Source: Aurantiochytrium sp. KH105
Lineage: Eukaryota > Sar > Bigyra > Thraustochytrida > Thraustochytriidae
NCBI GenBank assembly: GCA_003116975.1
Contig: BGKB01000052.1
Location: 361,041 to 425,040 of the forward strand
DNA: 64,000 bases
Reading direction: 5' to 3'
Shown here: in pieces, positions 1 through 64,000 of the stretch
How the letters are laid out: each line of letters starts with the position of its first letter
How positions within the stretch are numbered: position 1 is the first letter of the stretch
Program-made: the position numbers and the translations under genes
Notes under the pieces: model-generated
What the model saw: only the letters and a program-made list of their open reading frames with translations
Databases searched by the model: none
Told to the model about the DNA's origin: nothing

Positions 1-3000
1 ATGCAGCCTGCGGAAGACGAGGTTGCCTGTCACGTTGACCTTGTACGGGGTAGCTCCATGGTTGTACAACTCTCTGCTCTGGCTCTAAGTTGGGATAATG
101 GTATGGTTGCACACCGGCTAGTGGACTATTTACCCGAGCAAGCTCACAGGGCCGAAGATGGGACAATTGCAATTTCCGCCGAAGAAAAGACAGGATTCGG
201 CGACACTGAGAATAAAGTCCAATCCAGCGAGCAAGAACTCGAAGCGGACGACTTCCATCTCCGCGTCGTGACGCCTCGAGCTCTCATCATCCTGCGCGTT
301 CCCCATGAAGAGTCTCCAGGACCACATGCATCTGGTTCCCGGCGTTGGCTCTCCGAGGCCATGGTCCTGGACATGATGGACGTAAGCGTGCAAACCGGTG
401 CTGCCGCGCGTCTGGAACTGCAGTCTGCGCCCTCTCTGCTCGAAGATGGGGCCGGCGGTGACGCGGGGGGCGAAGCGTTTTTCGAACAGGTCGATGCTCT
501 TCGAAGCATTGGGTGGAGTCTCGTGTTTGACTTTTCGCGCGTGCGAGCTGTCGTGGAGCGTGCTTCGCCCCAGGTTCTATCGTCCGAGCTTGCTCCAGGG
601 GAGGCAGCTCGTTTTCTCGGCAATGGTGACATGAGTGGGACCAACGATGATGACGAAACCGCCTGGGCCCTCGTCGTAGACGGCTCGCGAGAGGGCGTTC
701 GGACGCCGCGTTTGACCATGAGTGTTCGACGTGCCTTTTCAAGCGCCTTGCAAGCCGAAGAAGCCGCATCGGGGGCCTTGCGACTCGCCCGCAAGTCACG
801 ACGCGCCTTCAAGCGACGCGTCCACCAGCGGCGTGCCCCAGGTGAAGAAGGTGGTGCTGCCGTGGATCCTGCTGGAGACCACGGTTTGGACAAGGACCAG
901 GAACCACCCTTGTACGAGGTCATGGAAGCGGTGTCCACTCACGGATTCTGCACGGCGGATACAGCAGTGCGTCTCGTCTGTCCCGATGCGCTTATGTCGA
1001 TCGACAAGGTGCAATACCACAGTTTGAACAATGTGCTACAGCTTGTGCTGGGTAGTGTGCCTTCATTCACACGAGCTGTTGCTGAAGATGATGCCGGTAG
1101 GGCCAGTGCACGTCTCGAGAAAAATGATGGGGAAAACCCAGATCATGAGCGCAAAGATAATGTGCCCTCCCCCCGTGTGCCTGAAGTGGTGGCAGCGTGT
1201 GAAGAAAAGTCGAGCGCACCTGTGCAAGACTTTTGGAATCCAAGTCCCAGCGGCTGTACTGGAGACGCGTTTGATCCGAATCTGGGGTCTGCTTGGAGCC
1301 TGGATGATGATACCGAAGCGCTCCGTCGTGCCGAAGAGTGCGGAGTGGTGCTCGGGTCATCTTCGAGCACATTTTTCCAGCTCTGCAGTCGCGGGGGCAA
1401 GGTCGCCTTGGTAGGTAGTAAGCATGCAGACTTTGAGCTCGAGTACTCTGGACTCGAGCTTACCATGGTGGACTCCAAAACAATGGCGGAAGCTCAAGAC
1501 GTGACGCTGCTCGAATCAGGAGAACCAATTGGATATGGCGAGGAAGCGCTGCGGCCTATTTTACATAGCACCAAGTGGGGCCGGAGCGCGTCGTCGTCCC
1601 CGCTGTTGCAAGTGTACATGGACGCTTCCTCTACCCAAAACAAAGAAAAGGAAAGCAACGGCGTCTTGCACGTTTGTGTGGACGGCCTTACGCTGCAGGT
1701 CTTACCTCAATCTACGTGGCTTCGCAAACTTGCGGACTTTTTGACGAGCGCTCCACCTTCCAACGCTGTAGGAGCGGCTCATGTCGTTGGTGAAAAATCG
1801 GCAGCATGGGACGGCGGCTGCAGCGGCGATGGGAGCGCGCCCGTCGTCACATATACGGAGGTTACGGTGGAATTTTTTGATGCTGTTCTCGAGTACCACA
1901 GCGGAGAACGGCCGCAAAACATGGCAATTGCAGGACTTGGCATGGTGCGCATGTCGTCCAACGTCGCCTCGCCGAGCGTGCAGGACCAACTCTATCACCT
2001 GACTGCGCGTGATCTGGCGCTGTACATTTCCAACGAGGCCCCTGCGGAAGACCCGAATCAGTTTGCGTGCGGGGCAGATGCGACGAGCCCATTTTCCTCG
2101 ATTGAGGACTTTGTGGCCTCGATGCTTTTCGCCAAAGTGGCTTCGCTCGATATGCTTGAGCTCTTCATCCGAAATCGCTCTTCGGGCGGCACGACGCATG
2201 CGACACGTGAACAACGCCCTACCTCTGCGGACCGCGATGTCAACCCTGACATCGACTATGAGGTGTCGGTGCCCAATATGTCGCTGTATAGCTGCACAGA
2301 TTCGTTTTGTACGTTAGAGGCTCTCGTGCATGATTTTGCCGTGGAGCTCAGTGGACGGTGCGGTGACGATCCAATGGATGACGAAGACGCTGTACCTCCG
2401 GGTGCAAGGGTACAAAAGGGTCTTGCAGGCGACAATGCAATTCTATTTGAGACAGGAGAGAGACCAAGAGTGGCACGCGCAGAAGATGGCATCTCGGCCG
2501 CGCCGGCACCATCAGCAGCGCTGAAAAAATCAAGCGAGGACGTGACGAAACCTTCGTCTGCGGGTACGTCCACATCAAGTGCGCATAGCCGTGCCCCTGC
2601 CCCAGCGATGAGCATGCGCGATGACGAGCGTTCTGCATCGGAGTTACGGAACTCATACTTGACGGATGGCGTTCCAGATGACCAGTTATCGGGGCCTCAG
2701 CTGCGCAGCAGACATGCGGATGGCCAGGATCCGGATCCTGACGCGATTTTCGTGGACGGTTTCTATGCCGTTGAGCAGGTGAATGTGATTTCGGCTGCAT
2801 CGGCCGCCGCCAAGGAAGCCGCGAGCAAAAAAGAAGAGGAAGAAGCCGTCGGAGGTAGTCAGACGCGAGGTGACGGCGCTTTGGGGCATCAGGAAGCTGC
2901 AGGAACGTGGTTTCATGTGGATGATGACGAGGAAGATGGTTTCACTGAAGCTACAGTCAGGGAAGGAAACAAGGGCTCGCTGACAGCGATGGGCGCCGAG

Positions 3001-5244
3001 TTGCTGATGTGGGGCGACCCGAACTCTGACAACCTCGAGGAGATGGAACTCGATGAGTGGCCTTCGGGTCCCATGGGCGAGAAAACACGCGCGCAGTCAT
3101 TCGAGGAAGAGGAAGCGGAAGAGCGTCTCGCAGAAGCACAAGTTGCAGAGGATACGAAGCGCGCGGTACGGGAACAAGAGGAGGCCATTGCGGACTATGC
3201 GAGTTTGTACAAGCGTGAGTTTCCCGACCAGGTCATTCATGCAAACAGCGATGCTGCAGTTCTCGAGACCAAGTCGGTGCGACAGCGTAGAGGAGCGAAT
3301 GATTCAGCCGAAAGTGATGTATCGCAAAATGGATGGTACGAGGACACTGGGTTCGATATGTATCCGCACTATATGGGTGTTCAATTTGAAGCCGGGCCGG
3401 GGTCTCACGTCCCAACTGCGGAGGCGCTCGCGGCGCGCATGGAAGGTCGTGCGAGTTTGCGTTCGCGCGTGGCTCGATGCACGTCACGCGTTGTTGTCCG
3501 CGACATGTCTGTTCGCTGGTGCTTGTTTGGCGGTTGTGACTGGAACTCGACGGCAAGCACCGTGGCCGCTTCGCGTCTGGCACGTTCACGCCAGGCGCGT
3601 CGAAGGGCCGCGGTTCACCCAGGTCAAGCCGATATGAGTGTTCATGCGCATGGCAAATTTGGCGCAAGCAGTCGTGACGCAAGCGAAGGGGCGCCAACAG
3701 GCGAGAACTGCTCGGCTGAGGAGGAAGAGCAGCAGCAGCAGCAGCAGCAGCAGCCAAAAGGAGCAATGCCAACGAGCTGGCGTCGTGAGCGACATCGGCT
3801 TGCAGGGCGGCAGAACGATCGCAAGCTGGAAGTTGTTTTATCTCACGTGACAGCGCTGCTGACCGCGTACGACGCACAGGCCGTTGCGGGCCCTTGCATT
3901 GCACAAAGCGTGGCCATTGCCGTTCGCGACTTTAGCATTATTGATTTGCTTTCGACTTCGGACATTCACACAATGGTCGGAGAGTGGATTTCGGATGCGC
4001 AGCACCCGCGCATTTCGGGATCTTCGATGCTTCGCGTGGCGCTCGACCACGTGGAGGGGGGTTCGCGCGACGCTCTCTGTGTCCGCGCAAGTATTCTACC
4101 TGTCAAGGCGAACCTGGACCAAGACTCGTTGGAGTTTCTTTTGGCCTACCTCGGCATGCGGGTAGGTGCGGATGATGCAGCCTTTTCGCAGCCTCGGCGA
4201 GATGGCGTTGACCGCAGCGGGAACGAAGTCGATGCAGACGAGGATGCTTCATCCAGCTCAAGCGCTTACTCCGAGGCTGGCCTGGATGAAGGTTTGATGC
4301 GGGGTCTGGACGGCGACTCGACGTCGTCAGAAGGCTGTCTGACCGGAGAGGATGCCGACATTGTGCTGGTGGAGAACACGGACTGGTTTATTGAAAGCGC
4401 AGACGTGCGTGCATTCAAAGTGAAGCTGGACTATCGGCCGAAGCGCTTCAATATGCAGGGACTAATGTCTGGCGATCGCTTGGCGCTCGTGAATCTTTTC
4501 GCTTACGAGGGGCTACAGGTGTCCTTGCGGCGCGTGGAGCTGGAGTCGATTCGCGGTGGATGGCGTGAATTGTGGGAATACGTACAAGCGTCATGGTCGC
4601 GAGATGCGCAGCGGCAGCGACACCGATGTTTGGCAGGAGTCTCGTTTCCTCCCATCAATAAGGTGGCGACCTTGGGCTCAGGGTTGACGAACCTTGTGCT
4701 GATGCCCTTGGAGCAGTACCAAAGGGACGGTCGTGTGGTGCATGGGTTGCGACGCGGCACTGCTTCGTTTGTGCGTACGGTGGCCATCGAAGCGCTCGGG
4801 ACATTTTCGATCGCGGCGCAGACGGCGCAGATGCTTTTGGAGCATGCGCGAGATGTTCTCTCGCCTCTGCCTCCGGGGGCCGAATTTGGTGGACGAGGCT
4901 TGGTCGCGCGCACTGGGGCAGAGCGCGAGGGTGGAGATGCGAGTGCAAGTGCAGTACCGCCTCTGAATATGAAGGAGGGCCTGGAGCGTGGTGCAGACAG
5001 CTTTACGCGTGAGGTCAAGCGGGCTGCATTTGTCCTTGTTGCGCTTCCTTACGACGAGCTCCAGCGCACGGGGCCGACAGCGGCTGTAAAGTCGGTTCTT
5101 CGGGGTGTCCCAATCGCTGTGATTCGGCCTTTGATTGGGGCCACTCAGGCCATGTCTAGCACATTAATGGGGATTCGCAATTCCGTGGATCCAGACGCAC
5201 GTGCGGAGGAGGCGCAAAAGTACAAGTCGCATGCGAAGGGTTGA
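1..5244 (+). CDS. ATG2: Autophagy-related protein 2 (ATG2)-like, C-terminal part; 5' end probably outside the window
   Basis: ATG2 is a rod-shaped lipid-transfer protein that moves phospholipid from the ER to the growing autophagosome. The frame is open from base 1 to a TGA at 5242-5244 (1,747 codons). Base 1 happens to be ATG, but no Chorein_N-type start is visible, so the N-terminus probably lies upstream. Family hallmarks are in the C-terminal half. About residues 1161-1183 carry VVRDMSVRWCLFGGCDW, like the conserved ATG2 segment with a W-x-L-(Y/F)-G-G-x-D-W core. About 1472-1520 carry KLDYRPKRFNMQGL and then the LVNLFAYEGLQVSLRRVEL segment. Residues from about 1560 carry FPPINKVATLGSGLTNLVLMP and a small-residue-rich tail (GTASFVRTVAIEALG), matching the ATG2 C-terminal region. 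The middle is acidic and low-complexity, with a Glu/Gln run near 1240-1252. No intron was needed. A VPS13-family relative is the main alternative. Confidence 0.85.
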   Translation: MQPAEDEVACHVDLVRGSSMVVQLSALALSWDNGMVAHRLVDYLPEQAHRAEDGTIAISAEEKTGFGDTENKVQSSEQELEADDFHLRVVTPRALIILRVPHEESPGPHASGSRRWLSEAMVLDMMDVSVQTGAAARLELQSAPSLLEDGAGGDAGGEAFFEQVDALRSIGWSLVFDFSRVRAVVERASPQVLSSELAPGEAARFLGNGDMSGTNDDDETAWALVVDGSREGVRTPRLTMSVRRAFSSALQAEEAASGALRLARKSRRAFKRRVHQRRAPGEEGGAAVDPAGDHGLDKDQEPPLYEVMEAVSTHGFCTADTAVRLVCPDALMSIDKVQYHSLNNVLQLVLGSVPSFTRAVAEDDAGRASARLEKNDGENPDHERKDNVPSPRVPEVVAACEEKSSAPVQDFWNPSPSGCTGDAFDPNLGSAWSLDDDTEALRRAEECGVVLGSSSSTFFQLCSRGGKVALVGSKHADFELEYSGLELTMVDSKTMAEAQDVTLLESGEPIGYGEEALRPILHSTKWGRSASSSPLLQVYMDASSTQNKEKESNGVLHVCVDGLTLQVLPQSTWLRKLADFLTSAPPSNAVGAAHVVGEKSAAWDGGCSGDGSAPVVTYTEVTVEFFDAVLEYHSGERPQNMAIAGLGMVRMSSNVASPSVQDQLYHLTARDLALYISNEAPAEDPNQFACGADATSPFSSIEDFVASMLFAKVASLDMLELFIRNRSSGGTTHATREQRPTSADRDVNPDIDYEVSVPNMSLYSCTDSFCTLEALVHDFAVELSGRCGDDPMDDEDAVPPGARVQKGLAGDNAILFETGERPRVARAEDGISAAPAPSAALKKSSEDVTKPSSAGTSTSSAHSRAPAPAMSMRDDERSASELRNSYLTDGVPDDQLSGPQLRSRHADGQDPDPDAIFVDGFYAVEQVNVISAASAAAKEAASKKEEEEAVGGSQTRGDGALGHQEAAGTWFHVDDDEEDGFTEATVREGNKGSLTAMGAELLMWGDPNSDNLEEMELDEWPSGPMGEKTRAQSFEEEEAEERLAEAQVAEDTKRAVREQEEAIADYASLYKREFPDQVIHANSDAAVLETKSVRQRRGANDSAESDVSQNGWYEDTGFDMYPHYMGVQFEAGPGSHVPTAEALAARMEGRASLRSRVARCTSRVVVRDMSVRWCLFGGCDWNSTASTVAASRLARSRQARRRAAVHPGQADMSVHAHGKFGASSRDASEGAPTGENCSAEEEEQQQQQQQQPKGAMPTSWRRERHRLAGRQNDRKLEVVLSHVTALLTAYDAQAVAGPCIAQSVAIAVRDFSIIDLLSTSDIHTMVGEWISDAQHPRISGSSMLRVALDHVEGGSRDALCVRASILPVKANLDQDSLEFLLAYLGMRVGADDAAFSQPRRDGVDRSGNEVDADEDASSSSSAYSEAGLDEGLMRGLDGDSTSSEGCLTGEDADIVLVENTDWFIESADVRAFKVKLDYRPKRFNMQGLMSGDRLALVNLFAYEGLQVSLRRVELESIRGGWRELWEYVQASWSRDAQRQRHRCLAGVSFPPINKVATLGSGLTNLVLMPLEQYQRDGRVVHGLRRGTASFVRTVAIEALGTFSIAAQTAQMLLEHARDVLSPLPPGAEFGGRGLVARTGAEREGGDASASAVPPLNMKEGLERGADSFTREVKRAAFVLVALPYDELQRTGPTAAVKSVLRGVPIAVIRPLIGATQAMSSTLMGIRNSVDPDARAEEAQKYKSHAKG

Positions 5245-5579
5245 ATTTATATTTTCCAAAAAGATGCGCGAAAGTATTTTTCGATTCTGTGTTTCGTTTC
5301 CGTTTTGCATTTGGGAACGTGTGACAATGGAGCTAGGCTGAGTGGTTGCGAGGGGGGGAGACAAATGCTAAAGCGTTTACATATTGAATGAACTTTTTTT
5401 TGAAAACTTGCAGCGTAACGAGGTCAGTCAGACACTCGATCAATCAATCAATCAATCAATCAATGTTCAGATTCGTCTTTATATGCTTTAGAGGTGTATG
5501 TGTAATGTATGTATGTATGTATGTGCATGTGGCCGACGCGCGTCCGAGGTGAGAAATTTCTAGCGACTACGTTGTGTGT
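5245..5579. other. Convergent intergenic spacer
   Basis: This spacer lies between the stop codons of the ATG2-like gene and the Q/N-rich gene on the other strand, so it must hold both 3' UTRs. It contains an (ATCA)n run at about 5439-5464 and a (GTAT)n run at about 5507-5524. No ORF or RNA gene was seen. Confidence 0.7.
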
Positions 5580-7940
5580 TTAGTTGTTGTATGGCTGTTG
5601 CTGCTGTTGCATATTTGGCCACTGCGAAAGGAGGGCGGCCATTGCGTTTGCATTGAATGCTGGCGCGTTGGACCCGGTCGGGTTGCCAGAGAAATTTCCC
5701 TGAAGGCCAGCGAAGGAGGGGCTGTTGTTGCTGTTGTTATTGTTTTGTTGCTGCTGAGCAAAAATTGCCTGCAGTTGCGTGAGAATTCCGTAGTTCGCCG
5801 CATTACCTGGTTGAGACGAGGACTGCGCCCAGGGAAAGGAGGCGTTGTTGCTGTTGTTACTGTTGTTGTTGGACGCTTCGGTGCCGTTTGAGGGCTGAGA
5901 CATGTTTTGAGCGCCAATTGACGCGAGAGCGGCTGCGCCTTGCTGCAGACCCGGGGTGATGTTTCCGAAAGCAACAGCTTGTTGTTCATTGGTCGTTTTG
6001 CTGGATTCTCCACGGGCCTTGGCAGCGTCCGCGGTCAAATCACCGGAGGTCTTGCGCGGCGGCGATCCCGAGGCAGACTTTGCATCGTTCGGGTTTCTCT
6101 GCACTTGCATCTGCTGGAGAGATGCGAGGACTGGCGCTGGAATGGTACGCTCGTTCTTGATGGCGTTGGAGTTATTGTTGGCGCTGTTGTTGGAGTTACT
6201 TGTTTCTTCGACCGTTGTCTGCATCGCACCACCGGGGCGTTGCGAGGCAGGGAGCGAAGTGGAGGCAAAGTTGTTGGCCTTGTCGCTGTTGGAGAGGGAA
6301 ACAAGAAAATCGCTGAGCATGGGGTTGGCCTGGAAGGAAGGAGGTGTCTGGCCCTGCTGCTGGTGCGAGGATGCCGCTGCTGCCGCTGCGGCGACGGCCG
6401 CTGCTGCGGCCTGAGGGCCCGCCGCCAGCGAGTTAAAGTAGCCCCCGATGGGCTGCGCGGAGAAGTTGCTCTGGAAAGATGAAGGGAAAAAGGGCTGCGA
6501 GACATTGTGCTGTGGGTTGGACTGCTGCTGCTGCTGCTGCTGGCCGGAAGAAGCCAAGAACTGCTGATAATTGGCCATTGCCGCTTGCGCGGCGTGCGCC
6601 TGCTGCTGCTGTTGATGCATGTGCGAGTTGAACTGCGACATCATAGCCATGGCCGAGTGTTCCGCGGATGATCCGACAAAGGAGGACCTTCGCTGGTTGG
6701 GGAAGTTCTGCGCGGCGGCGAAGTGCTGCTGGGCAGAAGTGGACTCTGCGGGAGCGGACGATGTGGATGCGCGGCGATGGAGCATGGGATGCAAGGGACG
6801 CGAGACGGTGTTGACGTCTTGGCGCCAGGCAGAGACGATGCGAAAGTGGGGCGAGTCCTTGATGTCAACGCAAATGTTGCGGTCATCGAATACATAGGCC
6901 GTGAAGGCGTGGAGCTCCGAAGTGGTGTACTTGTTTTGCTCGCAATGATACCTCCACTTGCGCGGGGGCATAAAGTCGAAGACGGCCATGCCTTCGGCCT
7001 CGTTGTACTCTTGAAAGGATGCAAAGACGACGCGGGAGACGTCGAAGGAGGCCGTGGAGGACTTTGAGCCCATCTCAACGAGAGGCTTTTCCCTGACTTT
7101 GCGGAAGCGGCCCATGAGGTGGAGCTTGCGTGCGGCCTGGGCGTTGGGGCAGCGCAAAAAGACGGTGATGGGGAGGCCGCAAAAGCTGCGTTCCTTGTGC
7201 TCGGGTGCGCAAAAGGGAAAGCAGCGCAGGTTCTTGTGGCGGGTGCGGACGTAGGACGGGTGCCAGTTGGTTTCGAGGGCGAAGCGCATTTGGCTGTGTC
7301 CCTGGGGTCCGTTGCCGTGGTCCATGACGCGGGGCATGGAGTTGAGGAAGCTCTTGCTGGACTTGCGTGGCCTCCGCACGGCGGCGTCCGAGGAGGACTC
7401 TGCGTCGTCGCTCTTCTCGTTTGCTTGCGTTTTCCCCCCTGGCGGGTCTGAGGAGGCGCGCTTGACGGCGCGGCGTTCGCCTTCCTCGTCGTCGTCCTCG
7501 TCCTCGTCTGCGCGTTCGTCGTCGTCCACCTCGGGCTTGCCGTCGCGCTTGCGGTGGGCGAGTTTGCGCTTGCGCGCATTAGGCTCTCCTGCCCCGCGCT
7601 GCTGCTGCTGCTGCCGCTGCCGCTGCAGCTCCTCCTCCTCCTCCTCCGAGCCCGAGCTGGACGCTGCCGACTCGTCGTCGCTGCCGGCCTTCTTGCTGCG
7701 CGCCGCGGCCGCCGCCGCCGCCACCGCCGCCATCGTGTCCATGGGGCCGGGGCTGCTCTGCTCCTTGCTCTCCTCCTCCTCCTCCTCGGCCTCGCGCCAC
7801 TTCTCGGCGGCGCCTTTCAGGTTCTGCGGGATGTTGATGTTCTGTGGTCCTTGCCGGGACTGCTGCTGCTGCTGCTGCGTCTGCTGCCTTTGTTCCTGCT
7901 GCTGGCTGCGCTCGTTCTTGAGGCTCGATACCACCGCCAT
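5580..7940 (-). CDS. Q/N-rich protein with one unrecognised folded domain
   Basis: A 786-residue protein is predicted from the ATG at 7940-7938 to a TAA at 5582-5580. The open frame runs further upstream (to 8366), but that part is Lys runs and QAGRQTD repeats encoded by simple-sequence DNA and begins with GTG, so I place the start at MAVVSSLKNER. The N-terminal third is low-complexity (Gln, Ala, Asp/Glu, basic clusters resembling nuclear-localisation signals). A globular-looking block follows, about residues 190-400. It is rich in aromatics, Cys and His (RFALETNWHPSYVRTRH, FCGLPITVFLRCPN, VFDFMPPRKWRYHCEQ, SPHFRIVSAW) and its composition is unlike its flanks. The C-terminal half is Q/N/S/A-rich and prion-like, ending QQQQPYNN. 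I do not recognise the domain. A nuclear regulatory or RNA-associated protein is a guess from composition only. Confidence 0.75.
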   Translation of the reverse strand: MAVVSSLKNERSQQQEQRQQTQQQQQQSRQGPQNINIPQNLKGAAEKWREAEEEEEESKEQSSPGPMDTMAAVAAAAAAARSKKAGSDDESAASSSGSEEEEEELQRQRQQQQQRGAGEPNARKRKLAHRKRDGKPEVDDDERADEDEDDDEEGERRAVKRASSDPPGGKTQANEKSDDAESSSDAAVRRPRKSSKSFLNSMPRVMDHGNGPQGHSQMRFALETNWHPSYVRTRHKNLRCFPFCAPEHKERSFCGLPITVFLRCPNAQAARKLHLMGRFRKVREKPLVEMGSKSSTASFDVSRVVFASFQEYNEAEGMAVFDFMPPRKWRYHCEQNKYTTSELHAFTAYVFDDRNICVDIKDSPHFRIVSAWRQDVNTVSRPLHPMLHRRASTSSAPAESTSAQQHFAAAQNFPNQRRSSFVGSSAEHSAMAMMSQFNSHMHQQQQQAHAAQAAMANYQQFLASSGQQQQQQQSNPQHNVSQPFFPSSFQSNFSAQPIGGYFNSLAAGPQAAAAAVAAAAAAASSHQQQGQTPPSFQANPMLSDFLVSLSNSDKANNFASTSLPASQRPGGAMQTTVEETSNSNNSANNNSNAIKNERTIPAPVLASLQQMQVQRNPNDAKSASGSPPRKTSGDLTADAAKARGESSKTTNEQQAVAFGNITPGLQQGAAALASIGAQNMSQPSNGTEASNNNSNNSNNASFPWAQSSSQPGNAANYGILTQLQAIFAQQQQNNNNSNNSPSFAGLQGNFSGNPTGSNAPAFNANAMAALLSQWPNMQQQQQPYNN

Positions 7941-8028
7941 TCTGCGGCAAACGCTGCCTGCGCTGGTCCCTCGCGCTGCTTGCGCTGCCTGCTTCCGTGC
8001 CTGGCTGCCTTCCTGCCGGCCTGTCTCC

Positions 8029-8099
8029 CTGTCTACCTGCCTGTCTGTCTGTCTGCCTGCCTGCCTGCCTGCCTGCTTGTCTGTTTGTCTGCCCGCCTG
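8029..8099. repeat. (CTGY)n microsatellite
   Basis: Tandem CTGC/CTGT tetranucleotides lie in the presumed 5' UTR or promoter of the Q/N-rich gene. Read antisense they give the QAGRQTD-type peptide that inflates the open frame upstream of the chosen start. Confidence 0.85.
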
Positions 8100-8151
8100 G
8101 GTAGGTGGTTGCAGGTTTGTTGTTTGGTTGTTTTGGTGTTTGCTTCTGCTT

Positions 8152-8243
8152 GGCTTTTTCTTTTTCTTTTTCTTTTTCTTTTTCTTTTTCCTTTTCTTCT
8201 TTTCTTTTTTTCTTTTTTCCTTTCTTCCTTTCTTCCTTTCTTT
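8152..8243. repeat. Polypyrimidine (T4-5 C)n tract
   Basis: About 90 bases of almost pure T/C lie in T-rich hexamer and pentamer steps. Antisense this is the Lys run upstream of the Q/N-rich protein. Such tracts can act as promoter elements; no direct evidence. Confidence 0.85.
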
Positions 8244-9299
8244 GGCCGCTGATGCGTCTGTCTGCTTTTGTTTTTTTCTTTTGTCCTTTAATCGCCCGCC
8301 CGCTTGCCTCGGCTCGGCTCGGCTCGACGCGGCGCGACTCGGCTCCGCTCCGCGACCCGGTTGCACGCTCTAGCGGCGCCCCGCCTCTTTCTCCTGCTTT
8401 CTGCTCCCTGGTCGCGCGCTGCCGCTCCTCCAAAGCGCAGCGAAGGCGGTTCGCCGCCCCTCACCGCGCCCTGCCGTCCCTCCTCTCCACCCCTCGGCAG
8501 AGAGGGAGGAGGAGGCGGCAGGAACAGGAAGCAAGCCGGGGGCCAGCGCGGAGAAGGCAGGAGAGGGGGGAGAGAGAGACGCCGGCTGCGGAGGCGGGGC
8601 AAAGAAATGGAAGCGCGCGCCGCGACGGCGGCGGATCGGCGAATCGAGTGAGGCAGGCAGAGACCGGGAGGGAGGGAGAGAGGGAGGGAGGAGGAGGAAG
8701 GGGGCGGTTGCGGCGAGTGCAGCGTGCAGCCCGTGCGGACGCGCGCGGGCGAGCCTGCGGCGAGGGCCGGGAGAGGAGGCAAAGGCGTGAGCGGGGGGAA
8801 CCGTCCGTCGTCGCCGAGGGGCTGCGAATCATCATTCTCTCTCTCGCAACAGCAAGCAAGTGCCACAGAAAAAAAGAAAAAAAGAAAAAAATAAAAGAAA
8901 GAAAGACGCGCGCGGAAAAAAAAAATGAAATTCAAAGTCTCAAAAAAAAAAGAACAGCCAGCCAGCCTGCCTGCCAGACACTCGGGGAGAAGAAGAAAAA
9001 GGTGAAAGAATGAAAGAAGTATCATAAGTTGGAAGCCCTAAGCTGCGGGAAGGTGGACGCCCGTCCCGGGAGGGCCGGAGAGAGCGTGAGCTGCAGGCCG
9101 TCTGTGGGAAGGGCGTGGTGAACCGGAGAAAGCGCGAGCTGTTGGCCGTCTGTGGGGACGAGAAGTCTGGCCTTTTCTTTCTTTTACTCTTGCCGGCGTT
9201 CTTTCCTTCATTCCTTCTTTTTTTCACTGGCGAGTCTTTCAGAGAAAGATGATTTTCGTTCGGCCGTCTCTCGCGCTTTCTCTTGCTCCTCTCCGGTCT

Positions 9300-9348
9300 C
9301 CTTCCTTCCTTCCTTCCTTCCTTCCTTCCTTCCTTCCTTCCTTCCTTC
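9300..9348. repeat. (TTCC)n microsatellite
   Basis: About twelve uninterrupted TTCC units within the gene-poor region. Confidence 0.9.
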
Positions 9349-10123
9349 GTTTCCACTGATAAATGTATTCTACCCTCTCTCCTCCCTTTCTCTCTGCCTC
9401 CCCCCCCTTCGTCGCGCGCGCGCACGCGCTCTCTCTGCTCCTCGCTCTTCCTGCTCCGCTTGGCGTGGCACGCTTTGGGACACGAGCCTACCGCAAACGG
9501 TCTCCGCTCCCCTCCGGCCGCCGTTGAGCGCCCACCCGCTGGCCTGCTGACGAGCGAGCGCATCGTCAGCGCGCCGCACTGCGCTGCAGGCCCCGCGCTG
9601 CACCGCCGGCGCCTGACGGACGCACGCATGCACGCACGCAATCCGCGACGCAGCGACGCGACGGCGCGAGTGGGGCCTCGCCTTGCCTTGCCTCGCCTCT
9701 ACTTGCTTGGGGTGCTGGGGAGCAGGGCAGTGCACCGCAGGCGGCCGGCGGCGGCCAGCGGCTAGCCCAGCGAGGGACTGATCTGTCCTGACCCGCCCCG
9801 CGAGCCGGCGAGTCGGCGAGCAGGTGAGCCGCTTCGCGCCGCCTTGGTGTCGTCCCTGTCTGTGTTCGTCCTCAAGACTCTGAGACGACCGCAGTCTACA
9901 GCTGGCATGGCTGTCAGACGCGCGGCAATCAAAGCAAGCAGAGGCAGCCAAGCAACCAAGCAGCCAAACAGGAGACAACAAACAGACAGGCGGGCACTCA
10001 TTTGGGTGGTGTCCGTCCTCCTGGCAGGAGGTCACGGTGGCTGTCAAGAGTCGTCGCTCACATCTCTCGCAACGTTCCTCGGCTGCTCTGCTCTATTCTT
10101 TTTCGCTCTCGAGCCAAGCTGGT

Positions 10124-10168
<45 letters not shown>
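10124..10168. repeat. (GGCT)n microsatellite
   Basis: About eleven uninterrupted GGCT units. The same motif recurs at 30640-30667 and 31323-31359. Confidence 0.9.
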
Positions 10169-11338
10169 AGGGCGGCTGTGGCGGCTGTCCCGATCCTGGA
10201 GATCTTGGCGAGCAGTGCCAGCGCAACTCGCGCCTAGGGTCGTCCCAGCCTCAAGAGTCCAGTCTCCTCTTCCTCCTCGTCCTCCTCGTCCATCCAGCTG
10301 CACAAGCTCTGCTCCCGCTGCCGCTGGTGCTCGTGGCCGGTGAGTTCTCAGCCAGAGCCAGCGCAAACGCCAGCAAGCCAGGCAGCCAGACAGCCAGCCT
10401 CCGACCGCGGCCAATCAGAAGCATTGCATGGGATGCCTCCCCAAAACATACACGAGAAAATGCCAGGTAGGCAGGCAGGAGGGCAATCAGCTGCTCCCCG
10501 CCGCCAACCAACCAGAAGAACGCGAGAGTGAATCAAACAGTGTTATAATGACCGACCCAGGCTGCATGGACTCGGCGAATTCGTTCGTTCGGAGCCCACT
10601 CGCAACGACAGCCGCAACTGGCGCGTGAGACCGCGTGAGACCTAAATTAGCTGCTGTCACTCGACTTTTCACTCACAACTCGCGGCATGGCCGATCGCCG
10701 CCGCCACTCTTCTTTGGCTTCTTCTGTCCGAGCGAGCGGCAGCTAGCTGGCCGTTGTTGCAATCAACCTCGTAAATCCTGCCTTCCTGCCTGCGTTCTTG
10801 AACTTCGTCAGCCAGATCTAGCTGCCTTGCTGCACAGAAACAACGCGCAGCTGCAGCAACCCACGTACACTCGAGCGAGGTCCCTCTTCTCTTCTTCTAC
10901 CGCAGCCTTTCTTTCCATTCATTGGGACAGATAAAAATAATCTGCCTCTCAAAAGAACCCATGATCTTTCGCTCTTCCCTCTCATGCGCCGACACTCGCG
11001 CGGACCAACCCAGCACGCGCGCCTTCGTGGAAAGGGAAGGCTTTCGAGGCTTCTGCGCTGCCGTTGGTTGGCATGGCATGGCATGGCGCTTGTCGCTGTC
11101 CTGCGTTGGCGAGTCGCCCTGGAAGTTGGCCTGATCAGTCGCTGTCTGGCAGCTGAGCTCTCTGGCCAAGCGCGAGATCTGGTAGATGGATGGGCAGCTA
11201 CGTAGCTATCTATTTTACTAACTGTTAGCTGAAGAGGGCTCGCTGTCGCTGCAGCTGGCGGCGGCATCGCAAACGCGAGCCAAGCTGGCATGACCAACGT
11301 CACCCGCCACGCGGCGCGCTCACTTCCCTTATCTTATC

Positions 11339-11406
11339 CTTTCATTTCATTTCAATTCATTTCAATTCTTTTCAATTTTTTTCATTTCTTTTCATCTCAT
11401 TTTATT
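11339..11406. repeat. (TTTCA)n-like degenerate pentanucleotide repeat
   Basis: Successive TTTCA, TTTCAAT and TTTTCAAT steps form an imperfect T-rich repeat, in contrast to the 4-bp repeats around it. Confidence 0.75.
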
Positions 11407-12601
11407 CCAAGCAGCTGCAGACCTGACAGATTCCCTCCCTCGTGATCAACCTATCGATCGGTCGATCGATCGATCTCCGTCCATGATCCGCGCCCCAAGC
11501 TTGTGGCCTCCAGCCACGCACTCCACCCCACTCATCTTCACCCCACTCAACTCCACGGCCCTGCCGCCGCACCTGGCTGGCGGGCCGCCCGGCGATCTGC
11601 ACCGCAGGTCAGGCCGCACCGAGCTAACTCACGCGCTCGCTGCGGCGCGCGCGCACTCGTTACGCGGTCTCTGCGGCGCCTCACGCGCTCTCCGCGGCCA
11701 CACCTCTGCCTTCCTCCCCGCAGTTCGATTCGCATCGGTCTTTCAGACTCTCTCAGTTGGACTCGGTGTGTCTGTCTCTCTCTCGCGATGGGAGGCCTCC
11801 GCTCCCCTCTCCTTAGCTTTCTGTCCTGCCGCCGTTCGCTCGCTGTCCGCTTCTGATCTCTACAGTAACCCCTTCCCCCCCCCCCTCGCTGGACGAGAAT
11901 GCGCAAGTTCCTCGCTCGCTCGCGGCGCGGCAGTTGGCCTGCACGCCTGGCTCCCGGTCCGCGCGCAGAAGGGCCCTCCCTCTCACCTTTTCTCCCTCCA
12001 TACATCCATCTATACATCCATACATCCCTCTCTCCTTCCTGTCCTCCCTCCCTCGACGCCGCGTGCTACCCTCGCCAGGGCCGCGTGCGACGCAAGTTGC
12101 CATTGATATCTGCATCGGCAGCCCAAGCAAGCGAGGACCCGCCTACTACCCAGGCTCGGCTTTCAGCCTCACTCTCTCAGCGCTCGGCCCTGCCGACATA
12201 CATGCGCGCGAGGCCTGAGCCCGCCCGCGCCGGGCCTCGTAAGCTTCTCCATCGGCCGAGGCCGCCGCGTCCGCGCTTGTCTGCTACGTGCAGTACGCTG
12301 ACGCGCGTAGCTGGAGAATGCGAACCAGCGCGTCCTCTGCGCTGCTGCTGCGTTTGCGAGAGAAAGCGAGAAAGCAAAGAATCGCCACACGCACACGCAC
12401 GGCGGCGTCTGCTCGTTTTGTTTGTCCCGGGACCTTCCCTCCCTACCGCTGCTGCACTGCCTGCAGCCGGCAGCTGGCTGCTCGAGAGGAGGGGGTGAGG
12501 GAAGGGCCCCGCCGCGTTCGCAGGCCCGGCCGCCACGCTTTCCTCCTGGCTCGAGCGGTCCTGGGTCGGGGTCCCGGCCCGGACGCGCCTTAGACACGCG
12601 C

Positions 12602-12602
<1 letters not shown>

Positions 12603-12636
<34 letters not shown>
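12603..12636. repeat. (AGC)n trinucleotide run
   Basis: About eleven AGC units in a GC-rich stretch with no convincing coding frame. Confidence 0.85.
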
Positions 12637-12637
<1 letters not shown>

Positions 12638-15600
12638 GCGGGCTCGCACGGCGGGTGAACTGTCGTGACGCCGGCCGAGACGACCTCTCTGTCGGCCATC
12701 CGGTGCCAGCCAGCCGCTGCCCGCGCGGACCCAGTACAGTGGAGCCACTCGTTCTCGCGGCCTCTAGCTAGAACCGGCTGGGGCCTTGCCGTGGAGGTGG
12801 CATTGAGAGTGGGCTAGCTGTCGCTCGTCGCATCGCGCATTTCCGTCTCGACTTGGAGAAGATAATCAATCCCATGGCGCGCGTCATGGCAGACTTCTCC
12901 TCGCTCGCTCGCTCGCTCGCGCGCTCCATCCCTCTCCCCCTCCTCGTTCTGTCCCGTGCTGCGGCCCGAACGTCTTGCAGAGAACTCGCTCACGTGGAGA
13001 GAGGCCCGGCTGGTTGACGCAAAGCCGTTGAACCCGCTCGCTGTGGTGCTGCTCCTGCTGCTGGTCGCGGTGGCTGGCTGGCTGATTAAGTTTGATCACC
13101 CGTGCTTGGCGCTTCTGTGGCAGGCAGACGGGGGGACTGCAATCAAAGGCAGCCGCGGCGGTGGGTCGATCGCTCGGCACGCGCGGCTCGCAATCAGCGG
13201 CATAGTAACGATCGCTCTTGCTTGCTCACTTGCTTGCTCACTTGCTTGCTTGCTATCTCCGCCTCAGCTGGCAAGAGGGAAAGAAAAGGAAAGAGGACTC
13301 GAGAACTCAACCACTCTCGGCTCGTCTGTGTTTCCAGCTTCTCAACTTCTGCAGGAATGCAAAAGTGGCTCTCGAACCGCGCCAAACGCAGATCAGCACG
13401 CTTGCGCAGAGGGAGGCTCGTTGACCAACGGCGCTCAGAATTCGACAGACGTCGCCGACCGGCCTCTTCCTGGCAGCAGTCCAGCCAGCAATCAGTGCAG
13501 ATTGCCGCGGCCCGCGCGGGCCGTGCCTTCCGCACGATGCGGATCTCTGCGCCCCGCTACGAAGTGCGCAGGCGCGAGCGATGGCCGGGCGGGCGATGAC
13601 AAGATCGATGGACGGCAGAGGCGGCAGCTGCACTGCGATGCGATGCGCAAAAGCGCAGCTGGCTGCATGCAGCTGCAGATGCTGGCCGCGAACGAGGAAG
13701 AAGAGAAGGCACGACGAGAGGAGAGACCGCGAGCCTCCTCCGCTTTCTTTCCGTGGGGAAAGTGCGCGCCACAGCCGCAGGAGCCCGCAGTCCGAAGGTG
13801 TGGGGTGATACGGCCACGCAGCACGCAGCCAGGCCAGAGCCAACTAAACTAACTCACGGGCTTTTGCTTGGACGGACGCCAGCCAGCTCGCGTCGGCTTG
13901 CCGTTCAGCCGTCCCGACAGTCTTCTGCCTGCCATTTTGCATAGCCTCGCCCTCGCCGACCGCTGGCCGTTGGCGAACAGTTGGTAGGCAGAAGGGCAGA
14001 AGGGCAGGAGGACGGTTTGCGAACGCGGCGCGGCAGTTTGACGACTGACCTCTCTGGGCAAGAGCGCTTGCTGGTCCTCAGCTCGACCGGCCGCGGCTGC
14101 GGCCAGCCCTGCCATCAGCCGCAGCAGAGACTAACAGCAATCAACCATTCATCCCGGCATCCAGCCAGCCAGGCATCCAGCTATCGATTGATCGATCGGC
14201 GAACCAGGCTTGTGCATGCGTCGTCGCGCATCGTCGCGCAAGCAAGACCTGAGCACACCATCACACACCGGCAGCTGACGTGACAGGACAAAAGGAATGG
14301 AGGAGCTCCGAGAGTGATGAGGCCGGGGGAGGGGAGGGGGAGAGGGGAGGGGGGGGTCAAAGAGGTTTCGAAGCGTCGATGGGCAAGCGCACAATGCCAA
14401 GCGTTTGCGAGCGATGCCAGCCCTGGAGTCCTTTTGCGAACCAGAACCCCAGAAACGGGCTGGCCCCATCGCACCACCCCTACCCTTGCCCTTGCAATAT
14501 GTCCAGATCAAGGAAGAAAGAATTCATCTGACTGCTTCATTTACCAGCTCAGGCTAGTTGGGTTTACTATAATTTAGGCCTCGGTAGAACCTGCCCTGGG
14601 GACTGACACAAACAAAGAAACAATCGATTTGGCCGATGAATGAAACAAGAAAACGAAGCCTAAACTAACAATGGTCCACCGGATTCTTTGTCGATGCAAT
14701 CAACGCCGTGACGCATACTTCGGCTCGAATGCTTGATGCTGAGGCGGTCTTGACTGATTCTTTTTTGAAGCGAACCACTGTTCTGTCCTGAACGAATCCC
14801 TCTAGGCGCACAATTTGAATTCATTGACAACGGACGTGGCCAATATTGGAATTTCATGTCAGAAAAAAATCAACGGCGTTGCAGCAGCCTGCAGCTACAC
14901 TACAGCTGCTGTCGTGAAAGCTGCGAAAGCAGGAACTTGATCCTCTTGCCTGTTACCAGCTTAGCTGCCAGGTTACCGCTGCTGCTGCTAGCAGCCATTG
15001 CCGCTGCGGAACATAGTCAGGAAGCCGCCGTAAGGGCTCGCTTGCGGCTGCGGCTTCTTTCTAACGATGACGGCGATCTCTGACGGACGTCGAAAACGAT
15101 CGACTGGCGGGCAATCAAAAGTGTTGCTCAAGGATCGATTGCTCTTGCTTCCTTGAATCGCATGTCCTGCTCTTTGCTTTGAGCAATTTTAAGAAAAAAA
15201 TCTTGACGGGCGCCAGAGTTAGCATGCTGGATGCTGGATTTACCTTCCCAGCTGGTGCGGCCACGCGACGAATGGTCGACGTTCTTTTTTTTTTTCATTT
15301 TCTCCCTCTCTCGTGGTTTTGTAAGAGCCTCTGTTGTCTGATCGCCTGCTGAGCCCGCCCCACTGTTCTCAATCTCATGTCACTCAGACAGCAGCTCCTG
15401 CTAGTAGGAATCAGTAAAAGAATCGGTTGCGAACAGCGTCAACTGCATCCAGGACGTTCTTCAAACCCGCCTTGGCATCGCTGACCATCTGACTGCACGC
15501 ACAGGTCCTCGATTCTACGCACCTTTCGCGCTGCATTCGCCTCCCCACCACGCAGCCAGGCAGCCAGGCAGCCAGCAACGCCGAGCTGATTTTACAGGAG

Positions 15601-16659
15601 CGGATGAGAGAGTCAGTCAGTCAGCCAGTCAGCCAGCCAGCCTTGCAGCCAGCCCGCAACCGCTGGCTGGATGGAGCCTTGGGCAGCGCAGCCACCAACT
15701 CCACCGATGCTTCAATCGATCGACCGACAGATCGACCGACCGAAAGATCGATCAAGTGCAATCGACAGACCTCGTCGGCGCTTGCTTGCCTATTAGCTTG
15801 CTAACTTTCATTTTCCTTCGCGGAGTGAAGCTGCGCTGCCAGGCAGCTGCCACTCGTACCTGCCTGCCTCCGAGGACGAGAAGCTGCGTGCAATGCTCAG
15901 GCTTCCAGCCGAGGCTTGTTTTCTTGCTTGCTCGCTTGCTCTAATTTTTTCTTTCCTTTTTCTTCTCTTTTGGCTCTTCTCCTTCTTCTGCTTCTTTCTT
16001 TTATTGCTTGCGCATCCGCAAACAAGCGCAACTTGAGCCTGCATAAACCACGCGCGCTTTGCCCTTGCGTCGCTGCGGGATCCCAGCAGGGCCTGCCTGC
16101 CGCCGCGGCCAATGGAGGAAGCTGCGAGCGCGCGACCACGGCGAGCGGCTGCGGCGAGCAGCGAGTGGCGAGCCCCCCTTTCTCGGTCTCGGCGATTCGC
16201 CTCGCTACCGCTGCCGCTGCCGCTGCTTCGGCATCGCATTACATCACATCGCATCGCGTGGCGCGCGAATCGCACCGAATCGGGTCGAATTCGAGTCGAG
16301 TGGGTCCGGAAGCCGGGTCCGGGTCCAGGCCCGGGTCCGGACCCGGCGGGCCTTCGCTCCGCCGCGCTCACCATCGTTGCGCACACCCCCGCCCGCGCGT
16401 CTTTCGCTTTCTGATTGGCGTAAAGGTCGACTTTACAATTGCGATCGATCGATCGAGCGATCGATCGAGCGGTCCTATCTGGCGGGCTGTGCTGGCAGTG
16501 ACAGTGGCCATGGTGGCTGGCTGCTTGGGGCACTCGCGCCACTGGCTGTGGCATGGCCGCCACTGTGGATCCCACCCTCCTCGCGCAAAGAAGGTGAGGT
16601 AACTTACACTACCTACTCCCGGGCCCCCCTTTCCATCCATTCACTTACTGTTAGACCTG

Positions 16660-16719
16660 TCCATCCATCCATCCATCCATCTATCCATCCATCCATCCAT
16701 CCGTCCGTCCGTCCATCCA
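16660..16719. repeat. (CATC)n/(CGTC)n microsatellite
   Basis: About fifteen tetranucleotide units, mostly ATCC with a GTCC block near the end. Confidence 0.85.
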
Positions 16720-17491
16720 CGCACCACTACCCCTCGCTGTCGCATGTCGCAGTTGGTTGCACGCCACCACTGACTCACTGACTAACAGACAGACGGCAGC
16801 GAGATCGTCGAGACTCGGAACGGCGCTGGCGCGGGCTGTCTCGCTACCTGGCTTGGCTCTAGCAGGAGGCGGAATGAAGCTCCAGCCGTGCATCTGCCGC
16901 GCCTTGCGGTGCGCTGCGATGCGCCCTGCAGCGCCCACTGCTGGCCAAGTGGGTCCGTAGGAGCGCGTGAACGGTTCCTCTGTCAGCCCAAAGAGAGCCG
17001 TGCACCACGCTCGTGGCCGGCCAGGCATTCCAGTCTCGCCACGTGCAACACGCAAGGCCGAAGGCGCAGGCGAGCCGGGGCTGGGCGGGGCGGGGCAAGA
17101 CAGACCTGGCCTTCCAACCGTATCACGCCGCGACGGATCGCGCGAGCTCGACCGCCTGGGGCAAGCAAGCGCGCCCCACGAGGGCTCGCGGGCGCCGATC
17201 CCGAGGCGCAACACGAGTAGAGTGGGAGGGCTCGGCTCCACGCCGCCTCTTTTCCTTCCTTGACACTTCTTTTCCACTTTCATGCTTCCTCCTCCTCTCC
17301 TTCCTCCTCCAGCTCGCGCCGCCCACAGCCACGCACTCTCACTCGGCCGGCCTTACTGTTAGCACTACCTAGGTGAGACACCGTTGCGACGTTCACTCTG
17401 TCACATTCATTCACACGCCCCATGGAAGCGCCAGCGGAATACCGTCCGTGAAAGAAGAGCGTGAGATAACCAGCCACAGGCGGCAGCGGCG

Positions 17492-17529
17492 AGCAAGCAA
17501 GAGAGCAAGCAAGCAAGCAAGCAAGCAAG
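17492..17529. repeat. (AAGC)n microsatellite
   Basis: AAGC units with a short GAGAGC interruption. The motif, or its complement GCTT, recurs at 19217-19243, 27061-27098 and in the TBCB 5' UTR. Confidence 0.85.
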
Positions 17530-19216
17530 TACGCTGCGGCGAGCGAGTGAGCGCAGCCGACCCGCCGCACAGGATGGACGCAACGTAGCAAGCGCACCCC
17601 CGCTCCACGCCGCTGGCCGCTGCCGGCAGGAATCTTTCTATTCATCATGCCACGCATCGCAGCCACCGCCTCTGTCGCCTTGGCAGGGTTGCTGTTGGCC
17701 ACTGCGGCTGCTCTTTTGCCGCTGCATGGGTGCGGTGTGTGTGCTGCGGGTGGCAGAAGAAGCAGCCGCCACAACTCGTACTCATTCCGTGCGGCCAGAC
17801 ACGCGGCGCGGCGCGGCGCCGTGCTGTGCTGTGCTGCGCTGCTCTGCACTGCTCTGCGCGGCGCTCCGTCGGTCGCCTCGCGCACAGGCCGGCCAGCTCT
17901 GCGGTATCGCGGCGACGCTGGCGGAGCGGACGGCATCACATTTACATCCGCTCCAACCCAGGCCGGGGCACGCGGCGTGACTCGACTTTCTCCTGGCTCG
18001 CGGCGTCATGCCACCTGGCAGCGTTTTGCCCGGCGCGGCTGCATCGTTTCGACGGAGCCTCCCTCGTTCACTCGCGTTCACTGTCAATGAGTCCCTGGCC
18101 GCCTGGATCGGCCGTGGCGGCGCGGCTCGCCAGAGCAGCAACAAGCTGCTCTTGCCTGCGAGTTTTTATGCCAGCTGCTGCCACTGCTGATCGCGCGCTA
18201 GCTGCACTGACCTCCGCCGTCACGTCTGCTTCGCCGAGCAGTCAAGAGTAGGCGCCGCGATGTCGAGTCTGCGTGACGTGGTGGCTCGCTCGGGTCCGCG
18301 GCCCCCGAGGTCCCGACGAGTCTTGCCCTGTCCCTGACCGGCTGACTGCCTTCCCCACTCACTGCGTGCAGCATTCATTGCGGCTGGTCGCCGCCTTCAA
18401 GGGCCTGCCTAGGCTGGTGGGTGCCGCAGTGGTCGGAGGAATGAACTTTACGAATGAACGAAAACTTGCCAACCAGAACGAAGATCGTCTGCAGCCAGCA
18501 GCAGCTGCAGCAGCTGGCAGGCGAAGCCAAATGATTGGACGAACTCACGTGGCCGCTGGCCGGCGGAGAGAGAGAGCGAGCTACCAAGTCTCCAACGCCT
18601 TGCTTCCGCGCGCAGATCGTGCGAACATCATGTGCCGCGCGAGGGGCGGCCGTGTGTTCGAGACGAGCCCAGGGCTTCTACCAGCCGCCCCCCTCACGGG
18701 CTGGGGCGCTTGAGCCTCGCCTTTCCGCCCGCCGCGCCGCGCCACGCTCAGCAGCAGCCAGCAATGCAGCTGCAGGCTGCAGGCTGTCCGTGTTCAGCCG
18801 CCGCGCCAGCAGCAGCCTCCAAAGAGGAGGTGGGAGGAGGTGCCAGCCAGGGCCGCGTAGACAACAAGTTGGTAAAAAGTTCTCCGCCCGCGGGAGGCGA
18901 GCCAAGGACGGGGCTCCTGCGTGGGGCCGGGTCGGTTCCGCGCGAGGGAGACGAACCCGGCCGCTGCGCGCGCCCCACAGAGAGAGAATGAGAGAGGTGG
19001 CTGCGGCCAGCCCTCGCCCGCCCCGCCAGCGCTGTGAGCGGCCTGCGCTGCACTGGCCCCGGTGACTGGCGGGAGCAGACGCAGACGGACGCTGCGATGC
19101 CGTTGCGAGCTTGGGACGTCTGTGTGTACATATCCTTGAAAGGATGCGAGCCCACGTCGAAGGCCCGGGGTCAACAGGTTGGGGGGGGGGTTGGGCCGAG
19201 TGGGGTTGGTCTTGCG

Positions 19217-19243
19217 TGCAAGCAAGCAAGCAAGCAAGCAAGC
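19217..19243. repeat. (AAGC)n microsatellite
   Basis: Six to seven uninterrupted AAGC units. Confidence 0.85.
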
Positions 19244-19713
19244 GAGAACGCAAGACTCGAACGCTCCGGATGATAGACTTTCTCCGCCCGGCGACACGAC
19301 CAGGAAATTATCCCCAAACAAGTTCGCCCCGGTCAGCCAGCCAGCCCAGCTGAACAACGAGGTCCTTGCCTCCGCATGCCTGGACGAGGCTGCTCTCTGC
19401 TGCTGCGTATTCTTCGGGTTCTTCTTCCACCTTTCTTTCTTTTCTTCTTTGTTTCTTTCTTTCATTCTTTGTCTTGACAAGCAAGCGCGGCGACTGTGGT
19501 CTGCCTGCCTTGTCCATGGCGGGAGCGGCTGCGGCGCGCGCGGGCGCCCCAGGCCTTGTTGCACGGAGGCTGATTTTATCGCCCGCACACATAGGGGGCC
19601 GAGGACCCGCCCGGCCAAAGAAAGCTACGGACACAAACACATCCGACGTCGCATCGCGTCGCATCTCGTCGCATCGCGGGTCTTGAGCTCGCGCTTGAGC
19701 GGCCGGTGGCTGC

Positions 19714-19793
19714 GCTGCGCTGGGCTTGCTGCTGCGCTGGGCTTGCTGCTGCGCTGGGCTTGCTGCTGCGCTGGGCTTGCTGCTGCGCTGGGC
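19714..19793. repeat. 17-bp minisatellite, about 4.7 copies
   Basis: The unit GCTGCGCTGGGCTTGCT repeats head to tail at 19714, 19731, 19748 and 19765, then partially from 19782. Because 17 is not a multiple of 3, the frame rotates from unit to unit, which argues against coding. Confidence 0.9.
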
Positions 19794-20440
19794 CGGCCTT
19801 GATTCACTCGCGAGGCAGAGAGAGCGGCGCCGGCAGGCTGCCCTGGGGCGGCTCCAAGGTGTCCACTGGCCCGTCCCACTGGCCTTCATGGAGGTGAGCA
19901 TGGAAAGAAGAAGGGCCCGGCACAGAAAGCCTGTTCGAGGCACGTGGCCGCGCCGCCCGCCACCTGCGAGTCCTGCGAGTCCTGCGAGTCCGGCCTGTCT
20001 GCGTCTGGTTGCAGCACAGCTGCTCGTCAGGCCTTGCCTGTCCGTCACGCGGCTGCCGCATGCAGACCATACGCCGTGCAGGAGCGGGGCACGCGCGTGG
20101 CGCAGCGGCAGGCGTCTGTACGAGTACAGCCTCCCTCCATCGTTGGGGCATCCCACACACATCTATGCATTTATGCATGCACACGAGCCTGCTCGCGTCT
20201 CACATCAGCAGCAGCAGGCAGCAGCTGCAGCAGTGGCATCCACCTCGCGGTGCACAAAGCCAAGTATAATTAGCTAGCTAGCTAGCAAGCTAGCTTGCTC
20301 CCTACTTACAGCTAGCTATGCGCTGCTGGGCGACGCATCGCGCAGACTTTTTCCGTTTCAAGATCGCTTGTTCGAACTTTCGTTTCTTGCACCGAGCCCA
20401 TCATCAGGGGTCCTCGGCCGTTCGCCATTACGTCGTTCAT

Positions 20441-20519
20441 TCCTTGCTTCCTCCCTCCCTCCCTCCTTCCTTCCTTCCTTCCTTTCATTCGTTCGTTCGT
20501 TTGTTCGTTCGTTCGTTTG
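20441..20519. repeat. (CCTT)n followed by (GTTC)n compound microsatellite
   Basis: CCTT/CCCT units run into GTTC/GTTT units without a unique spacer. Confidence 0.85.
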
Positions 20520-20654
20520 CTCATTTGTCAATGCGTTCACTGGCTTGGCTTCGCCTCGCCATTGCTTGCATTCGATCCAATGCTATGCAATGTAATGAAA
20601 TGCGGTGCCTCCCACCCAGAGACCGCGCGTCGCCTTGCCCGCCCCGCGAGCCAT

Positions 20655-20677
20655 CCATGCATGCATGCATGCATGCC
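20655..20677. repeat. (CATG)n palindromic microsatellite
   Basis: Five self-complementary ATGC units. Confidence 0.8.
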
Positions 20678-21341
20678 AGTAGAGCCGCTCCGGAGAACGA
20701 AGCAAGAAAGGAAAGGAGCAAGGATATCCGTCCTGCTGCTGCTGTCGGCAGCCGTGCCATCTCGTGCCGTGCCATGCGAGCACAGCGCGAGGAGACTTTC
20801 GCGCGGAGGAAGGGCGAAGTGGGCTCCGTCTGTGCAGTGCAGCGAGGTGCGCGTCGCGTGCGCCAGGACAGAGGGAGGACCCCCCCCGGCCCCACCAAAA
20901 CCAACCTCCTCTCGCATTACCCTCCCGTGAAAGACGCTTGCTGGCCTTTTCCACGCCTGCTTCCCAACTCAGTTTACCCCTCACCTCCTTCCGATGTGGA
21001 AGCCCTGGCCTTTTTATTAATAAGCCCCACAGACTCGAAGAAACAGTAAAAAGTGCAAATGCCCCCCCTCCCGCGGAAAAACATTCCCTCAGCGCAACTG
21101 CTTTGTAAAATGAAAACATTTATTTACACGAAAAAGACTGTTCTTTTCGTTCTTTTGCTGAGTAAAAGTTTAAGTTTTTTTTACCTTTTCTTTTCTTTTA
21201 TTTCTTTTCCTTTTTCTTTCTAAAGTAAAATTTTAAATTCTTGCGAGCCGAGCCTTCTGTGGCCCACAGCTCCCTTCCCCGATCCGCCCCTCCGCAGGAA
21301 CCGCCGGCCGTGAACCAAATCATATCATGGGCTCTCTCGCT

Positions 21342-21366
21342 CATTCATTCATTCATTCATTCATTC
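21342..21366. repeat. (ATTC)n microsatellite
   Basis: Six ATTC units. Confidence 0.85.
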
Positions 21367-24131
21367 GTCCTGCACAACGAGCCACCTAGCTGACAGACAA
21401 GTGTATCATCCACATTCATGCGGAGGCGATCAGACTTGCCAGGGTCGTTGCGGCAGTGCGACCAGTCGTGCTGTGCGCTGAGGCCTCGGCCACGCCAGGT
21501 CGGGAGCCGCTTTCGCCCTCGGAGGCGGCCGAACTTCGATTGCACCGCAGTGAACCAACCCACGCCCAGGCGGTGCTCAGTCAGAGTCGGCGGCCTCGTA
21601 CCTAACCGAAGGAAGCTTCTTGGGGGCCGACCAACGGCGGTGCAAGAGCGGCGGCAAGAGCAGTGGTGGTCAAACGTCTCAACGGCTCTGCCTCGCTCGT
21701 CCTCACCATGTAAATGACATGTCATCCACAGGAGTAAGAAAACTTTTGCTTGGCCTCTTTTCTTGAGAGTCTTTTTTGTTCGGTGAATCGCGACGAACCC
21801 TCCATGCCGCGTGGACCTTGCTTGGCTGGCCATGGTGGCTGCAGACAAGCCGTCCCGTTCCCCGCGCGCGCCCCATTGACTGTCAATAGACAATGCCTGT
21901 GCAGCCCTGATGAGCCGCAACGGCCGGCAGCAACGGTGAAAGAGGGGAGGGCTGGCTGGCGTGGCTCATTTCTCCTTTTTCCTCATTTCGAATTTCTTTT
22001 ACCTGCCTGGTTTACTTTCGCCTAGGCGCCTCCGGCAGGGCCTCGGCGCGCAGTAGAGATTCCCAGGTCCGTGCGTCGCACGCGCGGGGACCCTACCTAC
22101 CTAACAGCCTGTAGGTCTTGCAGCCAGGTCCATCCCACTTTCGAGCGGCAGAAAACTGCACAGCACGCCTCACTGACAGAGCGATTGAGCAAACAGGCGG
22201 GCAGGCTGGCAAGCGAGCGAACAAGCGATGAAGAAGAAGCAACGAAAAATGGGGCCTCCCTCCAACCGTGGCCAACCAGCCAGTCCGCCAGTCAGCCAGC
22301 CAGCCAGCCATGCCCCGGCCAGAAAATAAGCGAGTGTCTGAGCGAGCGAGTGGCTTGCTTGCCTGCAGCTGCAGCTGCCTCTGCTCTGGTCTGGTCAGCT
22401 CTGCTCTGCTCTGCTTGCGTGGCCGTTACGCAGCCTGGCTGCCTAGGGACCGACGCAGTCTGTCCTGCCTCGGCCCGCCAGTTGAGCTCGCAGGTCTCGA
22501 GCGTGTCCGTCCGCAGGTCCTGCAGCGTGCGCGCCAGAGTACGACACCTCAGCTGCGCGCCTCTTCCCGACCGCAGCCGACCGGGCGGACGCCTTCCAAG
22601 GGCCGTTCCGCCCTGAAGACGGCCCTCCCTGCCGGCTGTTGATGCGACTTCTGCAGCTGCAGCAGCTGCTGCGAGCCTCGATTGATCTCACTGCTGTCGT
22701 GGTGGAATCGAATCAAAAGGCAACGAACGTCTCACGGTCACCACGGCCGGCCAGCCAGCCAGCCAGCTCGTCAACTGCAACAGCTGCGGCCGCCCGGCAC
22801 GATGCTTCGTATCAAACGGCAAGAGCGAGAGCAGGGAGGAGGCACAAACTCCAGCCAGCCTCTTGGCGCGCCATCATCGCGATCCGCCGCGACGAGCTGT
22901 GCGGACGGAAAAAAAATAACCAATCGTGCGTGCCGCAGATGGTTGGTTTACTACCATGTTTTGGGAAAGCCTACTTACGGCAGGCAGGTCGGATTCGGGT
23001 AGCCAGTGGCCGTTTGGCAGCGGCGGTTGATCAAATGGCATCGATTGGTGAGTTGGCAAAGAGAGCTGGCCCGGCCTCTTTGCTTTCCCTTTTCAGAAAT
23101 TTTCTCGCCGGTCTCCCTCCCTGCCGCAGAAGAAAAGAAGAAAAAATCACCACGGAAGTGAAGCCGGGACGCCACGTCGACGCGACGAAACCGCTGCACC
23201 GCTGCACAGCACCCGACCGACCCATACACCCCCTTCTCTCCCTCATCTGCGGTTTGGCCGAAAGAGGGAAAGGTGCAGGAAGTCAACGCGCACGCGTCCC
23301 AGTCGGCGATTCGACCTTTTGTTTCCGAAATAGAGGAAAATGATGATGATGCTGACGATGAAAACGGAGAAGACACCTTATCTTTTATCACTCTGTCTCT
23401 CTCTCATGAGAGTAGCGGTCCAGGTGTCTTGTAACGGGCAAAATGCCTGGCGTGGAGAGGGCCGACTGACTACGATCATGACTCGGCTCCGGCGTCCGGG
23501 CCACGGGCGAGCCACACCATCCACTGGCAGTTGTCTGCGGCAGCCTGCGCCCTGGCGTGACTCTTACGCTGCGGTCAACCCTCGAACCGCACCTTTGGTC
23601 TCCCGAACCCTCAGTCAACGGTAAAGATTAGATCAGATGGATCGCGGCATTTGATCGCCAATGAAAAGTCCCTGTCCTGACCAACGACTCTCTTGACATC
23701 GATCTGGAAGAGCGCGCGTCCGGCCTCCTTCCCATTCTCTCGGACAATCAATCACCCAGCCAGCCTACTGGCCTACTGGCCGAACAGCGAATATGGCCCT
23801 CTCCATCAAAGTATACGAACGAATGGGAAAAAAAGAAACTGTCAAAATTGGCTTGGCTTGGCCCACGGAACTTTGTCAGGACAATCGATTCTACGCCCTC
23901 CCAGTTTTCTTTTTCACCCAGGTCCGCCCCGTCATGGCAGTTTGCAAGCTCCACACGGCAACTTACTTCCCAAGTGCGTCCAAGTATGCGGATTATCCAG
24001 CCTTTTTTACCCGTTACTCGAGACGGGATCATTGCCACGCCAAGTAACGGTCTATTGGAAAGCCGCCACGGTCGGTGCCTGGTCCGGCTGTGAGCAATAC
24101 AAGGCCCTTGTCATGGGGGGACAGAAATTGT

Positions 24132-24221
24132 TGCGCAAAGCATCTCTTTGGGCTTGAGAATGCCTCACAAACAAACTGCGCAAAGCAAACTTTTCAAGCA
24201 TGACATTGTCTCACAAACAAC
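24132..24221. repeat. Imperfect 45-bp direct duplication
   Basis: Two adjacent copies start at 24132 and 24177. Both begin TGCGCAAAGCA and end CTCACAAACAA, with a diverged middle. They lie in the AT-richer part of the gene-poor region. Confidence 0.55.
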
Positions 24222-24384
24222 AATTTGAGTTTCCAGATGCCACCATCAGTACAGACAGGTCGAAAAGTGGCACCTTTTACATTTGTCTGACTGTTGTATG
24301 GCATTCAAGGCCATCATTATACCTAGAGCTAAAAAAACGGAGAAAAAAAATCGTTTTGGGTCGCTTGCTGCTGCCTCGTCCAAG

Positions 24385-24549
24385 ATGGCATCGGCTAGCG
24401 AGGATCAAGACGACTTCTTCCTAGGTCCAAAAAAGAGCTTGCTGGAGGTTTCTTTGAGCGTTTTACACGAAGGTCAGTTCTCCGAGGTGGTGATGGTGAA
24501 TCGCTTGTCAAGTTTTCCGAATTTTACAACACGGCTGAAGCTCCGTTGA
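24385..24549 (+). CDS. Candidate small ORF, 54 codons, low confidence
   Basis: ATG at 24385 opens a frame beginning MASASEDQDDFFLGPKKSLLE and stopping with TGA at 24547-24549. It differs from the usual noise in this region: the N-terminus is acidic, codons are mixed, and a GTCAGT donor-like site lies near the end of its acidic/hydrophobic stretch, so it could be the first exon of a short spliced gene. No domain is recognisable and no downstream exon could be confirmed. It may equally be chance. Confidence 0.15.
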   Translation: MASASEDQDDFFLGPKKSLLEVSLSVLHEGQFSEVVMVNRLSSFPNFTTRLKLR

Positions 24550-25910
24550 TCGAAAATTTCGTCCCCTTGTGTTTCTTCCAATGGAACTAAAGAAATGGCA
24601 AATCATTCTTTAGCTTTTCTTACGTGCATTTTTTATCCTTGACAAGGCTTTGCGATGGCGAACGATCTCAGATGAAGTGTTTCAGACACCTGACGAGCTT
24701 GTGAAAACGCCCCCCCCCCCCCTCCGCCCTCTCTCTTCCCATTTCCCCCCCTCATCCTCCTCCGCATAAAATGCACTCGATGAGGCGCCGAGGCTTCCCG
24801 AGCCATCTTTCACGTTGGCAACCTAGGAAACTGCCTGCCCCGAGGCGCGCATTGCTCGGTTGCTTTATTGTTTTCTTGATGTGCGATAGAGCTGGGCACA
24901 CATTTTTTCCTATCGTACAACACAAAATACTTTGTAAAATCAAGAAAATTGAGAAAATTCTGCGGGAGCTCGATGACGCACTCGCCGCGCGTTCTCGATA
25001 GAGGCGCCCTGGTTGCTCCAGCCACGAGGTTCCTGGCCCATGCGATAGAGATGCCCAACGTCCACAGCCAGGGAGAGCGTAAGGGGCCCGCGACGGCAGT
25101 TTCGCGGTAGGTAATACATCCGTTGGCATCCCGAGCCACTGTTCTATGTGCTCTGTACCGTTGGTGAAACCCGAATGTTCAGCACTGCCAAAAATTTCTC
25201 CACAAGCAATGCTGCGATCCGTGGTGGCCGGCTGCCTTTCTTCAGTCAGTCGAAGCAAGCAACTGCAAGCCATCCTGCTGGGCGAGCGACTGCAAGAATA
25301 AAAAACAAAAAAACCGAACGCGCTCTTCTTGTCGCCTGCAGCCATCCAGCCAGCTCGCTAGCTAGCTAGCTGCAGCTGCTCCTTGTCGATGGGAAGAAAG
25401 CTTCTTCCTTCGGTTTGCTCCACTCCACCTTTTCTCCTCTTCTCTCCTCTCCATTCCACTCACTCCACGCTGCAGTGACTCATGTGAACCAGGTTTTTTA
25501 CTTTTCAGAATCTGCGAATCACAAATCGAGTCGCGTCCACGTCGGAGAGCCTGCCAGCTCGATCCAAGGCCAACATGCTTCGCTTCAAGTCTAGTGGAGA
25601 CGTATCGAGTTGCTCTCGAGGCTCGCGGAGACCGGGACAGGCCGGGGCCGTTGTGTTGCCTCGATTCGTGCCTCGTGAAGGCGAACCGAGTTGAACGCTC
25701 TCATTTTTTAATTTTAGTTCAGTCGCGGCGTCTCGGACAAGGCCCAACTAACTGTTAGACAGTTGTTTGGTCGGCGTCTCATACCTCCAGCCGTGCGCCG
25801 CTTCGTTGTTATTGTTCTTCTTCTCCTTCTTCCTCTTGACTCCGTTCGTTTCCAGCAGCCAACCAACTGACTGCTCGACCCAGGCTTTTTATGAGGTTTC
25901 AAAGGAAGGA

Positions 25911-25939
25911 GATCGATCGATCGATCGATCGATCGATCA
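25911..25939. repeat. (GATC)n palindromic microsatellite
   Basis: Seven self-complementary GATC units. Short GATC runs also occur near 11455-11475 and 61855-61868. Confidence 0.85.
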
Positions 25940-27060
25940 AAATTTCTGGCCGCTCCTTCGGCTTGTCCTCAGCTGCAGCCCGCCAGGTAGCTGAGCTTGA
26001 GGCTGCACGTAAAAAGAAGCCACCGCAGGATCGCCAGTAGCGACGGCGGCCGGAACCGCGCCCAGCGCCGTTGCCGTGCGTGCGTGTCCTTGCCGCCCCC
26101 CACAAATCGCCGCAGCACGCCGCCTCCTCGATGTTGTCTCACAACTCGAAACCGACCTCGGCGAGTGCCGCTCTTCTCCACTTTTCCCGGCCGCCGCGTG
26201 GCCGGCCGCCGCGAGCCGCCCCTCCTCGCCCGCCTCCGCGCGGCCGTTATCCGCAGCGCGGAGGCGGAGCGTGGCCGGGCCGGCCCCGCCACGGCCGCTG
26301 CAGCCGCCTCTGGCAGGCATGGAGGAAGAGATAGATTGCTAGCTAGACAGAAGGCAGGCAGGCAGGCCGTTAGAGGCCGGGGCCTGCTGCTGCAGCGGTG
26401 CGCCGGAGTGAGGAGAGCGTGCTTCCGTGTGCGCGCATGTGCGTGTGCGCGCGGGGAGAGGAGAGAGAGAGGCTGCGTCCTCTCTAGAAGTCGAAGTTCC
26501 GGCAGCCTGGCGCGCGGCTGTCCGCTCGACAGACCGCCCGCCCGCCCGCTGGCCGCTGCGACGGAGCTTCCCGGCCGCAGCCCGATCGATCTCCCCTCGC
26601 CTTCCTCGCTCCCTTCACCAGCCACGATGGCCTCTGCCAGCAGCGACAGCAGCAACAGCAGCAGCAGCAGCAGGCGGGAGTGTGGGAGCACATCCGGCCG
26701 GTGTGGGCCGCGGGGTGGTGGGTCGGCCCGTTCATTCGCGCGCACACTCACTCGCTGTCCGCGTCAATCAATCGAGTCTCCCCGCCCCGCCGCGCGGGTT
26801 CGCGCCGCCGCACAATTCGCACGTGCGCACACGCACGCACGCGCAGCGCAGCGCAACGCAACGGAGATCGCGCGTGACGAGGCGTGCATGCGTGATGCGC
26901 GCTGCGAGGCGGGGAGAGACCGTCCGCGTCGGCGACTCTGCTCCGTGCATCCGGGTCCAGACGGTGACCCCGTGGCTGGGCTTTGCAGGCCTTGTGTTGA
27001 CTTGCTCGTTCTCCGCAGAGCAGCCTTGCGCCGCGTCGGCCCTCGCTGTCGCGCCTGCCC

Positions 27061-27098
27061 GCTTGCTTGCTTGCTTGCTTGCTGGCTTGCTTGCTTGC
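27061..27098. repeat. (GCTT)n microsatellite
   Basis: Nine GCTT units with one GGCT variant. Confidence 0.85.
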
Positions 27099-29212
27099 CG
27101 CCCCCGGCCGCTGCCCGTCTCTGTCTGTACACGGCACTCGCATCTCCGCGCTCGCTCGCGCGCGCCAGCGACTCGCGCCTCCAGGTCTACATGTGCGCCG
27201 CCCGTCCATCCAGGAGAACAAAGGAACGAACGAACGGAGACGGAGGGAGCGGGCGGGAAAAGGGAAGCGGGCAAAGGAGGAGAAGCGAACCGCGCGCGAC
27301 TCGAGTCCGCGCGGCGTTCATGTGCCGCTTCCAGGAGCCCGCGGGACGCCGGCCGCACAGACGATGCGCAGCCACTAGCCCCGTCTCTGCCTGCCTGCCT
27401 CTGATTAGAGTCTTCCTTTCGCGGGCGAGGGACAGTGGCGAGGGAGGAAGCGACGGCCCCGCGCGGGATTCGGCTGCTTGCAGTTAGTTGCGCGGCCAAT
27501 CATGGCAACACCGAGGCAGGCAGATGGAGGATCATATCTTGGAGGACGTAGAGTCTGGTAGAGTTGCCGCGCCGGGAACAGCGATGGCGAGCCGTCATGC
27601 TGGCCGTGTCACGGATGGCGAAGGATTGCGGAAGAGACAGAACCAATCGAATCAATCGATTGATTGTCGAACGGTTTGGCCTTCCCCTCCGCGAGCGTGA
27701 CATGACTGACTGGAGGACCCAGCATTGAACCTTTCATTTTCAGCCCGCCAAGACGACGATTGTCGATGACACTGTTAAGCCAGGCTGGCTGGCCTTCAGA
27801 GCCCAGCTGCAGACTATTTGTTACGCGGTCGGCCGGCCAATCGATGCTCACCATCGCCGTCAGCGAGCCAAACAATGTCCGCTAATAAGTACAGATAATG
27901 GGGTTAGAGTGGTGTGGGCAAGCTACGGCGGGGCAGCCCTAGCCGAGGCCAATTTATTGGCTAGGTCCTCGACGCCCACCTTGCACAAACCTACCGCAAC
28001 TTCCCGCACTTTCGAGGCTTGCTTCAGTGGGGGCGCACCGCTGTGGAGGGAGATGAAACGTGAACCGCGCGAAAGACTCGCTTGTATACTCTATTTGCTG
28101 TCACGACTTCGCTTGCTTGTCTGCCTGGCTGCTGCTTGACTTTACATTAAGTCCTGGCCTGCCTTTGGACTTCGCCCAGCCCAGGTTCTTATGCGAACCC
28201 CTTCGACCGGCCGCTGCCGCCATTGCGCAGCTGCTGCGCTGCTTGCATCGGCCGTCAGCGTGGTGGGACATGCGATCCCAGGGCGAGGCGTGACGCGCGC
28301 CCCACTCGTTCGTTTGCGTAGCCCCGCTAGCCGCGAACGAACGCGCGGGAGACGCAAAGAAGGCCAGCCAACTTGAGGGCTGTGGCCCGCCGTAGCAAGC
28401 TGTGGCGCATCGCTAAGCCAGGGTTGAGAGGGTCGTGGACGCACACGGCGCGCTTTTTTTTCACTCTGCTGTTGCAGCTGCGTGGTACTATCGCTCCAGC
28501 TCGGACGCCTTGCGTGCGGTTGGTTTTTCGCCGCGACGAGACCGGTCGACTCGAAGGAAAGCACCCTCCTGGCGGAAGCAGCCCGGACAGAGCTGTCCCA
28601 GCGCTGCGCTGTCTGTGTCTGTCTGTCGGTTGTCTGACTGTCTGTCTCTCTGTCTGTCTGCCGCCCCTGCCGGCTGCAAGCCAGCGTGAGCTGATATGCT
28701 GCGCTGGCACACCTCCACGTCACCTCTCTCGCAGCCTGCCGTTGCTGTCAGCACGAGCAGCGGGAGCCCTCTCCCACTGGCGTGTTCATGTCGGTCAATG
28801 CACACACGAACTGAAGGGATCGTCCGAGTCATGCTGGAGCGGCCTCTGAAAGGCCCGCGGGACAGAACAAAGCCGGCAACGGAGGCACGGGCGGGGTCTT
28901 TTCCACCCTCTCTCCCTCCTCTCACTCTCGCTATCTCTCTTATGCGCGTCCTCTCTGGCGCTGCTGGACCATCATGCCTGTATGCATGCGTGCGTGCGTG
29001 TATTGCGTGGAGGCTGCAGACCCTCGCGGGTGCTCGTCGCTCCGGGTTTCCAGGAGCTGCTGCTGCTGCTGCACCAGCAGTCGCAGCAGCATCAAGAGGG
29101 CATGCTGTGGTCGGTCGATCGGTTCGGTCTGCGTCACATTGTCGGTTGCGCCTCCTCGCTCTTGGGCAAGCAGGCAGCCGAGCAGTCGCCAGTGTGTGCG
29201 ACGGACGCACGA

Positions 29213-29243
29213 CAGACGGACGGACGGACGGACGGACGGACGG
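29213..29243. repeat. (GGAC)n microsatellite
   Basis: About seven GGAC units. Confidence 0.85.
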
Positions 29244-30561
29244 GTGTCCAGCTTGACAAAGCGCCGAGACGACCCACACAGAGACCACGGACGCGTTCTT
29301 CTTCGCTGCGCTCGTGCTCGTCTGCGCTCTCTCCACCGTGACTTTCATATTTGCCGGCGGCCAGCGCAAGCCGCCAACTACACAAGCAATCGTGCATGCT
29401 CGCATGCTGGAGTGGCCGAGGCATGAATACTGGCGCAACTGCGAGCGTGGACAAGACGCGAATCAGCGCGGACGGCTCCAGATGCGTCCGAGTGGCAATG
29501 GTGGCTGCAGGGGAGGTTTGCCCAGAAAGCGGAAGCGAACAAGAAACAGAATAGTGGTGTGGAGCACTCTGCACATGGAACAAAAATCAGTTCCCCCCCT
29601 CCTGAGAACAAATGAGCCGCTCAGTCAGGCACGTAAACGCTGCGGGCACCACGCTGCAGCTGGCTGAGCGGAGAATAGCAAAACCTACGTAGGAGCGGTA
29701 TGGAACACGCGCTTTTTTCTTTCTACTCGCGATTTATAGCTTGCACAACAAACGCCGATGTGCGTGCTTGACAGTGAGATAAAATTTAACAATCAAACTT
29801 TGATTCTCTTCCGTTTCTGCGGGCTTGTCCCTGACGCGTGTGACTTGCCAGTGAGGTGCAACGAAATAACTGTGGGAAGTCTCTCTTACCTTTAGAAAAA
29901 AAAAAAGTTGACCGAGGTTCAAACTGGCTGGTGGACGACACCAGGGACCGCGCCCTGCCGCTTTCAAATACTGCTCCTCGGGCTAGTCCCGGACCGCTCG
30001 CCAAGGTCGTCTGCGTCCGTCTTCGTCGTCCCTGCGGCCAGATGCGGCCCCGCTCGGCTTAAACCGGTTTACCGCCGCCGGGAGCGGCCAGCGCGGCGGC
30101 TTTCTTGACGCGCTAGTGGAAGGAGGGAATAGAGCCTCGCTAGCTTGTTCAGGCTTTAGCCCAGCTGCCAGTGGCAATGATGGGGTGAGTGGATGGACCA
30201 ACCGACGGCGACGAAAGCGCGAAGCAGCTGCGGGCTCTACGCGAACCAAGCTTCTCCTGCGAGCCCTGGCAGCCCAGGATCGAAAGAACTTGTAGGACTC
30301 TTGTGACCTCGCAAACGTCACGAGCCTTCGGTTAAACTCCCGGTCCGCCTCAGCCTGGCAACGAGACGCCGCGAGACGCCGCGGACGACCGACTTGCACG
30401 GCCTCTTTGCACGACAGACGGTCGCCACGCGCGCACGAACACCCTCAAAGCAGCCCTTGGCCGGTGCACGACGTAGGCACGGTCTGCAGAAGCGGCCAAG
30501 CGACGCACCCAAAGCTTAGTGGGGTGGAATCGAAAACGAGGTAGCTGAGCGAGGACCGGCC

Positions 30562-30620
30562 GTCGACGCGAGTGAGCCGTCGACGCGAGTGAGCCGTCGA
30601 CGCGAGTGAGCCGTCGACGC
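30562..30620. repeat. 17-bp minisatellite, three full copies and a partial one
   Basis: Unit GTCGACGCGAGTGAGCC starts at 30562, 30579 and 30596, with a partial copy from 30613. Same unit length as the array at 19714 but unrelated sequence. Confidence 0.9.
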
Positions 30621-30639
30621 CGCTGGACAAGACTCGCTT

Positions 30640-30667
30640 ACTGGCTGGCTGGCTGGCTGGCTGGCTG
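30640..30667. repeat. (GGCT)n microsatellite
   Basis: Seven GGCT units, 20 bp downstream of the 17-bp minisatellite. Confidence 0.85.
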
Positions 30668-31322
30668 AATCGGAGTCCTTCCATGTCGATCATCCTGACT
30701 GACTGACTCCCGGATCCTCTTCAAGTTGCATGGTTGGTCGCAGCAGGCAGCTGCAGCTTTTGAGAGATAAAAATTCAGGCTGCGTTCTTCGTTTTTTCCA
30801 TCTTTCGTTCGAGTTCTTTATCGCGCGCACCATTCATCCAGTCAGCCAGACAAACAGACGCCAGAAGAAGCAACGCGCGCGTGGAGGGACGCTTCCGGCG
30901 CCACGACCGGCCACGCAGAAAGACCAGAGAACATGAAAGAGTATCCTTCCGCCCGACCGACCGACCGGCCGGCCGGCCGGTCAGCCACACGCATGCACGC
31001 ACACACGAAGGGAGAATCGAACAAACGAAAGAACCATCAACGAGGGATCGATCGAGCGAGGCCTCGCACGAAGCACTGCGACTGCGGGCTAGCTGAGACT
31101 GCAGCTGTGGGGCGTCCGGACGGCGCTCGAGTGGTGCAGATAATGACGAATAGTATAGCCTCCACTGCAGCCGCCGCTCTCTGCACGCGCGGACTGACCT
31201 CGGAAAGATGACGAATAAACAGTTAGTCAGGCATATAGACGTAGTACAGACAGACGAAAGAATTTGCGCGCACGCGGCCTGACTTGCCCTAGGCGGCCCT
31301 GGCCGGCAGGCTGCAAGCACGG

Positions 31323-31359
<37 letters not shown>
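31323..31359. repeat. (GGCT)n microsatellite
   Basis: About nine GGCT units. Confidence 0.9.
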
Positions 31360-31360
<1 letters not shown>

Positions 31361-31741
31361 CTACGCACGCTCCGCGCTCGACTTCCTGCCGTCTTCCCGA
31401 CTCCCGCCTGCGCTCTTGTCTCCGGGCTGCGGTGGATGCTGCTGCCAGAGGCCAGCTGCTTCCTTTTCAGTCACCACTCGCTCCTCTGCAGATCGAAGGC
31501 GGAACGAGCCCATCCTCCTCATGGGGACGAAAAGAGGTCAGGGAGGGGGTGCGAAATGTGAAAGGGACAATGTTAAAGTTTTTTCGCTGGCCATGGACAA
31601 GGGCCTCAGCGGAACAACGTGAAGCGCCCCCACTCTGGTTGTTTCGAGAACCCACGGAGTATCAGAACCTCGGTCCGTCTCAGAACACTCTCTCGGCTGC
31701 GGCGACATCATCTGTTCTGACCAATGACGTGACGACATTCA

Positions 31742-31795
31742 TCTTTCTTTCTTTCATTCTTTCTTTCTTTCTTTCTTTTCTTTCTTTTATTTTCA
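31742..31795. repeat. (TTTC)n pyrimidine-rich repeat
   Basis: TTTC units with occasional ATTC and TTTTA variants, at the transition to the AT-richer flank of the membrane-protein gene. Confidence 0.75.
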
Positions 31796-33002
31796 TTCTT
31801 TCAACTTTGTTGACGACAACCTTTCTTTTCTCACTCTCCGAAGTGCAGGTGTCTCCAACGTAAAATCGGCACGCTCACTTCTACCCAACATGCACAAAAG
31901 AAAACAAAATGGAAACAGAAAAGACTGCAGGCGTTCTTACTCACAAAAGAAAAGATAGAAAAAGAATGAAACAAAAATCAAAGGAAGAAAGTTTGGACGC
32001 GAACGCGTTCGAATTGATCCCTGCTACCCGTCCACCGAACCGACCGATCGATCCAATCAATCGTCCCCCACCGCGTGCACACGGGACGCGAAAAAATACA
32101 ACGACTCCTGGTTCTTCGTTCTCAGGATAAAAACTGGCCTCGCGCCAAACTGACTATAAACTTCCCCGCCATCCCGAATCATGCATTCAAGAGATCCCGG
32201 CCCGAGGCCAAGCATGACCTCCTCCTCCTCCTCCTCGTGGTTCGCCTTCGTTGTCCCATCAAGAGCGTTTGACGCTGCTCTTGACAAATTATGCTGTACC
32301 ATGGTGTACGATCGCAGCCGACAAAGGCTCACATAAAGAACAAAGCGAGCAATTGAAGGCGGCTAACTGCCGAGAAGTCTTTTCCTTTTTCGAACAAACA
32401 ACAGTGAAAAAATCCCTAATAGTTTACGAGGAACTCGCGAGAGCAGCACTACGACTTGTTGAAATCGAAATACACGCCGCGTGGCGCCTCACGAGAGCTT
32501 CTTACGTGAAAACAATTAAGCTCAATGGTCAGAGAAATAAAATGAGTCCACGCTCTCCAGGAAGGCTTCGCGAATCATCCTTTCTTATCCGTTTCGCAGT
32601 CGAGATTGTACGTGGCTTACCGCTAATCTCCTTTCAGCACGGTCTTGGACCTAGCAGAAGTTGGCCGTCTGACGCGATCTCGAACTTGCATCTTTCTCAA
32701 TTTTCCTCGACTCCATACCTCTCTCCATAATCTCGGGTAATTCGGAACGGATGAGGTCATTGCGTTATGTGCAAGAGCACCGGAACGAAAGCAAGCTTGT
32801 AAGTGCGGTTTCTCGAATGTCAAAGAATTGCAATTCATAGGGTTTCACAGCACGCACTGCCTAGTCAGACCCAAGTACGCTTGTTTAGAACAAGCACCAT
32901 CGTCGACGAGCCGTCGATGTAATGATGGTACGTGCTGCACCCTTTTCTCGTTGGCGTCTTCCCCGACCCTAAAGAAGCAACGAAAGAGCGATCTCATCAT
33001 TT

Positions 33003-34745
33003 TCAGACGTTGCGATGCCCAAAGGTAGCAAGATCCACATCATTGGGCGAGCACACCAACTCATGAGCGTTGGAACCAAAACCTGGGTGCGGGGCCAGCT
33101 CTTGCTGACGCTCCTGAACACTCCAAGAGTCCCGACGCGGGGCCCGCTCCCGAGTCAACGATTGGCGCAAGCGTCTTGCCATACGCACAAATAGAGTCGC
33201 CAAAATGCCAAGCGCAAGCGCTCCGCCCACAGCGATTGCAACAATAAAGACTATGCGCACAGCAGAAGAAGTCTCCTCGCTTTCCGCCTCTGTTGTCGAA
33301 CCAGAGTCTGTCGATGATTCACAAGGGTCACCCATCGACACACGATACATGGGTGTCGTCCACGTGTCGCTCATAATGTATATATAGTGCGGCTCTGCGA
33401 CCACAACTCCATTTCCACACGTGACGCGTCCCTCACTTGAGTCTACAAAGACTGACAAGGACGCAAGAATATCCTCTGATGATGATCGCACCTCACACCA
33501 GAGCCTGGCCTCAGAAGAAAGACCTTGGACCGTTGTCGCCAGCTCACCGTCAAAGCTCGCCTTGACAGATACCAAAGAATCCTCTTTATTGGCGCACAAT
33601 GTCGTCAGCTCATAGTCTGCACATTCTGTGTCGTCAGCCGCAGGCATCGTCACTTTGTAATTGTCATGAAAGGTGCACCCCTCTGTGCTCAAATCGAGAA
33701 ACTTCAACGCCCAGTCCGCATCAGGCGGCGTTGCATTGGCAGAAATCACGCACTCCATCGACGAATCATCTGCCAGCTCCGAGCAGTTTAACGATACAGG
33801 ACTGTACGAAGTCTCGCCCGTATCTGAAAACGAGACTTCTAGTCCTAGATTCGGAGAGCTTGCGAGCTTGTGCTCCACAACAACGCGAAAGTCCACGAGA
33901 CCAGGGCAAAATGGGGTCCCTGTCTCGGCTACACCGATTTCTAGCTTCGTAAGAATAGAACCCTCTGGGCAGGTCGTTGTGGGCACAGATGTTGGCGCCA
34001 CAGTCCGAGAGACAGCTCCTAGTACAGTTGGACTCGCACTTGGCTCTTTACTTGGGTACAAGGTTGGTACTTGCGTTGGATGTAGCGTTGGCACACGCGT
34101 TGGTCTCGCTGTCGGGACAAAGGTCGGAAACTCTGTGGGATACGGCGTTGGTAGCTTTGTCGGTGCGGCACTGGGAAAGGTAGTCGTCGGTGCGTTTGTG
34201 TCCACAAAACTGCATACACTCACACGCACCTGCTTTGGCTCCTCACAAGAATGCAATTGCAAGGCTAGCGTCGATGAATCCTCTGTACTACTCGCCCGAC
34301 ATGATCCTGGAATACCCTCTCCTGATACCAGATTGTCCTGCACGGGGCAAGACTCCCACGCAGCCTCGCTTGCGAGCAAGTCGTCCTCTGATGAATACAA
34401 TACAAAGTGCTTGCCCACGCCATAGTCCTCGGACTCTATAATCCAATTATATAACACTTGGTCCGTCACGTTCAGGCCTGCTTTGCTCTTTTCTTCTTTA
34501 AGATATGCAACGGCAACATCGTTTACCTCGTATCTCAAGATCTGGGTTGATTCGAAGAGCTCGTTGATTTCTGACGCATCCTTCAGAATCGACACCATAC
34601 AGCCGTTGCTTCGCTCAAAGACTGTTACCCAATACGGGCAACATAGCTCCTCGTACGAGCACGTCTCTCCTTGCGCACTTGCTAGGCGTACTGCAAGCAC
34701 AGTGGCAAGAGCGCACGCCACCTTGGCGGGACCCAGGCGAGGCAT
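33003..34745 (-). CDS. PT-rich type I membrane protein, function unknown
   Basis: This is a 580-residue protein from ATG 34745 to a stop at 33003. Residues 1-25 form a signal peptide (hydrophobic ATVLAVRLASA, likely cut near AQ/G). The N-terminal ectodomain (26-185) has paired Cys residues and one N-glycosylation-type NVT. Residues 186-257 form a proline/threonine spacer of P-T-x-x-P-T steps (PTKLPTPYPTEFPTFVPT), a pattern common in secreted and surface proteins of diatoms and thraustochytrids. A second Cys-containing ectodomain (about 258-480) precedes one transmembrane helix at about 498-520 (IVFIVAIAVGGALALGILATLFV), which is followed by a basic stop-transfer MARRLRQ and a 59-residue cytoplasmic tail. 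The layout suggests a cell-surface protein with O-glycosylated stalk. No catalytic motif is seen. It is divergent with the WW/pseudokinase gene, start codons 540 bp apart. Confidence 0.85.
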   Translation of the reverse strand: MPRLGPAKVACALATVLAVRLASAQGETCSYEELCCPYWVTVFERSNGCMVSILKDASEINELFESTQILRYEVNDVAVAYLKEEKSKAGLNVTDQVLYNWIIESEDYGVGKHFVLYSSEDDLLASEAAWESCPVQDNLVSGEGIPGSCRASSTEDSSTLALQLHSCEEPKQVRVSVCSFVDTNAPTTTFPSAAPTKLPTPYPTEFPTFVPTARPTRVPTLHPTQVPTLYPSKEPSASPTVLGAVSRTVAPTSVPTTTCPEGSILTKLEIGVAETGTPFCPGLVDFRVVVEHKLASSPNLGLEVSFSDTGETSYSPVSLNCSELADDSSMECVISANATPPDADWALKFLDLSTEGCTFHDNYKVTMPAADDTECADYELTTLCANKEDSLVSVKASFDGELATTVQGLSSEARLWCEVRSSSEDILASLSVFVDSSEGRVTCGNGVVVAEPHYIYIMSDTWTTPMYRVSMGDPCESSTDSGSTTEAESEETSSAVRIVFIVAIAVGGALALGILATLFVRMARRLRQSLTRERAPRRDSWSVQERQQELAPHPGFGSNAHELVCSPNDVDLATFGHRNV

Positions 34746-35285
34746 CTTGCGCCGCTTCTGGCAATTTCACTCTTCTAAAGAAGGTTTGAGTTCTGCAGGT
34801 TTTTGAAGCCTTGACTTGCGCAGCGCATTCGCCCACTCGCTCACTCACTTTCCAGTTTCCCTCTAAATTCAGAGCGGATTCGCTCTCGCGTCGCCTTAGG
34901 CTTTTGTCTTTGCGCACTCAAGGGATGCATAAATTTCGAACGGTCAAGCGATCAAAACGAGCTCCCTCGCGGCCATGCCAAGTTCGTAGCGGCCCCAGCC
35001 GATCGAGAGCTGCTGCGACACAGAGACGCACGTATTCCGGGGCCGCCACGGATGGCTCCGACCGTGGCATCGGTCTCTTGACTCTCGAAACCCATTTCGA
35101 ACTCGAAGAGACTCACCGGATCTATTCTGGCATAGAGTGTGCCCGCACACCCAGATGTTGCGCAACGCATTTTGCCAAACAGCCACGTGAACAAGTTGCC
35201 GGCAGAAAACCTGCACGCTTGCCGAGCGCGCGCGCCTGGGCGCGCAGGCGCTCACTTTTGCGACTGGGCGGCCCCGCCACCACCC
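34746..35285. promoter_or_regulatory. Divergent promoter region, membrane protein / WW-pseudokinase
   Basis: These 540 bp separate two start codons facing away from each other, so both promoters and both 5' UTRs must lie here. The open frame at 35139-35285, continuous with the WW protein, is more likely 5' UTR because its codons lack the repeat-rich character of the protein. No TATA box could be assigned. Confidence 0.55.
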
Positions 35286-38200
35286 ATGTCATCTTTTGAA
35301 AGGTATTTCGACGAAGACGCCCAGGTCGTTGTCAATGCTTCCCTGACCGGCGAACTCTGGGAAGAATACTATGACGAAAACGGTGCGCTCTACTATTATG
35401 AGCGCTCCTCGGGTGCTACTGCTTGGGAGCTGCCTGATGATGCCGGTGCAGCAGCTTCTCCCGATGAAACAAATGCGCTTGATGCGGACTATCCGCAGTA
35501 TTATGAACACGCCTCAGATCCAGGATACCCACAATATCAAGAGTACGCGCAAGACGAAACATACACTCAAGATCAGGAATACGTTCAACATCAAAATTAC
35601 TCACAGGACCAAGAGTATTCTCTCGGCCAAGAATATTTGCAGGGTCAAGGGCTTTCTCCGGAGCAAGAGTATGACCAAGGACAAGAGCATGTCAGCAATT
35701 CGCAGCTTCAGTCAACCACTGGGGTTGAGGGTCAGGACGCGAACGAATATGCGTACCAGTACGATGATCCGACAGCAGCGACGGCGGCAGTGTACTACGA
35801 TCCGAACGCATATGAGAATCTGGGCGCAGATCAAGCTTACGATTATACATTTGACGAAGCAACAAACTATGCAGAGCCAAATCCACCATACGCCGACATG
35901 GATCCAGATTACAATACAGTACACCCTGAGGAAACCGACATTGGCGACGCTGGAATCACTTCGCCAATGGTCTTTGACGAAACCAACGCAACGTACTATC
36001 AAACTTTGGAGAATGGCACATCAAGCGAATGGACGTCATCTCAAGAACCCCAATGGGCTACATACTACGATGAGGAATCGCAGCTGCCATACTATGTTGA
36101 CCTGACAACAGGTCAGAGCGCCTGGGAGCTACCTCCAGGGACCATCCCAATGTCCGACGCAGATCAGCTTGCTTGGGACACTGGGGACAACCAACATCTC
36201 GCTTCCTCAGGTCAGACACAAGATGATCTCGTCGATGCTTCAAATGCCACAGTGGCAGCAGCCAAACATGAAGACGGGGTCTCTTCTGGTCGAAATATTG
36301 ACAGTCAGGATCATGTCGCCCATGCTGAGGACTCTATTGAAGGACCAGAAGCAAAAGTGCAAACAGCCGACCAAGAACTTACAGATTCACAAGTCACATC
36401 TGAGAGAATACAGGATGCTGAAAGAAACGACGAGGGAATCAAGACCGAGAAACGTGGAGGCGAAAACATTCCCCATGGTGAGCAAATCTGCTCTTCAGAC
36501 ACCGCGCGCGAAGTCTCACTTAGAATGACGACTCCGTCGCGTGTAGAAGCGGCCGAGCTTGAGATACCAGCTACCCCAGAAGAGCTCTGTGCACAAGCAG
36601 AAAATTCAGATGCTCGCGATATCGCGTGCACTGGTGGCGAAAGCCCTGCAAAACCAGTCACTCTCATCCCCGATAGCGACAAAGTGTCGAAAGCTCCCAT
36701 CGAGCTTTCCAACTTTGATTCTGAAAAAGATATTGAAGAGTCCAGGGCGAACGGGTCCGCCAAGGACCTTGTACAAAGCATAACCAAGACAGCGACGGAG
36801 CCACCATCTCTGACGTTTAGCGAGGGAGATTCCAATGGCAACCCGACTCGCGCCCAAGTAAATGCTACGGCTGCGCGCAACCCTTCTGCAAAAGATGCTC
36901 AAGGATACGGGGCAAACAGAATCGCCAAGAACCTTTCACAAAGCATGACAAAAACAGAGTCAGAGCCAACATCTCTCACAAAAAGCGCGAACGGGTCCAA
37001 CGACAGGCTGATTCGCGCTCAAGCGAATACTACGACTGCACAGAGCGCCATACTTTCAAGGGAAAACGAGGTTCTTGAAGTCGCCGCGAGATCTACAAAT
37101 GAAACCCTACCCAGGCAGCGACAGCAGCATGAAGAAGACATGGAAGCAGATGATCTCGGCGCAATACTCAGTTATGAGATTCACCGTGAAACACCAGACA
37201 TAGAAGTGCCAGAAATTGGGGACGGGGATGACAAATCCCGAGAAGAGGCATGCTCTCCCGCGAATCGCGGCCGCAAGCAGTCGGTTCTTCAGCGTCGTAG
37301 AACGCGGATGCTTACGATACATAAAAAAGCTCTTGCTAAGGCCTTGCCCCAGAGTCCAAAGAAGCCTTTCAATCGTCCAAGACGGACTTCTATTCTCGGC
37401 GTGGGGATCTCTTCCAATGCTCAAACCGCAGTCTTCAAACTTCACAGTGAGTACGGAAGTCTCTCGTACGGCCAAATGTTAGGACTCCTTGCTCGAGACA
37501 CTTTGTTTCGCTCAAAACTTGCGGCAGCAAGCGGAAGCTGGCGCGTCAAGCCAACAAGCCTTCACCACGACTTTAAAGAGGCTGACAAGGACAAGGATGG
37601 TCAGCTCTCGCTCGTAGAGCTGACTCGGTTTTGCCAGCTCGCAGCACGTAAAGCTCGAGGCAATCGAAGAGATTTGCGTCCATACGAAGTGCGTCGCCGT
37701 CGTCTCGAGCAAAAGGGCGCGGTCAATTCATTGGAGTCAATCAAAATCACCGTGCGCATTCCTTTCGATTGCGAAGAAATCATCGATCCCAAGCTCGCCG
37801 AAACCCCATACGCGCACCTGTCTCGTCAAAAAGAGTGGGACGCGGAGTCGCAAAAGCGAACACTCGCACACAATGAAAAAGTGATGGCCTTTGAGTCCAA
37901 GATGCGGCGGCGCAAGACGATCGAGACCGAAAGACGTCGCGTCTTTGATCGAGAGAAGAAGCACGAGGAGGATCGAGCTTCGCGTGAGCGCAAAGCTCTT
38001 CGCTCCAAGCTGCACCGTCGCCTGCACGAGGAGCTCCGTGAACAATGCACGCAACGCCTCATCGAGCTTGCCAACGATGAAGTCGCAGCCCGCGAAGAGG
38101 CTCTCCGCCAAATGCAAGAGAACAAATCCCGCAAAACACTTCATGCGAGGTCCCTTCGGGCTCTCTCGACTGCGCGAAGTCTACGCGTACTCGCGCAGCC

Positions 38201-39683
38201 TGTGCAAAAGCCGAGTCCTGAGGAAGAGATTGAAACGATCTCTGAAATACTTTCTCGCAATGTTGCGGCGCTCAATGAGGACGAAAAAGCACAAGGCAAA
38301 ATTGCAGCTTTTCTCGCGCCCTCGCGGCAAAAGACGTTCGAAGAGTGGAAAGTGCAGCAGACAGCCTCGATGGAGAAGCGTCTTGAGAAGAAGCTGAATA
38401 AGCATGCTGGCCAAATGCTGCGAGAGCTTCAGGAACGCGCGCATCGCGAGACAGAGCGGCGCGCGGCCTTTGACTCAGAGACTGACGCAGCATATGCGGC
38501 GTATTCTGAAGAAAGCGAAGCATATGCTGCCGAGTCTGTGCGTCTCGAGTATGCTGAAATGAAGCTTCGAAGACTCGAGCAAGAGGCCTTCCAGAGCATC
38601 GAGAAGAAGCGCAAGCAGTTTCTCGAGATCTCGACCTCGTGCTTTCATCGAGGGCCGTTGCGGCGGCTCGAGTGGGAGGAAACGCTCAAGACCTTTGACA
38701 AAATCAATCGCTCCGTTTTCAAAGTGAGGGATGAAAGGTCAGGAGAAGCCCAGATTCTCGTCCGCGTGCCGCTTGGCAATACACAGGCAGAGGCTCTGAA
38801 AGCACGCGAGGCGCTGGAGAGATTTCGGGAGACCGGAACACATACTCTTTTGTCGCGAGCGCAGCGCCGCGACGACCGCTTGCCGACGTTTTCCAGACAT
38901 CTTCTTCGTGTGCATTGGACCTTTGTGCACCATCAGCGCATGCACTGGGAGCTGTTTATTCTGACAGAGTATTGTGCGGGCGGAAGATTGTCAGATGTTC
39001 TCGCGCGCATGTACACGAGCTCAACGGAAGCCAGCGCGATTCCCGAGCCTATCCTCTTGCGAATCGCCGAGCAGCTCACCCATGCTTTGCGGGCTTTGCA
39101 TCTCGAAGGCCTTGCACACTTGGGACTCGAGCCCGCGTGCATTTTCTTTGATGCACACAACAATCTCAAAGTCGGCATTCCTCGCGATGTGCGAAGTTTG
39201 CAGAGCCAACTAGGCTATCAACCGCGACTTGCTGCGGCTACACTCCGATACGCTGCTCCGGAGCTCATGCGCATTATCGTCGATGCCTCGTCGGCCTTTG
39301 ACCCGGCGAAAGCTGATGTCTGGAGCCTCGGCGCCATCATGTATCATCTGGCGACGGGCGCACATTTGCCGTCAACGTCATTTGCCGTTGCCAAGCTCGT
39401 GGCTCAGCCTCGTGTGCGGCAGCGAAGACGCTGGTTTCGAGACCTTTTGCGCATGACGCTGCAGCCACGTGCAGCGGACCGTGCGACAATGACGGATGTT
39501 GCAGATTTTTTCTCCGATGTCGTCGACCATGTCGAACTCGAGGTAAGCGAGACCTTCAATCGGCCCTTGGAGCCCATATCGACGCACGCCCCAGAGGTGC
39601 GTGAAGAGGTCGACTTGGGCACGTTCGAGGCTTCCGAAAGAGGCCCAAATGCTGTTTCACAGTCAATCATTCCGGCAATGTAG
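35286..39683 (+). CDS. WW-WW-EF-hand-coiled-coil protein with C-terminal pseudokinase domain
   Basis: A 1,465-residue protein is predicted from ATG 35286 (MSSFERYF); the frame is open 49 codons further upstream. Domains in order: WW1 about 24-53 (LWEEYYDENGALYYYE, AWELP); a Tyr/Gln repeat region about 75-140 in six-residue steps of the QDQEYx type; WW2 about 254-285 (WATYYDEESQLPYYVD, AWELPPG); a long acidic, Ser/Thr-rich disordered region; a canonical EF-hand loop DKDKDGQLSLVE near 765-790; a long Arg/Glu/Ala-rich coiled coil; and a kinase fold from about 1140. The kinase keeps hinge-type LTEYCAGGRLSDVL, APE (AAPELM) and DVWSLGAIMYHLATG. It has HLGLEPACIF where HRDxxxxN belongs, GIP where DFG belongs and VRV where VAIK belongs. 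All three catalytic positions are lost, so it should be a non-catalytic scaffold. Binding to Pro-rich ligands (WW) and Ca2+ (EF-hand) is family inference. Confidence 0.85.
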   Translation: MSSFERYFDEDAQVVVNASLTGELWEEYYDENGALYYYERSSGATAWELPDDAGAAASPDETNALDADYPQYYEHASDPGYPQYQEYAQDETYTQDQEYVQHQNYSQDQEYSLGQEYLQGQGLSPEQEYDQGQEHVSNSQLQSTTGVEGQDANEYAYQYDDPTAATAAVYYDPNAYENLGADQAYDYTFDEATNYAEPNPPYADMDPDYNTVHPEETDIGDAGITSPMVFDETNATYYQTLENGTSSEWTSSQEPQWATYYDEESQLPYYVDLTTGQSAWELPPGTIPMSDADQLAWDTGDNQHLASSGQTQDDLVDASNATVAAAKHEDGVSSGRNIDSQDHVAHAEDSIEGPEAKVQTADQELTDSQVTSERIQDAERNDEGIKTEKRGGENIPHGEQICSSDTAREVSLRMTTPSRVEAAELEIPATPEELCAQAENSDARDIACTGGESPAKPVTLIPDSDKVSKAPIELSNFDSEKDIEESRANGSAKDLVQSITKTATEPPSLTFSEGDSNGNPTRAQVNATAARNPSAKDAQGYGANRIAKNLSQSMTKTESEPTSLTKSANGSNDRLIRAQANTTTAQSAILSRENEVLEVAARSTNETLPRQRQQHEEDMEADDLGAILSYEIHRETPDIEVPEIGDGDDKSREEACSPANRGRKQSVLQRRRTRMLTIHKKALAKALPQSPKKPFNRPRRTSILGVGISSNAQTAVFKLHSEYGSLSYGQMLGLLARDTLFRSKLAAASGSWRVKPTSLHHDFKEADKDKDGQLSLVELTRFCQLAARKARGNRRDLRPYEVRRRRLEQKGAVNSLESIKITVRIPFDCEEIIDPKLAETPYAHLSRQKEWDAESQKRTLAHNEKVMAFESKMRRRKTIETERRRVFDREKKHEEDRASRERKALRSKLHRRLHEELREQCTQRLIELANDEVAAREEALRQMQENKSRKTLHARSLRALSTARSLRVLAQPVQKPSPEEEIETISEILSRNVAALNEDEKAQGKIAAFLAPSRQKTFEEWKVQQTASMEKRLEKKLNKHAGQMLRELQERAHRETERRAAFDSETDAAYAAYSEESEAYAAESVRLEYAEMKLRRLEQEAFQSIEKKRKQFLEISTSCFHRGPLRRLEWEETLKTFDKINRSVFKVRDERSGEAQILVRVPLGNTQAEALKAREALERFRETGTHTLLSRAQRRDDRLPTFSRHLLRVHWTFVHHQRMHWELFILTEYCAGGRLSDVLARMYTSSTEASAIPEPILLRIAEQLTHALRALHLEGLAHLGLEPACIFFDAHNNLKVGIPRDVRSLQSQLGYQPRLAAATLRYAAPELMRIIVDASSAFDPAKADVWSLGAIMYHLATGAHLPSTSFAVAKLVAQPRVRQRRRWFRDLLRMTLQPRAADRATMTDVADFFSDVVDHVELEVSETFNRPLEPISTHAPEVREEVDLGTFEASERGPNAVSQSIIPAM
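35548..35700 (+). repeat. Six-residue Tyr/Gln tandem repeat within the WW protein
   Basis: Eighteen-base steps encode about seven units of the form QDQEYx (QDQEYV, QHQNYS, QDQEYS, LGQEYL and so on). This is a low-complexity, prion-like linker between the two WW domains. Confidence 0.75.
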
Positions 39684-40022
39684 TGCTAGTTGTCAGTCTG
39701 TTATTTTCTCTCCAAAACCCAATTTGACGCGACGAGAATGATTGTCTTTCACTCCTGGCTGGAGGGCTGCAACACAAGTGAGCCCAAAGAGGCGCAACAA
39801 GAAGCTGCAAGCCCACGGTTCGACATTGTATAGTATCCAGATCAAATCAAAATTTATACTTGTGGTGGTAACGGTGTTTCTTTTTTTTTTTGCTTTCTTC
39901 TTTATAGAAGAGGTGCGCGTGCGTTCGTTCGACGAGGGGAGTTTAGACAATATAGAGTGAAGAACGCAAGTTGTGGCGTCCGATCTCTGCGTGCGTGTTT
40001 TTGGAATTTATGCGTGTACAGT
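39684..40022. other. Convergent intergenic spacer
   Basis: These 339 bp hold the 3' UTRs of the pseudokinase gene and TBCB. AT-richer than its flanks, with a T11 run near 39890. No gene seen. Confidence 0.7.
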
Positions 40023-40838
40023 TTAGATCTCATCTTCATCGTCAGAAGAGAGCTCTGCAAGAGGATCGAGCTCAGGAAAGTCACCAACCTCGCACTTATC
40101 AGGCCGCACAAAGGCAGCATGCTTTTCGTCGGCCTCAAAGAATTTCTTGCCCTTGACGGTGCCGTTGCCCTTTCCGAGCGGCTCATCAAGTCGAACGCCA
40201 ATCCAGTAGCCATTGCCCACGAGGTTCTCGCCATCTCCCTTCCAGGCAACGACACCTCTCCTTGAACCGGGCTGAATCTGGCAGCGGTCGCCGACAGTGA
40301 AGCCCTCAACATCCTTTTCGGTTGGAGGATTCTTGTTCTTTGGCTCGCGACGGTTCTCCGGCAGAAGCGTAAAGTACGGGTCCTTTTCGCGCATCTTCTT
40401 CTTGTACGCCCGGATCGAGTTCTCACGCTTGTTGTAGTCCTCGTCGCTCATGACGTACTTTTCCACGAGATCGACATTTTCCAGACCGCCGTCCTTACTG
40501 AACGAGTAAGGGTCCGTGTCGATGATGTGAATGTTCATCCCGGTGGCCACGCCATAGAACCCAAGCATCTTGGTATCATCGTCGAGTTCGCAGAGCGTGG
40601 TGCCGTCCTGCTTGAGGACAAGTCGCTGGAACCCTGCGCCAGTGCCGCCGTGCCTGTACAAGCGGTCCTTGAGGGCGCCGACGGTGGTGTGCAGGTCAAC
40701 GCGAATCTCGGGCCACCGCTGCTGCAGGTTGCTGTGCGAGATATCCACCAGAGCGGTCCCCTCTGCGACCTGCTGGCCGAACTGGCCGTCCTCCAGCCGC
40801 ACGTACTGGTTGAGCGTGTTCATGTCGAGCGCCGCCAT
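40023..40838 (-). CDS. TBCB: Tubulin-folding cofactor B (Ubl + CAP-Gly)
   Basis: This 271-residue chaperone, with TBCE, captures and dissociates alpha-tubulin during tubulin folding in the cytosol. The start is ATG 40838 (MAALDMNTL); the open frame extends upstream only through GCTT repeats. Residues about 25-115 are the ubiquitin-like domain (VDISHSNLQQRWPEIRVDLH, then VGALKDRLYRHGGT). Residues about 170-240 are the CAP-Gly domain (FTVGDRCQIQPGSRRGVVAW, NGYWIGVRLDEPLGKGNGTV, KKFFEADEKHAAFVRP). The protein ends GDFPELDPLAELSSDDEDEI; the terminal Asp-Glu-Ile matches the DE(I/M) C-terminus that TBCB uses with TBCE and alpha-tubulin. Length is close to the usual 240-250. A flagellated or microtubule-dependent cell is implied. 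Confidence 0.96.
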   Translation of the reverse strand: MAALDMNTLNQYVRLEDGQFGQQVAEGTALVDISHSNLQQRWPEIRVDLHTTVGALKDRLYRHGGTGAGFQRLVLKQDGTTLCELDDDTKMLGFYGVATGMNIHIIDTDPYSFSKDGGLENVDLVEKYVMSDEDYNKRENSIRAYKKKMREKDPYFTLLPENRREPKNKNPPTEKDVEGFTVGDRCQIQPGSRRGVVAWKGDGENLVGNGYWIGVRLDEPLGKGNGTVKGKKFFEADEKHAAFVRPDKCEVGDFPELDPLAELSSDDEDEI

Positions 40839-40942
40839 CTTGCTTGCTTGCTCGCTTGCTTGCTTGCTTGCTGCCTCCCTCTGCTGCCTGCCGCGTCTGC
40901 CCGAAGCGAGAGCGGGTCCGGAGAGGGCGCCTTGCCTGTCTG

Positions 40943-40985
<43 letters not shown>

Positions 40986-41684
40986 CGTCTTCGTTGCGTT
41001 TCTGGAATGCCGCGGGTCTGTCTGCGCCGGACGGGGCTCTCTCGCCTGCGCTCGGTCTCTCTCTCTCTGCGCGCTCGTGCAACGGGCGCGGCCTTTCTTT
41101 GTTCCGGACTTTCCGTTAGCGGGTGGGAAATCCGGGCGCACGTCCCGGATATCCCGATCGAGGGTGGCGGGCCGCGGCGAAAAGGGGTTGCGGAAGGTGG
41201 CAGGCCGCGGGTCGGCGCAGCCAGTCAATCGGGGCCGAGCAGGGCGGCGGGGACGACGCGGAGAGGGGGACTCACTCTGCAAGGCCGGGCGGTGCAAGGA
41301 GAGGAAGCTGCTGGCTCTGGCTGCCGCCATGGCCAGTGCGGCAGCTAGAGGTCCTCCCCAGCCTAGCAAGGGCCGGGCGCATCGAAGAAATGGCGTGACT
41401 CGGAGTGCGTGAGCGACAGAGTGATCCCAACTCAACTCGCGACCCGACTCAACTCACACGGCCAACCGTGACATTCAGTTTTCAAGCTCAACTTGTTGTT
41501 GACCTTTGACTCACTTGACTTGACTCGCGACGGCGTTCTCTTTGCAGGGTGTTCCGTTCCAGCGGCGCGGCCAGTCGGTGGTCCTGCCCGCGCCGAGGCC
41601 CGCGCAGAACCGGAGCAGCTGCGCGCAGCAGCAGAGCGAGGCGAGGCGAGGCGAGGCGAGAAGCGCCAGCGGCGCGGAGAAACC
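40839..41684. promoter_or_regulatory. Bidirectional promoter / 5' UTR region, TBCB and pescadillo
   Basis: The two start codons are head to head 846 bp apart. On the TBCB side lie a (GCTT)n run at about 40839-40872, directly against the start codon, and a (CTGC)n run at about 40943-40986. On the pescadillo side a GAGGC repeat lies just before the start at about 41640-41660. No TATA box could be assigned. Confidence 0.6.
40943..40986. repeat. (CTGC)n microsatellite in the TBCB leader
   Basis: Eleven CTGC units about 105 bp upstream of the TBCB start codon, of the same family as the repeat upstream of the Q/N-rich gene start (8029-8099). Confidence 0.85.
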
Positions 41685-44114
41685 ATGGGTAACAAGGTGA
41701 AGCTTTCGAGCGGAATCCGCGAGAAGGGGCGCGCGACCGTCAAGAAGAAGAGCATCAAGAGCAAGGCGCTCGACATCAACTCGAAGCGGCGCGCGCGCAA
41801 GGCCGGCAACATCCGCAAGAAGGGACACGAGGGCCATGCCATCCGCTACATTACGCGCCGGCGCGCGATGAAGAAACTTCAGCTTTCGCTCCAGGACTTT
41901 CGCCGCCTGTGCATCCTCAAGGGCATCTACCCGCGCGAACCGGTCGGGAAAAAGGTTCACCAGACGTGCTACCACGTCAAGGACATTGCCTTTCTGGCGC
42001 ACGAACCCCTGCTCAACAAGTTCGCGGAAATCAAGGCCTTCTTGGACAAAGTGGCCCATCTCATCAACCGCAAGAACGTCTCTGACGCCCGTCGCAAGTT
42101 CGATGCCAAGCCCGAGTACACGATCGACCACCTCATTAAGGAGCGCTACCCGCGTTTTGGCGACAGCCTTGCGGACATGGACGACGCGCTCTGCTTGCTC
42201 CACTTGTTTGCAAACATGCCTGCCATGTCCAAGGTTGACGCCAAGCGCAGCGAGAATTGCCTGCGCCTGTGCCGCGAGTGGCAGCTCTACGTTGTGCGTG
42301 CCCGCGCGCTCCGCAAGACTTTCATCTCTGTCAAGGGCATCTACTACCAGGCCGAGGTCTTTGGCGAGCTCATCACCTGGATTGTGCCCCATAAGTTTGC
42401 TCAGCGCTCTCCGAGGGAGGTTGACTTTAGCGTGATGAGCACCTTTCTCGAGTTCTACGAATGCCTCACCTCGTTTGTGCTCTTCAAGCTCTACCACACG
42501 CTTGGTCTTCGTTACCCGCCCAAGCTCGACGCCGCTGGTGACGCCAAGGGCGCCCATCTAGAGGCCATCCAAACCGAGACCATCGTCGAAGACGAGGACG
42601 AGAACATGGACTTGGATTCTGGTATCAACGACGAAGGCAACGAGGCGGGGCTTGAGGGAGCCGAGGAGCAGGAAGCTGATGCCTCGAAGGCCACGATCCA
42701 AGACAAGAAGCAGGCCAAAAAGGCCAAGGCCAAGGCTGACGCCGAGAGCCGGGCCCGCATCGAGACTCTTTCGAAGCGGATGCGGGAAATCGCGCAGCAC
42801 GACGAAGAGGAAGAAGAAAAGGACGCAGAGGACCGCGCCGCTGACGTACAGGACCCGGACCTCGATGACGAGGCTTTCGCCGGCGACGAGCAGGCGCAGC
42901 AGGTTGCTGAACAAGAGCGTGAGATCCAGGCTCAGACGAACCTTTTGCGCGGACTTACCTTTTGGCTCTCGCGCGAGGTCCCCTTCGAGTCCCTTGAATT
43001 TGTTATTCGCGCATTCGGTGGCGAGGTGCTCTCCGCCAATGCTGGCGACAAGCCCACAGACAAACGCATCACGCACATTGTAACGGACCGTCCCAAGGTC
43101 GACCGCACCAATACTCGCTGCGAGTACATTCAGCCCCAGTGGGTCTTTGACTCGGTGAACTGGAAGGTGCTTTTGCCAGTGCAAAAGTACGCGCCCGACG
43201 TGTCTTTTTTGCCTCCTCACCTTTCTCCCTTTGTGGACGATGCTGCTGTTGGCTACAAGCCCGAGTACGCTGAGGAGATTGAGCACCTTCAGTCCGCGGC
43301 GGGCGTGGCTCCTGACAAGCTCGCGCCCCCTGCGCTTCTGCGTGATACGTATAGGCCCACAGAAGAGGAGAAGATGGACGCTGCTGCCGCCGCTGCCGCG
43401 CGTCGTCGCGCCGAGGACGGTGCCCAGGACGAAGACGACGAGGACAACGAAGCTGCAGAGGAGGCCTTTGTCGAGGAACTGAACGAGGAGCTGCGTACCG
43501 GCCAGCGCCGCAAGCGTAAGCGGGACACCGAGGCGAAGAAGGAAATCCTCGACGCGGAAGATCTCACCGACAAGGGAAATTCCTCGGCTGCTGATCTTCT
43601 TGCCGATCCCGAGGGCGATGAAGACAGCGAAGAAGTGGAAGAAGAAGAAGAGGAAGAGGAAGAAGAGGAAGAAGTCGTGCCCGTCTCCAAGAAGGCCAAG
43701 AAGGAAGAAGCCAAGGCCAAAAAGGCAGCGGATGAAAAGAAGGCCAAGGCCAAGAAGGCGGAGGCCAAGGAGAAGGAGCTAGAGGACGAGAAGAAGAAGA
43801 AGAAGATCTCCAAGGATCCCAACTTTGAACCGTCTAAAAAGTTTTCTGGCCCTCGCCCTGGCTTCTTCTTCAAGAATGGTCCCAAGGGCCCCGGCTATTA
43901 CCCAGACCTCAACGCGAAGCGCAAGCGGACCTTCCGTTCGAACAATGTCGTGAGCAAGCGCCAGCAACGGCTTGCGCAAAAGAAGGAGGAAAATGAGCGC
44001 TCCCAAATGCTCATGTCCAATAAGGCACGGCGTCTCTATGGCCAGATGCAGCACGGCATCAAGGCCAAGCAGGCCAACGCCGCCGAGCTTCGCCGGCGTC
44101 GCCGCAGCAAGTAA
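41685..44114 (+). CDS. PES1: Pescadillo homolog (ribosome biogenesis)
   Basis: Pescadillo/Nop7 forms the PeBoW complex with BOP1 and WDR12 and is needed for 27S/32S pre-rRNA processing and 60S subunit assembly in the nucleolus. The 809-residue protein starts at ATG 41685 (MGNKVKLSSGIREKGRATV); the upstream open frame starts with a non-ATG codon. Residues 1-290 are the pescadillo N-terminal domain, including AIRYITRRRAMKKLQLSLQD, FRRLCILKGIYPREP, CYHVKDIAFLAHEPLL and GDSLADMDDALCLLHLFANM. A BRCT domain spans about 415-510 (LLRGLTFWLSREVPFESLEF, THIVTDRP, YIQPQWVFDSVN). The C-terminal third is Lys/Glu-rich with a long Glu run near 650-665, then a basic tail ending RRRRSK. It is longer than yeast or human (about 600 residues), mainly through acidic linkers and this tail. 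No intron. Confidence 0.97.
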   Translation: MGNKVKLSSGIREKGRATVKKKSIKSKALDINSKRRARKAGNIRKKGHEGHAIRYITRRRAMKKLQLSLQDFRRLCILKGIYPREPVGKKVHQTCYHVKDIAFLAHEPLLNKFAEIKAFLDKVAHLINRKNVSDARRKFDAKPEYTIDHLIKERYPRFGDSLADMDDALCLLHLFANMPAMSKVDAKRSENCLRLCREWQLYVVRARALRKTFISVKGIYYQAEVFGELITWIVPHKFAQRSPREVDFSVMSTFLEFYECLTSFVLFKLYHTLGLRYPPKLDAAGDAKGAHLEAIQTETIVEDEDENMDLDSGINDEGNEAGLEGAEEQEADASKATIQDKKQAKKAKAKADAESRARIETLSKRMREIAQHDEEEEEKDAEDRAADVQDPDLDDEAFAGDEQAQQVAEQEREIQAQTNLLRGLTFWLSREVPFESLEFVIRAFGGEVLSANAGDKPTDKRITHIVTDRPKVDRTNTRCEYIQPQWVFDSVNWKVLLPVQKYAPDVSFLPPHLSPFVDDAAVGYKPEYAEEIEHLQSAAGVAPDKLAPPALLRDTYRPTEEEKMDAAAAAAARRRAEDGAQDEDDEDNEAAEEAFVEELNEELRTGQRRKRKRDTEAKKEILDAEDLTDKGNSSAADLLADPEGDEDSEEVEEEEEEEEEEEEVVPVSKKAKKEEAKAKKAADEKKAKAKKAEAKEKELEDEKKKKKISKDPNFEPSKKFSGPRPGFFFKNGPKGPGYYPDLNAKRKRTFRSNNVVSKRQQRLAQKKEENERSQMLMSNKARRLYGQMQHGIKAKQANAAELRRRRRSK

Positions 44115-44440
44115 ACTCGTACAGCCATTTTTGGCAGTTAGTTGCATCTTGGTAATCTGCAGCGGAAGGCGAGATCGAAAAGCAGACCTAAACTCTCTCT
44201 TTTTCTAAGATCCAAGCTCAACCGAATGTTTTGATTGATTCTTCTGTCTGACAACGAACTTGCTCTCGCTTGCACGAGCTCTTGGTTTACGTTCGAGGAC
44301 AGCGCCGACAATCTACTGAGACGTGCACACGCGCTAATGGCGTAACTTCCTCCCTTTCTTCCAAGTTCAGACTCTAGGCCAAGGCCTCGTTTTGGTTTGC
44401 AAATCATGTTTCTTTCTTTTGCTTTCAGGAATAATAAGAT
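44115..44440. other. Convergent intergenic spacer
   Basis: These 326 bp hold the 3' UTRs of pescadillo and the SANTA/SANT gene. AT-richer than the genes; no gene seen. Confidence 0.7.
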
Positions 44441-46555
44441 TTACTCTTCAGCCTCTTCGTCGTCGTCGTCGTCGTCAAATCCCTCATCCTCATCCGAGAA
44501 CTCGTAAACAAAGTGCTCCGGACGAACCGAGATACGTACTGAGCCACCAGGAGTAAAGTTGCCCTTGATGCCATCGTCCAGAACCGCCTCGGTGTCGACC
44601 TTGGCCTTGGTCTGGCCCAATTGTGGCGTCAACGACCCCGCAGCCGGTTCGCTTCGTTGCCCCGCCTGGACCCCGCGAAGGTGCCGCCCTGCGACCTTGC
44701 GGCGTTTCGCAACACCGGCAATGTAGCGGTCAGCTCGTCGTCGTTCCTCCTCGTTGATATATTGCAAATCGTCTTGGTCATCCTCGCCCTCGCTTTCTCC
44801 AGCAACGCGGACGTCAACGCTGGCACCCTCATCTTGAGCAGCTCCTGCTCGATTTCCTTTTCCTTTAAGTCCACGGCGTGCGGCAGGACGCTCGGCCGAA
44901 GCAAGTGCCTTGGGATTGGGTGTAGCGATGCTCGTATCAAAATCAAAGTTGGAATCGCTCCCATCACTTTGCGCTTGGTCTTCCGCATCGTCCAAGTCCC
45001 GGGACTCTGCGCGAGTCTTGCCTTGAGCCAGCCTCTTTCGGAATGGCGTTGCTGCAAAGAGGTCGTCCGTATGATCCCGCTCGGAGGCGCGAAAGACTTC
45101 CCGGACTTGGCCGCGGAACTTGGCCGTGTTTCGACCCGCCAATTTGCGCATCCGCCCTGGCTCACGCTTTTCTTTCGACGGGTCATTTCGACCTTGGTTT
45201 GCGTTGTTTGTTTGGCCGCCACGTTTTATGTCAAGAGCCGAACGTCCCTGACTAGTGTTGAGAAACCATTGGTTGTAGCATTGTTGCGCTGTGCGACCCG
45301 GAACAAAGTGAGCGACATGCGACCAGAATTTTGCGTGTGTCGGATCTGCTCTTGCGTGGCCCTCGCGCAGCAAACGATTTTCTTTGGCAGTCCACTCCCC
45401 ATTGCGCGGACCTCGGACAAGTTCGCGAGCCTCGGCTGCGACACTTTCGTCCTCGTCGGAAGATTCGCTCTCGCTCTCGCTCTCACTCTCACTGTCAGCT
45501 TGATGAACATTCGCGTGTCGAACCAAGTCTTGTCGTGCTGCGGGGCTGTCGTACTCGCGGTAGTTCACGGAGCCCTTGGTACGTAAACGCCGGCTCCGTC
45601 GTACGGCAGCGTCGTCGGCAGGATCTTCGTCCTTGTCACCAACATCCTGTTCACTTTTCTCCCCGCCAACATTGCTTTCATTTACGCGATCGTCTCGCCC
45701 CGACACGCGCCTGCGCCATCTGCAAGGTGGGCGCACGGGCTCGTCTAGCTCTTGCATGTTGAGCGAATCCAAAAATTCATTGGCTTCGTATGGGTTCGCG
45801 TCACTCTTTGTGGCGCGGCTTGAGGCTTGTGTTGTCCCCTTGCGCTTCTTGATCGATCGCCGCTGCGCCTTTGTGTTGGAGACTTCATCACGTTGACTTG
45901 CCACTTTCTTCTCCGCGTCATGGTTAGCGTGTTGAATCGGCTTTGCATGAGACTTGATGGCTACTTTGTCATTTACGGAAGTCGTTGTACGATCATTCTG
46001 TGGTGGGGCCGGTTTTCTCTTTTTCTGCTTGGAGGGTTGTGCCGTCCTTTTCTCGGAACTCCACTTTGCGAAAATATCACGCCAAGTTGAAGGAAAGCCA
46101 TGCTGAAAGTCCGAAATCTCGATTCCACGCGGGAGCGCCCATCGAGGGTCTTTCGTGTTCGGAGGCCCCTCCAGCTGGTACAAGTTGCCCGAACTTGTCT
46201 TTAGGAGCCTCGCGTCCACACGATCCTTGATGATGGAGGAGCCCCAGGCTTGCGATGGTTTCTGAGAAGAGCCTACGGTCCTTCCGCTGATATACACTTG
46301 ACATGAGTCTGGCCGCGCGCGTTGAATGCACCAGTGCGTAAGGACCAGAGGTGCTCGGGCTTGTTTTGCCCCATTTTCCTTGCCCTCGCGAGGCACTTTA
46401 CTCGCAGGCCGCTTCTTATCGTGGGTACGCTCATCGCTTTTGCGTGTGGACCCCAGCCGCTTAAGCTCCTCCTTGCCGCGCGAAGTAGAAGTGGAGGAGG
46501 AGGAGGCCTCTTCACGCGAGCGCCGTGAGAAGCTCGCCAGCGATGGTGCGCTCAT
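44441..46555 (-). CDS. SANTA + SANT/Myb protein, KNL2/Mis18BP1-like
   Basis: This 704-residue protein runs from ATG 46555 to TAA at 44443-44441. Residues about 70-160 match the SANTA domain: LTHWCIQ at the start, VYISGRTVG, W-G-S-S-x-I, LLKTSSGNLYQLEG, and F-x-x-GFPSTW at the end. Residues about 385-435 are a SANT/Myb repeat (NGEWTAKENRLL, DPTHAKFWSHVAHFVPGRTA, QQCYNQWF) whose DPT-x-x-x-FW-x-x-V spacing is that of KNL2/Mis18BP1. SANTA plus SANT is the signature of this family, which licenses CENP-A deposition at centromeres. Residues about 317-335 (RRSRRLRTKGSVNYREY) resemble the CENPC-like motif of plant and vertebrate KNL2, but the expected Trp is absent, so that part is tentative. The tail is a long Asp/Glu run. 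Alternative: a generic SANT chromatin protein. Confidence 0.78.
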   Translation of the reverse strand: MSAPSLASFSRRSREEASSSSTSTSRGKEELKRLGSTRKSDERTHDKKRPASKVPREGKENGAKQARAPLVLTHWCIQRARPDSCQVYISGRTVGSSQKPSQAWGSSIIKDRVDARLLKTSSGNLYQLEGPPNTKDPRWALPRGIEISDFQHGFPSTWRDIFAKWSSEKRTAQPSKQKKRKPAPPQNDRTTTSVNDKVAIKSHAKPIQHANHDAEKKVASQRDEVSNTKAQRRSIKKRKGTTQASSRATKSDANPYEANEFLDSLNMQELDEPVRPPCRWRRRVSGRDDRVNESNVGGEKSEQDVGDKDEDPADDAAVRRSRRLRTKGSVNYREYDSPAARQDLVRHANVHQADSESESESESESSDEDESVAAEARELVRGPRNGEWTAKENRLLREGHARADPTHAKFWSHVAHFVPGRTAQQCYNQWFLNTSQGRSALDIKRGGQTNNANQGRNDPSKEKREPGRMRKLAGRNTAKFRGQVREVFRASERDHTDDLFAATPFRKRLAQGKTRAESRDLDDAEDQAQSDGSDSNFDFDTSIATPNPKALASAERPAARRGLKGKGNRAGAAQDEGASVDVRVAGESEGEDDQDDLQYINEEERRRADRYIAGVAKRRKVAGRHLRGVQAGQRSEPAAGSLTPQLGQTKAKVDTEAVLDDGIKGNFTPGGSVRISVRPEHFVYEFSDEDEGFDDDDDDEEAEE

Positions 46556-46973
46556 GGTTAGAGTTCTTTCTCCACACCCGAGTGCGGCCTAGCAAATGAC
46601 GACGAGGCTTGCGGTTTCTCGCCGCCGCACGTGGTTCGACCGGCGCCGGGTGGACAGCAGTCTCCGCTGCCACCCACGAGCCAACAGCCCGGCGCGGCCG
46701 AAAGAACGATGTCCGGGTCAGGCTGTGATGGTGAGCTTTTACTTGCTTGCTTGAAGTGCTTGCTTGGCCCTGCTTGTGAAACCGCCGGGCCTGGGACTAC
46801 TAACGTTGTGGTGCTTTTGATCAGGTGCGGATACGCATAAACCCAATCTCGCGACTGAGCCCGACCAACAGAGCAGAGCGCCAACGACCGTGGACAGTGT
46901 GGCACAGTCTAGCGACAAGGGTAACGACGTATAGCTCGTTCGCGACGCGAGGCTGCTACGAAGGCGAGACAAG
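46556..46973. promoter_or_regulatory. Divergent promoter region
   Basis: These 418 bp lie between the start codons of the SANTA/SANT protein and the 35-residue-repeat protein; both promoters must lie here. No specific element assigned. Confidence 0.55.
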
Positions 46974-48536
46974 ATGTTTGGCTTTCTCGCCAGGATCTTT
47001 GGGTTCTGCACGCCCGACGCTGCATCAGCAGCTCGCGAGGGCGCAGACCAAGAGGCCTTGGCCTGCGAGACATACACGGCACCTACTCCTCACGACGCTC
47101 GCAGAGAGCACACCACCTTTGTGCAGGAAGCTGTCGTGCAGCTCGATGCTGTAGACTTTAGCGTGCAGTCCCCAGTGCCTGAGTCCCAGACGAGTGCTCG
47201 TCACAATCCATCGCGCCGCGCAAGCTCTGCAGGAATCCTCGAGATCTTGAATGATTCCAATGGCTCGACGGAAAGCGTCGTGTCGCGCACTTTTGATGAC
47301 GCGGCAGCACAAGCCACGCCTTTTCACTCACAACCTTCGGACATGTCAGGGACTGTCGAAAACCAGACGTCTTCAAATTCTATTGGGAATGGGGATCTCG
47401 CGAAGCCAGCCACGGTGGATGCTAGCGGCGAAGACCTCCCAATGAAAAGCGACGCCAAACCTCTCGAGTCGGCATCATCAGAACTGCCGAAGACTGTCCA
47501 AAGTGAAGTCTTTTCACAGACCGTCGAATCTGGCCAAGACCTCGAGATGAAGAGCGACGCCAAATCTCTTGAGCCGGCACCGTCAGAACTGCCAAAGACT
47601 GTCTCAAGTGAAGCTTCCTCAGATTCCATTGAACCTGACGAAGACCTCGAAGTGAAGAGCGACGTCAAACCTCTTGACTTGGCATCGATAGAATTGCCAA
47701 AGACTGTCCAAAGTGAAGACTCCTCAAAGTCCATTGAATCTGAGGATCTCCCGAAGCCAGTCATGGCACATGCGAGCAAAGACCTCGAAACGAAGAGCGA
47801 AGTCAAGCCTCTCGACCCCAAACCTCCGGGAAAAACCGGGTCGCCTACAGAAATTCGAAAACCTCTGCAGCACGCTCTTGCAGATACTCCTGAACATTTC
47901 GAGACGACAAGCAACACCAAGTCTTCGATCGATACCCCAAGCCGCAGAGCAAAAGACGATGATATCATCGCGACGCCCTCTCGCACAGTAGAGCTTGAGA
48001 GTTCATCGTCGCTGCTTGATGAGTCACCGATGTCAGCGCGCGGAACTCCCCTGCGTCCAGGCTCTACTGATGTTTCCTTGGCGTCGACACCGTGGCGAGG
48101 CCAACAAACAAGCAGCGAGGGAACGTTGACACCAATGCGAAGCGAAGAGCAGTCAACTGGGCAAGACCAGCTGGAGACTCCAACACGAGACGACGACTGC
48201 TCCGCGAAGCAATCTGCGACGCCTCTTCGCGATGCCACAAACACACCGCTGCAAGTGAAAGCAACACCAAGTGCAAAGAAAACACCGAATGGCCCTGCTC
48301 TCGTTGCGCGCGGATTCGGAGTGACCCCACATGATCCGAGATACCGGAGACTGCATGATCCAGATGTCCCGATTGCAGTGCACGAGAAAAGCTTCTCCAA
48401 GCGCGTCGAAAGTGCGATGCGCAGAGACGCTGTGCGTCATAAGTTCCGAAAATCGCGCCAGCAGCAGCAGCCGCCGCCAGCCCCCGGACTTCAAATGCTC
48501 TCTTTTGATGAAAACGAGGACACGGGCTCCGCATGA
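46974..48536 (+). CDS. Repeat protein with TPxR motifs, function unknown
   Basis: This 520-residue protein runs from ATG 46974 to TGA at 48534-48536. It starts with a short hydrophobic MFGFLARIFGFCTP, which could be a membrane anchor or amphipathic helix. Residues about 148-280 hold three tandem 35-residue repeats (105 bp each) of the form SDAKPLE..ELPKTVQSE, plus a diverged fourth. Residues about 320-440 carry many short Thr-Pro motifs (TPSR, TPLR, TPWR, TPMR, TPTR, TPLR), potential proline-directed kinase sites. A conserved-looking C-terminal block (RGFGVTPHDPRYRRLHDP, VHEKSFSKRVESAMRRDAVR) precedes a QQQQPPP run. Most of the protein looks disordered. I do not recognise a family. Its stop codon is 13 bp from that of the opposing MYND-FKBP gene. 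Confidence 0.8.
   Translation: MFGFLARIFGFCTPDAASAAREGADQEALACETYTAPTPHDARREHTTFVQEAVVQLDAVDFSVQSPVPESQTSARHNPSRRASSAGILEILNDSNGSTESVVSRTFDDAAAQATPFHSQPSDMSGTVENQTSSNSIGNGDLAKPATVDASGEDLPMKSDAKPLESASSELPKTVQSEVFSQTVESGQDLEMKSDAKSLEPAPSELPKTVSSEASSDSIEPDEDLEVKSDVKPLDLASIELPKTVQSEDSSKSIESEDLPKPVMAHASKDLETKSEVKPLDPKPPGKTGSPTEIRKPLQHALADTPEHFETTSNTKSSIDTPSRRAKDDDIIATPSRTVELESSSSLLDESPMSARGTPLRPGSTDVSLASTPWRGQQTSSEGTLTPMRSEEQSTGQDQLETPTRDDDCSAKQSATPLRDATNTPLQVKATPSAKKTPNGPALVARGFGVTPHDPRYRRLHDPDVPIAVHEKSFSKRVESAMRRDAVRHKFRKSRQQQQPPPAPGLQMLSFDENEDTGSA
47448..47762 (+). repeat. 105-bp in-frame tandem repeat, three copies
   Basis: Copies start at 47448, 47553 and 47658 with exact 105-bp spacing; a fourth, diverged copy starts near 47796 after a longer step. 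Because the period is a multiple of 3, copy number can change without a frameshift. Confidence 0.85.
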
Positions 48537-48549
48537 AATGACTTCCCTC

Positions 48550-49167
48550 TCAGCTGATTCGGTGTATGCCAAGAAGGATTGGAACTTGATCGACCTCTGC
48601 TCCTTTTAAATTTGCGTCTGGGAGGACCACCAGCTCCGCCTCCTCACCTGGCTGAAGCAAAGGGACGGCTTCTTCAAGCGCTGGCATTAGAGATCTTGTC
48701 CCTGTACGAAGCATCAAAGGCGGAGCTCCATATTTCTCACCAGAATCATCGAATACCCTTCGGTTCATGTACGAGGCTCGATAGTGTAGCTGAATTTTCA
48801 GAGACGGTGCTCGGGCCTGGCGCTCGGGTTGCCTCGTTTTGCCTTTTCGCTTGGAGTCCTTGGACAACTCTGTTTTGCTTTGCAGATCACTATTGGGGCC
48901 TCCTGACGTGAATGCCCAGGCAGGCCCGCCTCGTTTTCTATTTGCCTTGATTTTCTTGATGGGTTTGCAAGCAAGCTTATGCGTGTCCCAGTCCTCTTTA
49001 AGATGCTCGGGAGTGCAGTAGAAAATTGCCTTGCACGCTGCGCAGCAGCATTCGCCTCGTTTCCCGCACGGGCACAAGAGACGAGGATCGGGGTCGCTAT
49101 CAATGGTCTTCTTCTCCTCCTCTTTCTCCTCTTTACTCTCCTGTTTCATTATTGTGTCCGAGCTCAT
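48550..49167 (-). CDS. MYND zinc finger fused to an FKBP-like domain
   Basis: This 205-residue protein runs from ATG 49167 (MSSDTIMKQ) to TGA at 48552-48550. The frame is open 13 codons further upstream but has no ATG there. After a Lys/Glu-rich leader, residues about 30-66 form a MYND-type finger: CPCGKRGECCCAACKAIFYC, then H-x7-H-x3-C (EDWDTHKLAC). The first Cys pair is C-x-C rather than C-x2-C, and the sixth ligand looks like His, so it is a variant. From about 120 an FKBP-like fold is readable: KIQLHYRASYMNRRVFDDS, PLMLRTGTRSLMPALEEAV, LLQPGEEAELVVLPD, VPILLGIHRIS. The flap between the last two strands is shortened and aromatic active-site residues appear to be missing, so isomerase activity is doubtful. 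Probably a protein-interaction adaptor; substrate unknown. Confidence 0.75.
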   Translation of the reverse strand: MSSDTIMKQESKEEKEEEKKTIDSDPDPRLLCPCGKRGECCCAACKAIFYCTPEHLKEDWDTHKLACKPIKKIKANRKRGGPAWAFTSGGPNSDLQSKTELSKDSKRKGKTRQPERQARAPSLKIQLHYRASYMNRRVFDDSGEKYGAPPLMLRTGTRSLMPALEEAVPLLQPGEEAELVVLPDANLKGAEVDQVPILLGIHRIS

Positions 49168-49521
49168 GCTCAAGACCCTGGTGAAGGCCGAGCGCCTATG
49201 CACCACTTTTTTAGTTTTTGTAGCCCAGCGACGTGTCCTGAATCGCCGCCAAGCTCCACGGGCTCGTAGGGGTCAGTCAGGAAGACTGTCCCGACAATGT
49301 CAAGCTCGTCCGCCGGTGCCGACCGTCGCCTATGCATTTGTTTGGCTCTCTTGGTGGGTTATTATGATACTTGGAAAAATTCGAAGTTCCGCGAGTCCGA
49401 GTCGCCACTCAACCCAACGGATAGGCACAGAGACAGACAACAGGTGCAAAGCCCACGGCAGTCGCTTGGTCGAGGCTTTGTTGTGCAGACCAGCGAACGT
49501 TTACGCGTGAAAAGGGGCGCG
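49168..49521. promoter_or_regulatory. Divergent promoter region
   Basis: These 354 bp lie between the chosen starts of the MYND-FKBP and EF-hand genes. If the EF-hand protein instead starts at the in-frame upstream ATG at 49297, only about 130 bp would remain. No element assigned. Confidence 0.5.
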
Positions 49522-52500
49522 ATGGATGCTTTCCGCGAGACGTGCTGGCATGAGCCCGAGCGGTGCGAGCAGATTCTCTCGGGGACTGGAAGCCGGCCCG
49601 ACCGTGCCAGTATATGCACGGCGCTCAAGGAGCTTGGAATCAAGGGCAAGTCAGAGCGCAAATCCGTGGCAAAGGAACTCTTACGGCTTGAGCAATGCTG
49701 CGCCAGGGGACTCGAGAATAATCCTCAAGCCGTGTACGGGCGCATCGTCCGGCACTTTTGCAAGAGCAAACAGGAAATTGCTTTGCTTCGCGTGCTTCAA
49801 GACCGTGTGAGCAAACAAAGCGAATTTCGCGCTTTCCAGGACACGTTGGAAGACCTCGATGACAACTTTGATGGGACGATCTCCCAGGAAGACTTTGGAC
49901 GTAGTCTCGATACGTTGGGTCTCGGTCTTGACGCAGACCAACGCCAGCTTATTACGCGCATATTTCTTGCACGTGGACAAGTGAAATACCAGCACTTCCT
50001 CGCTGTTTTAGACCCGTCGCTCTCTCCAGAAAGCAACGCGTCTATCTCTGAAGATGGTAAGAGCTTTACACCACCAGCCTCTTCCGAAGGAGCGCAGTCG
50101 TTGTCAGCGCACGGCGATGATCTATTACAAACACTGGACGGCCTTCGAGAAAAGGTGCTTTTTGCCCAAACAAGAGGCGTCGACACTTATGGACTTTTTG
50201 CTCGATTCGATCCAGAGCGAAGTGGGCGGATCAATAGCATGGCTTTTCGGCAAGGGCTTGAGGCTCTGGAGTTTGACGTGGAGCGCGAGGGTGTGGCGCT
50301 CGAACGCATCCTCTACGCCTTCCGTGTCGAGGATGAAGCGGGAGTTGACTATGGTCAGTTCTTGCGTTTTCTGCGAAACGACTACGACGCCACGCTTGGC
50401 TGCTTCGACTCGTCGCTGTCATTTCTTCAACGAGACGGAGGTGACAATGATGATGATCTTGATGACGATGGTCATCATGTCGCGTTTCATGACACTGCAA
50501 AGTCTGGTCCGTTTGTGGCAGGCCTCACAGATTCGCGTAGTACTGCCCGGCGTCGTAAGACGCAGCTTGCACGAAAGGAGGCGGCAAAAAGAGAAGAAGG
50601 GACCTTTGTGAGACACTCGTTTACAGCAGCCGGTCACGTGCGACAAGTTATCGTGCCGAGTGCGCAAACGGGTAAATCGGGGCGAAACCGAGGCGGAGGA
50701 ATGATTGAGCGCCATCGCGTAACAAGACACGACGGCAAAACTTCTGGAAGAAGTCGAAGTCTGGTGTATGACGGCGTTCTGCAGACACATCGGTCGGGAT
50801 CGAAGAAAGCCAAAGCGAAAAGCGGCCCACGTACCGCGAGTGAAAGGTTGCTCAAAGAAGCCAGCAAACCCAACGCTGTTGTCAAGTATCTTGGATATTC
50901 TGCGCATGTCTGCAACGACTACCCGCACGTAGGCTACCATGGAAGGAGTCAAGGGGAGAAACCGAGCGGGAACTCTATTCTAGTTCGCAACTTTAAAAGT
51001 GCAGACAAGGCTCGTAAAAAACGGCTCGTCTCGGACCCCGCCATTCCCAGCAAAGACAGCAACAGCAAAATGACTCGAGGCGAGGAAGAGGATGCTGACC
51101 ACTCGGAGAGTGACATCTCCGCACTTTTATTTGCTGCTCACCTAGCAGATCAACGTGCCATGCTTGAAACAATGGAGGCGCCTTTCACGAACGACAGTTG
51201 TCGCCGCCGCACGTCTCCAGCGGATAAGGTTTCTGCCGGGCAGGCAACGAGGTCATCAAGTTCGAGCAATTCAAGAAAAGCCGCCGCTCAAGCCGCTCGT
51301 GCATGGGATCGCGTTGTGTCTCTAGATCGTGAAAAGTACTTGCCCACGCTCACTCACGCGCTAAGGGAGCGAGCTGCGAAGGGCGAGCCCACCAGTGAAC
51401 CCATTCAGCATCTTTTTCGTGCGGCGCGAGCATGGAGCATCTATGGGGATTTTACCAAGGCTCGAGATCTGCTTGATCGCGCACGAAAACTTGTCGCAGT
51501 GATGGGGTCAACGAGAGAAAAGGATACATCTCAGCTTAGCCCCGCTGTACCGGGGCGATCAAAGACGCGCGACCTAAAAAGCGGATCGAATGGTCTGCAA
51601 GAGGCAACCTCGACGCGGGCGGCGCGACTTCATATTCACGAACTCCCCGTTGATGTTTGCGCCTTGCGCGAGCTGTTTACTCGCGCGAGCGAGCAGCGCA
51701 GGGATTCCCACACCGTCATGAGCGCGGCAAGAATGATTACACGCCAATGTGTTGGACGGGACGCCCCTCTCTCAGGACTCGCGAGTCTCGTCCAAAATAA
51801 GGAACTTTTGGGCTTCGAAGATGACGACGCGTTTGACAGCGATAGTGACGACGACAGTGAGGACGATGTGGAGGAAAAAGAAGAAGGCAAAAGGGAGCAA
51901 AGAACGCAGCGCATCGAGCAGGTTGCACGGAATTTCGCCACAGCCATGATGCAGCGTCTGGGCAAGGAGTCCATCAACTCTGAAATGTCTTGGCAGGATC
52001 TGCTTCAGTACCTCCGAGGCCAGGAGTCGTACATTGCAAGTATGGTCCGTGTCGAAAGTGTTTTTACGCGCGCCGAGATACACAGTTTACGTGCTATATT
52101 TGTGCGTGCCTGCACAACGACTCATCCTGCTTCTTCGCCAAATTCGAAGGATGCTGGGCTCAACAATGGGCCAAATTCGCAGGATGCCGGGCTCAACAAT
52201 GGTTATCTGGGATCTGCTGTGCGCGCGCTGGGAGCGAATAGTCGGCTCGCGAATGCCATGCAGCTTGACAAGCATGTTCAAGGTTTTGTGTCGGGCGAGC
52301 GAGCCAGGGCTCTTCAAGACGCTCTTCGTGTCTACGAAGACTTTTCCTGGGAGGAATATCTCTCGTGTGTGGCAGAGCACGCTTCAGACGTGGCTGTGGG
52401 AGAGCTCCGACGATGGGCAGACGAAGTAGAAGTGGCTATTGAGTTCAACGAGCTCTCGCGGAGTACGCGCGCGGCTTACGGTAGCGCGGAGCGACTCAAG

Positions 52501-53703
52501 GCAGCTAGTACACGGCTCGAGCTTATGCTGGAGAGCAGACTTGACGTTGTTGATTACGCAGAGGGCCATCCAAGTCTATTAGACGTCTATAGCCTTTTGG
52601 GACAGATGCAAGCGCTCGAAGCACTCTCTGAGGCAGAGGCATTTGAGACGCGAGTTGAATCGCGCATTGATCAGTACTTGAGTTCACGAAGTGGACGCGC
52701 CGCGACAGACGAAATTGTGAGAGGTATGATGGAGGCTGACCGCGTGCAGCTTCTGTCGAAAGGGTCGCGAGCAAGCGCTGAGCTCGCTGCCCGCGCTATG
52801 CTTCGGAAGCGCAAGGATGCTGAATTTCGTGCAGGACCGGGGCAATCCGTCCTGGTCGCGACACGTAAGGAGGCGCGTCAGCACTTACGTACGGCTCGAA
52901 CCCTTTCAGAGCTTGTTCATGGTTTCGAGAGTATTGAGGCATGCGCTTCTATGATAGCGTGCGCAAGCTTTTACCTTGGATGCATGGACAAGCGCAACGA
53001 TGCACGAGCGGCAGATCTTTTGTCCATGGTACTTGCTGCTTTGGACGAGATGCATTTTTCTGCCTCTGGGTCCACCTTTGCAACAATTGCTCATCGTTTG
53101 GCAGATTTGCGTGCAAGTTCCAAGGACTATGAGGACGCTGGACGCCTGTTTGCTCGAGCAGGTGCAATTGCAGAATCGGAAGGGGACGCTGGTCTTGCGC
53201 TTACGCGCTGGCAACGAGCTTTTCGCGCATTTGAGCACGTCCACGGGGCCAATGACGACCAGTTGCAGGCGTCTTCGCAGGTCGTGGCTCTGCTCAATCA
53301 GGTTGGGGACGCGTCGGCGCAAAGTGAAGCGTACGAGAAGCACGCCACGATTTTGCTTCGGTCGCGTCAAGGCGCAGAAGCAGTTCGCGCTCTGCGACAG
53401 GCAAAGGCGCTGGCCGTGTCGAGAAAACGCAAGGTCGTACTTTCGCGTTTGATTGCATCAGCCACATCTTCTGCGCAGCTCAACGAGTTGGATCCCCCCA
53501 ATCTGGGGGCACGACGCGATACGCGCGAGACAAAGACCACACATGAGGAGACGACGATTTCGAAAGCTGGCGCGCCCGCGTCGTTTGACAGAGACGGCAA
53601 TGATGACGATGACACTGGAAATGACGATGATGACGACGATGATGCGGACGATCCGAACGATGCTGACCTCGAGTTTCTTCTGCAGCTTGACGACAAAAGC
53701 TAG
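49522..53703 (+). CDS. Large EF-hand protein with C-terminal helical (TPR-like) repeats
   Basis: A 1,393-residue protein is predicted from ATG 49522 (MDAFRETCWHEPERCEQIL). An in-frame ATG at 49297 would add 75 residues that read like 5' UTR, so the start is a judgement. Residues about 105-140 hold a canonical EF-hand (loop DDNFDGTISQED). About 215-250 hold a degenerate one (loop DPERSGRIN, acidic residue 12 missing), with a third helix-loop-helix relic (VEDEAGVDYGQFLRFL) after it. The centre is basic and Ser-rich with an acidic break near 775-795 (DDDAFDSDSDDDSEDD). About 1139-1320 are Ala/Leu/Arg-rich helical hairpins of TPR-like rhythm (DYEDAGRLFARAGAIAESEG, ALTRWQRAFRAFEHVHG). The C-terminus is an Asp-rich tail. 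No enzyme motif. A Ca2+-responsive scaffold, possibly of cytoskeleton or flagellum, is inference; no known orthologue recognised. Confidence 0.8.
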   Translation: MDAFRETCWHEPERCEQILSGTGSRPDRASICTALKELGIKGKSERKSVAKELLRLEQCCARGLENNPQAVYGRIVRHFCKSKQEIALLRVLQDRVSKQSEFRAFQDTLEDLDDNFDGTISQEDFGRSLDTLGLGLDADQRQLITRIFLARGQVKYQHFLAVLDPSLSPESNASISEDGKSFTPPASSEGAQSLSAHGDDLLQTLDGLREKVLFAQTRGVDTYGLFARFDPERSGRINSMAFRQGLEALEFDVEREGVALERILYAFRVEDEAGVDYGQFLRFLRNDYDATLGCFDSSLSFLQRDGGDNDDDLDDDGHHVAFHDTAKSGPFVAGLTDSRSTARRRKTQLARKEAAKREEGTFVRHSFTAAGHVRQVIVPSAQTGKSGRNRGGGMIERHRVTRHDGKTSGRSRSLVYDGVLQTHRSGSKKAKAKSGPRTASERLLKEASKPNAVVKYLGYSAHVCNDYPHVGYHGRSQGEKPSGNSILVRNFKSADKARKKRLVSDPAIPSKDSNSKMTRGEEEDADHSESDISALLFAAHLADQRAMLETMEAPFTNDSCRRRTSPADKVSAGQATRSSSSSNSRKAAAQAARAWDRVVSLDREKYLPTLTHALRERAAKGEPTSEPIQHLFRAARAWSIYGDFTKARDLLDRARKLVAVMGSTREKDTSQLSPAVPGRSKTRDLKSGSNGLQEATSTRAARLHIHELPVDVCALRELFTRASEQRRDSHTVMSAARMITRQCVGRDAPLSGLASLVQNKELLGFEDDDAFDSDSDDDSEDDVEEKEEGKREQRTQRIEQVARNFATAMMQRLGKESINSEMSWQDLLQYLRGQESYIASMVRVESVFTRAEIHSLRAIFVRACTTTHPASSPNSKDAGLNNGPNSQDAGLNNGYLGSAVRALGANSRLANAMQLDKHVQGFVSGERARALQDALRVYEDFSWEEYLSCVAEHASDVAVGELRRWADEVEVAIEFNELSRSTRAAYGSAERLKAASTRLELMLESRLDVVDYAEGHPSLLDVYSLLGQMQALEALSEAEAFETRVESRIDQYLSSRSGRAATDEIVRGMMEADRVQLLSKGSRASAELAARAMLRKRKDAEFRAGPGQSVLVATRKEARQHLRTARTLSELVHGFESIEACASMIACASFYLGCMDKRNDARAADLLSMVLAALDEMHFSASGSTFATIAHRLADLRASSKDYEDAGRLFARAGAIAESEGDAGLALTRWQRAFRAFEHVHGANDDQLQASSQVVALLNQVGDASAQSEAYEKHATILLRSRQGAEAVRALRQAKALAVSRKRKVVLSRLIASATSSAQLNELDPPNLGARRDTRETKTTHEETTISKAGAPASFDRDGNDDDDTGNDDDDDDDADDPNDADLEFLLQLDDKS

Positions 53704-54801
53704 GCCTATGATAACCATCTGCTCTTTTTCTTTTTCTTTCGCAAGGTCGGTCATTTGCGTTGTTCTCGCTTGGGACATTTATTGCATCCGATCATCGCCT
53801 CCTCACCGTTTCCATGTATACGTACGTCCTCGGGGAGATTTGCTCTCTCGCTTAGCCTTCCCTGCTCGCCTGCCCCCCTGTGGCGCCGGTCCAGATCAAC
53901 ATAAAACGGGCGAGCTGGGGCCGACCCTCCCGGGAGGTCGAGCTGCTCGCTCGCCTCCTCTCCTCCTGGCAGGCCTGCGCTCCCGGGACATGGACATGGC
54001 CGAGGCACGCCGGGCTACTTGCTCCGCTCCATCTGCACGGCTGGGCTGGTTGGCGTCCCTGCCTCCCTCCCTCGCTCGCTCGCTCTCTCCCAGCGCCTGC
54101 GCCTGCGCCCTCTCCCTGCGACGCGCGCGACGCCTCGCCCCGCCTCGCCCCGCCGCAAAGAAAGCGGCCTCGGCTCGCAGACCGGCCGGCCTCGGCCGCG
54201 GAGGAGAGAGAAGGAGAGAGGCAGGGCGGGGAGGAAGGCAGGAGAGGGCGAGGCAAGCAAGGAGAGGAGTCGGGAAGAGGGAGGGAGGGAGGGAGGGAGG
54301 GAGGGACGCCCGGCTCGCGACAGATCTGAGACAGTCAGACAGATCTGAGACAGTCAGACAGACGGGCGGTCGCTCAGACAGAGCTGCTCGAGGCGCGGCG
54401 CGGCGACGGAGCGGCGAGCCAGCCGCCTCGCCGCAGCAGCGCGCGCCGGAGGGAGGCGAGGAGGAGACGCGGGGAGGGAGAGACGGGGCGCGCAGGCCGG
54501 CCCGAGGGGGCTGGGGAGGGCGAGAGAGAGGAACGTGGAGACCGCTTTTTGAAATCCGGGAGGGAGCCCCGTGAGGCTCTGTATCCGTTCGCCGCGCTCG
54601 GCTGCGCGTCGCGCGACAAAGCCGCCTAGCCCGCGGCGCGGACGACGCGACGCGACGCGGGGCGAGGACAGCAGGCGCAGGCGCGAAGCAGCGAAGAAGG
54701 AGGTAGGCGGAGGAGCCGGTCGACTTTTGCTGGGGGGAAAGCCGAGCGAGCGTCTATCGTTGGTTGCTTGGACAAATAAAGGCCAAAGCAAAGGGCCAAA
54801 A
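53704..54801. other. GC-rich intergenic region upstream of the tetraspanin-like gene
   Basis: This 1.1-kb stretch contains the 3' UTR of the EF-hand gene and the promoter and 5' UTR of the membrane protein. It has a (GGGA)n run near 54283-54305 and a duplicated CAGATCTGAGACAGTCAGA motif near 54320-54360. Open frames here are GC by-products. Confidence 0.6.
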
Positions 54802-55956
54802 ATGGTCGCCGTGCACTGCCTCTTGGTGTCCCTGAACGTCACGGCGACGTGCGTGGCGATTGTGGCTCTGGGCTGCGTGGTCGTCTCCGCGTACGTGTGG
54901 AACACGGACCTGTCGAATGTGATTCTTCCCAACGAGAGCTCTTCCTCGGGCTCGTCAGAAAGCGAATATGTTGGTGCAGAGGTCCCTGCGTACGCGGCGA
55001 CCTTGGCTTTTTCTTCCGTCCTTTTCATCGTGTCCCTCGTTGGCATCTATGGCGCACTTCGACGCATGCGATCTGCGATCTTTGCCTTTGTTTCATGTAC
55101 GTTTGTCCCGAGTACAGGAGGAGGAGGAATAGTGGTGAGAGAAGCTCGACTTCTGCATCGCCGCTGGCAGATCAGGAACTAACGCCTCCTGACTTTTGAA
55201 TTTGTGAAAACTTTCTTTGACAATGCAGTGGGTCTCATCGCAATTACCTTTCAGCTCATCGCGCTCGCGGTTCTCCTCGCGCAAACGCTGGACAATTCAA
55301 CCTGGCAGACCGACTTGACGTCAATCTCAAGTGTAGCGCTCTTTATTGCTTCAGGAGTCGAGCTCTTTCTCATTTTCTTCGTGCTGGTGCTCTTGTGTGT
55401 TGACCCGCACGGAAAATCCATCTACGAGGAAGACCTTTCGTGGTGTGGGCCAGACTACGTGACCATTTACATTTCAGGCGCTTCTTTTGTGAATGCAGCC
55501 TTGGCAGGCATCTTGTTTGCCATCACCGTGGGAGAATCGGTGAGGTCTATCATGCCAGATATTGACGGCCCGACGTTTGGCGAGATTAGCGGGCTCAGCA
55601 TCTCTCTCTACGTGCTGATTGTCTCGAGCGGCATCAACCTGTTGGTGAGCGCGCTCGGTTTCTTTGGCGCAAGGTGTCACAGCTTCTGGAAGCTCACCTC
55701 GTACATGGTCGTCAACATGGTCTGCATTGCGCTACAGGTCTCTAGCGCCTTGGTCATTCTGATTGAGAGCAACGAGGCTCGGCTCGCCGGCGCGGAGGAC
55801 GACACCACGGATTTGGATGACGCACAGCTGGGGCAAATCCTTCTCATTGCTGCAATCTCTCTCATCTTTTCCGTCTTTCAGTTCGGCACAAGCTTCATGG
55901 TTGGTCTTGTCATGGTCACCGACAAGGACTCTGTCTTTGTCGCAGACTACGTATAA
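54802..55956 (+). CDS. Multi-pass membrane protein, two tandem tetraspanin-like modules; one intron
   Basis: Two exons, 54802-55096 and 55229-55956, join to 340 codons. The 132-bp intron starts GTACGT and ends TTTGACAATGCAG, and splicing keeps frame (T + TG gives Leu). About eight hydrophobic helices are visible. Module 1: VTATCVAIVALGCVVVSAYV, the FSSVLFIVSLVGIYGAL helix, GLIAITFQLIALAVLLAQ and the FIASGVELFLIFFVLVLL helix. Module 2: YISGASFVNAALAGILFAIT, LYVLIVSSGINLLVSALGFF, the VNMVCIALQVSSALVILIE helix and the ILLIAAISLIFSVFQFG helix. The second helix of each module ends G-(I/F)-(Y/F)-G-A followed by basic residues, as at the end of tetraspanin TM2. Asn-rich extracellular-type loops occur after TM1 and TM3. 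There is no CCG loop motif, so it is not a canonical tetraspanin. Function unknown; plasma-membrane or endomembrane organiser is a guess. Confidence 0.78.
55097..55228 (+). other. Spliceosomal intron of the tetraspanin-like gene
   Basis: Donor GTACGT at 55097, acceptor CAG ending at 55228, a CTAAC branch-like motif about 47 bp before the acceptor, and frame continuity across the join. The intron contains in-frame stops, so it must be removed. Confidence 0.85.
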
Positions 55957-56216
55957 CTGAATACCTTGTGAGGCATGACAGCATGGGTGCGGAGAGGGTC
56001 ATGCACCAACATCTGAAAGACTATGCACGAGTAGTAAAGTAAGCTGGCCGGGAGGGTGGGCACTTGCACTGCGCATCACTCATGATTCAACTACAGAAAC
56101 TCACGACGTTTCCACGTTTCTCAAGGCTTTGCGGCGCTCGCTACGATAGACACCAGTACACAGACGGTTTCATTGACAGACAGATTCCCCACACATTCAA
56201 AAGAAAGAGGAATATT

Positions 56217-56750
56217 TATATCCCTATTTCAGAGCCCCTGCTTAACTTTGGGTATAAAACTGCGTTCTTTGTTGGTTCCGCGCCGATTTAAAAACTTTTT
56301 AACCCCTCCCATATAAACCTTGGGTTTAAAACTGCAAAGTTCGTCTATCTTCGATACAGTGGGAGATCGTGCAGAATGCGTGCGAGGCAATGCTAACCGT
56401 AGCACCGCAAACCTTGAAACGCGCTCTTTCATTTGCCCAAACTTCTGGGTTCGTGGGCGCAGTAGAAGTTGCGCGAGGGCAGTGCGCGGGAAAAATCCCT
56501 CCGGATCATCACATGTCTTACCGCCACGGCGGCCGCGGAGGATGGGGTGGTGGTCTTGGAAAAAGACTTTCAACCCGAATGAAAGAAAGACACTTATCAT
56601 GTGTCTCTATGATTAATATGGGGCTTCGGCAAAGAACGCAGTTTTATTGCGCAAGTTTTTAGCTTCTATCATTTATATGGAGCCCGATTTTGATAGGAAT
56701 AAGCAGTACTTTGCAGTTTAAACTGCAATGTCGTCTGAAATAGGGATATA
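56217..56750. mobile_element. MITE-like 534-bp element with 17-bp terminal inverted repeats
   Basis: TATATCCCTATTTCAGA at 56217-56233 is exactly inverted at 56734-56750. Inside are further inverted pairs: ATAAAACTGCGTTCTTTG near 56253 against CAAAGAACGCAGTTTTAT near 56630, and CCATATAAA near 56309 against TTTATATGG near 56672. An 18-bp perfect palindrome, TTGCAGTTTAAACTGCAA, lies at 56711-56728. The ends are flanked by or start with TA, compatible with a TA target duplication as in mariner/Stowaway-type MITEs. There is no transposase frame, so it would be non-autonomous. A regulatory or RNA structure is the alternative. Confidence 0.55.
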
Positions 56751-58540
56751 GTGGCAAGAGAAGACAAACTCTTGTCTTCTTGTGGGAAAAGAGCTTCCGT
56801 TCCCTTGAGTGACTCTACGAGCTGAGGCGATGATAAGTCTTAAGAGACCGGTGGATCGAGCGTAAAACATGTTCAAACAATCATTTTTGGAAATTGGGCT
56901 GGCAAATGACAGCCAGAGGTTGTCGGGAATGGAAATGACGTGTTCAGACCTTGGCGCCAGAAGAGCGAGAAGGTCAACTTCGTATTCATTTGAATCAACA
57001 CTTTCTTGACCGCGTACTTTCCAACCCAACATTTAGGGAAGTCTAATCCTGCAGGTGGCGTGGGCAAAGTAATTGGCGACCATGTCTTCACGACGAGGCA
57101 AACTAAGGCGGAATTCGAAATTCACGCTCAAGACAAAAAAGCAAGTTGCATTCGGGCAGACCCGAATTTACTGTGCCGATCCTTGCAAGTAATCCATTTG
57201 ATTCTAATTTTTCAATATGAGAAGAGAGAGATATGACAGTTCTAGGGCTTAGGGCCTACTAGGGCTCAGGCCTGAATTCGCGACAAACGATTTCATGCTT
57301 GTGTCGCTCAATCCTGATCCGAGATGAGGCTAAGAAGTGTGGATGCTGTTTTCGGGCTGTTTGCACTTGGCTCAACGAGAAATGTCAAATGTCGAAAGCA
57401 ATTGAAAAAGCTAGATTCGTATACTCGCAACTGCCAACAGCGAGTGACTTTGCACGCGTTCAGAAGTGTGGAGTGGTTCGTCTTGACGCTATGACACGAC
57501 GAAGCTCTTCAAGAGGAGAAGGTAAATTTTCATTTCTTCTGCATTGTCGGTTCACTTGGCGTTTGCCTTGAATTCCAAAGGGTTGATTGGGATCACTACG
57601 CTTTTAAAAATGAAGGAGGATTGAAAACCAATGTGACAAGGAGAAGGAAGGGAGGGAAGAAACCACAGACAGCCACTTTCCACCGTCATATATTTATGCT
57701 ACTTGCCGAATCTGCTGGTTCTCGAAATCTGTAAAAGCAATGAAAGGACGTTTTACCGTACCGTACCGCAAAACTTCTTGCCGCCATTTCATTCACAACA
57801 ACTTAAAAAAAAAAAAAGTTCTCTGACTCCACGCTGCTCGCTGATTCGACATGTTTCATATTCATACTAAGCACAACGGTATAAGTCGCGCACGTCGACA
57901 GACATTGATGGATGAATAAGCTCCGTTGACCGCTCGCAAATGATTTACGCGCATCTTATCATGCAGGAAAGACTGAATTCGAAGCGCAATGCCTTCTTCT
58001 TTCTATCCTGTAGTTCGTTGGTCGAATCTGAAAAGCTGGCGGGCGAAGCATCTCAAAGAATTCGTTCCGAGGCTGCTCTGATTGACAGTGAGACCAGAAA
58101 TGCAAATAGCACGATCTCGGCAGCCTTACTTGTTCAACATCCTCCTTAAAAAAAGTGGAAAGGTGAGAGCAGACAAGAAGCAGGAAAAGTTGCCGACTGA
58201 TTCTATCAGTCTGACAATCTGAAGATTCTTCTAGCTCGTCCTGCCACTCATTGCTATAAGTGGTCTTCACCGCGCTGAGCGCCTATCCAAGCGACAACAA
58301 GCGCGCGTAGCCGCGAGAGCGCCCCCGCGCTCGCACGCGCACGCACAGCTTGCTGGCTGTCGCTGCCAAGCCTTCAACTCGACGTACAGGGAAGAAAGAC
58401 CGCCTTATCGGGCGACATACATCTGAGATGAAAGGTCTTCAAGAGACTTAAAAACAGAGAAACAGGTTTCGATTACTCTTTTTTTTTTCAAGTACCAAGA
58501 AAGCTAAGTGGGTTTTGATCTCAGATCTAGCTTCCTGAAA

Positions 58541-58813
58541 TTTGTAAATTCTCACTGCAATCCAAAATTATTTTTAAATGGGTGAAACAATTTTATACGT
58601 ATATGATACAAAAAAGATGCAAATTTAGCAATATATATGAAATTTAATCAGTTTGAAAAAAATCGAGAAAGAAAATAAATCAAATAAATTAAATTGTATT
58701 TAAGTGTGCTATTTTGATGAAATTTGATATATATTTGTGTCAAAGACACTATTTTTTGTTTAAAGTAAGAAGGAGGACTTGAATATGATTTTGATTTTTT
58801 AAAGTATATTACG
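58541..58813. other. AT-rich island
   Basis: About 270 bp of strikingly A/T-rich sequence (by eye about three-quarters or more) with TATATATGA, AAATAAATCAAATAAATTAAAT and poly-A/T steps, in an otherwise GC-rich window. No ORF or hairpin stands out. Confidence 0.7.
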
Positions 58814-59016
58814 AAAACAGACTGACTATATTAGGTGAAGATGTGGCTTTCTTTCTGTATCCTTGAGGATTGCTATAATGATACTCCGATCAAAGCTAAA
58901 GGCTTTGGATATGCTGTACAAATGGATGGAATGGTGGGTGTCCTGTGCCTCCGTTTGATTGAGTTGAAAATTTGAAACGATCCGTCGATGTTCATTCGAA
59001 AATGATTTGATCATCA

Positions 59017-59042
59017 GATAGATAGATAGATAGATAGATAGA
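59017..59042. repeat. (GATA)n microsatellite
   Basis: Six GATA units. Confidence 0.9.
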
Positions 59043-59254
59043 AGTACATACATAGCTAGGCGACCGTTTATATTGGGAAACATGAACCCATCTTGGTTTT
59101 CTTGCCAAAGCACCAAGTTTGAGCACATGACATGCAAGACACAAGCTCGTCGTCGCAACATGAAAGAAAGCCTCCCATCCCCTTTTCCCCTTTCTCCCCC
59201 CCCCAAAAGACCACCACCAGAAAAGGAAGAAAAAGAAAGGAAATCAAACGCGCG

Positions 59255-61052
59255 CTAAGGCATGTGCTGAACAAGGATGGCGAGAATGCCCCATGAGGCG
59301 TCGATGAGCTCGAGGTCCGCCACATTTCAAAGCTCTGGCGGTACGTAATGTAGTCGGTATCAACAATCTCTGAGGCCACGGGGAGATTGATGGCAATTGG
59401 CCCAAAGAGAGGCGTTTAAGTGTCCTGACGGATGCGCTTCTCGTATTGAACCTTGGATGGCTCCTGCACCAGGAGACCGCGTAGGGCGGACTCGCCCATG
59501 ATGCGGTTTGATGCCACGAACAATGTTTGTGGAACGCATGACAAAGAGCAAGTCGCGAGGCAAGCTCTCTAGGAACTTACTAATGTCACCGGCGTTGACG
59601 ATTTTGTACTTGTCCTTGACTTTAGCGCCCTCCTCCTTGGAGCTGCGGGCCTCTTTTGGTCATCGAGTCTACGGGCCGATATGTGAAGATGAGCGAGAGA
59701 ACGTCATAGGTGTCTTTGGACACGCCGAGGTTCATGGCTGCAGTGCGGCCAAGGTTTGCGTCGCGGAGTAGAAGCGCTTTCCAGAGCATGCAGTAGTTCT
59801 TGCGGAAGAAAGGATTTAATCTTCTGTACATGCCATGGTCCAATACAACAACCTGACACGGGACGCCCTGTTTGCCCCCAAAAGTCTTGACGCGCTGAGC
59901 TTTGTATGCGGCTACCAGAGACGAAAGTCCCCCAGCAGACATGAGGGCTAGAGCAGCAAGAGGCGCCGCGGGACCGATCAGCGGCGCCGCATACATCGTC
60001 GATGCGCCAGCAACGAGCAAAGAGACCGTCGAGACGAAACCAAAGTTGGACCACACGGAGCGCTCGGGTGCCTTGCGCACGAAAAGATTGCCTAGATGCG
60101 GGTCGTAGTGCACAAAGCCGAGAGCGTGAATCATGTCATCAAAGAGCAACGAGACCGTGGTGGCAACCTCGAGAGGGTGGATTCCTTGCGCAGCAAATTC
60201 GTCCACCTTGCTGATTTTGACGCCCTCAACGTATTCCATGATGAGCATGCGTCGCGAAGAGTGCTTCCAAATGATTTTTGGCACGTATACGTCGGCACGG
60301 TTCGCGAACATTTGGCCCAAACGTTCGCTGTTGCGCCCTTCTTGGATGAAATCGAGCTCGAGGGTCATGTTATCAGCAAACGCGGGGGTGAGCCACGAAT
60401 AGGAAAAGTCAGGAAACCAGTACCCGACGAAATCGGTGAGCATGCGCAAGGTTGCAAGGTCGCCGCGTGTCTGCTCTCTGAGATATGGGTATTGAACCTT
60501 GACGGCAACAGTTTCGCCCGTCTCTCTGAGCACGGCACGATGGACCTGGGCGAGAGAAGCAGATGCGATGGGCTCGGGGTCAAAGCTGGCAAAGACATCT
60601 TCCAGGGCGAGGGGACCGAGCTCAGCAGCTACGGTCTCGCGAGCCATCTCGCTGCTCATCGACTTTGCACGATCTTGGAGAGGTGCAAGAGTATCGGTAA
60701 TTTCTTGAGGAAGGACGTGGTTCATGCTGGCCACACCCTGCCCGTACTTCGTGTACAGACCTCCGTTTCGGTTGCACACTTTGTAGAGGCGTGCGGCAGC
60801 GCGAAGGCTAAAGGCATGAAGGGCCTCCTTGTAGGCGTCCTTGTCGATATCCTTGTCCTTGCCGTACATGGTCACTTTCCAGTCGACGGCGGTGACAAAG
60901 GCATTGAAGCACGTGCGCCCAAACCGCACGAGGCCGTCGCTCCCCTGCGAGGCCACGCGCACGGCCTCGCGCGCGTCTGCGTCCGTGGCACCCACGTAGG
61001 CCACGCCCAGGCCGCTGACGCCCACGGCGGTTGACGTGAGAGCGCGCAGCAT
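59255..61052 (-). CDS. ADCK1-type ABC1/UbiB atypical kinase; frame broken near the 3' end
   Basis: ABC1/UbiB proteins are atypical kinases/ATPases, mostly of mitochondria and plastids; the ADCK1/MCP2 branch acts in mitochondrial lipid homeostasis. ATG 61052 opens 476 codons to a TAA at 59624-59622. Visible motifs: KYGQ (102-105, the family's KxGQ), Ala-rich loop ASASLAQVH (163-171), the ATP lysine in VAVKVQY (185), ELDFIQEGRNSERL (232-245), catalytic loop HYDPHLGN (315-322) and metal motif DHG (405-407), as in ADCK1. The N-terminus has a weakly hydrophobic, Ala/Val-rich stretch that may target mitochondria. Residues about 331-383 are a hydrophobic insert absent from usual family members. After MTK (466) the frame is lost, but family-like sequence continues in other frames to a TAG at 59257-59255: KFLESLPRDLLFVMRSTNIV, then GPIAINLPVASEIVD, then LELIDASWGILAILVQHMP. 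The breaks sit beside A or G runs. Either a pseudogenised 3' end or base-call errors. Confidence 0.88.
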
Positions 61053-62178
61053 CTTCGCCGCTTCTCCTCTCCCTCGCGCGCCAGGCCTCTGCGAGCTCGG
61101 CTCCGGCGCTCGCGCTCGCCCGCTCGCTCGCTCGCCCGCGCTGCGCCTGGCGCGGTCTCGGGTCTGCTGCGTCCAGAGTCGCCCGCAAGGCAGAGAGAGG
61201 CGCAGACACAGGAGACGGACGCGCGAAGGGAGGGAACAAGGGAAGCTGGGCCGACTCGGAGCAGCAGGTGAACGAGAACGTTCTGCCAGAAGTCTTGCAG
61301 TGCTTTGCATGCATGACGTGAGGACCGGCAAGAATGCGAAGCTCGCTTGGTCTTGGCGCGATTTGGGGGAAGACGTCGGTGGCGAGAAGATGAACGAGGA
61401 GGGTGTTGAAGCTGGACGGCCTAGGATAGCTAGGCCTACTGCGAGCTGCCCAGTCTGCGTGCTTGCGAAGGACCTTTTGGCAAGACAGGGGTATGTGTAC
61501 CAGCTGGCTGCCACTGGTGAATAGTAAAGAGCTTGCACGCTCTTGAGCAAGTCATCGTTTGTGTTCGACTTGGTTGGTTGGCTGCTCAAGTTGCCCATCG
61601 ATCTCGTCATCGACATGTTGCCTGTGACAGTGACTGCCACTGCCAAGGCGATGTGTCACGATTTTCGCAGAACTACTGCACCTTGGTAGGAGGGCCTATA
61701 CGCTGTTTATCGATGCACACGGCGGGTGTGTGCAAACACGTGCAAACATTCTCTATGCCCCCCCCCCCCCCCCTTTCCCCTTTATAGTCAAGCAAGTTTC
61801 TGCGCGTGTGACGGGTTAGAATAGGACTCAGCGAGAGAGCGAGCACGCGAGCAATCGATCGATCGATCAACAAACCTCGAATTAAGCGACAGTCCGCTCG
61901 TGGTGACGTCGAGTCGAGGTAGCCCCGTCTGCCTGTCTGCCTCCTGCCGTGTCTACTGTACTACCGTACGAAGGGCCTTGTTTGGTGCAACGTACACCTT
62001 GCGCACGGAGGACTTGCGAAAAAAGCAGGGCAAGGTCCGTCCCGGCGCGTGCTCTTCGCCAAACGCCTGCCAACAAGCCTTTGGTGTCCTTTGCACAGAT
62101 ACTGGCCACCTCAACTCTCTTGCCCGCCCGCTCTGCCGCCATCGAAGAAGACAAGTCTGAAGAGAAACTTTCAGGGCG
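61053..62178. promoter_or_regulatory. Divergent promoter region, ADCK1-like kinase / LRR gene
   Basis: This 1.1-kb stretch lies between two divergent starts. The left part is GC-rich; the right part has a C16 run at 61758-61773 and a (GATC)n run near 61855-61868. No convincing gene on either strand. Confidence 0.5.
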
Positions 62179-64000
62179 ATGTCCACCTTGGAACAAGAAG
62201 ATGATCCAGTCGCAAACGCAGTCAAGGCGATATCCGAGGGCGAAACTACGCTTCGGTAGGTCCACGAATACTCACGCGCAAGACAATGAGAGAGACTGAT
62301 TGACACTGACGACTGCACACAATGTATACCAACGAAACGCGACTTTAACGTTGTTGCGGAACTTGCCGATCAACTGCATTCTCCGTGCTACACAAGCGCA
62401 GACTTTCTTCCAACGAGATTGGCCCAGATGGCGCCAAGGCGCTGGCTGGCGCGCTCAAGGAGAACTCGTCGCTGCGGTACTTTGAGTAAGTGATGGTAAG
62501 AAAAGAAGAGATGCGCGCAAGGAACAAGAAGAACTGATCAAATCGCAATGAACTTATTCTACCAAACCAATGCACGGCGCCGCAACGGTCTCGTCTTTTG
62601 TCTCTTTCATGTATCGTTGCTGCGCACGTTTGTTGTTCACTGCATTCTCCGTGCTGCACAAGCGCAGTCTTTCGTATAACAAGATCGGCCCAGATGGCGC
62701 CAAGTCGCTGGCTGGCGCGCTCAAGGAGAACTCGTCGCTGCAGAGCTTGATGTAAGTGATGGTGAGAAAAGAAGAGATGCGCGCAAGGAACAAGAAGAAC
62801 TGATCAAATCGCAATGAACTTATTCTACCAAACCAATGCACGGCGCCGCAACGGTTTCGTCTTCTGTCTCTTTCATGTATCGTTGCTGCGCACGTTTGTT
62901 GTTCACTGCATTCTCCGTGCTGCACAAGCGCAGTCTTAAGTCGAACGAAATCGGCCCAGATGGCGCCAAGGCGCTGGCTGGCGCGCTCAAGGAGAACTCG
63001 TCGCTGCAGATTTTGATGTAAGTCATGGTGAGAAAAGAAGAGATGCGCGCAAGGAACAAGAAGAACTGATCAAATCACAATGAACTTATTCTACCAAACC
63101 AATGCACGGCGCCGCAACGGTTTCGTCTTTTGTCTCTTTCATGTATCGTTGCTGCGCACGTTTGTTGTTCACTGCATTCTCCGTGCTGCACAAGCGCAGT
63201 CTCAGGGATAACAAGATCGGCCCAGATGGCGCCAAGTCGCTGGCTGGCGCGCTCAAGGAGAACTCGTCGCTGCAGGACTTAGAGTAAGTTATGGTGAGAA
63301 AAGAAGAGATACGCTCAACAAACAAGAAATACTGATCAAATCGCAATGGACTTATTCTACCAAACCAATGCACGGCGCCGCAACGGTCTCGTCTTTTGTC
63401 TCTTTCATGTATCGTTGCTGCGCACGTTTGTTGTTCACTGCATTCTCCGTGCTACACAAGCGCAGACTTTCTTCCAACGAGATTGGCCCAGATGGCGCCA
63501 AGGCGCTGGCTGGCGCGCTCAAGGAGAACTCGTCGCTGCGGTACTTTGAGTAAGTGATGGTGAGAAAAGAAGAGATGCGCGCAAGGAACAAGAAGAACTG
63601 ATCAAATCGCAATGAATTTATTCTACCAAACCAATGCACGGCGCCGCAACGGTTTCGTCTTTTGCCTCTTTCATGTATCGTTGCTGCGCACGTTTGTTGT
63701 TCGCTGCATTCTCCGTGCTGCACAAGCGCAGACTTGATATCAACAAGATCGGCCCAGATGGCGCCAAGGCGCTGGCTGGCGCGCTCAAGGAGAACTCGTC
63801 GCTGCAGAGCTTGAGGTAAGTCATGGTGAGAAAAGAAGAGATGCGCGCAAGGAACAAGAAGAACTGATTAAATCGCAATGAACTTATTCTACCAAACCAA
63901 TGCACGGCGCCGCAACGGTTTCGTCTTTTGTCTCTTTCATGTATCGTTGCTGCGCACGTTTGTTGTTCACTGCATTCTCCGTGCTGCACAAGCGCAGTCT
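62179..64000 (+). CDS. Leucine-rich-repeat protein encoded by one-repeat-per-exon modules; partial at right edge
   Basis: Exon 1 (62179-62255) starts MSTLEQEDDPVANAVKAISE and ends in phase 2 before GTAGGT. LRR exons follow at 62402-62485, 62668-62751, 62934-63017, 63200-63283, 63466-63549 and 63732-63815; a seventh begins at 63998. Each is exactly 84 bp, starts after GCGCAG, ends before GTAAGT and is phase 2 at both ends. Splicing exon 1 to the first LRR exon gives TTLRLSSNEIGPDG, a perfect repeat entry, which supports the model. Each exon encodes one 28-residue ribonuclease-inhibitor/NLRC3-type LRR, LxxNxIGPDGAKxLAGALKE followed by NSSLxxLx. Such proteins form horseshoe binding surfaces; ligand and partner are unknown. 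Variation is confined to the two residues after the first Leu, E/K after Asn, A/S in the helix, and the last four positions. The 3' end is outside the window. Confidence 0.85.
62402..64000 (+). repeat. 266-bp tandem exon-intron array, six full units plus a seventh
   Basis: Acceptor-to-exon boundaries lie at 62402, 62668, 62934, 63200, 63466, 63732 and 63998: a constant 266-bp step with no indel. Each unit is an 84-bp exon plus a 182-bp intron. Introns differ from one another by only a few substitutions (the fourth has the most), all with GTAAGT donors, an ACTGAT branch-like motif and a CACAAGCGCAG acceptor. Exons 1 and 5 of the array encode identical repeats and share the acceptor variant CTACACAAGCGCAG, which suggests block duplication or gene conversion. 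The first intron (62256-62401, 146 bp) is related only in its last 30 or so bases. Confidence 0.95.

Follow-up and report, generated by a model that had tools for sequence, protein, structure and literature searches.

An earlier study of brown-algal LRR-ROC-COR (ROCO) genes was reportedly made by Zambounis in 2012. In brown algae, according to the available portion of Teng 2024 (PMC11378527), ROCO genes carry one LRR per 72-bp phase-2 exon, undergo exon shuffling, and give rise to alternative transcripts; positive selection acts at four concave-face sites, and the proteins are proposed to be immune receptors. The Aurantiochytrium sp. KH105 locus described here resembles them in having one LRR per exon, in phase 2, with ROC-COR behind the array in its intact relatives, and, probably, in exon shuffling and a possible immune role. 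However, the brown-algal exon encodes a 23-residue LRR, whereas here 84-bp exons encode a ribonuclease inhibitor (RI)-type 28-residue repeat, and LRR-ROC-COR is the only architecture reported in that portion of the article, whereas relatives of our locus have a C-terminal TIR domain. Nor does the contrast measured here between alike introns and hypervariable exon ends appear in that portion. Because of the 84-bp exons and the C-terminal TIR of the relatives, we regard the locus as a variant of the brown-algal LRR-ROCO type, as described there, and not as a member of it.

The second close precedent is Tetrahymena, whose 90-bp LRR exons number in the tens of thousands and are separated by introns of characteristic length (PMC6564038, in part). 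Points of likeness are tandem LRR exons of equal length, more than 96% of them between phase 2 introns, intron lengths specific to the array, units recognizable at the nucleotide level, and recent independent expansions in a protist. Exons in Tetrahymena are 90 bp compared to 84 bp here, most genes there are reported to be under purifying selection, and the excerpted text of PMC6564038 contains no ROC-COR-TIR back end. Given these two precedents, as far as the portions available describe them, the exon-per-LRR layout itself is already known. The first-pass annotation of this locus had drawn its parallel with vertebrate NLR proteins only; brown algae and Tetrahymena are closer.

TIR-bearing ROCO proteins have also been described, as TPR-ROCO-TIR in Chondrus (PMC11378527), and ROC-COR occurs in TLR-like and MyD88-like proteins of Aplysia (PMC9334734). 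These combine ROC-COR with TIR as here, but an exon-per-LRR array is not mentioned for them in the sections of the two articles available. In three-finger toxin genes of snakes, exon segments outpace introns, a process termed accelerated segment switch in exons, or ASSET (PMC2474615, in part). There, as here, the rapid change is confined to brief stretches of exon and remodels a binding surface while the fold is kept; ASSET as described in that part concerns paralogous toxin genes without LRRs, whereas here the units of one array are compared. No title among the literature matches listed named LRR-ROC-COR-TIR exon arrays, and in PMC7159879 the term ROC-COR is confined to the references. New here are the 84-bp RI-type exons, the TIR back end, the large family within one genome, and the clean split between variable islands and alike introns.

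The window, a stretch of 64,000 nucleotides, ends at the end of contig C52 (425,040 bases). A single tandem array extends from position 62373 to 64000 (TRF; period 266, 6.1 copies, 92% matches, 0% indels) and contains six 84-bp LRR exons with a spacing of exactly 266 bp (Table 1). Each is preceded by CAG and followed by GTAAGT, and each is read as 1 base, 27 codons, and 2 bases, in phase 2 at both ends (6/6). All six introns are 182 bp long and differ pairwise at 2 to 13 of 182 positions, and an in-frame TAA is met immediately, by eye, on reading through into an array intron. TRF and exon reading thus confirmed the spacing, phase, and donors given in the first-pass annotation, and its near-identical introns were likewise borne out. 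The uniformity it attributed to the units holds for spacing, phase, and donor across the six; it does not extend to the exon-end columns, which are variable, or to exon 1, which begins with ATG and ends in phase 2 but has a GTAGGT donor, unlike those of the array, and a first intron of 146 bp and different sequence. Exon 1 of the C149 relative has the same ATG, 77-bp length, and GTAGGT donor. Since the window ends with its contig, the gene is cut after six units, and since units in the three closest arrays range from 253 to 266 bp, the indel-free spacing is a local feature.

Table 1. Coordinates of the window gene, its upstream stretch, and two further arrays (window positions unless a locus is named)
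Feature	Position	Strand	Remarks
Upstream stretch	59075..62178	+	common with C72 (94%), C149 (93%); with C156 in two pieces (88%, 74%)
Exon 1, 77 bp	62179..62255	+	ATG, MSTLEQEDDPVANAVKAISEGETTL + 2 bases; hydrophobic leader absent by eye
Intron 1, 146 bp, GTAGGT...CAG	62256..62401	+	only the 3' end resembles array introns; TRF array starts at 62373
LRR exon 1 of array, LSSNEIGPDGAKALAGALKENSSLRYF	62402..62485	+	
LRR exon 2, LSYNKIGPDGAKSLAGALKENSSLQSL	62668..62751	+	
LRR exon 3, LKSNEIGPDGAKALAGALKENSSLQIL	62934..63017	+	
LRR exon 4, LRDNKIGPDGAKSLAGALKENSSLQDL	63200..63283	+	
LRR exon 5	63466..63549	+	all 84 bases identical to LRR exon 1
LRR exon 6, LDINKIGPDGAKALAGALKENSSLQSL	63732..63815	+	
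Six array introns, 182 bp each	62486-62667, 62752-62933, 63018-63199, 63284-63465, 63550-63731, 63816-63997	+	
Seventh LRR exon, first 3 bases	63998..64000	+	interrupted by the contig end
84-bp LRR exon arrays whose introns belong to a different family, before ankyrin-like frames	L021 (C316) 3764-8803; L017 (C172) 1488-5330		

The six spliced repeats of the window itself matched Pfam LRR_6 (2.1e-41) and, in the PDB, ribonuclease inhibitor and NLRP chains, with DRC5 as the best match. Just after GTAAGT, intron position +7 (62492, 62758, 63024, 63290, 63556, and 63822) has a diversity of 0.40 to 0.45 among near-constant neighbors. No unusual RNA fold was found in the single array intron folded (z = 0.47), and on that one intron a conserved RNA structure is unsupported. 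Elsewhere in the window, a 105-bp tandem repeat (47427-47742; 3 copies, 80% matches) has a length that is a multiple of three and is possibly a 35-residue coding repeat. Telomere repeats (six motifs, at least 3 copies) were absent from four contig-end pieces, all from ends other than that of C52.

The assembly comprises 76 Mb in 367 contigs, and many loci are present twice, apparently as both haplotypes. A genome search for other arrays, as the first-pass annotation had proposed, recovered arrays similar to that of the window on C149, C72, and C156 (85 to 94% along all or most of the query). C149 and C72 are collinear in two stretches that extend into the array, one of 6.6 kb (93.7%) and one of 9.3 kb (94.9%), and are probably alleles; across these 16 kb, which cover the coding exon and some of the array, the presumed alleles differ by 5 to 6%. 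C62 resembles C52 up to approximately window position 58,030, a short way before C62 ends, and C156 starts at the equivalent of approximately 58,785; the second allele of the window locus may therefore be C156, although it does not overlap C62. As the upstream stretch is common to C72, C149, and partly C156, the gene was apparently duplicated along with it.

Two relatives, and only these, were spliced through end to end. C149 yields 1337 aa without a stop from a 77-bp exon, twelve 84-bp exons, LRR exons of 87 bp and 84 bp, and a 2758-bp exon; C156 yields an open frame of 1160 aa with six array exons and two further LRR exons like those of C149. LRR exons before the ROC-COR-TIR exon number 14 in C149 and 8 in C156. 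The 12 and 6 array units of these loci contain no N and have flanking sequence on both sides, so that array length does differ between gap-free loci. Between alleles, for which the first-pass annotation proposed variable length, it may differ too, although the C72 array holds a 1352-N gap and C52 is truncated.

The last exon of C149 contains ROC (7.1e-18), COR-A (1.6e-9), and TIR_2 (1.2e-15) domains (Pfam). ROC followed by COR, which defines a ROCO protein, was found in the relatives C149, C201, and C54 (the last with ROC, COR-A, and TIR_2), while the corresponding part of the window copy lies beyond the contig end. The anatomy supports the modular receptor of the first-pass annotation, sharpened by this exon of the intact relatives. 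The GTP-binding P-loop motif, GxxxxGKS/T, is seen by eye in the relatives as GNAAAGKT (C149) and GKAAAGKT (C72 and C156). Against the PDB, the long exon of C149 matched LRRK2 as well as several chains labeled 'Rab family protein' (we take these to be bacterial Roco proteins), and its TIR part matched bacterial TIR chains (top E value, 0.00013). WLDES of C149 aligned with WYDEF of 7uxr and 7uwg, and the best match, 3h16, has WYDDF at this position; the WxDE position is presumably that of the TIR NADase catalytic glutamate (AbTIR and SARM1). The ROC-COR-TIR exon is constrained, with dN of 0.034 and dS of 0.124 between C149 and C72 and dN of 0.010 and dS of 0.041 between C13 and C197.

Across the genome, at least 24 ROC-COR-TIR stretches were recovered with a protein query (alignments beginning no later than residue 185 and extending at least to residue 687 of the 689-residue query, with each haplotype counted separately), a lower bound as 65 of 244 candidates were scored, along with many weaker ROCO matches. 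All 11 stretches examined among these 24 had 84-bp LRR exons nearby. A pattern search (AG, 84 bases, GT, LRR-like residues) over 16 stretches found at least 156 such exons, 133 of them with a GTAAGT donor; the pattern recovers 6 of the 7 known C72 units and misses divergent exons, making these counts lower bounds. Introns fall into groups by locus (C52/C72/C149/C156, C54/C117, C172/C316, C20/C265, and C41), with older, scattered arrays such as C13/C197. The C316 array is followed, in separate frames, by ankyrin repeats (5.2e-7) and by a protein kinase (7e-29); downstream of the C172 array is a weak ankyrin match (0.0011, below the cut-off). By their position, the ankyrin and kinase frames may form one gene with the C316 array, and the exon array may accordingly be a reusable recognition module. 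PfaA-like synthase pieces lie at C72:311448-314912, C155:172083-175544, C61:32-2791, and C290:39390-42377, all below the family cut-off. A PfaA-like match of 930 bits versus the cut-off of 1010 hints weakly at a labyrinthulomycete, in a family that also matches below the cut-off in 11 of 14 control genomes; two 18S patterns gave no hit. The matches on C72 and C61 end near contig ends, perhaps on account of repeated ACP domains.

The main point, absent from the first-pass annotation, is the presence of hypervariable codons beside the splice junctions in contrast to alike introns. Among the six window units, variable columns make up 17 of 28 at the exon ends, 2 of 56 in the core, and 17 of 182 in the introns (ends versus the remaining 19/238, P = 2.9e-10; Fisher's test, with the border of the ends set after the data were seen). 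In 31 units from four loci, mean nucleotide diversity is 0.65 over codons 2, 3, and 26 together with the two leading bases of the codon that the intron splits. The introns of these units have a value of 0.077 and the silent sites of the core one of 0.07; when C156 is left out, the values are 0.625 for islands, 0.044 for introns, and 0.069 for the silent core. The unit comparisons exclude position 4505 of C156, a frame-shifted false exon. The set treated as hypervariable differs by comparison: codons 2, 3, 5, 25, and 26 and the split codon in the 31-unit tabulation, codons 2, 3, 5, and 26 and the split bases in the other arrays, and codons 2, 3, and 26 and the split bases for the figure of 0.65. 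All nine other arrays, which include haplotype pairs and are thus not nine independent cases, were more diverse at the island positions than in scaffold and intron, with a range from 0.36 versus 0.05 and 0.14 (C54) to 0.62 versus 0.26 and 0.34 (C197). These within-array means omit C201, which has too few introns, and the stretches of C54, C117, and C265 mix blocks, those of C117 and C265 across N gaps.

The strand motif of LRRs is LxxLxLxxN. Codons 2, 3, and 26 and the split codon presumably correspond, within this motif, to the exposed beta-strand residues of the ribonuclease inhibitor structure, and since the intron cuts within the motif, one strand is coded by two exons. The asparagine codon within the island is AAC in 29 of 31 units, and no variation occurs among the 31 at codons 21, 23, and 24. 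A classical dN/dS above 1 is not evident at island codons 2, 3, and 26 across the 31 units (pN of 0.68 versus pS of 0.60), and when codon 5 was included, pS was the higher (0.68 versus a pN of 0.60). With pS close to pN, the islands look old or exchanged, not freshly mutated. Regional hypermutation is unsupported because kept codons sit within the islands, and adenine-directed variation, the hallmark of diversity-generating retroelements, was rejected as the island codons vary in all bases (by eye).

Intron differences amount to 3.8% within the C52 array, 2.5% within C72, 5.5% within C149, and 12.6% within C156; a comparison of C149 with C72 gives 4.0%. Set against the 5 to 6% of the collinear C149/C72 stretches and a dS of 0.124 in their coding exon, these low values indicate that most units are young or are being homogenized, those of C156 less so, and the values for C52 and C72 agree with the recent expansion or exchange suggested in the first-pass annotation. 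Left and right islands occur in 29 combinations in 31 units, drawn from 21 left and 18 right types. The two showed no correlation (Mantel r = 0.002, P = 0.42, n = 21), a result that at this n does not prove decoupling, and a right island correlated weakly with the next left island (r = 0.135, P = 0.03). At codon 26, same-residue pairs used the same codon in 46 of 55 cases compared to an expected 0.48 (0/500 simulations), and between arrays in 32 of 41 (1/500). Codon sharing above what usage predicts makes the codon-26 words look inherited and shuffled. Between arrays, no excess over codon usage was found at codon 2 (7/45 shared; 481/500 simulations as high) or codon 5 (64/123; 351/500), and codon 3 gave 11/31 (50/500). 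For seven C72 units, the nearest C149 unit still differs at 2 to 3 of 4 island codons, whereas the C13/C197 haplotypes keep 31 of 36. This turnover versus stability points to the young arrays as the active ones, although C13/C197 are approximately three times less diverged (dS of 0.041 versus 0.124), making their stability a confounded control.

How such arrays arise can be explained in several ways. The array might be an assembly artefact in which one unit was multiplied where the contig ends, as the first-pass annotation had itself named for its refutation. The window does end with its contig, and the C72 array is gapped, but the N-free units of C149 and C156, flanked on both sides and reading openly into ROC-COR-TIR, argue against it, as do the differences among units in their islands, and we consider an artefact exceedingly improbable. 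Under neutral tandem expansion, unequal crossing-over would multiply units and the variable codons would be unconstrained surface, with no selection for diversity. Plain unequal exchange predicts repeated units, as in the identical LRR exons 1 and 5 of the window and in C54 and C316. However, island diversity exceeds that of the introns of the same units approximately 8-fold (four loci) to 14-fold (three loci), and the excess is also present within single arrays. Because unconstrained sites should match introns but here exceed them, neutral expansion is disfavored, and we hold it to be quite unlikely.

Diversity could instead be generated by a dedicated mutator or by cassette copying that rewrites island codons in the germ line or soma. 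Diversity-generating retroelements and lamprey VLR assembly are precedents. In favor of such targeting, replacement affects entire codons, diversity at the silent sites of codons 1, 4, 6, and 24 is threefold that of the silent core (0.21 versus 0.07), and pS is close to pN in the islands. But the mid-island asparagine codon and the invariant codons are kept, the codon lists show by eye no adenine-only pattern, the codon-26 words look inherited, and C13/C197 are stable between haplotypes (with the confounding noted above). Targeted diversification is, in our judgment, very unlikely; rewriting of the islands by a dedicated process is the less likely account of them. On the simplest account, the islands would be old variants that selection keeps distinct, and exchange would homogenize the sequence between them. 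Transcripts might also pick a subset of the symmetric exons, as in the brown-algal ROCO genes, where Ectocarpus transcripts with different LRR exons are reported (PMC11378527, in part). Array exons are all phase 2-2, which would permit the exon skipping proposed in the first-pass annotation, and a stop arises in only 4 of 1950 ordered pairs of the 156 pattern-found exons (16 stretches, joined within a stretch). However, symmetric phase is expected from duplication anyway, the absence of stops follows largely from exons that start with T (106/156), the one intron tested has no special fold, and 133 of 156 donors are GTAAGT, a donor that favors constitutive use. Splicing-based diversification is unlikely as the explanation by itself but is compatible with unequal exchange and selection, and the two could act together.

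We consider it likely, with some reservation, that the window contains the 5' part of a receptor-like ROCO gene with an RI-type LRR array in which unequal exchange homogenizes the units and selection diversifies the contact residues; the intron difference of 12.6% within C156 counts against this. From the sequence and the known strand motif, the intron cuts each LRR in its beta-strand motif, such that half of the strand residues are encoded at the 3' end of an exon and half at the 5' end of the following one. Two short codon islands are hypervariable, in contrast to the near-identical 182-bp introns and the approximately 50 near-identical bases that separate the islands. The alike introns and cores would then be the sites at which unequal crossing-over and gene conversion add, delete, and homogenize units and shuffle the left and right islands, and selection for new binding surfaces would keep the islands different. 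By analogy, a ligand on the concave LRR face could switch the ROC-COR GTPase and release TIR signaling, for which the C-terminal TIR domain is a plausible read-out, and the receptor, which is probably cytosolic, might be an innate, probably antimicrobial, sensor.

These arrays may represent a third lineage of one-LRR-per-exon arrays beside those of brown algae and Tetrahymena. A far-reaching and highly improbable reading is that the arrays form a combinatorial receptor system, in principle a counterpart to lamprey VLRs. If this is true, half-strand islands would be exchanged by a dedicated process acting in the germ line, in somatic cells, or at splicing, and each cell or lineage would present different LRR binding faces while the ROC-COR-TIR chassis stays fixed. 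The locus offers a measurable case, in which introns and scaffolds are alike and the bases of contact residues differ in about two thirds of comparisons. With presumed haplotypes and both young and older arrays in one assembly, unequal exchange with selection versus a directed process becomes testable.
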